Below are positions 1 through 33,333 of a DNA stretch of 33,333 bases, one piece after another (the stretch's first letter is position 1; each line of letters begins with the position of its first letter). Below the pieces are notes generated by a model that did no database searches, was not told where the DNA came from, and worked only from the letters and a program-made list of their open reading frames with translations. The translations under genes were made by a program, and so were the position numbers. Source of the stretch: a virus. The stretch is taken from the IMG/VR virus record IMGVR_UViG_3300009086_000055, positions 1-33,333 of that record, one strand, 5' to 3'.

Positions 1-361
1 GCTCATATTTAGGAGTAAACTTTGCCTCTTGTAACACTTTACCATTTTCAATAATTCCTTTTTTCAGAACCATTTCTTCTTGTAAAGTCTTACAGATATC
101 TAGAAGCTCTTGTAATTGCTCTTCTGATACAAGAGATTCTTGACAGTTGTCATCTCCATTTTGAACGTTATCAACAAACCACTTATGAATAGAGTTAGCC
201 TTTCTCCAATAACCAACTTGTTCTTCAATATTAGTTATCTTTTTAGTATCAATATGGGAAGCTTCAGGTCCCTCTATAGTAATAGAGTGTTTAGCCTCAT
301 CTTTCATATGATCCCAGTTCTGCACATAAGTGCGTTTGTATAAATACATGTCTAGTCCCAT
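1..361 (-). CDS. MGLDMYL-type conserved phage/plasmid protein (C-terminus cut by window edge)
   Basis: The leftward reading frame is open from an ATG at 361 to the window edge, giving 120 residues without a stop. It begins MGLDMYLYKRTYV and later has EEQVGYWRKANSIHKWFVDN. From memory, this N-terminus and the GYWRKAN-IHKWFV block mark a family of uncharacterised proteins common in phages and plasmids. No catalytic motif is visible and no function can be given. It lies 6 nt after the stop of the upstream gene (368-964) and is probably co-transcribed with it. The 3' end is missing only because the window ends. Confidence 0.75.
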   Translation of the reverse strand, partial: MGLDMYLYKRTYVQNWDHMKDEAKHSITIEGPEASHIDTKKITNIEEQVGYWRKANSIHKWFVDNVQNGDDNCQESLVSEEQLQELLDICKTLQEEMVLKKGIIENGKVLQEAKFTPKYE

Positions 362-367
362 TTGTTT

Positions 368-964
368 TTATTTTAATTGATTTAATGAATTTAAAATTTT
401 ATTAATGTCTTCTTCCGATGCATATTTACTCGCTTCCTTTACAAATTCATCAATATCTTCTTTAGATACACCAGAATCTTTAGGGACTTTCAACCATTCA
501 ATTTGGTTTTCAATCCAGTAATCCTTATCTAGATACTTGTATTCGTATTCTGAGTATGTAAACTCTTGCCTAGAAGTCTCGCCAAAAGAATCAAAATTTG
601 TAATGCCTGCAAAGTCGCAGCCTTGTTCGCTATACTCAAGATTACCGCTTAGATTATATACTTTACATAGTTCTTCAGTAAACTTTTCCATAGGTGACCA
701 TGCACTATCCCCATTAATCTGCAAAGTATTATCATCATCGTAGTCCACCTCAAAGTCAAACCATCTACTACCATAGAAGTAGTGGGCACGTTTGTCTTCA
801 TCGAAGTTGTAGTCGAAGTCATCTCTGACCTTTAGAACATAGTCACACCATCCGTTTAAATAATTAAACTTATCGTATGTACCTGTAAGTCTATCTTTTA
901 ATTCTTTTATAGACTCTTCATCCTTTCCTATTAAGAAAATTTCATTGTAACAATGATTTGCCAT
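368..964 (-). CDS. YubB ferredoxin-like (DUF1281-like) domain protein
   Basis: This 198-aa acidic protein begins MANHCYNEIFLIGKDEE and carries the blocks YGSRWFDFEVD (about residues 64-74), GDSAWSPMEKFTEELC (about 85-100) and LEYSEQGCDFAG (about 109-120). The order 'MpNwCxN..., W-D, AWSPP, YxExGxxFxG' matches the YubB/DUF1281 domain as I know it, a small alpha-beta fold in plasmid and phage proteins of unknown role. A lysine-rich helical tail follows. It has no signal peptide or membrane segment, so it is probably cytoplasmic. It follows the 34-aa gene at 1022-1126 after a 57-nt gap in the same leftward series. The domain call is from pattern only and was not searched. Confidence 0.7.
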   Translation of the reverse strand: MANHCYNEIFLIGKDEESIKELKDRLTGTYDKFNYLNGWCDYVLKVRDDFDYNFDEDKRAHYFYGSRWFDFEVDYDDDNTLQINGDSAWSPMEKFTEELCKVYNLSGNLEYSEQGCDFAGITNFDSFGETSRQEFTYSEYEYKYLDKDYWIENQIEWLKVPKDSGVSKEDIDEFVKEASKYASEEDINKILNSLNQLK

Positions 965-1021
965 AATTAATTAGTTTTAATTTATTTATATTTAATTTTC
1001 TGTACAGAAGCACTACAGAAG

Positions 1022-1126
1022 TTAATCTTCATACTTCTTACCTATAGCCCATATGCTCAGTATAACTATGGCACATATTGCAAAAGAAATTATCTCTGCT
1101 AGGGTAGTATCTGTTAGGTTAGCCAT
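1022..1126 (-). CDS. 34-aa single-pass membrane microprotein
   Basis: This small gene reads MANLTDTTLAEIISFAIC and then a hydrophobic run ending WAIGKKYED. Residues about 10-28 form one transmembrane segment, followed by a positively charged and then acidic cytoplasmic-type tail. Its ATG lies inside the end of the 76-aa gene upstream: the sequence ATGGCTAA gives an 8-nt overlap that contains the upstream stop. Such overlaps are typical of translationally coupled phage genes and argue strongly that this is coding. Function is unknown; small phage membrane proteins of this form are often superinfection-exclusion or host-modifying factors, but nothing here shows which. Confidence 0.65.
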   Translation of the reverse strand: MANLTDTTLAEIISFAICAIVILSIWAIGKKYED

Positions 1127-1349
1127 CGGTAAATCTTTCGTTATGTGTTCTTAAATTTTTCCAATGTCTTTCCTCATAGTCCTCGTAGACATTATCATAT
1201 TCTATAGATACATCAGCAAAGGCATTTTTAATCTTATTGGTTTCTACATACTCATCAAAGAGTTCCATAACGGCTTCTTCAGTTTCTGCATAGCCTACAT
1301 ACTCACCTGCTACTCGCAGATTGTATATCATTCTAGTATAGTCACTCAT
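1119..1349 (-). CDS. Uncharacterised 76-aa acidic protein
   Basis: A compact acidic protein beginning MSDYTRMIYNLRVAGEYVGY, with an ExxVMELFDEYVE helix near residues 24-36 and a Tyr/Glu/Asp-rich C-terminal half (about 46-62). I do not recognise the family. It starts 2 nt after the stop of the radical-SAM gene (1352-2188), and its own stop overlaps the start of the 34-aa membrane microprotein, so it belongs to the same leftward operon. There is no signal peptide, membrane segment or metal-binding cluster. Confidence 0.75.
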   Translation of the reverse strand: MSDYTRMIYNLRVAGEYVGYAETEEAVMELFDEYVETNKIKNAFADVSIEYDNVYEDYEERHWKNLRTHNERFTDG

Positions 1350-1351
1350 AT

Positions 1352-2188
1352 TTAAAATATATATCTTATTGTTTCTAAATTAAAGTACTTAGAGTACTGT
1401 TCTTTAAAGTGAGTAATACCTTTAGATTTTAATCCTAACTCATATCTCATCACACCTTGTTGGTTTTTAACTTGGTTAGACATACTCATCATCTGTCTAG
1501 CTTCCTCGCTAGCTTTGAGCATTTGATATTTATGGTTAGTAAGAAATATTACTTCACACTTATTTTCACCCGCAACATCTTTGACCTCTTTAAATAAGCT
1601 ATCATACTTGGTAATAAAACCTTTATGGATAACTACAGGAGAATAATTTATATGTACTTCCCATCCTAAAGACTTTAGTCTATTGATGTCTTGTATCCTA
1701 TCAGATATCTTTTGCATCTTAGGTTCTAAGATATCAGAATAAGATTGAGGCATAAGACTAACTCTTACTCTGGGCTTCTTGTTAAAGTGATTAACATCTA
1801 GCTTGAGTAAGGAAGGATACTTAGTAGCCATAGTTGTATTGAGTCTAGGATGATCATCATATCTTTTGAGATAATCAATCAGAGGCTTTGGCATGTGCTT
1901 CTGCATTAATACTAAATCAGAATTACACGCAATATCTACCATAGTATACTTGGGATCCTGTTGATCAGGTACTTTCTTATAAGTCTTTTCCCATTCTACT
2001 ACAGAATTAAAGATATCATCTACATTCTCGTTTACAAATACCCTATCTCCATTGTAGCGAGACATATAACAATAAGTGCTAACACATCCTCCAAAGCATC
2101 CATAGATTAGGTTAGGAGCAATACAGTTCGCACTATTGTTATTAGGTTTGGTAATTAAGGTTTTTGTTTTCTGATACTTGATAGGCAT
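1352..2188 (-). CDS. Radical-SAM protein, spore photoproduct lyase-like (SPL/COG1533-like), non-canonical Cys spacing
   Basis: This 278-aa protein looks like a radical S-adenosylmethionine enzyme. Near the N-terminus IYGCFGGC is followed by VSTYCYMSRY, giving Cys31, Cys35 and Cys40. The CYM ending after a GC start is typical of the SPL-like branch, where the three cysteines hold a 4Fe-4S cluster that cleaves SAM. The family norm is CX3CX2C; here it is CX3CX4C. A later block with RVRVSLMPQSY, then RI-DINRLKSLGWEV and a downstream Y-SLFKEV, resembles the SPL barrel region (substrate strand, 'RI..a..l...G', 'Pv......Y..LF'). Such enzymes repair or modify nucleic acids; the substrate here cannot be told. 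Its ATG lies 2 nt after the stop of the 56-aa gene, within the leftward operon. Confidence is good for a radical-SAM-like fold and lower for the SPL subgroup. Confidence 0.65.
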   Translation of the reverse strand: MPIKYQKTKTLITKPNNNSANCIAPNLIYGCFGGCVSTYCYMSRYNGDRVFVNENVDDIFNSVVEWEKTYKKVPDQQDPKYTMVDIACNSDLVLMQKHMPKPLIDYLKRYDDHPRLNTTMATKYPSLLKLDVNHFNKKPRVRVSLMPQSYSDILEPKMQKISDRIQDINRLKSLGWEVHINYSPVVIHKGFITKYDSLFKEVKDVAGENKCEVIFLTNHKYQMLKASEEARQMMSMSNQVKNQQGVMRYELGLKSKGITHFKEQYSKYFNLETIRYIF

Positions 2189-2190
2189 AA

Positions 2191-2361
2191 CTATGAAATA
2201 TCTCCTCCAACAGTCTCATACCACTCTTGATCTATGAGTTGATGCTTATAAAACATATAGTGAGCAATCTCTTCATAAGTCATAGGTCTGATAGACTCGC
2301 CATCAGGATCCATCACATGATAGTTAGTTTGCATTATAAATTCTTCAGTAAAATTAGACAT
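2191..2361 (-). CDS. Uncharacterised 56-aa protein
   Basis: I place the start at the ATG at 2361 (MSNFTEEFIMQTNYHVMDPD). An in-frame start further upstream (2418) would make the first codons run through the rho-independent terminator of the preceding gene and give an unlikely hydrophobic leader. A second ATG at residue 10 (MQTNYHV) is also possible. The sequence MDPDGESIRPMTYEEIAHYMF followed by QLIDQEWYETVGG looks like a small helical soluble protein. Family unknown. The stop is 2 nt before the radical-SAM start, so the two are probably co-translated, perhaps as partners. Confidence 0.6.
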   Translation of the reverse strand: MSNFTEEFIMQTNYHVMDPDGESIRPMTYEEIAHYMFYKHQLIDQEWYETVGGDIS

Positions 2362-2382
2362 GATGTATAGTATTAAGGGTTG

Positions 2383-2416
2383 AAAAAAAGGGAAGAAGCT
2401 AATTAAGCCTCTCCCC
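2383..2416 (-). terminator. Rho-independent terminator after the 187-aa gene
   Basis: On the minus strand GGGGAGAGGCT and AGCTTCTTCCC form an 11-bp stem with two G-U wobbles and a 5-nt loop, followed directly by seven T. It starts 7 nt beyond the stop of the 187-aa gene, so it ends or attenuates that transcript before the 56-aa/radical-SAM operon. The wobble pairs show that the hairpin favours the leftward transcript. Confidence 0.85.
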
Positions 2417-2423
2417 AATAAAA

Positions 2424-2987
2424 TTAAGCTACCATATCTTCGGCAACCATAGTAGATACTTGAGCTACAGAAATTGGATCTGCTTCAAGTGTATCATGGT
2501 CAGGTGTACCAAATATAACACGAGTGTTAGAAAAGATAGGCTTGCCTTCGAAAAGCTGAAGCTCACCAGTACTAGGGTTTACTCTAGCAGTAGACTCTAC
2601 ATTATTAGCTTGGTAAGCAGTCGGAGTAGTAGTCTCTTTGAGCTCTACTCTAAGTACTTGTCCAGCAATTGATGGGTTAAGCTCACCTATAAATACTTCA
2701 GTAGACTTATCGCCTGCTGCAGCCTCATCAATTTGAGAAGCATACTGTGGGAAATAAATCTTAGCATCGCTAGGCTCAGAAGTTAACCAAGCTCGTCTAG
2801 CTTTAGAAGTAACATTAAACTTAGCATCAGATGCGTTTAATAGAGCTAATGGGTTTCCTGATTTAGTAACAATTTTTTCTCCAAGTGTGATTTGGATTTT
2901 AGAAGTTGAAGTGCCCTTGAATGAAACAAGGATTGAATCGCCTACATTCATGTTAGCGATTTCGGTGTTGATACTTTCTTTGTTCAT
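2424..2987 (-). CDS. Uncharacterised 187-aa protein, probably well expressed
   Basis: The protein begins MNKESINTEIANMNVGDSIL and alternates polar and short hydrophobic stretches typical of a beta-rich soluble protein. It contains KIQITLGEKIVTKSGNPLAL near residues 31-50 and ends with an acidic, methionine-containing tail (VSTMVAEDMVA). I do not recognise the family, and no catalytic or metal motif is visible. An early abundant DNA-binding protein is one possibility, but nothing proves it. The gene stands alone, with an AT-rich leader and a repeated TATATAGCC motif about 90 nt upstream and a strong terminator directly downstream, which suggests its own strong promoter. Confidence 0.75.
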   Translation of the reverse strand: MNKESINTEIANMNVGDSILVSFKGTSTSKIQITLGEKIVTKSGNPLALLNASDAKFNVTSKARRAWLTSEPSDAKIYFPQYASQIDEAAAGDKSTEVFIGELNPSIAGQVLRVELKETTTPTAYQANNVESTARVNPSTGELQLFEGKPIFSNTRVIFGTPDHDTLEADPISVAQVSTMVAEDMVA

Positions 2988-3075
2988 GGTATAAAAATTA
3001 AAAAGTGAAAATAAAAGATTAATAAAAAGTAAATAAATGAAATAGATTCTTTACATAAAGTAGATTGGACAGCTT

Positions 3076-3095
3076 AAGGCTATATATAATAGCAC
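3076..3095 (-). promoter_or_regulatory. Candidate phage promoter element, copy 1 (TATATATAGCCTT)
   Basis: The minus strand carries CTATTATATATAGCCTTA about 90 nt upstream of the 187-aa gene. An almost identical block occurs at 3690-3711. The shared 13-bp core TATATATAGCCTT in the same orientation relative to leftward genes suggests a promoter or binding site. It does not match the Bacteroidota TAnnTTTG element, so a phage-specific factor is possible. This is inference from two copies. Confidence 0.35.
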
Positions 3096-3157
3096 GTTGG
3101 TCTCATAACTTGAGTTAGTTAGCTGCAATAAAGTTTGGGATAAGAATCTGAGAAAAG

Positions 3158-3253
3158 AATTAATAAAAGAAGGACAGGAGCACACCATGTTAAATTGTTA
3201 CAATCTAAAGTAATTAGATTACTTGTGAAACTCGCTGCCCTTCTTTATTAATT
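3158..3253 (-). ncRNA. Candidate structured RNA (three-way-junction-like fold)
   Basis: On the minus strand GAAGGGCAG and CTGTCCTTC close a 9-bp stem that includes one G-U pair; on the plus strand that pair would be an A-C mismatch, so the RNA is better formed leftwards. AT-rich complementary arms (AATTAATAAA and TTTATTAATT) extend the stem outward. Inside are short GAG/CTC and CAC/GTG pairings, a perfect 7-bp hairpin AAGTAAT-CTA-ATTACTT and a small ATTG-TAA-CAAT hairpin. No reading frame of note crosses it. It could be a small RNA, a processing site or an attenuator ahead of the 187-aa gene. It is not a tRNA: no TTC-containing T-arm is found. Confidence 0.4.
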
Positions 3254-3355
3254 AAAAAATTTATTAGTTAGATAGTTATTTAATGTGTTCTCTATCTCAG
3301 CCACATGGTCTGTATTTTTTGTTATGGAAGTGTTTGACTTCTTTCACTCCGCATG

Positions 3356-3445
3356 TTAATAAATAATAAAACTAACAGTATCATCTGACTCGCACAGATA
3401 GTATCTCGTATGTCCTTCTAGGATAATGTTAGTATGAAAGTACAT
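3356..3445 (-). CDS. Putative 29-aa microprotein
   Basis: The leftward ORF reads MYFHTNIILEGHTRYYLCES and then DDTVSFIIY. Its composition is protein-like (alternating beta-type residues, LCESDD), unlike random translation of AT-rich DNA. It follows a 21-aa ORF (3463-3528) after 17 nt, which itself follows the 37-aa ORF after 17 nt. That regular spacing suggests a small operon of microproteins. No homology is known to me. It could be a chance ORF. Confidence 0.3.
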   Translation of the reverse strand: MYFHTNIILEGHTRYYLCESDDTVSFIIY

Positions 3446-3462
3446 AGGCGTATTTCAACTTA

Positions 3463-3528
3463 CTACTTAATTGTAGTCCTGTTCCATGCTCTCGTAGCAT
3501 AGTTACCTTTAGTGTACTTTCTATACAT
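3463..3528 (-). CDS. Putative 21-aa basic microprotein
   Basis: The leftward ORF reads MYRKYTKGNYATRAWNRTTI and then K, a strongly basic peptide (about a quarter Lys/Arg). It sits between the 37-aa and 29-aa ORFs with 17-nt gaps on each side. At this length coding is doubtful on its own; the position in an evenly spaced series is the main argument. Confidence 0.2.
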   Translation of the reverse strand: MYRKYTKGNYATRAWNRTTIK

Positions 3529-3545
3529 AGTGCACTATATAATGA

Positions 3546-3659
3546 TTAATAACTGTAGTCACAGTTCTCTTGTAAATAGAACCACTCTTTAATAGTGAGT
3601 CTATTGTCTTGTAGATACTCTAAGTGAGCATCCATGTCTTCGTTAAGTGAATTATACAT
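3546..3659 (-). CDS. Putative 37-aa protein
   Basis: The leftward ORF begins MYNSLNEDMDAHLEYLQDNR and continues LTIKEWFYLQENCDYSY. It is acidic, with a probable amphipathic helix (DAHLEYLQDN) and an aromatic C-terminal half, and looks like a genuine small protein. Its ATG lies about 30 nt downstream of the second TATATATAGCCTT motif, which could supply a promoter. Function unknown. Confidence 0.45.
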   Translation of the reverse strand: MYNSLNEDMDAHLEYLQDNRLTIKEWFYLQENCDYSY

Positions 3660-3689
3660 TGGTGTGTAATAATTAAAGTTAATAAGAAT

Positions 3690-3711
3690 AAGGCTATATA
3701 TATACAATAGT
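3690..3711 (-). promoter_or_regulatory. Candidate phage promoter element, copy 2 (TATATATAGCCTT)
   Basis: The minus strand has CTATTGTATATATATAGCC followed by TTA, close in sequence to the block at 3076-3095 (CTATTATATATAGCCTTA). It ends about 30 nt before the ATG of the 37-aa ORF, a sensible promoter distance. The role is inferred from the repetition and position. Confidence 0.35.
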
Positions 3712-3731
3712 CTTGAGAATTAATATATTTG

Positions 3732-3798
3732 AAATGGGGTGATATGGGGTTAAAGTTCCATTAAACCATTCGCACACCCCATAAACATTGGGGTTACA
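3732..3798. repeat. GGGGT/ACCCC repeat cluster
   Basis: Within 65 nt there are three GGGGT blocks (ATGGGGTGAT, ATGGGGTTAA, TTGGGGTTAC) and an inverted CACACCCCAT block. CCCCATAAACATTGGGG forms a 5-bp hairpin, and TGGGGTG can pair with CACCCCA over 7 bp. G-tracts like this stand out in such AT-rich DNA. The arrangement resembles iteron-like or regulator binding sites, but there is no direct evidence of function. Confidence 0.4.
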
Positions 3799-3854
3799 GA
3801 ATATTTATAAAGTAAAACGAAACATAATCACATTATCACCACTTGAGTTAGCTA

Positions 3855-3900
3855 TGGTTGTTTATTTAGGTCCTAAGTTGTTTTATTTAGGTCCTATAAG
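3855..3900. repeat. Tandem direct repeat TTTATTTAGGTCCTA
   Basis: Two copies of TTTATTTAGGTCCTA(A/T)AAG-like sequence follow each other at about 20-nt period. They are flanked by GTTAGCTA (left, near 3847) and TAGCTAAC (right, near 3910), which form an 8-bp inverted repeat around the pair. A degenerate third copy (TTTTATTTAGATGGTAACC) is near 4290. The spacing of about two helical turns would suit a dimeric binding protein. Confidence 0.45.
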
Positions 3901-3941
3901 TCTTTATGTAGCTAACCTTTTATGTATCTTAAGGACGTTTG

Positions 3942-3963
3942 AAAAAGGGGATTGCTCCCCTTT
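3942..3963 (-). terminator. Rho-independent terminator after the 77-aa gene
   Basis: On the minus strand AAAGGGG-AGCAAT-CCCCTTT forms a 7-bp stem with a 6-nt loop, and the T-tract continues (TTTTT). It lies a few nt beyond the stop of the leftward 77-aa gene, so it should end that transcript. Confidence 0.8.
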
Positions 3964-3967
3964 GTAG

Positions 3968-4201
3968 TTACTTCCAAGTGATTACTCTGAAGTTACCGTT
4001 GTCGTTAGCTCTATCCTCTAACTCAAACGCAGAGTCTTCTACTTCGTGAGTAGTTCCCTCTTGCATTAGACTAGTGGTAAGTGCCCAAGCCTTCTGACCC
4101 ACAGCAAAAGCTGGTGTGTTGCCTCTGTTGACAGAAAAAGCTGTCTTACAGTTAGAAGAGTTGTCAAGTTGTGTCGATGATATTACAGTGAATGTAGCCA
4201 T
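3968..4201 (-). CDS. Uncharacterised 77-aa protein
   Basis: The protein begins MATFTVISSTQLDNSSNCKT and ends NDNGNFRVITWK. It is Ser/Thr/Asn-rich with one cysteine (residue 18), and an acidic middle (HEVEDSAFELEDRAND, about 52-67). It probably folds as a small beta protein. I do not recognise the family. The gene has its own terminator directly downstream and a perfect hairpin (4269-4284) in the leader, so it is likely expressed as a short, separately regulated message. Confidence 0.65.
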   Translation of the reverse strand: MATFTVISSTQLDNSSNCKTAFSVNRGNTPAFAVGQKAWALTTSLMQEGTTHEVEDSAFELEDRANDNGNFRVITWK

Positions 4202-4268
4202 GATAATGATTTTTTTTAGGCGTTTAACAATGATGAATTATTTACAGCAACGGGGGGTACCCACATCG

Positions 4269-4284
4269 CCTTGCTTTAGCAAGG
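4269..4284 (-). promoter_or_regulatory. Leader hairpin upstream of the 77-aa gene
   Basis: CCTTGC-TTTA-GCAAGG is a perfect 6-bp hairpin with a tetraloop, about 70 nt upstream of the 77-aa gene's start. On the leftward transcript no T-tract follows, so it is more likely an mRNA-stabilising or regulatory leader structure than a terminator. On the plus strand it is followed by GTCGTTTTATTT, but no plus-strand gene ends here. Confidence 0.35.
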
Positions 4285-4361
4285 GTCGTTTTATTTAGAT
4301 GGTAACCACACACGTCCACATACCTAAAAAAATATATGCGAAAAAAATATATATGAAAAAA

Positions 4362-4460
4362 TTACACGCCCTTAGAAAGGCACTTGTAACAGATTACCTT
4401 GGTCTTTAGAAGAGGAGGTAATACCTTCTTGCATTTACTGCAAGTTTTTTTAGATGTCAT
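4362..4460 (-). CDS. 32-aa zinc-ribbon microprotein
   Basis: The ORF reads MTSKKTCSKCKKVLPPLLKT and then KVICYKCLSKGV. Two CxxC pairs (Cys7/Cys10 and Cys24/Cys27) separated by 13 residues make a minimal zinc-ribbon knuckle, and the peptide is very basic. Such phage microproteins can bind nucleic acid or host transcription/translation proteins; the target here is unknown. It lies between the 40-aa gene and the 77-aa gene in the leftward series. The four well-placed cysteines make chance unlikely despite the length. Confidence 0.6.
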   Translation of the reverse strand: MTSKKTCSKCKKVLPPLLKTKVICYKCLSKGV

Positions 4461-4573
4461 ATAAGGTTGTTGATTGTGCTAAGAAAGAAAAGTAAGCAAA
4501 AGAAAGAAAAGTAGGATAGACTTTAATAACTTAACTTCTTTGAAGTTTGAATGATTAGGCAAAGGTAATAACA

Positions 4574-4696
4574 TTATTCTGGCTTGTCAAGATCTTTCAT
4601 CAACTTTCTAATTTTTTCTCCAAGTTCCTGATCATTGGGTACATCTTCTACTAGGGAAAATACTCCCCCTACTAGTTCTAGTATATTTAAGCTCAT
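4574..4696 (-). CDS. Uncharacterised 40-aa acidic protein
   Basis: The ORF reads MSLNILELVGGVFSLVEDVP then NDQELGEKIRKLMKDLDKPE. A hydrophobic N-terminal half and an amphipathic charged C-terminal helix suggest a small helical partner protein. It starts 11 nt after the stop of the 120-aa gene, so they are probably one operon. Family unknown. Confidence 0.55.
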   Translation of the reverse strand: MSLNILELVGGVFSLVEDVPNDQELGEKIRKLMKDLDKPE

Positions 4697-4707
4697 GTTG
4701 TATATGT

Positions 4708-5070
4708 TTATATTTTAAAAAACTCCCAGTCCTCATCTTTTTCTTTGGGCCTGAATCCTATCTTGTTCTGTCGTATACTAGACGTTAATGAGACCGCACC
4801 CTTAAGTTTAGTAGTTACTTTGTCTAGTTCTTTTTTATTTAAGGAAATCCCTTCCACTAGGCTACAATCTGTTAGCACTAGTAAGGGAAGTAAGGATTCA
4901 TCGTTGTTTATTAGAAGAGCCGCCTCTTCAAACTCTCCGTCGTTTAGAGTAAGTAACCAGCCTAGCACACTCTTACGAGTGTCTATTTTACAATGCTCTA
5001 TAAAGTATAACTCAATAAGACTGTAGTCTGCTACTTCACAAACCTGTATCATATGCTTTTCAGTGCTCAT
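4708..5070 (-). CDS. Uncharacterised 120-aa protein, first leftward gene
   Basis: The protein begins MSTEKHMIQVCEVADYSLIE and is acidic and mainly helical. Residues 64-73 (LVLTDCSLVE) form a hydrophobic core strand, and a basic-then-acidic tail ends EKDEDWEFFKI. I recognise no family. Its ATG lies about 25 nt downstream of a minus-strand TATATTTG element (5095-5102), so it is probably the first gene of the leftward operon, expressed from the divergent promoter region. Confidence 0.7.
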   Translation of the reverse strand: MSTEKHMIQVCEVADYSLIELYFIEHCKIDTRKSVLGWLLTLNDGEFEEAALLINNDESLLPLLVLTDCSLVEGISLNKKELDKVTTKLKGAVSLTSSIRQNKIGFRPKEKDEDWEFFKI

Positions 5071-5094
5071 TTAGCTACTTTTTACAAATATAGA

Positions 5095-5102
5095 AGAAAT
5101 CA
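5095..5102 (-). promoter_or_regulatory. Candidate Bacteroidota -7 element TATATTTG for the leftward operon
   Basis: The minus strand reads TATATTTG, an exact fit to the Bacteroidota -7 consensus TAnnTTTG, 24 nt before the 120-aa gene's ATG at 5070. Transcription would start roughly 17-20 nt before the ATG. I see no clear TTTG at the -33 position. The call rests on the motif and its place in the divergent intergenic region. Confidence 0.4.
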
Positions 5103-5150
5103 AAACAGACTCTAGTCTAATTTATGTGATAGTTAGTATAATATAATTTA

Positions 5151-5158
5151 TACCTTTG
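5151..5158 (+). promoter_or_regulatory. Candidate Bacteroidota -7 element TACCTTTG for the rightward late operon
   Basis: TACCTTTG matches TAnnTTTG exactly and ends 4 nt before the ATG at 5163. With the usual 4-7 nt between this element and the transcription start, the mRNA would begin at or next to the ATG and be leaderless or nearly so. No good -33 TTTG is visible. This is the first rightward gene, so the element may drive part of the late module. Confidence 0.45.
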
Positions 5159-5162
5159 TCTA

Positions 5163-5321
5163 ATGTTAAAGCCAGGGCTGTTTCTTAACTTAGTGGAGGA
5201 CGATATAGCTGCATCATATGTAAACATAGATCTTATATATACAGCAACCTACTCTACAAAAGGGGAAATATTAGAGCACAGCCTAGTAATACTAAATAAA
5301 AAAATAGAAGAAATATCTTAA
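5163..5321 (+). CDS. Uncharacterised 52-aa protein, first rightward gene
   Basis: The ORF begins MLKPGLFLNLVEDDIAASYV and ends with a Lys/Glu helix, NKKIEEIS. It is acidic, with two hydrophobic patches, and has no clear domain. It is the first gene rightward of the divergent promoter and is followed 10 nt later by the 148-aa gene. The ATG is chosen because it is the only one early in the frame and lies just after the promoter element. Function unknown. Confidence 0.55.
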   Translation: MLKPGLFLNLVEDDIAASYVNIDLIYTATYSTKGEILEHSLVILNKKIEEIS

Positions 5322-5331
5322 TACATTAAAA

Positions 5332-5778
5332 ATGACTGTACAGAAAGGATTTAGAGCCCCTAAACAACCGACCAAGAACGAAGAGCTAGCCTCTAAGTTA
5401 TCCCTGCTTACACAAGACCTACAAGGACTAGCTGACTATATGCAGCAGAGAGTTAACCAAACAGAACATATACTAAACGTATTAACTTCCCATCTGGCAC
5501 AAGACCCTCAGAAGGAAAGAGAGCAGATAGTAATGGACAATCCTAAAAACTGGATATTCACTACAGGAAATCTTTGGTTAAATCTAGAAGAAAATAAATT
5601 TTACTTAGTTACTCCTTATCTAGACGAATTTCTTATAGAAGGAGAGGCCCCTAAGTTTAAAGCATCTAACTCTATAGATGATGCTAGCTACGATCTTGAA
5701 GCAGAAACTGCTGAAGAAGCTAGAACTAAACTTATGGAGATTTTAAAAGAAAAAGTAATGGCTAAATCTACTAATTAA
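5332..5778 (+). CDS. Uncharacterised 148-aa protein with N-terminal coiled coil
   Basis: The protein begins MTVQKGFRAPKQPTKNEELA. Residues about 16-57 look like a continuous amphipathic helix (LASKLSLLTQDLQGLADYMQ and onward), consistent with a coiled coil or oligomerisation helix. Then follows a beta-type domain with NWIFTTGNLWLNLEENKFYL (about 73-92), and an acidic helical tail. It lies five genes before the candidate small terminase, in the packaging region. A virion or packaging accessory role is inferred from position only. Family unknown. Confidence 0.7.
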   Translation: MTVQKGFRAPKQPTKNEELASKLSLLTQDLQGLADYMQQRVNQTEHILNVLTSHLAQDPQKEREQIVMDNPKNWIFTTGNLWLNLEENKFYLVTPYLDEFLIEGEAPKFKASNSIDDASYDLEAETAEEARTKLMEILKEKVMAKSTN

Positions 5779-5787
5779 ATTAATTAG

Positions 5788-5795
5788 TATATTTG
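5788..5795 (+). promoter_or_regulatory. Candidate -7 element TATATTTG upstream of the 119-aa gene
   Basis: TATATTTG fits the TAnnTTTG consensus and lies 20 nt before the ATG at 5816, in the only intergenic gap of this stretch (5779-5815). The predicted start would leave a leader of about 15 nt. There is no -33 TTTG at the expected distance. Confidence 0.35.
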
Positions 5796-5815
5796 TAATT
5801 ATATTAACTTGGTGC

Positions 5816-6175
5816 ATGACTGTAGGTTTAAATAAAGACGGCAGACTTAACAGTAATAAAGATATAGAGGGTTTTTTAGAGACCCTCTATTCTTTTACAA
5901 ACATATCCCCTTGTGCTGTTAGCGTACTGAGAAACCTATACAGGAATAAAAACTTCTTATTTAAAAACACTTTTAAGTGGAGGAGTCAATTTGATTACTC
6001 AGATATAAGAGTAAAACAGGCAGTAAAAGAAATAGAAGACAAAGGCTTTGCACTATCTAAAGAGAAGAGAGGCTATTATGAATTAAATAAGGCAATCTTT
6101 ATTAGGGAAGACGTAAAAAGAATAAGTATAATTTTTGAAAATGGAAAAATTCAGGTTGACTACGAAGCAAAGTAA
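5816..6175 (+). CDS. Uncharacterised 119-aa protein, possible winged-helix
   Basis: The protein begins MTVGLNKDGRLNSNKDIEGF. The pattern of helix (about 18-28), helix (35-45), then SDIRVKQAVKEIEDKGFALS (about 63-82), followed by KRGYYELN, looks like a small winged-helix DNA-binding domain: recognition helix, then a short beta wing. Its 3' end overlaps the next gene by about 35 nt. Such a protein near the terminase could act in packaging-site recognition or in transcription. The fold is inferred from the pattern and was not tested. Confidence 0.65.
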   Translation: MTVGLNKDGRLNSNKDIEGFLETLYSFTNISPCAVSVLRNLYRNKNFLFKNTFKWRSQFDYSDIRVKQAVKEIEDKGFALSKEKRGYYELNKAIFIREDVKRISIIFENGKIQVDYEAK

Positions 6176-6359
6176 ATATAACATAGGGGACGTAGTGTAC
6201 TCCAAAATATACAGGGAAGCTGATAAAGGCCTTGTAATTGCTTTAGTGCATAAGCATAGTAAAGAAAACCCTACTATTACTTATCAAGTCTTATTCGAAG
6301 ACGGTAGCTTGCATGAAGAGTCTGATTTAACCGTAAGTAGAGATAAAACAGTGTACTGA
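6141..6359 (+). CDS. Small SH3-like/KOW-type protein (72 aa)
   Basis: I start at the ATG at 6141 (MEKFRLTTKQ); a TTG two codons upstream (6135) is in frame but less likely. The core YNIGDVVYSKIYREADKGLV followed by TYQVLFEDGSLHEESDLTVS is the typical beta-barrel pattern of small SH3-like proteins (GDvVy...gkG.V........Y.V.F.DG.....e..L). These often mediate protein or nucleic-acid contacts, but the partner here is unknown. It overlaps the 119-aa gene upstream by 35 nt and shares one base with the next start (TGATGG), so the three are tightly coupled. Confidence 0.6.
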   Translation: MEKFRLTTKQSKYNIGDVVYSKIYREADKGLVIALVHKHSKENPTITYQVLFEDGSLHEESDLTVSRDKTVY

Positions 6360-6934
6360 TGGAAATCAACATACCTACTAACATAAATAAAATACATGAA
6401 CAGTACCTAACGTTCATGAATATTTTCTTTAACCTAACTCCTAACGAGATTAAATTAATTTCTGCTATCCTTACTATCTACAAAGAAACAGAGGGAGCGA
6501 AAGAAAACATAAGGTGGGGCTATGTCTTTTCTAAAGAAGGCAAAAGTTTAATAGAGCAGCAGAGTAATATGAATAAGAACCAGATAAACTTAACTCTATC
6601 GGCATTATCTAAAAAAGAATACCAAGGTAATCCTATTTTACAAAAAACTCCTTATAGAGCAATAACAGAAGGATTAAGAGTAGATCCTATAGGTAATCCT
6701 TCTATCAAAATAAATTTTGTATTTGTAGAAAATAATAAAAAAGATGATATTAAGCCCAAAGCAAAAGAATCGGATAATAGAGATAGGGAAGAAATATCAA
6801 TTAAGCCCGCAAGAGAGCCTAAGGTTGTGGAGCCTACAGTTCCATCTGACGAGGGCCAAGATAACAAAGTCAATAGTAGTTACACCCCAAAAAGAATACC
6901 TCCAGGATACCTTCCCAGTTATAATGTTGAGTAA
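6359..6934 (+). CDS. Helix-turn-helix-like protein with disordered tail (191 aa)
   Basis: Residues 1-90 look like a helical DNA-binding domain: NLTPNEIKLISAILTIYKET (about 25-44), then SNMNKNQINLTLSALSKKEY (about 69-88), a likely recognition helix, followed by a beta wing region ending INFVFVENN (about 117-125). Residues 125-191 are Lys/Glu/Pro-rich and probably disordered (SYTPKRIPPGYLP). N-terminal HTH plus a disordered tail just before the terminase would fit a packaging initiator or transcription regulator. No family is recognised. It starts one base inside the previous stop. Confidence 0.6.
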   Translation: MEINIPTNINKIHEQYLTFMNIFFNLTPNEIKLISAILTIYKETEGAKENIRWGYVFSKEGKSLIEQQSNMNKNQINLTLSALSKKEYQGNPILQKTPYRAITEGLRVDPIGNPSIKINFVFVENNKKDDIKPKAKESDNRDREEISIKPAREPKVVEPTVPSDEGQDNKVNSSYTPKRIPPGYLPSYNVE

Positions 6935-7007
6935 GTTTGGTAAGTTTATACCAATATTATCTAAGATACAAAAGAGAAACGAGTATATTTTAAAGCATGA
7001 TAAGTGA
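6924..7007 (+). CDS. Putative 27-aa basic microprotein bridging two genes
   Basis: The ORF reads MLSKFGKFIPILSKIQKRNE then YILKHDK, a strongly basic amphipathic peptide. It starts 11 nt before the end of the 191-aa gene and stops 11 nt inside the start of the 193-aa gene, so it exactly fills a 62-nt gap in a cluster where genes overlap or nearly abut. That fit supports translation. It could instead be a chance frame. An upstream extension of the same frame (to 6744) would run antisense to nothing but inside the 191-aa gene and is less likely. Confidence 0.4.
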   Translation: MLSKFGKFIPILSKIQKRNEYILKHDK

Positions 7008-7578
7008 TTTTGAAACAGAAAGAAGTTTTTGGACCTCATACCCTGAGTTTAAAGTACTAATGCCCTTTAGTGAGTTTTATAAAAAAGACAAATCAAAAGA
7101 TAAAAATAAAAGTTCTAAGGTTATGTGGGGCATTGCGTTGGCAGAATGCCATAACTCTAATTGGTATAATTTAACTAACAAGTACGAACGTATTAAGGAA
7201 GACTTTATAAAAGAAAAAACTTTAAACTGGGAAGACTATGAGCCTATGATTAAAGTGTTTAAGGATACTCAGATCTCACAAGCAGAAAAATCTTTGACTG
7301 CTTGGAATGAGCTAATGCATAAAAGAGATAGTTATTTAAAAAATCAAGAATATTACTTTGATCAGTTTAAGGTAGACCCAAAGACTGGAGATAATGAGTA
7401 CTCTAGAACAGGGCAGCCTATATTACAAAAAGGTACTGCAGAGCAGTTAGATAAAGCCTACTCCACTACTCCTAAAATGTATGCAGACTACGAAAAAATT
7501 AAAAAAACATTAGGAGATGAAAAATCAATAGTGGCTAACCCTGATAATGAGTCACTTACAGATCAAGGATACTTATAA
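6997..7578 (+). CDS. Candidate small terminase-position protein (193 aa)
   Basis: The protein begins MISDFETERSFWTSYPEFKV. It is mainly helical, with the core KVMWGIALAECHNSNWYNLT (about 41-60) and a long charged helix through residues 80-130 (SQAEKSLTAWNELMHKRDSY). It lies directly before TerL and overlaps it by one base (TAATG), the usual place of a small terminase subunit. The helical make-up agrees with that, but I see no clear HTH. From memory, crAss-like genomes carry a conserved protein of this kind before terL. TerS is an inference; the existence of the gene is secure. Confidence 0.6.
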   Translation: MISDFETERSFWTSYPEFKVLMPFSEFYKKDKSKDKNKSSKVMWGIALAECHNSNWYNLTNKYERIKEDFIKEKTLNWEDYEPMIKVFKDTQISQAEKSLTAWNELMHKRDSYLKNQEYYFDQFKVDPKTGDNEYSRTGQPILQKGTAEQLDKAYSTTPKMYADYEKIKKTLGDEKSIVANPDNESLTDQGYL

Positions 7579-9776
7579 TGGTAAATAACGAAAACTTCTT
7601 AATTAAGAACATACCATCGTTTCATCCTATTACTCAGTATTATGATAGACTAACTTTTTTTAAAGAAGAAAAAAGAAAGTGTATAGAAGGCTATTGGCAG
7701 CAGGGTAAGTGGATGCCTGGTACTTTATACTACTATATTAATTGGCACCACATAGAACTAGAAGATTCTTTTACAAAAGGATTATCTCCAGGTACTCCAT
7801 TCCTTAGAGATATTGATTGGGAACTATTTTACTACTACGAAGAGTGTAGAGGTTTTTCTGGATTTATAGAAGACGATAAGTATACATGTGATAGAGATTA
7901 TGGTCCTAATAAAGAATTAGCACTTCTTACTGAAAGGATAACAGAGAAAGAGATAGCATCTAAAATATATGTTTCTGCTAGAGATTACTTGAGAAAAAAC
8001 CACGGAAACTCTTTAGGAAAACCTTTATACAAAAACTCTTCACAAAACTTTATATCTATTCAGGCTAGGGGTGGAGGTAAATCATTTGCTACTGCGGGTT
8101 TAATATCCCATAACTTTTTATTTGGAGGCGCTACAGATTATGACGTCTATCTGGAAAAAGCTAAAAAAGGAATGTATACTGTATCAGATACTATAGTAGG
8201 AGCTATTGATACCAAGTATACAGTTCCGCTATTAGATAAAGTAAGATACTCGTGGGCTCACATGAAAGGAGGCGAAAGTATTAGAGTCAAAGGAGATTCT
8301 GTAAAGTATCCTCCGCCCTTCTTATGCTCCTTTAGAGGCTCATGGCAAGCTAATCATAACTTAACTTCTAAACATGGCTCTAAGCTATACCATCGTACCT
8401 TTAAGGATAACCCTATGGCAGGTAACGCGGGTAGACCTAACCTTGCAGCTTTAGATGAGATTGGATTCTTTACTAATATTATAGATGCCTTAGGTGCTAT
8501 GATGGGATCTCAGACATCTAAAGAACATAAGAACTTAGTTATATGGATGTTAGGTACAGGAGGTTTATTCCAAGGAGCAGCTGTAAAGTATGCAGAAAAA
8601 ATATTTAGAAACCCTAGTGATTATAACTGCATAGAGTTTGAAGATATATTTGAGCAAAGAGGTAAAATAGGATATTTTGTACCTATTGATAAAACAAGAA
8701 ATGAATATAAATCAAAGCCTGAACTTATAACTGATCAAGATAAAGCTAACGTAGCTCTTCAGTATGAAAGAACAAAAGCAAAAAATAATCCAGATCCTAG
8801 GGTATATCAGTCTTTAGTAGTAAACGCACCTCGTATACCTTCTGAAGCTTTCTTAGATCCTGAAAATAACTTCTTCCCTTCTTTACTACTAAAAGATCAT
8901 TTAGCAGATCTTATGTCTAACCCTCATAAAGGAAGCGACGCTAGCTATGTAGGAAGCCTTACATACACAGAAGGAAAACTAGAATGGAAAACAGATTTAG
9001 AATTAAGACCTATTAGGGAGTATCCCTTACCCCCTGGGTATTCCAAGAAGGGAGCTATAGAGTTATTTGAAAAACCACAACTCAATGACCAGAATATTAT
9101 ACCGTTTAATAGGTATATAATAGGAGTCGATAGTGTAGATAAAGCTTTGTCTACTACAGATTCTTTATTCTGCGCACTAGTATTTGATAGATGGACAGGT
9201 AAAGTAGTAGCAGAATTTACAGGTAGAAGAGAAGACCCTAACGAAGCTTACGAAATATCTAGAAGATTGGCGCTATACTACAATTGCAGTATTATGTATG
9301 AACAGTCTCTACTAGGAATGTACACTTACTTTTCTAATAGAAACCAAACTCATCTATTAGCAGAAACTCCTATGGAACTTAGGAACAGAGATACCTATAG
9401 AATAAACACTAACTCATCTAAAGGACTACCTGCTACAACTAGAGTCAATGATACTGGACGTAACTTTATTAAGTCGCATCTATTAACTATTTTAAAAGAA
9501 GGAGACTCCTTACTACAACTAAGTCAAATAAAATCATTAGGGCTATTAGAAGAGCTGATTAAATGGAATCCTAAAGGAAACTTTGATAGGGTGTCTGCGT
9601 TTATACAGGTAATGTGGTATGACAATACGTTATACAAAGAAGAAGAAACTACCTCTCAAAAACAACAAGAAGTTTATACTGCATCTAATTACTTTAAACA
9701 ATTTGGGTTAGGGGCTGATAAATCAGAGATAGGAGTAGTAAAAACCACTATATATGATTACGGTGAAAATAAGTAA
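7578..9776 (+). CDS. terL: Terminase large subunit (TerL), ATPase plus nuclease
   Basis: This 732-aa protein is the packaging motor that pumps DNA through the portal and cuts the concatemer. The N-terminal ATPase half has a Walker A loop ARGGGKS (Lys168, Ser169), then a Walker B strand LAALDEIGFF (Asp293, Glu294). The C-terminal RNase H-like nuclease half has RYIIGVDSVD (Asp518), SIMYEQ (Glu575) and FDRVSAF (Asp670) as likely metal ligands. The N-terminal region, with PGTLYYYINWHHIEL, is typical of crAss-like TerL as I remember it. The length fits that group. It is coupled to the previous gene by TAATG, and its end is followed by a 40-nt gap holding a promoter element for the portal gene. Confidence 0.95.
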   Translation: MVNNENFLIKNIPSFHPITQYYDRLTFFKEEKRKCIEGYWQQGKWMPGTLYYYINWHHIELEDSFTKGLSPGTPFLRDIDWELFYYYEECRGFSGFIEDDKYTCDRDYGPNKELALLTERITEKEIASKIYVSARDYLRKNHGNSLGKPLYKNSSQNFISIQARGGGKSFATAGLISHNFLFGGATDYDVYLEKAKKGMYTVSDTIVGAIDTKYTVPLLDKVRYSWAHMKGGESIRVKGDSVKYPPPFLCSFRGSWQANHNLTSKHGSKLYHRTFKDNPMAGNAGRPNLAALDEIGFFTNIIDALGAMMGSQTSKEHKNLVIWMLGTGGLFQGAAVKYAEKIFRNPSDYNCIEFEDIFEQRGKIGYFVPIDKTRNEYKSKPELITDQDKANVALQYERTKAKNNPDPRVYQSLVVNAPRIPSEAFLDPENNFFPSLLLKDHLADLMSNPHKGSDASYVGSLTYTEGKLEWKTDLELRPIREYPLPPGYSKKGAIELFEKPQLNDQNIIPFNRYIIGVDSVDKALSTTDSLFCALVFDRWTGKVVAEFTGRREDPNEAYEISRRLALYYNCSIMYEQSLLGMYTYFSNRNQTHLLAETPMELRNRDTYRINTNSSKGLPATTRVNDTGRNFIKSHLLTILKEGDSLLQLSQIKSLGLLEELIKWNPKGNFDRVSAFIQVMWYDNTLYKEEETTSQKQQEVYTASNYFKQFGLGADKSEIGVVKTTIYDYGENK

Positions 9777-9803
9777 TTAATAAAACTTATACTTAATTTT
9801 GCC

Positions 9804-9811
9804 TAAATTTG
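9804..9811 (+). promoter_or_regulatory. Candidate -7 element TAAATTTG upstream of the portal gene
   Basis: TAAATTTG is an exact TAnnTTTG match, ending 5 nt before the ATG at 9817. If used, it would start transcription at or beside the ATG. It lies in the short gap after terL. This also supports choosing 9817, since a start at the TTG at 9799 would put the promoter inside the coding sequence. Confidence 0.4.
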
Positions 9812-9816
9812 CAAAC

Positions 9817-12189
9817 ATGTCGAATTATATTTCAAGTTTTCCTAGGCAAAAAATTCCTCAAGCTAAAAAGAATGAGAAGTGGGCAATGGAATGTGCTAAA
9901 GCAGCCGCAGAGCCTATTTTTCAAAACAATAGCAATATTAGGAAATCAATTAGAAATAAAGTAACTAATTATAACTTAAGGATAAATAAAATTAATTTAG
10001 AAGATGTAGAAGTAATCTGCAATCCTCATAAATTAAAAGACGACACTTTCCCAGATACCTTTAAACACATTGGAAGAGGTAACGCTTATGTAAATCTATT
10101 AATAGGAGAAAAGCTTAAAAGACCTTTAAACTTTAAAGTGTTTCTTTCTTCTAAAGACAGGGATGGCATAAACAAAAAAGAAAAAGATTTAAAAAACTTG
10201 CTTATAGGTAAAGTTCAGAACATGGTAATGTCTGAGTCATTAAACGAGCAAACTGCCGAGGCAGAGTTACAGAACCTATCAAAATACTTAAAGTACGAAT
10301 ATCAAGACATTAGAGAGCAGACAGCCACTAAGATTTTAAAAAGAGAAGTACAGAGGAATGACCTTAAATATAAGTTTGCACAATGCTGGGAGGATGCCTT
10401 AGTATGTGGAGAAGAGGTTATGTACATAGATGTTACAGGAAGAGACTTGCTAATAGAAAAAGTAAATCCTTTACAGTTTTATACATTAGGGTCTGGATAC
10501 TCTGAAAAGGTAGAAGATTCTGATATTATAGTATGGTTTGATTATAAGTCAGTAGGACAGATAATTGACCGCTACTATGACAAACTAACTGCTAAACAAA
10601 TAGACGAGTTAGAAGCAGGCTTAGACACTAAGAGTAAAGCTAGAAATCCATACAGTGCAATAGACAATAGTTTAATGTCCGCTGCAGCAGATAGTACATT
10701 GCCTAACGTAACTATAGTACCTCCTAACATTAGTCAATACGGAGGTAACTTTGTAGATAATGACGGTAACTTATTAGTTACATACATTAACTGGAGGTCT
10801 CGTAAAAAAATAGGAGAGCTTACTTACTATGATCCATTAGATGGGTCAGAGCAAAAAATGATTATCCCAGAAGGCTACCCTGTAGATGAAAACAAGGGAG
10901 AAAAATGCAACTGGTATTGGGTAAACGAATGGTATAAAGCTACACTCATCAAGGATGATATACTTGTAGATTGGGGCCCTATAGAGTTTCAGTCTAGATC
11001 CCCTTATCAACTTTCTGAAGGTAACCCTAATTTTGTAGGACAATATTACAATACTAACCAAGGTCAAGTTCATTCATTAATGGATGTAATAAAACCTCTT
11101 GACTACTCTTACGATATTGCTTATTGGAAAAGAGAACAAGAGATTGCTGCTAACTTTGGAACAATGACTTTCTATAATGCATCTATGGTACCTCATGGGT
11201 GGGATGCAGAGAAGTGGCTTAACTACGCAATAAAGAAAAAACTAGCGCCTTTAGATCCTACACAAGAAATATTAAAAGGCCCATCACAAAATAAATCTGC
11301 AGGAGTATTTAATACCCTAACTGCTACTGCTATACAATCACAGGCATATCAGGATATAAGATTATACACTGAGATTATGATGTCGCTCGAAGATCAAATG
11401 GCTAAGGTAACGGGAATTAACAGACAAAGAGAAGCCCAAATAAGTCCTTCAGAAACTGCTACTGCTACTCAAGTAGGATTCCAGCAGTCTTCAGCTATAA
11501 CAGAACCTTTGTTCTATAAGCAGTCTGAGTTTGAAAAAAGAGCACTAACACTATTACTAGAAAAAGCTAAGTACTTGTATAGTAAGTATCCACAGAGTGG
11601 TCAGTATGTATTTGATGAAATAGGGCTTGAGATGATTCAAGACTTTTCTGAGATATCAGAATCTCATATGGATATATATGTAGCAAACTCAGGCAAAGAG
11701 TTAACTCTACATGATACACTAAAACAAGTAGCAATGGCAGCTGTACAATCAGGGCAAGCCACTATGAGTGATATGGTAGCAATACACCTTGGAGATTCTA
11801 CACAAGACCTTGTTAGAAAATTAGAAACATCTTCTGAAAGAATTTCTAAACAACAACAAGAGTCTCAAGCTCGTCAAATTGAAGCAGCGTCAGAAGAAGC
11901 TGAAAAGGAAAGACTGTATAAGCAGTACAAAGATGAGATGGATTGGAATCTAAAGAATAGAGAACTAGATATTAAAGAAAATAATTTAGCAGCTAAAGAC
12001 AACGATACTAATAGAAATGCTATAAAAGATGAAGTAGAATACGAAATGAAGCAGCTAGAAGTAGAAGAGAAACGAACTTCCACAGATAAAAAGCTAGCAT
12101 CTAAATCAACAGAGGCAGACAAAGAAAGACAGTTAAAAAGAGATATAGAAAGAATGAGACTCTCCAATAAACTTAAAACAAGTAAATAA
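9817..12189 (+). CDS. Portal protein
   Basis: This 790-aa protein forms the dodecameric channel at one capsid vertex. Evidence includes IGRGNAYVNLLIGEKLKRPL near residue 83, the central wing region, and the stem/crown block with TGINRQREAQISPSETATAT then SSAITEPLFY, the usual sequence in portals around the stem helix. The last 140 residues are a charged, coiled-coil-like helix ending KLASKSTEADKERQLKRD and beyond, typical of the long crAss-like portal tail. I use the ATG at 9817 (MSNYISSFPRQ) rather than an in-frame TTG 18 nt upstream. It overlaps the fibre gene by one base (TAATG). Confidence 0.9.
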   Translation: MSNYISSFPRQKIPQAKKNEKWAMECAKAAAEPIFQNNSNIRKSIRNKVTNYNLRINKINLEDVEVICNPHKLKDDTFPDTFKHIGRGNAYVNLLIGEKLKRPLNFKVFLSSKDRDGINKKEKDLKNLLIGKVQNMVMSESLNEQTAEAELQNLSKYLKYEYQDIREQTATKILKREVQRNDLKYKFAQCWEDALVCGEEVMYIDVTGRDLLIEKVNPLQFYTLGSGYSEKVEDSDIIVWFDYKSVGQIIDRYYDKLTAKQIDELEAGLDTKSKARNPYSAIDNSLMSAAADSTLPNVTIVPPNISQYGGNFVDNDGNLLVTYINWRSRKKIGELTYYDPLDGSEQKMIIPEGYPVDENKGEKCNWYWVNEWYKATLIKDDILVDWGPIEFQSRSPYQLSEGNPNFVGQYYNTNQGQVHSLMDVIKPLDYSYDIAYWKREQEIAANFGTMTFYNASMVPHGWDAEKWLNYAIKKKLAPLDPTQEILKGPSQNKSAGVFNTLTATAIQSQAYQDIRLYTEIMMSLEDQMAKVTGINRQREAQISPSETATATQVGFQQSSAITEPLFYKQSEFEKRALTLLLEKAKYLYSKYPQSGQYVFDEIGLEMIQDFSEISESHMDIYVANSGKELTLHDTLKQVAMAAVQSGQATMSDMVAIHLGDSTQDLVRKLETSSERISKQQQESQARQIEAASEEAEKERLYKQYKDEMDWNLKNRELDIKENNLAAKDNDTNRNAIKDEVEYEMKQLEVEEKRTSTDKKLASKSTEADKERQLKRDIERMRLSNKLKTSK

Positions 12190-14243
12190 TGACTCCTGTA
12201 GAAGCGTATAATGAATTAGAGGCTTTACTATTAAAATTAGATCAGAACAAAAAAAAGCCATTAGAAGGTTTTAATTTTAGAGTTAATACCCTAAGACTAC
12301 TTGGACTTGCTATACAAAAAGCTAATACCTCAGGCCCTGGCGGAGATTTAGAGTGGGGTGATATTGGAGGAACTTTATTAGATCAAACTGATTTAAAAAA
12401 TGCATTAGACGGCAAAGCCCCTTTAACGCATACTCACCTAGGAACACAAGTTGCGCATGACAATAATACAAGTGGCTTAACTGCGACTAATGTGCAGGCT
12501 GCAATAACAGAACTAAAAACTTTAATAAACGCAGTCCCTGCTTTGACAGATGGGGATAAAGGAGATATTACTGTAAGTTCTTCAGGAGGAACTTGGACTA
12601 TTGATAATGGAGTTGTTAGCAATGCTAAACTTGGTACAGGAATAAATTCTGAAAAATTAGCAGATGGGAGTGTAAGTAATACTGAGTTTCAATATATAAA
12701 TACATTGAGCTCTAATGTACAAACTCAATTAAATGCTAAACAAGGCAGTGTTACCTTAACTACCACTGGGACATCAGGCGTAGCCACATTACTTGGTAAC
12801 ACGCTAAACATTCCAAACTACGCAGGCGGGCTTTCTAATCTAGTAGAAGATCTTACTCCGCAGCTGGGGGGTACATTAGATGCCAACAGCCAGATAATTG
12901 ACATGGGCACTAATACCATTACCGACACTAAAGTTGGTCAATGGGATACAGCTCATGGATGGGGAAATCACTCGTCCGCAGGTTATGTTACAAGTTCTGG
13001 TGTAACAAGTGTTACAGGTACAGCTCCAGTAGTTTCTTCAGGGGGAACAACACCTGCTATATCAATGGCAGCGGCAACTACATCAGCAAATGGTTATTTA
13101 ACCTCTACTGATTGGAATACATTTAATGGTAAGCAAGGAAGTATAACCTTAACGACTACTGGTTCATCGGGCGCTGCTACTTTAGTAGGTACAACTTTGA
13201 ATATACCTCAATATAGCGGTGGCGGAGGTGGTACAGTAACAGAAGTCACAGCAAACGCGCCTTTATCTGTAACAAGTGGAACGACAACACCTGACTTAAC
13301 GCTTGCGCAAGCCACAGCTTTAGCTAATGGATTTCTGAGTTCAACCGATTGGTCAACATTTAACACAGGTGCAGGATTAGCAGCAACAGCAAATCAAAAT
13401 TCAACAGCCACAATTTTAGGAGGTAACTTAACAGGTACAGTTAATTCAGTTGCAGTTGCAACGGTTACAAGTGGCGCAGCATTAGGAGCGACGGCACAAC
13501 AGCCTCCAAGTGAAGGTGCTTTTGTTGATGGAGACAAGACTAAGCTAGACGCGATAGAAGCCTCAGCAGACGTAACTGATGCAACAAACGTTACTGCCGC
13601 GGGTGCATTGATGGATTCTGAAATGACCGATTTAGCGGGTGTAAAAGGGGTTACAATTTCAACACTACAAGTTAAACCATCAGAAGGAGCATTTGCAAAC
13701 GGAGACAAAACTAAATTAGATGCTATTGAAGCAAGTGCTGATGTAACAGATGCTACCAATGTTACAGCTGCTGGCGCCCTAATGGACTCTGAAGTAACTA
13801 ACCTTGCTGCTGTAAAAGCTTTTGCTACCACTGATTATGCTACTGCAGCTCAAGGATTAACAGCCGATGCTGCATTACCAAAAGCGGGTGGGGCAATGAC
13901 AGGTGCTATAACTGGCAACCAAGATATAACAGGTAAAAGACCAATAGTTACTGATACAACTCAAACTATAAATCTAACATTAGGCACACATGAAGGCAGT
14001 TTTATATATTCTAACAATGGAGCTGCTGTAACTGTAAATATTCTATTAAATACATTACAAGCGTTCCCTGTAGGTACAGAGATTGATATAATTCAAGCGG
14101 GACTAGGTCAGGTAACAATAACCCCAGCGGGGAGCGTTAATTTAAATGGTGCAAATGCAGCAATCCCAATTACAGCACAATGGGGTGGGGCAACATTAAA
14201 ACAAATAACAGCGGACAACTGGATAATTGTTGGTAAAATATAA
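12189..14243 (+). CDS. Repeat-rich fibre protein, probably a head fibre
   Basis: This 684-aa protein starts with a short anchor (MTPVEAYNELEALLLKLDQN) and then carries fibre repeats: TQVAHDNNTSGLTATNVQAA (about 82-101), two copies of the QGSvTLTTTGtSGvATLlG module (about residues 186 and 317), two NGYLTSTDWNTFN-type modules, and two near-identical EGAFxxGDKTKLDAIEASAD modules (about 441 and 499). Such modules are usual in aquatic-phage fibres and form trimeric shafts. The C-terminus (about 580-684), ending QITADNWIIVGKI, looks like a beta-rich tip. The gene follows the portal directly; in crAss001 a head-fibre gene lies next to the portal gene, which favours a capsid fibre over a tail fibre. 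Receptor or glycan binding is inferred. Confidence 0.75.
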   Translation: MTPVEAYNELEALLLKLDQNKKKPLEGFNFRVNTLRLLGLAIQKANTSGPGGDLEWGDIGGTLLDQTDLKNALDGKAPLTHTHLGTQVAHDNNTSGLTATNVQAAITELKTLINAVPALTDGDKGDITVSSSGGTWTIDNGVVSNAKLGTGINSEKLADGSVSNTEFQYINTLSSNVQTQLNAKQGSVTLTTTGTSGVATLLGNTLNIPNYAGGLSNLVEDLTPQLGGTLDANSQIIDMGTNTITDTKVGQWDTAHGWGNHSSAGYVTSSGVTSVTGTAPVVSSGGTTPAISMAAATTSANGYLTSTDWNTFNGKQGSITLTTTGSSGAATLVGTTLNIPQYSGGGGGTVTEVTANAPLSVTSGTTTPDLTLAQATALANGFLSSTDWSTFNTGAGLAATANQNSTATILGGNLTGTVNSVAVATVTSGAALGATAQQPPSEGAFVDGDKTKLDAIEASADVTDATNVTAAGALMDSEMTDLAGVKGVTISTLQVKPSEGAFANGDKTKLDAIEASADVTDATNVTAAGALMDSEVTNLAAVKAFATTDYATAAQGLTADAALPKAGGAMTGAITGNQDITGKRPIVTDTTQTINLTLGTHEGSFIYSNNGAAVTVNILLNTLQAFPVGTEIDIIQAGLGQVTITPAGSVNLNGANAAIPITAQWGGATLKQITADNWIIVGKI
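13508..13810 (+). repeat. In-frame duplicated fibre module (DKTKLDAIEASAD) with silent divergence
   Basis: Two modules of about 174 bp start at 13508 and 13682. The peptides GDKTKLDAIEASADVTDATN and VTAAGALMDSE are the same in both copies, but codon third positions differ throughout (for example GACGCGATAGAA versus GATGCTATTGAA). The protein repeat is kept while long identical DNA is not. Confidence 0.8.
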
Positions 14244-14246
14244 TAT

Positions 14247-16913
14247 ATGTTTGGATTAACCTTAGGAGCAACAAGTTCAAGTGGTGGTGGTGTTGCGGCT
14301 GCTTTCGACTTTGAAAATGCTTTACAACTCGATGGAGTAAATGACTATGTCAATTTCACAGAGCAAACATATGCTTCAACCGTATTCTCCGCGTCTTTTT
14401 GGATAAGATACACAAACGTCAGAAGTAACAACATAATATTTGGCTCTGATTCTAATACTTTCAAATATTTCAGGCTCGATAGTGAAACTCAATTTAGTAT
14501 GCGTACTAGGTCGTCAAGTTCAACCATTGATACATTTACAGTTCCCGCTTTAGCTAATGGTACATGGTATCATATAGCGGTATCATTAGATAACGGAACA
14601 AATTTACTATGGTTAAATGGCACTCAATACACATCCAATTCTAGTGTAAATTACGCAGCCGAAAATATTGCTGTTGGTAGAATTGGTGGTCGTTCAAACA
14701 CGACACAAATGACGGAGGCAATAATTGATGACTTTATTATTCAAAGTACAGTATTAGACCAAACGGAGGTAGACTCTATCTACAATAGTGGCGCAGGCAA
14801 TCTACCAACAACTGTCTTTTCGAATTCTGATGTTTACTTTAAATTCGATGAATCTTCAGGAACAAGCGCGGCAGACTCAAGTGGCAACAGTAATACAGGA
14901 ACGCTCAACAACTTCACAGGCGCTTATTATTTTGTGCCTCACTCTTATGCGTATCCTTTTATGAATGCTTTGCAATTCGATGGTGTAAATGACTACGTAA
15001 GCATTGGAAGTTCTGTAAGTGTGAGCGCGGAAGCCACAGTAAATATGTGGGTTAAGTTTTCAGACCTTAATACCAGACTTGTTTCGGACACAAGTAATAC
15101 GGCAGTAATATGGACGCCTACAAGTACATCTGTAAGGGTATATTGTGGGGGTGGCTTTCGGGACTTTGTAGTGCCAACTATGAGTCTCGGAACTTGGCAT
15201 ATGATAACAGCGACAAGGGACGCTTCTAGTGGATGGCGAGTTTATTTAAACGGTACAGAAAGCACAAGCGGATTGCAAGTACGAGCAGGCACATTTAATG
15301 TAGATAGATTAGGTAACTTAGGGAGTGTCTATTCAGATATCGTTCTTGATGAGCTATCTATACTTGATGGTACAACGGCAAGTGATATTCAAATTAAATC
15401 ACTTTACAACTTTGGAGACGGGGCTGACGCTAACACGGCGCTTGGCTCTACTTCTTTATATTATAAATTTAATGAATCATCAGGCACAAGTGTAGCAGAT
15501 TCAAGCGGTAATGGTAACACAGGCACTTTAAATAATTTCACAGGAATTTATTTTATTCTTCAGGCGATTTACAACTTTGGAAATTACATTCAACCTGATG
15601 GTGTGAATGATACAGGTGAATTAAATTCACAAATTACACTTGGCACATCAACAGATTGGGTTGTTTCTTTTTGGGTAAAGGGTAGCGGTAGTTCTAACAC
15701 AACAAATACAATACTTAGTAACAGAACAAGTAGCGGTTATTATTCGTACCTTAGAACAGGTGCAACACCTTATGTGAGGTGGTCTTTTGGCGCAAACAAC
15801 ACAAGGCACGATTGGAGTCAATCAGCGTTGTCAGGATGGGATGACAATGCATGGCATCACGTTTACTTTTACAACGTGGTCGGAGCAGTACATCTTGTTT
15901 TTGACGGAGTTGATTATGGAGATGGAACGGCAACAGCAACACAAAACGGTGTTCGTATAAGAGACTTCTTTTACCGACAAGTAACAAATAGTATTCATTC
16001 AAAGGTAGCTATGGATGATTTTATTGCTCACGAAATAACAGGTAGTGTAGCGCAAGCACAATCTCTTTATAATAGCGGTGCAGGCGAAAATCCTTTTAGT
16101 GTTTTCGGAGCAACGCCTCAATATCGGTACAAGTTTGATGTCGCAAATACAGCGACAACAACAATTCCAAATAGTGGTAGCGCAGGTTCAAACGACTTAA
16201 CACTAAGCAACTTTACAGGAGCATATTTGTTAGAACATACATTCTCACCAATCGACTTGAGTCCTTTATTTTGGATGAATGCTTCAGCAGGTGTTACAGA
16301 GTCAGGCGGTGCTGTTAGCGCGTGGGCAGATCAAAGTGGAAACAGCAATGACTTTTCACAGAGTTCAGGTTCACTACAACCAACGTATGACGCGACAGGG
16401 CTAAATGGATTACCTACTATTATCTTTAACAATAAGGAATTAGTAAGTGGTGTTTTAAGTAGTCAAATATCCAATATCACAGTTTATTGTGTGTGGAAAA
16501 TGGACACTAACTACAACGGTGGAACTATATTGGGACAAACATCAGGTGCTAACAATAAACGATTCTTTTGGTATGACCCAGAAGACAGTATCTATTATTG
16601 GGATGGCGGTACAAGTAGTAAGATATTAGCAGCAAGTAATGACCCATTAGTATCTGCTGAAGCCTTTGTAATTCGCTCTGATTCAAATGGGGATGGAGAA
16701 GGTCGAGTTAATAATGATGCTTTTAGCGCTGAAAATAATGTTCAAGGCCTAACTACAGATGATGCGGCAATGACGATAGGTAATCGAGGAGCGGGCGCAG
16801 CAAGGCGGTTACAAGGTCGCATTTCTCAATTAATAGTTTATCAAGGCGAGCATACAGATGCTCAAGTTAATAACGTAATGAACTACTTAAACGGCATATA
16901 CTCAATATGGTAA
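14247..16913 (+). CDS. Multidomain LamG/concanavalin-like lectin virion protein
   Basis: This 888-aa protein consists of about four jelly-roll lectin-type (LamG-like) domains. Domain 1 starts near residue 27 (LQLDGVNDYVNFTEQ), domain 2 near 240 (ALQFDGVNDYVSIGSS), domain 3 near 445 (YIQPDGVNDTGELNS) and domain 4 near 669 (LSPLFWMNASAGV, AWADQSGNSNDF). Between them lie linkers with the repeated motif DESSGTSAADSSGNSNTGTL. Each has the usual SFWI..., GTWYHIAVSLDN...WLNG and IDDF-I features. It starts 3 nt after the fibre gene's stop. The family binds glycans, so host-surface or matrix polysaccharide binding, perhaps as part of a fibre complex, is the likely role. There is no signal peptide or clear catalytic site, although a hydrolase activity cannot be ruled out. 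Confidence 0.75.
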   Translation: MFGLTLGATSSSGGGVAAAFDFENALQLDGVNDYVNFTEQTYASTVFSASFWIRYTNVRSNNIIFGSDSNTFKYFRLDSETQFSMRTRSSSSTIDTFTVPALANGTWYHIAVSLDNGTNLLWLNGTQYTSNSSVNYAAENIAVGRIGGRSNTTQMTEAIIDDFIIQSTVLDQTEVDSIYNSGAGNLPTTVFSNSDVYFKFDESSGTSAADSSGNSNTGTLNNFTGAYYFVPHSYAYPFMNALQFDGVNDYVSIGSSVSVSAEATVNMWVKFSDLNTRLVSDTSNTAVIWTPTSTSVRVYCGGGFRDFVVPTMSLGTWHMITATRDASSGWRVYLNGTESTSGLQVRAGTFNVDRLGNLGSVYSDIVLDELSILDGTTASDIQIKSLYNFGDGADANTALGSTSLYYKFNESSGTSVADSSGNGNTGTLNNFTGIYFILQAIYNFGNYIQPDGVNDTGELNSQITLGTSTDWVVSFWVKGSGSSNTTNTILSNRTSSGYYSYLRTGATPYVRWSFGANNTRHDWSQSALSGWDDNAWHHVYFYNVVGAVHLVFDGVDYGDGTATATQNGVRIRDFFYRQVTNSIHSKVAMDDFIAHEITGSVAQAQSLYNSGAGENPFSVFGATPQYRYKFDVANTATTTIPNSGSAGSNDLTLSNFTGAYLLEHTFSPIDLSPLFWMNASAGVTESGGAVSAWADQSGNSNDFSQSSGSLQPTYDATGLNGLPTIIFNNKELVSGVLSSQISNITVYCVWKMDTNYNGGTILGQTSGANNKRFFWYDPEDSIYYWDGGTSSKILAASNDPLVSAEAFVIRSDSNGDGEGRVNNDAFSAENNVQGLTTDDAAMTIGNRGAGAARRLQGRISQLIVYQGEHTDAQVNNVMNYLNGIYSIW

Positions 16914-17128
16914 GCAAAGCATTTAATGAAGAGGATTATTCAGCACTAAGGGATGAAATCAATAACGATTTAAATCTACCTAGGGTAGAAGATAATGGTT
17001 ATCGGATGGAATCTTATTTGCCGCATGTTGATAAAGCAGATATACAAGAAACAGAGGATGAAAAATCTGAACCTATGTATTTAATTTACATAGACTCAAT
17101 CACAGAAAATTACTTAACTGATGAATAA
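16907..17128 (+). CDS. Uncharacterised 73-aa acidic protein
   Basis: The protein begins MVSKAFNEEDYSALRDEINN and ends YIDSITENYLTDE. It is strongly acidic. It overlaps the lectin-domain gene by 7 nt and the next gene by 8 nt (ATGAATAA), so it is translated as part of the fibre cluster. Small proteins in this place can be fibre chaperones or attachment proteins, but nothing in the sequence proves it. Confidence 0.65.
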   Translation: MVSKAFNEEDYSALRDEINNDLNLPRVEDNGYRMESYLPHVDKADIQETEDEKSEPMYLIYIDSITENYLTDE

Positions 17129-17336
17129 ATACGGATACATAACAGACAACACCTACGAGGTTACTAGCACAGCTATAACTTGGGACTTTGTTAAATATAA
17201 CGAAGACGAATCAACAACAGATTTTGTTGGCATCGAAAGCACAATTGCAATTGATTCTGACAAGGTTGTGATGTTTGAATCACCACAGGCATTCAACGCC
17301 TGGAAATACGAATTTCAACCAGAAGAAGACGTCTAG
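17121..17336 (+). CDS. Uncharacterised 71-aa protein
   Basis: The protein begins MNKYGYITDNTYEVTSTAIT and ends AWKYEFQPEEDV. It is acidic and beta-type, with many Thr, Tyr and Trp residues. It overlaps the preceding gene by 8 nt and precedes the membrane/coiled-coil gene by 2 nt. No family is recognised. A role with the fibres or their assembly is inferred only from position. Confidence 0.65.
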   Translation: MNKYGYITDNTYEVTSTAITWDFVKYNEDESTTDFVGIESTIAIDSDKVVMFESPQAFNAWKYEFQPEEDV

Positions 17337-17338
17337 TC

Positions 17339-17632
17339 ATGGAAAACGAAACTATTATACCAATGTTAGTTGCTCTTATAGGCGCACTCGGGCTTAAAGA
17401 AGGTTGGAATATCTGGAAGAAAAAAATAGACGCTTCTGCACAAATTAAATCTAATAAAAGAGAAGATAATAAATTTAGAATAACTGAATTAGAGGCCAGG
17501 GTGGATGAGCTCTATAAAAAGATTGAAGCTCTAATGGAAGAAAATGCTAGCCTAAAAGCTAACATAGCTAGATTAGAAGAAAGAATATTATTAACAGCAA
17601 AAAATAGAGTTAAAAATCATAAACAAAATTAA
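17339..17632 (+). CDS. Membrane-anchored coiled-coil protein (97 aa)
   Basis: Residues about 5-21 (TIIPMLVALIGALGLKEG) are a hydrophobic segment, short for a transmembrane helix. After a basic stretch, residues about 45-90 form a heptad-like helix (ITELEARVDELYKKIEALMEE, then LKANIARLEERILL), ending in a basic tail. The make-up resembles small phage membrane proteins with a cytoplasmic coiled coil, sometimes annotated as holin-like or tail-associated. It ends the fibre cluster; an 86-nt gap follows. It is far from the lysis cassette, so a holin role is not favoured. Confidence 0.6.
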   Translation: MENETIIPMLVALIGALGLKEGWNIWKKKIDASAQIKSNKREDNKFRITELEARVDELYKKIEALMEENASLKANIARLEERILLTAKNRVKNHKQN

Positions 17633-17718
17633 TAAGGCTATTAGTAAGTTAAAAATTTATATAAACAACTTACATACTTTATTTAATTACTTCATAATTT
17701 TACAAAAAATAGATAAAA

Positions 17719-18879
17719 ATGGCAGACGATTTATTTGATGGAGTTCAAATTTTGAACCCAAGGGAGTTAAATCTCAGAAAACAAGAAGGCAATACTGAAA
17801 GTAGTATAGAGCCTAAAGAAGAAATAAAAGAAGAACCACAGACTTCTGAAGACAATTCAGAAAATGTTTTAGAAGATGGTTTAAAAATGTTAAGTCCTCA
17901 GGAGCTAAGAGCTTCTAATAAAGGAGTTAACGAAGATAATATAGAAGAAACAAGTGAAACTGTTTCTAATAAAAAAGTTAATGCAAATAATGTTGATATA
18001 GACATAAAGGCATTAGCAAGCGTTCTTTCAAATAAAGGATTATTAGAACTAAATGAGGAAACCTCTTTAGAGTCTGAAGAAGATCTACTTGGCTTAATGG
18101 AGCAACAAACTGCTGAAAAGGCAGACTCTATGCTAGAAGGATGGATTAAAAATCTGCCCCCAAAAGCACAAGCTTATTTAGGTCTTATAGAAGATGGAGT
18201 AGATGCTGATATGTCAGTGGGACTTGTAGAAAGTAAAGCGTTTGTAGAAAATCTATCTGCGCAAAGTCCCTCTGAAGATTTAGAATCTGCTTACAGGCTA
18301 TATTTATCTAATTTAGGAATGTCGGAAGAAGAGATTTCTGAAGAAGTAGAAGAAGCTAAAGATCTTTCTAAACTATCAGATAAAGCTTTAAAAGCAAAAC
18401 CTAAACTTGTAGCTGCCATTGGCAAGGAAGAAGCAAATGCTAAAAACGTAATTGCACAGAGAGCTAGGCAAGAACAAGAACAAAGGGATGAGTATATTAA
18501 AACTTTAGAAAATAGTATAGAAACCTCTAATGAGTTAATAGCAGGAATGAAGCTTACCCCAAAGATGAAAGAAAAAATTAAAGATTCTTTTATGATAGCG
18601 GTAGAAGAAAAAGACGGAGTTCCCCTAAATCAAGTTAATGCTAATAGAACTAGAAACCCACAGGCTTTTGACATTCTATTACATTATTATACTCAACTGG
18701 GTCTTTTTAATATTAATGAAAAAGGGGTTGCAAAACCTGATATTTCGGCATTAAGAAGAAAAGTAACTTCAGATACTACTAATAGTCTTTTAGACATCGT
18801 AACAGAAAAACAATCTAAAGGCGAAGTGAGTTCAAAGACTTCTTCGTTTATAGATAAACTAAGTAAAATAAATTCTTAA
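17719..18879 (+). CDS. Probable capsid scaffold protein (386 aa)
   Basis: This very acidic, Lys/Glu/Ser-rich, mainly helical protein has no hydrophobic core typical of enzymes. It begins MADDLFDGVQILNPRELNLR and later repeats a similar block, DGLKMLSPQELRAS (about residues 53-66). A central helical zone (about 100-240) is followed by a long helix with QRARQEQEQRDEYIKTLENS (about 250-269) and a Lys-rich end. Its length, charge and place just before the major capsid gene are what one expects of a scaffold that directs capsid assembly and is then removed. No protease gene is visible nearby. The role is inferred. Confidence 0.65.
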   Translation: MADDLFDGVQILNPRELNLRKQEGNTESSIEPKEEIKEEPQTSEDNSENVLEDGLKMLSPQELRASNKGVNEDNIEETSETVSNKKVNANNVDIDIKALASVLSNKGLLELNEETSLESEEDLLGLMEQQTAEKADSMLEGWIKNLPPKAQAYLGLIEDGVDADMSVGLVESKAFVENLSAQSPSEDLESAYRLYLSNLGMSEEEISEEVEEAKDLSKLSDKALKAKPKLVAAIGKEEANAKNVIAQRARQEQEQRDEYIKTLENSIETSNELIAGMKLTPKMKEKIKDSFMIAVEEKDGVPLNQVNANRTRNPQAFDILLHYYTQLGLFNINEKGVAKPDISALRRKVTSDTTNSLLDIVTEKQSKGEVSSKTSSFIDKLSKINS

Positions 18880-18898
18880 TTAATTAATCTAAATTCAA

Positions 18899-20401
18899 AT
18901 GTTAAATTTACAGAAGTACCAAGCTGTTGATTACAGAGGTTTAGTGACAGACAATCACTTTCACTCTTTGTACCAGCAGAAACCACAGCTAATAAGCAAT
19001 GTGATTAAGCAGATTTATGCAACTGACTTGCATATGTCTTATCTAAATTTTTATGAAAAATTCCCTATTGAGTATGTAGACCAAGAGAATGGTTTCTACG
19101 AGTGGATGCTACAGGGACAACATGAGCGTAACTACCCTCTATTAGATGCTGAAGATTTCTCAGGAAACACAACTTCTGCTGGAACTTTCACTGGAAGTGC
19201 AGGCGGTGGCTCAGGTCAATTCTATCTACATTTTTCTGAAGACTTTGCAGATGTGCATGATGTTCTTTTAGGTGAGCAAGAATATGTTAAAGTATTCGTA
19301 CAAGAAAAAGAATCTGTAGGTTCTGGCATGCGTTATAGAGTACAATTCTTAACAGATGACTCTGATGCGTCTATTCCTGTAACAGAAGAGTTGTTTGTAG
19401 GAGCTAAGTTCTCTCGTGATTACAACTTGCAGAATGGAACTCTTTCTTATACTGGTTCTTCTCCTAACTTCTCTTCTCCTTTTAGAATGAGAAACCGTCC
19501 ATCTATGATGCGAATGGATTATGAAGTAGCAGGTAGTACTATCAACAAAGGTGGAAATGAGCCTCTAGAGTTTGGTTTCCAATTCCCTGATGGTTCTGTA
19601 GAAAGTGCTTGGATTAACTACCAAGATATGATTGCTGATATTCAGTTCCAAAACATGTTTGCTAGAATGAACATCTACGGACAGAAGAACTGGTCAGTTG
19701 ACAATCGTTACTTACTTTCTGATGAGAAGACTAACTTCTCTGTAGAAGCAGGTGAAGGTTTGATGAATCAAATCGCTCCAGGTAATATTCACTATTACAA
19801 TTCTTATGATCTTGATTGGCATGTTGATTTGCTAGTTGATATGGGAGTAGGCCGCCTTGAAAGAGGTAAGCGTATGTTAACCATCTATACTGGTGAATTT
19901 GGTGCTATCGAAATCCATAAGCAAATTCAGGCTAAAGCTAACCAATGGACTATCCTTACAATGGATCCAGGATTCTACAGGAAGACTAAGGATACTAATA
20001 CAGGAAGTGATAATACTTTTGGTTTTGGTGGTCAGTGGAATGAGTATCAGTCTTACAATGGTGTTAAACTTAAAGTAGAGATTATTCCATTCTTTGATGA
20101 TGATATTCGATTCAAGACTCGTCACCCAGGTGGAAACAAAGGGGTAGTAGAATCTCACCGAATGATCGCTTTTGATTACGGAGGAGATGCTGGTATCAAG
20201 CGTATTATGCCTAAGGGTGCTCAGGAAGAGTGGGGTTATATCTCAGGTCTTCGTGATCCTTGGTCTCCAGGTGGTAAAGGTACTCCTAAGTCTATCGCTT
20301 CTGAAGTAGATGGCTACAAGGTTATCCGCGCTAAGTGGGGAGGTATTAAAGTTGAAGATCCTACAAAGATCGTAGACCTTCGATACAATTATGTTCGTTA
20401 A
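18899..20401 (+). CDS. Major capsid protein (HK97 fold, crAss-like)
   Basis: This 500-aa protein builds the icosahedral shell. The N-terminal arm contains MLNLQKYQAVDYRGLVTDNH, followed by helical and beta regions. The block EAGEGLMNQIAPGNIHYYNS (about 284-303), then RLERGKRMLTIYTGEFGAIE (about 319-338), matches the conserved P-domain area of crAss-like capsid proteins as I remember them. The C-terminus ends IVDLRYNYVR. Length fits the group (about 490-510). Arginine is mainly encoded by CGN, whereas most neighbours use AGA, consistent with very high expression. It follows the scaffold candidate after a 19-nt gap. Confidence 0.9.
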   Translation: MLNLQKYQAVDYRGLVTDNHFHSLYQQKPQLISNVIKQIYATDLHMSYLNFYEKFPIEYVDQENGFYEWMLQGQHERNYPLLDAEDFSGNTTSAGTFTGSAGGGSGQFYLHFSEDFADVHDVLLGEQEYVKVFVQEKESVGSGMRYRVQFLTDDSDASIPVTEELFVGAKFSRDYNLQNGTLSYTGSSPNFSSPFRMRNRPSMMRMDYEVAGSTINKGGNEPLEFGFQFPDGSVESAWINYQDMIADIQFQNMFARMNIYGQKNWSVDNRYLLSDEKTNFSVEAGEGLMNQIAPGNIHYYNSYDLDWHVDLLVDMGVGRLERGKRMLTIYTGEFGAIEIHKQIQAKANQWTILTMDPGFYRKTKDTNTGSDNTFGFGGQWNEYQSYNGVKLKVEIIPFFDDDIRFKTRHPGGNKGVVESHRMIAFDYGGDAGIKRIMPKGAQEEWGYISGLRDPWSPGGKGTPKSIASEVDGYKVIRAKWGGIKVEDPTKIVDLRYNYVR

Positions 20402-20426
20402 TTTCTAAACTAAATACTTGATTAAA

Positions 20427-21368
20427 ATGGCAGGCAGTATTACAAATAAAGCAAAGGCTGGGGGACAAGATATCCCTCAGCCAACGCTTAAAAATTTCTT
20501 AATAAAAAATAAGATCGTTAAAATTAAACCCGTTATAAGGGAAGGTAAATGGGAGACTCTTCTAGATAAAAGAAGAAGAGACGCTTTCATGTATAACTCC
20601 ACAAAAAGGACTTTTACTTTACCTAACTCTTTAAGAACAGGTACTCTAGTACAAGTATTGGATGATGTAGAGCTCGTAAAGACTCCTCAATATCCAGACC
20701 TTGTAACAGAAAGACAATTTTTTGAAAAACAACTAAACAGGGATCTTTCCATTTATAATAAAAAGGGAGAGAACTTTTGGTTAGATGATAATATAACAAG
20801 AGTAGTTTTAACTAAAGACGGCGAAGAGTTAAATATGGAGGATCCTATAGACGTAATTCGTTTTAGGATATTACTAGCAAATAGAGAAACTATTGCAACC
20901 TCTTTGACTAGCGCAAAAACTAAACCTACTTACGAATTTTATGTAGAAGACGAAGAAGTGGAAACTTCTAGAGAATTAGATATAGCAGAAAAAGAGTCTA
21001 AGGCTTTTTCTTATTACAATGAGTATAAGGTAAGCGGCAATAAAATGCGCAACTTCCTTAAAGTTTCTAACAAAGGATTTAGCCCTGGGGCTACAGACTC
21101 TTGGTTAGCTCAAGAAGTATTTAAGAGCTTAAAAGATGATTTAGATAAATTTTTATCTATTGTAGAAGACCCATTGTTTGACGACAAGGCATTTGTATAC
21201 GATGCTGTTAGAGCAGGGGCTTTAGTAAGAAAAGGCAGAGATTCTTATGTATTAGATGATGGAAGTAAGACTGGAAGTATTTATGATACTATATCATACT
21301 TAAACAAACCAGAAAATTCTGCTCTATATAATATCATTAAAGAAAGAATTACTAGGACAAATAAATAA
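20427..21368 (+). CDS. Uncharacterised structural-module protein (313 aa)
   Basis: I use the ATG at 20427 (MAGSITNKAKAGGQDI); a TTG 9 nt upstream is in frame but unneeded. The protein is Lys-rich at the N-terminus (QPTLKNFLIKNKIVKIKPVI, about 18-37). It has a middle acidic helical part (VEDEEVETSRELDIAEKESK, about 171-190) and a C-terminal domain containing FVYDAVRAGALVRKGRDSYV (about 255-274). Proteins of this kind follow the capsid gene in related phages, but I do not know a function. Head completion or an ejected cargo role is possible. Confidence 0.7.
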   Translation: MAGSITNKAKAGGQDIPQPTLKNFLIKNKIVKIKPVIREGKWETLLDKRRRDAFMYNSTKRTFTLPNSLRTGTLVQVLDDVELVKTPQYPDLVTERQFFEKQLNRDLSIYNKKGENFWLDDNITRVVLTKDGEELNMEDPIDVIRFRILLANRETIATSLTSAKTKPTYEFYVEDEEVETSRELDIAEKESKAFSYYNEYKVSGNKMRNFLKVSNKGFSPGATDSWLAQEVFKSLKDDLDKFLSIVEDPLFDDKAFVYDAVRAGALVRKGRDSYVLDDGSKTGSIYDTISYLNKPENSALYNIIKERITRTNK

Positions 21369-21374
21369 TAGAGC

Positions 21375-22112
21375 ATGACAGCAAATGAGATGGCGGACAG
21401 AGTGTTGATACAAATTGACAGAATGGCCGCTGGGTATGAAGATTCAGAATTAAGTGCTATATTAAATAAAGCACAATACCAATTTATTAAGTCTAATCAG
21501 TCTCCTCTTACTAATCCTAAGAGAGAAGGACTAGAAGAAAGTGAAGTTCGTAATCAAGGGTTTAGTGCCCTTGTGGACTCTGTATTGTTAACTCCTGCAG
21601 GGTCTTCAACTAGCGATAACTTAAGTAATGGTGTGTTTGTGGATCTTCCTACCAATTTCATGTTGCCTATCTTTGAAGAGGTTACAGTGTCTGCTACAGA
21701 TTGTGATGGTGATAACTTAGTACTTCCCGTAGATGTAATTGCACATAATCAATATAACAAGATTGTGTCTAATCCTTATAGGAGACCTTTCGTAGATAAA
21801 AGCGGAGGTTCAGTATGGAGATTACAGGTAGGAAGAGTAAGTGATGGTAATGCGCCTCTTTCTTCTGCACAAACTGCTAAAAGACATGAATTGATAACAG
21901 ACGGTACCTTTACAGTATCTAACTATAAATTAAGATACTTAAAAACTCCTCCTGAAATGGTAGTTGATTTTGCAATAACAGGAAATCAACGTAACTGCAT
22001 ACTAGATGAATCTACTCACGAAGCTATCGTAGGAATAGCATCAGATTTATTAATGAGTGCAACAGGACGACAAGTAATACCTAATATTCAACCAATTCAA
22101 AACATTGAATAA
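21375..22112 (+). CDS. Neck/adaptor ring protein, crAss-like R1 type (head-tail connector)
   Basis: This 245-aa protein starts with a helical segment MTANEMADRVLIQIDRMAAG followed by LSAILNKAQYQFIKSN, like the helical N-terminus of head-tail connector adaptors. The C-terminal part has YKLRYLKTPPEMVVDF (about 187-202), then ESTHEAIVGIASDLLMSATG (about 217-236). The pattern 'Y-L-P...H-eIv..A..l' is conserved in crAss-like neck ring proteins as I remember it. It likely sits under the portal as a ring. A second adaptor-like protein lies at 27831, suggesting stacked rings. Its start is 6 nt after the previous stop. Confidence 0.6.
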   Translation: MTANEMADRVLIQIDRMAAGYEDSELSAILNKAQYQFIKSNQSPLTNPKREGLEESEVRNQGFSALVDSVLLTPAGSSTSDNLSNGVFVDLPTNFMLPIFEEVTVSATDCDGDNLVLPVDVIAHNQYNKIVSNPYRRPFVDKSGGSVWRLQVGRVSDGNAPLSSAQTAKRHELITDGTFTVSNYKLRYLKTPPEMVVDFAITGNQRNCILDESTHEAIVGIASDLLMSATGRQVIPNIQPIQNIE

Positions 22113-22123
22113 CTTTTTTTCTT

Positions 22124-22131
22124 TAATTTTG
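22124..22131 (+). promoter_or_regulatory. Candidate promoter (ATTG ... TAATTTTG) for the 430-aa virion gene
   Basis: TAATTTTG fits the Bacteroidota -7 element TAnnTTTG, and ATTG lies 16 nt upstream (22104-22107), near the usual place of the -33 TTTG. It is the best two-part promoter I see on the plus strand. The ATG is at 22162, giving a leader of about 25 nt. A dedicated promoter fits the view that the following gene is highly expressed. Confidence 0.45.
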
Positions 22132-22161
22132 TAACTTATAATAATTTAAATTTATCTAACT

Positions 22162-23454
22162 ATGAACTCATCATTGCGATCTGCAAACAACCTTACAAAG
22201 GTTATTGTAGCAAAAGGAGCTGCTGCCCACGGTCTTGCCGACGGAACATCAGTTGCAGGGGGATTAGCTGACGGCATTGTTGCCACAGTTACTCCTGGTT
22301 TAAAAACATTCTCTACTCCTGCAGGAGGATTTACTGCTGTTGCAGCAGGAACTAAATTCCAAATTGTACAGGGTACAGGAGTAGGTAAGCCCCTAATCAT
22401 GTCTCCTATAATGACCTCAACAAGTTATACACTTAGTCGCGCTAGATTTAAAGCAGCTACTGAGCAAGTAACATTTATTGGTTATAATGGTTCAACAGGA
22501 GCTCTTGATGCAGACACTGCGTCAACTTCTTATGTTGTTACTTTAGTAATGACTAATCCTAATGAAAAAGACAGAAGTCAGCCTACTCGTGTGTATGGAC
22601 AGTATACTACACCAGCTTCAGGTATGACTAATGCTATTTCTGCATTAGCTTTAGCTAACAGTTTAATCAAAAATTTCTCAACAAAATCAGACGATCTTGT
22701 CAAGATTGAGCGTGTAGCCTCTGGAGCAAGTGTAGCCCCTGGAACAGCTACTAACGGACATACCTTCACAAAAGGATCTAAGACAGTTTCTGTTGCAGAT
22801 GTTGATGATGCTACTGGCGGAGACGCATATGCTGTAGGAGATTACATTCGTGTAGGAACTACACTTTCTGATGCTGTTTACGGTATTGCTGCTATAGACA
22901 CAACAGCTAATACATTAACTCTTGATCAAGCGTTTCAAGGAGATACTGTAACATTTGCTGCTGACACTTCTGTTAAGCGAGTAGATGCTGCTGCCTTAGG
23001 AAACTTTGGTCTTAAGCTTACAGGTGTAGCTAGAGCTTTTGATGTAGCTTCAAATCGTAACTATTACAAGGTTCGCTTTGTAGTAAGTTTAGGAGAAGTA
23101 TTCCTTGCAACAGGAGTAACTACTACTACTAAAGCGCATGAAGGCATCGGAACTCCTAACCAAGTGGCTATGGATTACTACGAGTCTATGGGCTTCCAAG
23201 GACAAGGTACAGATACTATCGGAGTTCCTCCAGTAGCACACCTATCAGTCCCTGCAGCACTTACAGGCGAGTATGGAGTTTTAAATCTCTCTATGAGCAA
23301 CGCAGTTAGTTCTATAGTGTCTCAATCTAGTCTTAAGAGTAACTTTATTGTTTATCTTGAGTATTCTGATGGAATCGCAGGTGGAACTGACGATGATGTA
23401 TCTGCTAACGGAGAAGAAATTGTAGGTAACTCTACTCTTACTGATCTCGCGTAA
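22162..23454 (+). CDS. Abundant virion structural protein, possible auxiliary capsid protein (430 aa)
   Basis: The protein begins MNSSLRSANNLTKVIVAKGA and is Ala/Gly/Thr/Val-rich, beta-type and poor in Lys, typical of major virion proteins. Residues about 210-270 contain a KTVSVADVDDATGGDAYAVG repeat-like beta region, and the C-terminus is acidic. It has its own candidate promoter upstream and a long-stem hairpin downstream (23473-23525), so it forms a separate transcription unit. Both suggest high expression. From its place in the head module I suggest an auxiliary capsid or decoration protein; a tube-like role is less likely in a podovirus. No firm family is recognised. Confidence 0.6.
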   Translation: MNSSLRSANNLTKVIVAKGAAAHGLADGTSVAGGLADGIVATVTPGLKTFSTPAGGFTAVAAGTKFQIVQGTGVGKPLIMSPIMTSTSYTLSRARFKAATEQVTFIGYNGSTGALDADTASTSYVVTLVMTNPNEKDRSQPTRVYGQYTTPASGMTNAISALALANSLIKNFSTKSDDLVKIERVASGASVAPGTATNGHTFTKGSKTVSVADVDDATGGDAYAVGDYIRVGTTLSDAVYGIAAIDTTANTLTLDQAFQGDTVTFAADTSVKRVDAAALGNFGLKLTGVARAFDVASNRNYYKVRFVVSLGEVFLATGVTTTTKAHEGIGTPNQVAMDYYESMGFQGQGTDTIGVPPVAHLSVPAALTGEYGVLNLSMSNAVSSIVSQSSLKSNFIVYLEYSDGIAGGTDDDVSANGEEIVGNSTLTDLA

Positions 23455-23472
23455 TTAATAATAATTAATGGT

Positions 23473-23525
23473 CCCCCTCTCTTTATAATCTTAAGTCTGC
23501 CAACCATATTTTTTAAGAGAGGGGG
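23473..23525 (+). terminator. Long-stem hairpin after the 430-aa gene (terminator or processing site)
   Basis: CCCCCTCTCTT (23473-23483) pairs perfectly over 11 bp with AAGAGAGGGGG (23515-23525), with a 31-nt loop. It lies 18 nt beyond the stop of the 430-aa gene, in a 100-nt gap. No T-run follows the stem on the plus strand (CTATTAG), so it may end transcription weakly, or protect the 3' end of an abundant message after processing. The C/G-rich stem is striking in such AT-rich DNA. Confidence 0.6.
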
Positions 23526-23554
23526 CTATTAGTTAAAATTTAAAAAATTTAACT

Positions 23555-24136
23555 ATGGCCCTTTCAACTTTAGTATACAGTGCTGAATTAAATACTGCAG
23601 GAGACAGTATTTTGTTTTATGATATAACTGGGTTATATGATGCTTCTTCCAATACCAAAGGGTATGGATCTCCTAATGAAAATCCTGGGGATGCTACTGC
23701 TGCCTCGTTAGTTGTAGTTAATTACCTAGGAGTCACAGTAACTACAATTAACTTATTATCTGCTTTAACTGCTTTAGGATCTTCTCCTACTGCAAAAATG
23801 TTATTAGCAACAATACCTTGGTCATATGATGATGGGTATCACAAGTTCACTGTAAATATTACAATGAACACTCCACTACCTTCTTCTAGTTTTAGTACAG
23901 AAAAAATTGTACTATCTAACACTTTAACAGCGTTAAACAAGTTATGGATAAGGGCATTTACAAATGGTAAATGTAGTTGCAATAGCAAAGCATCTAGAGA
24001 AGCAATGAGAGCAGAGGTCATTTACAGATCTATAGAAGGAAATGAAGCAGAAATAACAACTTCTAATGGTGCCAAAATTTTAGAGTTAGCAACTGATGTA
24101 CAAAACATAGCTAATAATCGTTGTTTAATACCATAA
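23555..24136 (+). CDS. Uncharacterised virion-module protein (193 aa)
   Basis: The protein begins MALSTLVYSAELNTAGDSIL, with a beta-rich N-terminal half including SILFYDITGLYD (about 18-29). In the C-terminal half it has NGKCSCNSKASREAMRAEVI (about 137-156), a Cys-x-Cys pair followed by a helix, ending with CLIP. Structural and head or tail completion roles are possible; the CxC pair could bind a metal, but no second pair is visible. It overlaps the next gene by one base (TAATG). Family not recognised. Confidence 0.65.
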   Translation: MALSTLVYSAELNTAGDSILFYDITGLYDASSNTKGYGSPNENPGDATAASLVVVNYLGVTVTTINLLSALTALGSSPTAKMLLATIPWSYDDGYHKFTVNITMNTPLPSSSFSTEKIVLSNTLTALNKLWIRAFTNGKCSCNSKASREAMRAEVIYRSIEGNEAEITTSNGAKILELATDVQNIANNRCLIP

Positions 24137-24525
24137 TGACTTCTATCATATATAACGCAATTAGGGATCTTTCTAAAGAAGGACTTACTCAACTTACCCT
24201 TAAGTATGGGCAAAAACTGCAACAAGGTATAAAAGCTGATGAAATGCTTGATGACCTTTTTATGTATACATCAGGGTTACGAATAGTAAGGACTTTTGAC
24301 AGTTCAGGACTAGATCTAACAACTGATACTAAAAACTTAATAAAATCTAAAGAAATTAGATGGATACTAGATGCCATGAAGTGCATCAGAATAAAATATA
24401 ACGTAGTATTAGACTACAATTATTACTTAAACATCTCACAAGGCGGCATAGATGCAACTGCATTATTCACAGAAGGTGGATTGCCAATTTGGACAGAAGC
24501 ATCTGAATACATTTTAACTGAATAA
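24136..24525 (+). CDS. Uncharacterised 129-aa virion-module protein
   Basis: I start at the ATG at 24136 (MTSIIYNAIRDLSKEGLTQL), because it forms the TAATG overlap with the previous stop; an in-frame TTG 15 nt upstream is less likely. The N-terminal helix and then IKSKEIRWILDAMKCIRIKY (about 77-96) suggest a helical protein with hydrophobic faces. It is followed 2 nt later by the second fibre gene. Function unknown; tail or fibre attachment is possible from position. Confidence 0.65.
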   Translation: MTSIIYNAIRDLSKEGLTQLTLKYGQKLQQGIKADEMLDDLFMYTSGLRIVRTFDSSGLDLTTDTKNLIKSKEIRWILDAMKCIRIKYNVVLDYNYYLNISQGGIDATALFTEGGLPIWTEASEYILTE

Positions 24526-24527
24526 CT

Positions 24528-25466
24528 ATGTCTCAAAAAGTAAGTACACTAACAGAATTAACTAGCGGCAATGTAGCAGATGCAGATATACTGTATATTG
24601 TAGATGCCTCAGTAAGTCAATCTAAAAAAGTATTGGCTTCTAGTAATTATACTTATATACTAACTAAATTAAATACTGCAAATAGATTAGTACCTACTCT
24701 AACTACATCTGTAGACTTTTTAAATGGAGCAGGAGCATTTAGTAGCCCTTATATTACTTTCCCTACAGGTATACTAAAAGGAGCTGGTAGCACTACAGCA
24801 CCTACCGCAGCAACTAGTGGAGATCTTTTAACTGTTATAGGTAATATACCAGTTACTAATCTTAATGGAGGAACTGGAGCAGGATCTACTAAATTCTGGA
24901 GAGGAGATGCTGCTTGGAGTCAAGTGGCTCTAGCAACAGATGTTACAGGTAATTTACCAGTAGCTAATTTAGGAGGAGGATCTAGCGCAGATGCAACTAC
25001 ATTTTGGAGAGGGGATGGATCATGGGCACCTGTAACTACCCTAGGCAGTGAAATAACTTCAACAAATATAGCATTAGACGAAATCTTTAATGCAAGTGGG
25101 GCAGCTCCTACGGTAGCTTCTGGTTCTCTTTTTATACAACAATTTTCTTCAGCAAAAGAAACAAGTCTAGAAATTTCAGGAGTAGTTGCAATTGATGCTA
25201 CGGCAAATGCTAATCAAATATTTAGTTTAACATTTTCTGGACTAACTTTAGTAGCAGCAAATACTACAGGTCAATCAGGCACTTATGTAGGAAGAGGAAT
25301 AATCCATGAGTCTGATATTGGCCTTGGAGGTGACCTTGTGCCTTTTACAATTACAGCAACTGCAAGTACGCTTGTTTTAAACTTTATTAAATTACCTACA
25401 GTAGTTAGTGGCTCAAAGAATTTTAAGTTTTCAGGAAGCTTACAATTTAAAATAACTGCTTCATAA
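24528..25466 (+). CDS. Second fibre protein with FWRGDG repeats (312 aa)
   Basis: The protein begins MSQKVSTLTELTSGNVADAD. It has two modules of the form LnGGTGAGSTKFWRGDAAWS (about 113-132) and LGGGSSADATTFWRGDGSWA (about 148-167), typical of trimeric shaft segments in aquatic-phage fibres. The C-terminal half (about 190-312) is a beta-rich tip ending KNFKFSGSLQFKITAS. It lies just before the lysis cassette. Whether it is a head or tail fibre cannot be told; receptor binding is the likely role. Confidence 0.7.
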   Translation: MSQKVSTLTELTSGNVADADILYIVDASVSQSKKVLASSNYTYILTKLNTANRLVPTLTTSVDFLNGAGAFSSPYITFPTGILKGAGSTTAPTAATSGDLLTVIGNIPVTNLNGGTGAGSTKFWRGDAAWSQVALATDVTGNLPVANLGGGSSADATTFWRGDGSWAPVTTLGSEITSTNIALDEIFNASGAAPTVASGSLFIQQFSSAKETSLEISGVVAIDATANANQIFSLTFSGLTLVAANTTGQSGTYVGRGIIHESDIGLGGDLVPFTITATASTLVLNFIKLPTVVSGSKNFKFSGSLQFKITAS

Positions 25467-25492
25467 TATTTTAACTTTAAAATTATATTAAA

Positions 25493-25732
25493 ATGGGATT
25501 TTGGGATATATTTAGAACAAGGAACAGATACAACGAAAAGAACATCGTTGGCTTCTTGTCATTTGCAGTAATGTCATTATTTGCTACAGTAGATATTATC
25601 ACTGGTATACTAGGTAAAGAATTAGTACACAGTGATACTATATTTAACTCATTTGTTATAGTAACACTTGGTGCTTTTGGCATTGCTGAAGCAGGTGCTA
25701 TATTTGCAGCTAAACAAGAGGCAAAGCCATAA
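25493..25732 (+). CDS. Holin-like membrane protein (79 aa)
   Basis: The protein begins MGFWDIFRTRNRYNEKNIVG. Two hydrophobic segments follow (about 19-40, FLSFAVMSLFATVDIITGIL; and about 50-72, NSFVIVTLGAFGIAEAGAIF), and a charged tail (AAKQEAKP). Two membrane segments, small size and a place directly before another membrane protein and the M15 endolysin fit a class II holin that opens the inner membrane at lysis. The assignment comes from topology and context. Confidence 0.65.
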   Translation: MGFWDIFRTRNRYNEKNIVGFLSFAVMSLFATVDIITGILGKELVHSDTIFNSFVIVTLGAFGIAEAGAIFAAKQEAKP

Positions 25733-25736
25733 TATA

Positions 25737-25904
25737 ATGCCTTTAGTAAAATTGATGTATAACGAAATGAAAGTAGTGTTGATTAATATAACAACACTTG
25801 GAATATCTTTTAGTAATCTAGAAATGTCTTTAAAGATAATACTACTATCTGTAACTATAGGGTATACACTACATAAATGGATAACCATTAAAAGTAAAAA
25901 ATAA
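25737..25904 (+). CDS. Second small membrane protein of the lysis cassette (55 aa)
   Basis: I start at the ATG at 25737 (MPLVKLMYNEMKVVLINITT). The frame is open further upstream (to 25668), but that would overlap the holin gene by 65 nt. A hydrophobic segment spans about residues 30-45 (MSLKIILLSVTIGYTLH), followed by a basic tail WITIKSKK. Its place between the holin-like gene and endolysin suggests a pinholin, antiholin or second holin. The exact role cannot be told. Confidence 0.55.
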   Translation: MPLVKLMYNEMKVVLINITTLGISFSNLEMSLKIILLSVTIGYTLHKWITIKSKK

Positions 25905-25907
25905 AAA

Positions 25908-26372
25908 ATGAAGGTAACTGAACACGTTTCTTATAAAGAAGTAATCAAAAGCAATACCGCTGCAAGGAAAGGCATAGAGAACATCCCTAGTGGCGAGCAA
26001 ATGGAAAAGATTAAGCTACTATGTGAAAACGTATTTGAGCCTCTTAGAAAGCATGTAGGAGGTCCTATAGCTATTAACAGTGTGTTTAGAAGTCCACAAC
26101 TTAATATAGCTATTGGGGGTGCAGCGTCATCACAACACTGTGCAAATAATGGGGCAGCTATGGATATTGATGATACTTATGGTAGTATGTCAAACGCTGA
26201 TATGTTTGAGTTTATAAAAGATAACCTAGATTTTGACCAACTTATTTGGGAGTTTGGAACAGATGAAAATCCTAATTGGGTGCATGTTTCTTATAAAACA
26301 AGAGATAACAGAAAACAAATACTAAAATGCAACAAAGTAAAAGGAAAAACAGTTTACTCTATTTATTCTTAA
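25908..26372 (+). CDS. M15-family endolysin (D-Ala-D-Ala peptidase type)
   Basis: This 154-aa protein has the zinc-peptidase pattern of peptidase M15: NSVFRSPQLN (about 57-66), SSQHCANNGAAMDID with His77 and Asp86, and WVHVSY with His126 as metal ligands, with acidic IWEFG before the last. It likely cuts stem-peptide bonds of peptidoglycan at lysis. The usual spacing between His and Asp is 7, here it is 9. There is no signal peptide, so it depends on a holin, matching the gene before it. The next gene, the apparent spanin, starts 46 nt inside its 3' end. Confidence 0.85.
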   Translation: MKVTEHVSYKEVIKSNTAARKGIENIPSGEQMEKIKLLCENVFEPLRKHVGGPIAINSVFRSPQLNIAIGGAASSQHCANNGAAMDIDDTYGSMSNADMFEFIKDNLDFDQLIWEFGTDENPNWVHVSYKTRDNRKQILKCNKVKGKTVYSIYS

Positions 26373-26818
26373 TACTGCTTATTTGTAGTTCTTGTTCTTT
26401 AGAAAAAAGACTAGACAATAAACAACGTAGGGCAGAAAGAAAAATAGAAAAGCTTACTATTAAATACCCGCAGCTTTTAAGGCGGGATACAGTTAAAGAT
26501 ACATTTAATATTATAACTCCTTTAGTAAAACATGATACATCGTTTATTGACACAACTTCAGATACAACTTATATTTATAAGGATAAACTTAGAATTAAGT
26601 ATATTAGAATTGGTGATACAACATATATTGAGGGCGAGTGTAAAAGTGACACGATTGTACAAACGATTGAGATACCTGTTGAAAGAATAGTAGTACGAAA
26701 ACAAAGTATTGCAGAGCAATTAAGTAAGAATTTAAAAAGGATTCTTATCTACTTGTTCCTACTAGTTATACTAGTGGTAGGCATAAAAATAGCCTGGAAG
26801 TTTATAAAACCTTTTTAA
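26327..26818 (+). CDS. Probable u-spanin (lipoprotein with C-terminal membrane helix)
   Basis: This 163-aa protein has a basic start (MQQSKRKN), a hydrophobic signal (about 9-19), then ICSSC with Cys23 as the likely lipidated residue (SCSLEKRL). A polar middle domain of about 100 residues (RRAERKIEKLTIKYP, FIDTTSDTTYIYKDKLRIKY) follows. The C-terminus has a transmembrane helix (about 140-159, RILIYLFLLVILVVGIKIAW). A lipoprotein N-terminus plus C-terminal inner-membrane helix is the layout of unimolecular spanins, which disrupt the outer membrane at the last lysis step. It overlaps the endolysin gene by 46 nt, as spanin genes often do. It may also be another small periplasmic protein, but topology and context agree. 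Confidence 0.75.
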   Translation: MQQSKRKNSLLYLFLILLICSSCSLEKRLDNKQRRAERKIEKLTIKYPQLLRRDTVKDTFNIITPLVKHDTSFIDTTSDTTYIYKDKLRIKYIRIGDTTYIEGECKSDTIVQTIEIPVERIVVRKQSIAEQLSKNLKRILIYLFLLVILVVGIKIAWKFIKPF

Positions 26819-26827
26819 AATAAAAAC

Positions 26828-27814
26828 ATGGCAGACTCTAAAATTAAAGCCGTCGTAAAAGACGCTATAAAAAAGTATTCTAAATTAAATAATACTGATC
26901 TAGGAAAACTGTTAGCAAAAAAATACCCTAAGATATTTTCTAACCCAGAGGCAGCAAGAACATCTATTAGGTACTATAAAGGAGCAAGTGGTCCTAGCAG
27001 TAGAATACATTCCTCTGTGGAGTATTCTAAATTAAGCAATGCTAAGATCTTAGTATTTGATATAGAAACTGCGCCACTTATATCGTATCATTGGAGAAGA
27101 TGGCAACAAGATATTCATGGAGGACAAGTAATTGCAGATAACTGGCCTATACTAACATGGTCAGCTAAGTGGTTATTTGACAATAAAATCCATTCTATGA
27201 AGATGACGCCTAAAGAGGCTATTAATAGAAATGATAAAAGGGTAGTACAAGGGCTGTGGAACATGATAGATGAGGCAGACATACTTATAGCCCACAATGG
27301 AATTAAGTTTGACGTAAGAATGATGAATGGTAGATTTTTCTTAAATGGAATAACGCCTCCTTCTTCTTATCAAATTATAGATACTCTAAGAGCTGCAAGG
27401 AAAGCTATAGCAGTGCCTTCGTATAAGTTAGACGACCTTGCTAAGTACTTAGGACTAGAGACAAAGATTAAAACTGACTTCTCTTGGTGGAAGAAATTTA
27501 TGGAAGGAGATCAGGATGCTATAGACAAAATGCAAATTTATAACGACAAAGACGTTGAAATACTAGAGGAAGTTTATTTTGCCCTAAGACCTTGGATTAG
27601 GCCTCATCCTAATTTAGGATTATTTGTACCTCATGGAGACTCTGTATGTCCTGCATGTGCAAGTACAGAATTATCTATAATAGGGGAATACGCAACCTAT
27701 GTAAATTTATACGACGAGTATAAGTGCGGCAACTGTGGACACACTTCAAGAAGAAGACAGTCTACTACCCCTGTACGTTCAAATAAACAAATAACAGTTT
27801 CTATTCCTAAATAA
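26828..27814 (+). CDS. DEDDy-type 3'-5' exonuclease with N-terminal helical domain and zinc ribbon
   Basis: This 328-aa protein has an RNase H-like exonuclease core: ILVFDIETAP (Asp78, Glu80), AHNGIKFDVRMM (Asp162) and YNDKDVEILEEVY (Tyr238, Asp242), together the Exo I, II and III motifs of DEDDy enzymes such as DnaQ-like and DNA polymerase proofreading domains. The N-terminal 55 residues (NNTDLGKLLAKKYP, EAARTSIRYYKGASG) look like a helical DNA-binding domain, and the C-terminus has CPAC (274-277) and CGNCG (Cys300, Cys303), a four-cysteine zinc ribbon. No polymerase domain follows. It sits between the lysis genes and the neck genes, which is unusual for a DNA-processing enzyme. A role in DNA end-processing, recombination or host-DNA degradation is inferred. 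Confidence 0.8.
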   Translation: MADSKIKAVVKDAIKKYSKLNNTDLGKLLAKKYPKIFSNPEAARTSIRYYKGASGPSSRIHSSVEYSKLSNAKILVFDIETAPLISYHWRRWQQDIHGGQVIADNWPILTWSAKWLFDNKIHSMKMTPKEAINRNDKRVVQGLWNMIDEADILIAHNGIKFDVRMMNGRFFLNGITPPSSYQIIDTLRAARKAIAVPSYKLDDLAKYLGLETKIKTDFSWWKKFMEGDQDAIDKMQIYNDKDVEILEEVYFALRPWIRPHPNLGLFVPHGDSVCPACASTELSIIGEYATYVNLYDEYKCGNCGHTSRRRQSTTPVRSNKQITVSIPK

Positions 27815-27818
27815 TAAG

Positions 27819-27826
27819 TAATTTTG
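27819..27826 (+). promoter_or_regulatory. Candidate -7 element TAATTTTG upstream of the 235-aa neck gene
   Basis: TAATTTTG is an exact TAnnTTTG match, ending 4 nt before the ATG at 27831, in the 16-nt gap after the exonuclease gene. No -33 TTTG is found. Transcription from it would start at or beside the ATG, leaving no room for a leader. Confidence 0.4.
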
Positions 27827-27830
27827 TAAT

Positions 27831-28538
27831 ATGACTGGAAATGAATTAATATATCAGATTTTTGAAGATTTTAATATTGATTCTGATGATAGTAATATTT
27901 CAGAAAAATATATTATCCAGCTCATTAACCAGCAAAGAGCTTTATTCTTAACTAACGAGGGCAATAAAAGAGGACATACACTTGACAGTAAGTTAATACA
28001 AACTCTTAAGCCTTCTAATATAGAAAAAGTATCTACTGTATTATCTAATGATTTAGGATTAACTTCTGAATGTTTTTTTGTAAGAACTACAGATAAAATA
28101 CCTAGAGCAATAGAGACTCACAAAGGGCAACTATATACTAGGATAGGACCATTAGATTTAATGGCTAAGGAGTTCCCATTAAAAGAACTAGTAGAAGTTA
28201 CTTTTGCAGGTAATGGTAGATTTAACGAAAATGTTATTTCTGCATTCTGGTTAGATGATAGAATTTACTTAGTGTCTAAAGCAGAAGACTTTCAATTTGT
28301 CAAAGCAATTTCTATAAGAGGAATATTTGAAGACCCTATAGAGGCCGCTAACTATAACTTACCTAGTTCTGAATGTTGGACATTAGATGATGAATATCCT
28401 CTGTCAGACAGACTCTTCAACTATATAAAAGCACAGATACTACAACAACTTTCTTACAAATATTCAATACCATCAGATACTACTAATGATGCTAGCGATG
28501 TAATTAAACAACCTGCACAGGCGCCTCAAAGACAATGA
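27831..28538 (+). CDS. Neck adaptor ring-type protein (235 aa)
   Basis: The protein begins MTGNELIYQIFEDFNIDSDD, then YIIQLINQQRALFLTNEGNK (about 27-46), a helical opening like that of crAss-like head-tail adaptors. A beta middle region includes AFWLDDRIYLVS (about 141-152), and near the C-terminus DEYPLSDRLFNYIKAQILQQ (about 188-207) is a helical block, ending in a Gln/Pro-rich tail. With the IHF-like and the 282-aa genes next to it, it belongs to the conserved neck/tail cluster of crAss-like phages. I infer one of the ring proteins. It overlaps the next gene by 4 nt (ATGA). Confidence 0.65.
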   Translation: MTGNELIYQIFEDFNIDSDDSNISEKYIIQLINQQRALFLTNEGNKRGHTLDSKLIQTLKPSNIEKVSTVLSNDLGLTSECFFVRTTDKIPRAIETHKGQLYTRIGPLDLMAKEFPLKELVEVTFAGNGRFNENVISAFWLDDRIYLVSKAEDFQFVKAISIRGIFEDPIEAANYNLPSSECWTLDDEYPLSDRLFNYIKAQILQQLSYKYSIPSDTTNDASDVIKQPAQAPQRQ

Positions 28539-29044
28539 AAGATAAACTAACTGCGGATTATAGAGTAAAAGATATATATAAGGACCTAACTACGGATGTT
28601 CCTTATATTACCTTCAGTGCGTTTATACAAGAGGCTAATGACTCTTTGTTAAAAGAGGTCATATATAACAATATGCAGATTAAACTTCCAGGTATGGGGC
28701 ATATTGAAATAAGGAAAAGACGGCCTAGGATATTAGATAAAGCAGGTAATATTAAAAAGAGAGCTTTAAAGATAGATTACAAAGCCACTAAAGACTTGTG
28801 GAAAGAATTATATCCTGATAAGTCCAAAGAAGAAATAAAAGAGCTTAGGGATAAGCCAGTAGTATACCACACTAACAAACACAGTGATGGGTATATCTAT
28901 AAATTTGTGTGGGACAAGTTGACTTGTAATATGCCATTTAAAAGTTTTTATAGATTTAAAGCAGCAAGAGGGTATACTAGATTGTTAGCTAAAGAGCTAA
29001 AAAAAGAAAACTGTAAGTTAGATTTTTATGAAATTAGAAAGTAA
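28535..29044 (+). CDS. IHF/HU-like protein of the crAss-like neck cluster (169 aa)
   Basis: The N-terminal part matches the IHF/HU-type core: VPYITFSAFIQEANDSLLKE (about 20-39) gives the helices, then NNMQIKLPGMGHIEIRKRRP (about 43-62) with the beta arm, and LKIDYKATKDLWKELYPDKS after it. A basic helical C-terminal extension (RFKAARGYTRLLAKELKKEN) follows. Homologous IHF-like proteins in crAss-like phages sit among the neck genes and have been described as virion components rather than only DNA-bending factors. The basic nature fits DNA contact. It is coupled by ATGA to the previous gene and overlaps the next by 17 nt. Confidence 0.75.
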   Translation: MKDKLTADYRVKDIYKDLTTDVPYITFSAFIQEANDSLLKEVIYNNMQIKLPGMGHIEIRKRRPRILDKAGNIKKRALKIDYKATKDLWKELYPDKSKEEIKELRDKPVVYHTNKHSDGYIYKFVWDKLTCNMPFKSFYRFKAARGYTRLLAKELKKENCKLDFYEIRK

Positions 29045-29345
29045 CAACATGATGATGGAAATAGGAGAATACGGAAAACCTAGATGGAAAAAAGAGTTCT
29101 ATACTCCAGATGGTACAAAAGAATGTATGTATGTGGAAGAAGTGGACTATAAAGCCAAGAAAGTATTTTTAGTTACTGAGGTAAAGTCAGGTAAGAAAAA
29201 AGACAAGAAAGGTAAAGAAGAAAAAGAAATGGATGAATTTGAAAGATACTTTAAAGAGACGAAGTATATTTCTGACTCTAATCCACTAGATAATAAATCT
29301 TCTATGTTGACTAAACTAGCTAACTACACAGGACACCGTGAATAA
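29028..29345 (+). CDS. Uncharacterised 105-aa neck-cluster protein
   Basis: The protein begins MKLESNNMMMEIGEYGKPRW. A second ATG at 29049 (MMMEIGEYG) is a possible start. A beta part VEEVDYKAKKVFLVTEVK (about 36-53) is followed by a Lys-rich stretch (SGKKKDKKGKEEKEMDEFER, about 54-73) that is probably helical or disordered. It overlaps the IHF-like gene by 17 nt and the 282-aa gene by 8 nt, so it is part of the neck cluster. Function unknown. Confidence 0.65.
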   Translation: MKLESNNMMMEIGEYGKPRWKKEFYTPDGTKECMYVEEVDYKAKKVFLVTEVKSGKKKDKKGKEEKEMDEFERYFKETKYISDSNPLDNKSSMLTKLANYTGHRE

Positions 29346-30186
29346 TGGTAAATACATATCAGTAAAGCGTATACTAGAAAACGTATATAGGAATTTTGGA
29401 CTACAAGAAGAAGTAAACTTTTATGATGCTTTGGAATGGGTAGGGGGATTGCTATCTATTATAGGATCGCATGCAAGACTTGAGAAGTATATCAGAGTAA
29501 TACAAATAGAAGACGGTAGAGGTAAATTACCTTGTGACTTACATACTATCATTCAGTGTGGTAAAAGAGTGCAATCAGGTAGTTCACTTGGTAATGTGCC
29601 TAGGACCTTTTTTGTAGAAAACTCTGTAGTGGCAGAAGGAGAAGAATACCTTCCAGACGTATCAGATACTTATATAGAAAGCTCTGCAAGCAAGAGTAGT
29701 TATTACTTGGAGCCTATGCTATATAGTGCTGACAATATGTATATGAGATATCACTGCTGTGATATTGATCTAAATACTAATCCTAGTTGCGGCAATACTT
29801 ATCAGGTAAATAAAAACTTTATATATACAAACTTTGACGAAGGTCTTGTGGAAATGGCTTATATGAGAATACCTTTAGATGATGAAGGTTACCCATTGAT
29901 TCCAGATAACGAGTCTTGGATAAAAGCATGTGAGTTTGAAGTTGCTTATAGAGTATTCTATAGGGACTTTATAGCAGGCAGAATGCCTCAGGGTATCTTC
30001 ATGACTATTGAAAGAGATAGGGATTGGTATTTAGCGCAAGCAGGTAATACAGATAAAATACCTACTCAAGATGAAGCACATACTTGGCTTAACAATGCAT
30101 TAAACCCTCTAAGAGACGCTAATTCATTTAAGACTTTCTTTCAACATGTACATCAGCCTTCTGGCTATAAAAATGTAAGAAATTGA
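29338..30186 (+). CDS. Neck/tail protein of the crAss-like cluster (282 aa)
   Basis: I use the GTG at 29338, which overlaps the previous stop (GTGAATAA) and gives MNNGKYISVKRILENVYRNF. The next block, YDALEWVGGLLSIIGSHARL (about 29-48), then EDGRGKLPCDLHTIIQCGKR (about 58-77), matches the conserved crAss-like ring/tail-tube-type neck protein as I remember it. The C-terminal half has FEVAYRVFYRDFIAGRMPQG (about 200-219). It has eight or so cysteines scattered, including CCDID near 140. It likely forms a ring below the portal. The muzzle gene begins just inside its end. Confidence 0.7.
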   Translation: MNNGKYISVKRILENVYRNFGLQEEVNFYDALEWVGGLLSIIGSHARLEKYIRVIQIEDGRGKLPCDLHTIIQCGKRVQSGSSLGNVPRTFFVENSVVAEGEEYLPDVSDTYIESSASKSSYYLEPMLYSADNMYMRYHCCDIDLNTNPSCGNTYQVNKNFIYTNFDEGLVEMAYMRIPLDDEGYPLIPDNESWIKACEFEVAYRVFYRDFIAGRMPQGIFMTIERDRDWYLAQAGNTDKIPTQDEAHTWLNNALNPLRDANSFKTFFQHVHQPSGYKNVRN

Positions 30187-33100
30187 TAAAGGCAGGTGGT
30201 ATTTCTTTTGGTGGCATGAATCAAGACATGAGCGCCCAAGATCCTCGTAGAAATCAATTCTATTATGAGGCCCAAAATATTACGCTTATTTTTAATGGAG
30301 AGTTGTCTCAGAATGTAATAAAAAACGAAACAGGTAACAAACTCCTAGTGAGTCTTCCTAACATAGCGCTTGCAAACAGTACAGGAAGCACTAATCCTAT
30401 ATGGAAATCTAATCCTGACGACGATTTATTATTTACAGAAGATACTACATTAACTTCACTGCCTACAGGGGCCCAAGGAAGGATACTAACACATCCTACT
30501 TTATCTGATTTTAATAGTATAATAGGAGATATAGGCAACACTACTATACAGCACTCTTACTACGGAACTGAGTTTGACGAGTATTATAGCGGAAGTACAA
30601 CTTCTATACTAGGAACTTCCCAAGTAATACTAGGAGGGTCTTTTATAAAAGATAGTTTAGTAGTAATATCAATGTCAGAAAGTAATGTTTCTGGTAATGG
30701 TCATTTATGTGTGTGGGAAATATCTTACGACAACGAATACAATACAACGACTTACTTAAAGTTTTTTGGCCCTTACGCTAATATGGATAAATCATATCCA
30801 GTTACTAAAATTGAAACTTTTTATGAAAGTGATCTAATACAAAAGGTATATTGGACAGATGCTAGAAACCAACTAAGAACAGTAAATATAAAACATAACT
30901 TACCTTTTTTTAGAGATACTACCGTAATAGATAGTTCTCCTGAAATAGATTTAAGTCCCATTAAGATTACTCAAAGTATTAATGGCGGGGGAAATTGGGC
31001 TGAAGGTGCAGGTATGGTACAATATGGTTACAGACTATATACTAAAAATGGACCTACTACTAAGTTGTCTCCATTGTCAGGTATAGCTCCTATAGTAAAA
31101 GATCTTCACGGAGTTCCTCAGGGAGAAGCTGGAGATATTTTATTTAAAGTAGCTATAGATGGTGTGGATAGTTCTTTTGAGTGGATAGAGGTATACAGAT
31201 TTAGGATAGATGATTCAGGAGCAGTTGTAGCGTATTTAATTCATGAGGCGGAAATAGGGCCTAGAGAAAGTACTACAGAGTCTGTAAATATATTATTGTT
31301 TGATAAAGGAGACAGTTCTGTAATAAGAATACAGAGTGATTTAGCTGCTTTAAGATTTGGAGTATCAGGTCCTTACATTCCTAGAACATTTGAAATAAAA
31401 GATAACAGAATATTTTTAGGCAATATAGAAGAAACTGTATTTAATGTTGACTATGATACTAGGGCGTATTCTTTTACTAGCAATGCTGAAGCAGGATTTA
31501 CTGAAGCAGGTTCTCAAATATCAAAATTAAGATCTGCAGAGGGAGGATTTGAACATACTATAGATGGAACTGCTTCTACTATTGACTGGCCTACTAAGAC
31601 TAACTTGGATGCTATAAATAAATCAGTACTTGCATTGCCTGATGCTGATTACTTTGAAAGGTATCAATATAAAGCAAATGGAACAACTCAAGGAGGACAA
31701 GGGCCTAATGTATCTTTTACGTTTGACTTTGATGATGAGCCTCAATCAACATATTTTAAATACCCAGAGTTTTACTCAAAAGGAGCATATAAACTAGGAG
31801 AACCTTATAGGTTTGGGGTACAGTTTTTTGATAAGTATGGTAATGGATCTTTTGTCAACTGGATAGCAGATGTCAGAATGCCTGAATTAAAAAGAATAGG
31901 GACCAGCGTTTTGTATTCTGCAGCTACAAATAAGTTCAAGTTAGCTTACCCTAAATTTACTTTATCTAATCTAGCAAACTTACCAGACGATATACATTCC
32001 TTTAGAATAGTAAGGGCAATTAAAGATTCTAGCGACAGATTACTATTGTCTCAAGGATATCTGAATCATACCTTTTTCTCAAATTCAGGAGAATCGTCTA
32101 CCAGTCATCGAACTAACTATCATGATAGTAAGTATATGCCTTATTATGGATTAGGGTATTACAATGGACAGACTAGGTCTAAAGGAGGGTGCTTAACTAC
32201 CCCTGGAGATATATATGATGCTGGCAACGCTAATATCTCAGAGGCGTTTACAGGGGGCGCTGGTAGATATAAAAAAAAGTCTTCTTACTTAGCTTTATAC
32301 CTACCAGAAATAACTTACGGTCTTTCTACTATTGAACCTAGTACTAATAACACAATGAGGGTCGTAGCAGGGTCTGCTTGGGCAGCCAACACTGCAGGAA
32401 CTTCTACTGTAAGGTCACAAGGGTATAGTTATGAAAAAGTAAGTGGCGGGGAAGGGGCATATCTTACATTAGCTAATTGGAGAGATGTTTACAATCCACC
32501 AGATAATGTAGGGGCAGTTCCTCTAAGAATTGCGCCTTGGGATGATAGTGACTTGGCGCGTGCAGGTATAGCCACTAATCACAAATTTACTTGGCATAGA
32601 GCAAATGAATACCATACTACTCCAGTAGCAGTTGGTACTAGAAATACAGCAGCTGGATTTAATGGGTACACTTCTATAAGTACTATGGTCCAAACTACTG
32701 CAATGGGTACTCCTATTGCGTCAGATATAATTAACTTACAAGGAGGTAATGATTATATTAATCATACAGTATTATGGTGTACTTTAAATCCTGGTGGCGG
32801 GTTTGCTAATAATGAAAGACATGGAATAGTAGGTAAAGGCCCTAGTTCATACATATTCAGTACAGGAGATATCCTAGGAACTTCTAATAAATGGTTTGAT
32901 CCTGCAAAGGCAGAGTTTATTTTTTATGAAGACGACTACCCTAGTTACCCTGTTATAGAATATATAAACCCTAGTACAAATCCTTATGGAGGCAACTCTT
33001 ATGAGAATAGGCAAACTACTAAGTATATACCTTGTACAGATTTAATAACTATAGGAAGCCAATCTTCTATTAACGCAGTAGCATATGGAGGGGATACTTT

Positions 33101-33333
33101 TCCACAACTTTATAATGCACTTCTATTAGATTATAATGAAGATACTACAGCTGCCTATAATGCTAACTTACTGCCTCACAATGCAGCTGACGCTGCGGGA
33201 GTTACATTTCAAGCCGTTGTTAATGTTAAGGATTTAAACTCTACTAAAGTATATATGAGTTTGCCTGTAGAAACTTACTGCAATCTATATCATGCTAATG
33301 GTAAAACAGATGAATCAGTCCATAAAGTCCCTA
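30183..33333 (+). CDS. Muzzle/tail stabilisation protein (crAss001 gp44-like), cut by window edge
   Basis: The reading frame is open to the right edge, with at least 1050 residues. I start at TTG 30183, which overlaps the previous stop and gives (M)IKAGGISFGGMNQDMSAQDP; an ATG at 30216 (MNQDMSAQD) is the alternative. The block GGMNQDMSAQDPRRNQFYYE followed by AQNITL near the N-terminus is the hallmark of the large crAss-like stabilisation/muzzle protein ('GGMN.D......Y..A.NI'). It is a beta-rich, Ser/Thr/Asn-rich, glycine-rich protein with no catalytic motif visible, consistent with a big tail barrel. It forms the nozzle at the tail tip in crAss001. The 3' end is outside the window. Confidence 0.8.
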   Translation, partial: MIKAGGISFGGMNQDMSAQDPRRNQFYYEAQNITLIFNGELSQNVIKNETGNKLLVSLPNIALANSTGSTNPIWKSNPDDDLLFTEDTTLTSLPTGAQGRILTHPTLSDFNSIIGDIGNTTIQHSYYGTEFDEYYSGSTTSILGTSQVILGGSFIKDSLVVISMSESNVSGNGHLCVWEISYDNEYNTTTYLKFFGPYANMDKSYPVTKIETFYESDLIQKVYWTDARNQLRTVNIKHNLPFFRDTTVIDSSPEIDLSPIKITQSINGGGNWAEGAGMVQYGYRLYTKNGPTTKLSPLSGIAPIVKDLHGVPQGEAGDILFKVAIDGVDSSFEWIEVYRFRIDDSGAVVAYLIHEAEIGPRESTTESVNILLFDKGDSSVIRIQSDLAALRFGVSGPYIPRTFEIKDNRIFLGNIEETVFNVDYDTRAYSFTSNAEAGFTEAGSQISKLRSAEGGFEHTIDGTASTIDWPTKTNLDAINKSVLALPDADYFERYQYKANGTTQGGQGPNVSFTFDFDDEPQSTYFKYPEFYSKGAYKLGEPYRFGVQFFDKYGNGSFVNWIADVRMPELKRIGTSVLYSAATNKFKLAYPKFTLSNLANLPDDIHSFRIVRAIKDSSDRLLLSQGYLNHTFFSNSGESSTSHRTNYHDSKYMPYYGLGYYNGQTRSKGGCLTTPGDIYDAGNANISEAFTGGAGRYKKKSSYLALYLPEITYGLSTIEPSTNNTMRVVAGSAWAANTAGTSTVRSQGYSYEKVSGGEGAYLTLANWRDVYNPPDNVGAVPLRIAPWDDSDLARAGIATNHKFTWHRANEYHTTPVAVGTRNTAAGFNGYTSISTMVQTTAMGTPIASDIINLQGGNDYINHTVLWCTLNPGGGFANNERHGIVGKGPSSYIFSTGDILGTSNKWFDPAKAEFIFYEDDYPSYPVIEYINPSTNPYGGNSYENRQTTKYIPCTDLITIGSQSSINAVAYGGDTFPQLYNALLLDYNEDTTAAYNANLLPHNAADAAGVTFQAVVNVKDLNSTKVYMSLPVETYCNLYHANGKTDESVHKVP

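Follow-up and report, generated by a model that had tools for sequence, protein, structure and literature searches.

A predicted spore photoproduct lyase-family radical-SAM protein with a lengthened cluster loop in crAss-like phages

The locus and its SPL-family gene

The window, the whole stretch of 33,333 nt analysed here (IMG/VR virus record IMGVR_UViG_3300009086_000055), encodes on its minus strand a 278-amino-acid protein related to spore photoproduct lyase (SPL), in an open reading frame that runs from an ATG at 2188 to a TAA ending at 1352. The frame is open throughout, and its translation places cysteines at positions 22, 31, 35, 40, 88 and 211. A prior reading of the DNA from its letters, hereafter the sequence-only reading, had picked out Cys31, Cys35 and Cys40 as a radical-SAM cluster loop two residues longer than the canonical spacing, giving no strand, and the translation gives the same three residues. 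The features on which the analysis rests are as follows.

1352..2188, minus strand: SPL-family (PF20903) radical-SAM coding sequence, 278 aa, assigned from Pfam and NCBIfam profiles, AlphaFold and Foldseek
2123..2125, minus strand: Cys22, rejected alternative ligand (88 Cys, 12 Ala and 1 Ser among 101 sequences)
2069..2098, minus strand: predicted cluster loop C31-FGG-C35-VSTY-C40 (CX3CX4C), its cysteines invariant where present and aligned with the three cluster cysteines of SPL
2075..2083, minus strand: V36-S37-T38, site of the two extra residues, from gap placement in alignments
2072..2074, minus strand: Tyr39, aligned with Tyr97 of Bacillus subtilis (Bs) SPL; invariant, role from PMC3742179
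2066..2068, minus strand: Tyr41, aligned with Tyr99 of Bs SPL (radical relay); invariant, role from PMC3742179
1925..1927, minus strand: Cys88, aligned with the SPL hydrogen donor (Cys141 in Bs, Cys140 in Gt); from alignments, invariant in 103/103
7578..9776, plus strand: terminase large subunit, crAss-like (phrog_6681, E 3.8e-80; Cellulophaga phage phi14:2, 33%)
9799..12189, plus strand: portal protein, crAss-like (phrog_6547, E 5.5e-83)

The protein scored 61.2 bits against the Pfam SPL profile PF20903, for which the curated cutoff is 27, and matched the NCBIfam profile TIGR03886 ('spore photoproduct lyase family protein') over residues 7-278 with an E value of 2e-41. Both equivalog cutoffs were missed: 142.3 against 437.55 bits for TIGR03886, and 56.3 against 400 bits (E 2.4e-15) for TIGR04070, the profile of true SPL. 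Positions 1-61 of the TIGR03886 profile were unmatched: 60-odd N-terminal residues of the family profile are missing from the protein, and its C-terminal region is shortened as well. Its sequence relatives in the PDB were Geobacillus SPL structures only, and the profile match to SPL entry 4fhc had an E value of 1.4e-25.

An AlphaFold2 model built from a 67-sequence alignment reached a pLDDT of 92.6 and a pTM of 0.90. In a Foldseek search with this model, six SPL entries came first (TM about 0.80, E 6e-15 to about 1e-14), followed by pyruvate formate-lyase activase as the next family (E 2e-5), as is appropriate for a radical-SAM TIM barrel; a viral structure library held no close match. The profile and structural searches thus bear out the SPL-like barrel proposed by the sequence-only reading, which had also named a fold outside the radical-SAM barrels as grounds for abandoning its claim. 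Confidence in the model is lowest in the blocks covering the loop (residues 31-50), which average a pLDDT of 70-71, whereas a canonical-loop viral relative (L343) reaches 85-93 in its loop, and for this reason the model speaks for the barrel and not for convergence of the three cysteines. Overall, we are highly confident that the reading frame encodes an SPL-family radical-SAM protein with a predicted cluster site at C31/C35/C40.

A lengthened cluster loop across a phage clade

The loop reads YGC31FGGC35VSTYC40YM, within YGCFGGCVSTYCYM; its three cysteines are present and invariant, although their spacing (CX3CX4C) departs from the CX3CX2C of radical-SAM enzymes. The two extra residues were placed at V36-T38 because canonical relatives have one residue there. 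From viral contigs, the window protein used as the query retrieved 78 relatives and an alignment used as the query 229, and the clade set comprised 102 distinct proteins after duplicate removal, 97 of them full length. CX3CX4C was found in 96 of these 97, the remaining one (L066, 1823-2647; GCQGNCKSYCYM) having CX3CX3C, and C31, C35, C40, Y39 and Y41 were invariant wherever the residue was present. Across 99 unsaturated pairs from the clade, dN/dS had a median of 0.14, which indicates that the gene is under purifying selection. The shared spacing, the invariant cysteine triad and this selection argue against chance or a frameshift, and a sequencing error is likewise ruled out by the approximately 100 distinct homologues that share the loop. 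As judged from these sequences, the stretched loop is a real, lineage-wide trait of the clade, in keeping with the earlier suggestions that the insertion was no frameshift and that it marked a variant cluster loop in a phage lineage.

In the tree, the clade formed one group with full support, joined to all known relatives by a very long branch (length 4.58), owing to which the tree does not place its sister group. L066 is nested inside the clade, and its loop, one residue longer than canonical, is therefore probably a later shortening. When all viral contigs were scanned for the C-x-G-x-C...YCYM frame, with a TAT codon required for Tyr41, no case emerged with the canonical gap or with one extra residue; the same pattern with two extra residues gave 154 matches in the collected loci, indicating that the pattern works. 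The canonical CX3CX2C was read in bacterial TIGR03886 proteins, in B. velezensis SplB and in a second viral clade described below.

Cys22 is common in the clade and, by replacing one of the loop cysteines at the cluster, would give a more usual geometry, an arrangement that the sequence-only reading had flagged as fatal to its own proposal. Of 101 clade sequences, 12 have Ala and 1 has Ser at this position, and neither the canonical relatives nor SPL has a cysteine there; being unconserved, Cys22 is rejected as the alternative ligand, and such an exchange is almost certainly not what occurs.

Departures from CX3CX2C are found in other accepted radical-SAM members: CX5CX2C in HcgA/HmdB, CX14CX2C in QueE and CX2CX4C in ThiC (PMC4389238, PMC10100467), and the motif of PhnJ is also among the listed deviants. 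HcgA/HmdB and QueE stretch the first spacer, whereas the window protein stretches the second, within an SPL barrel; ThiC has a different architecture. A literature search for the spelling CX3CX4C, covering that spelling alone and sources other than subscription journals, returned no radical-SAM paper.

Catalytic residues and phage context

In SPL, by B. subtilis numbering, Cys141 is the hydrogen donor, Tyr99 takes part in the radical relay and Tyr97 lies at SAM (PMC3742179). Three alignments from different programs matched C88, Y41 and Y39 to Cys141, Tyr99 and Tyr97, respectively. The phage protein thus has the hydrogen-donor cysteine and the two tyrosines of a true SPL, and none of the three varies within the clade. 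SplB (PF20903, TIGR04070; PDB 4fhc) resembles the window protein in overall homology, in fold (TM 0.80), in its three-cysteine loop with a tyrosine before and after the third cysteine, and in the hydrogen-donor cysteine; it differs in its CX3CX2C spacing and in the N-terminal region that the phage protein lacks. The TIGR03886 proteins of Deinococcus, Actinomycetota and Alphaproteobacteria are homologous over residues 7-278, with about 30% identity among the matches listed, but have the canonical loop, retain the N-terminal region and often carry Glu in place of the hydrogen-donor Cys. Because that Glu occurs in many bacterial TIGR03886 proteins, the active site of the phage clade looks more SPL-like than theirs. 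One SPL-family gene, L271, lies on a 321-kb contig of jumbo-phage size and is about 51% identical to a Deinococcus protein.

The window carries a crAss-type terminase and portal, whose best named records were crAss-like or Bacteroidota phages, including Cellulophaga phage phi14:2, and 27 of the 30 large contigs carrying the clade had a crAss-type terminase. Elsewhere in the window, positions 14247-16913 hold an 888-aa open reading frame with repeated DGVNDYV / GNTGTLNNFTGAY segments that by eye resemble LamG-type concanavalin-like domains. The neighbours of the SPL-like gene are variable and include genes for DNA polymerase A, a PD-(D/E)XK nuclease, uracil-DNA glycosylase (UDG) and a helicase, together with primase-like and DnaA-like genes. 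Contig L001, whose SPL-like protein matches that of the window exactly, runs beyond the window edge, and genes for DNA polymerase A and a helicase follow there downstream. Given this variability, the link with DNA genes may simply reflect an early region. Two genes downstream of the SPL-like gene, positions 368-964 encode a 198-aa protein with a DUF1281_C Api92-like ferredoxin-fold domain.

None of the 30 carriers tested encodes a flavin photolyase. Beside a bacterial SPL-family gene a photolyase was seen in one case, and a partial query found none in 80 other loci, so we give this pairing no weight. INPHARED phages contained no relative of the clade, which suggests that the gene is absent from the cultured and gut crAss-like phages there, and no close relatives were found in bacterial genomes. 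The carrier contigs come from IMG sample types that we take to be aquatic, which, with the Cellulophaga/Flavobacterium kinship, leads us to infer that the carriers are aquatic phages.

The second viral SPL-family clade (L272-L345; GCLYNCSYCYMKRHKP) has a CX3CX2C loop and 31-37% identity to the window protein. In other respects it is similar: its members are of similar length, lack the N-terminal region, have the YCYM motif, keep the hydrogen-donor cysteine in the rows shown and often occur in crAss-like phages, with a crAss terminase in 9 of 15 large contigs from the second set of search results. Phages with a terminase about 52% identical to that of the window carry this canonical-loop clade instead. 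In one crAss-like contig (G041, 53108-53952; L395 and L396), a canonical-loop SPL-family gene is apparently split in two. A single SPL-family gene, of one or the other loop type, was present on each of 39 carrier contigs; since many of these contigs are fragments and all were selected because they carry one, the pattern is only suggestive that the two loop types may fill one shared role.

A candidate function and its alternatives

These observations allow us to propose that the phage enzyme probably reverses a thymine photolesion in phage DNA, directly and independently of light. C31, C35 and C40 would hold a [4Fe-4S] cluster, to whose free iron SAM would bind and be cleaved to a 5'-deoxyadenosyl radical; this radical would take a hydrogen from the lesion, which would then fragment, C88 would give hydrogen back to the thymine radical and Y41 would pass the radical back to SAM. 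A bulge in the loop might accommodate the two residues added between C35 and Y39, leaving the three ligands and Y39/Y41 unmoved. Once infection has occurred, repair would act on the phage genome. Spore photoproduct is a lesion of dry or A-form DNA, and we assume that it arises in packaged phage DNA; it is the leading candidate for the lesion, an identification we make tentatively. Its formation in dried DNA has been described, and an SPL-family gene is UV-induced in non-sporulating Curtobacterium (PMC12029717), which speaks for a connection between UV damage and the family at large. The full picture, of active SPL-type photolesion reversal in aquatic crAss-like phages by an enzyme that would bind [4Fe-4S] through CX3CX4C and would repair damage in densely packed phage DNA, is possible and falls somewhat short of being probable.

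The strongest alternative is that an enzyme on the SPL scaffold modifies nucleic acid, such as a phage DNA base or host RNA, and does not repair it, the stretched loop accompanying a new chemistry. Enzymatic modification of phage DNA is common, and the very long branch, the lost N terminus, the shortened C-terminal region and the scores far below the equivalog cutoffs would all suit such a divergence. Against it stand the invariant radical-relay residues C88, Y39 and Y41, and the alternation with a canonical-loop clade in similar phages at one gene per contig, and we regard it as unlikely. The 'different substrate class' offered by the sequence-only reading is disfavoured for the same reason, that the catalytic Cys and Tyr residues of SPL are kept.

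Less probable still is light-independent repair directed at some lesion that is not a thymine photoproduct, or protection of the host genome, as may hold for TIGR03886 proteins, which are found in many non-spore-formers. The phage protein does score higher with TIGR03886 (142 bits) than with the profile of true SPL (56 bits); however, the hydrogen-donor cysteine shared by the phage clade and true SPL is replaced by Glu in many TIGR03886 proteins. That the insertion abolished the cluster and left a degenerate fold for DNA binding only is very improbable: the spacing does break the superfamily rule and the loop is modelled with low confidence, yet a dead loop could freely lose its cysteines, whereas the three cysteines, both tyrosines and C88 are invariant in about 100 distinct proteins under purifying selection.

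Few motifs in enzymology are as conserved as the radical-SAM cluster loop, whose variants escape motif-based searches. The clade with two extra loop residues and the canonical-loop clade, present in similar phages, form a natural pair for relating loop tolerance to radical chemistry. If our preferred reading of photolesion reversal is correct, many environmental phages would carry their own light-independent repair of UV lesions, which would bear on phage survival in sunlight and on whether spore photoproduct can also form beyond spores.
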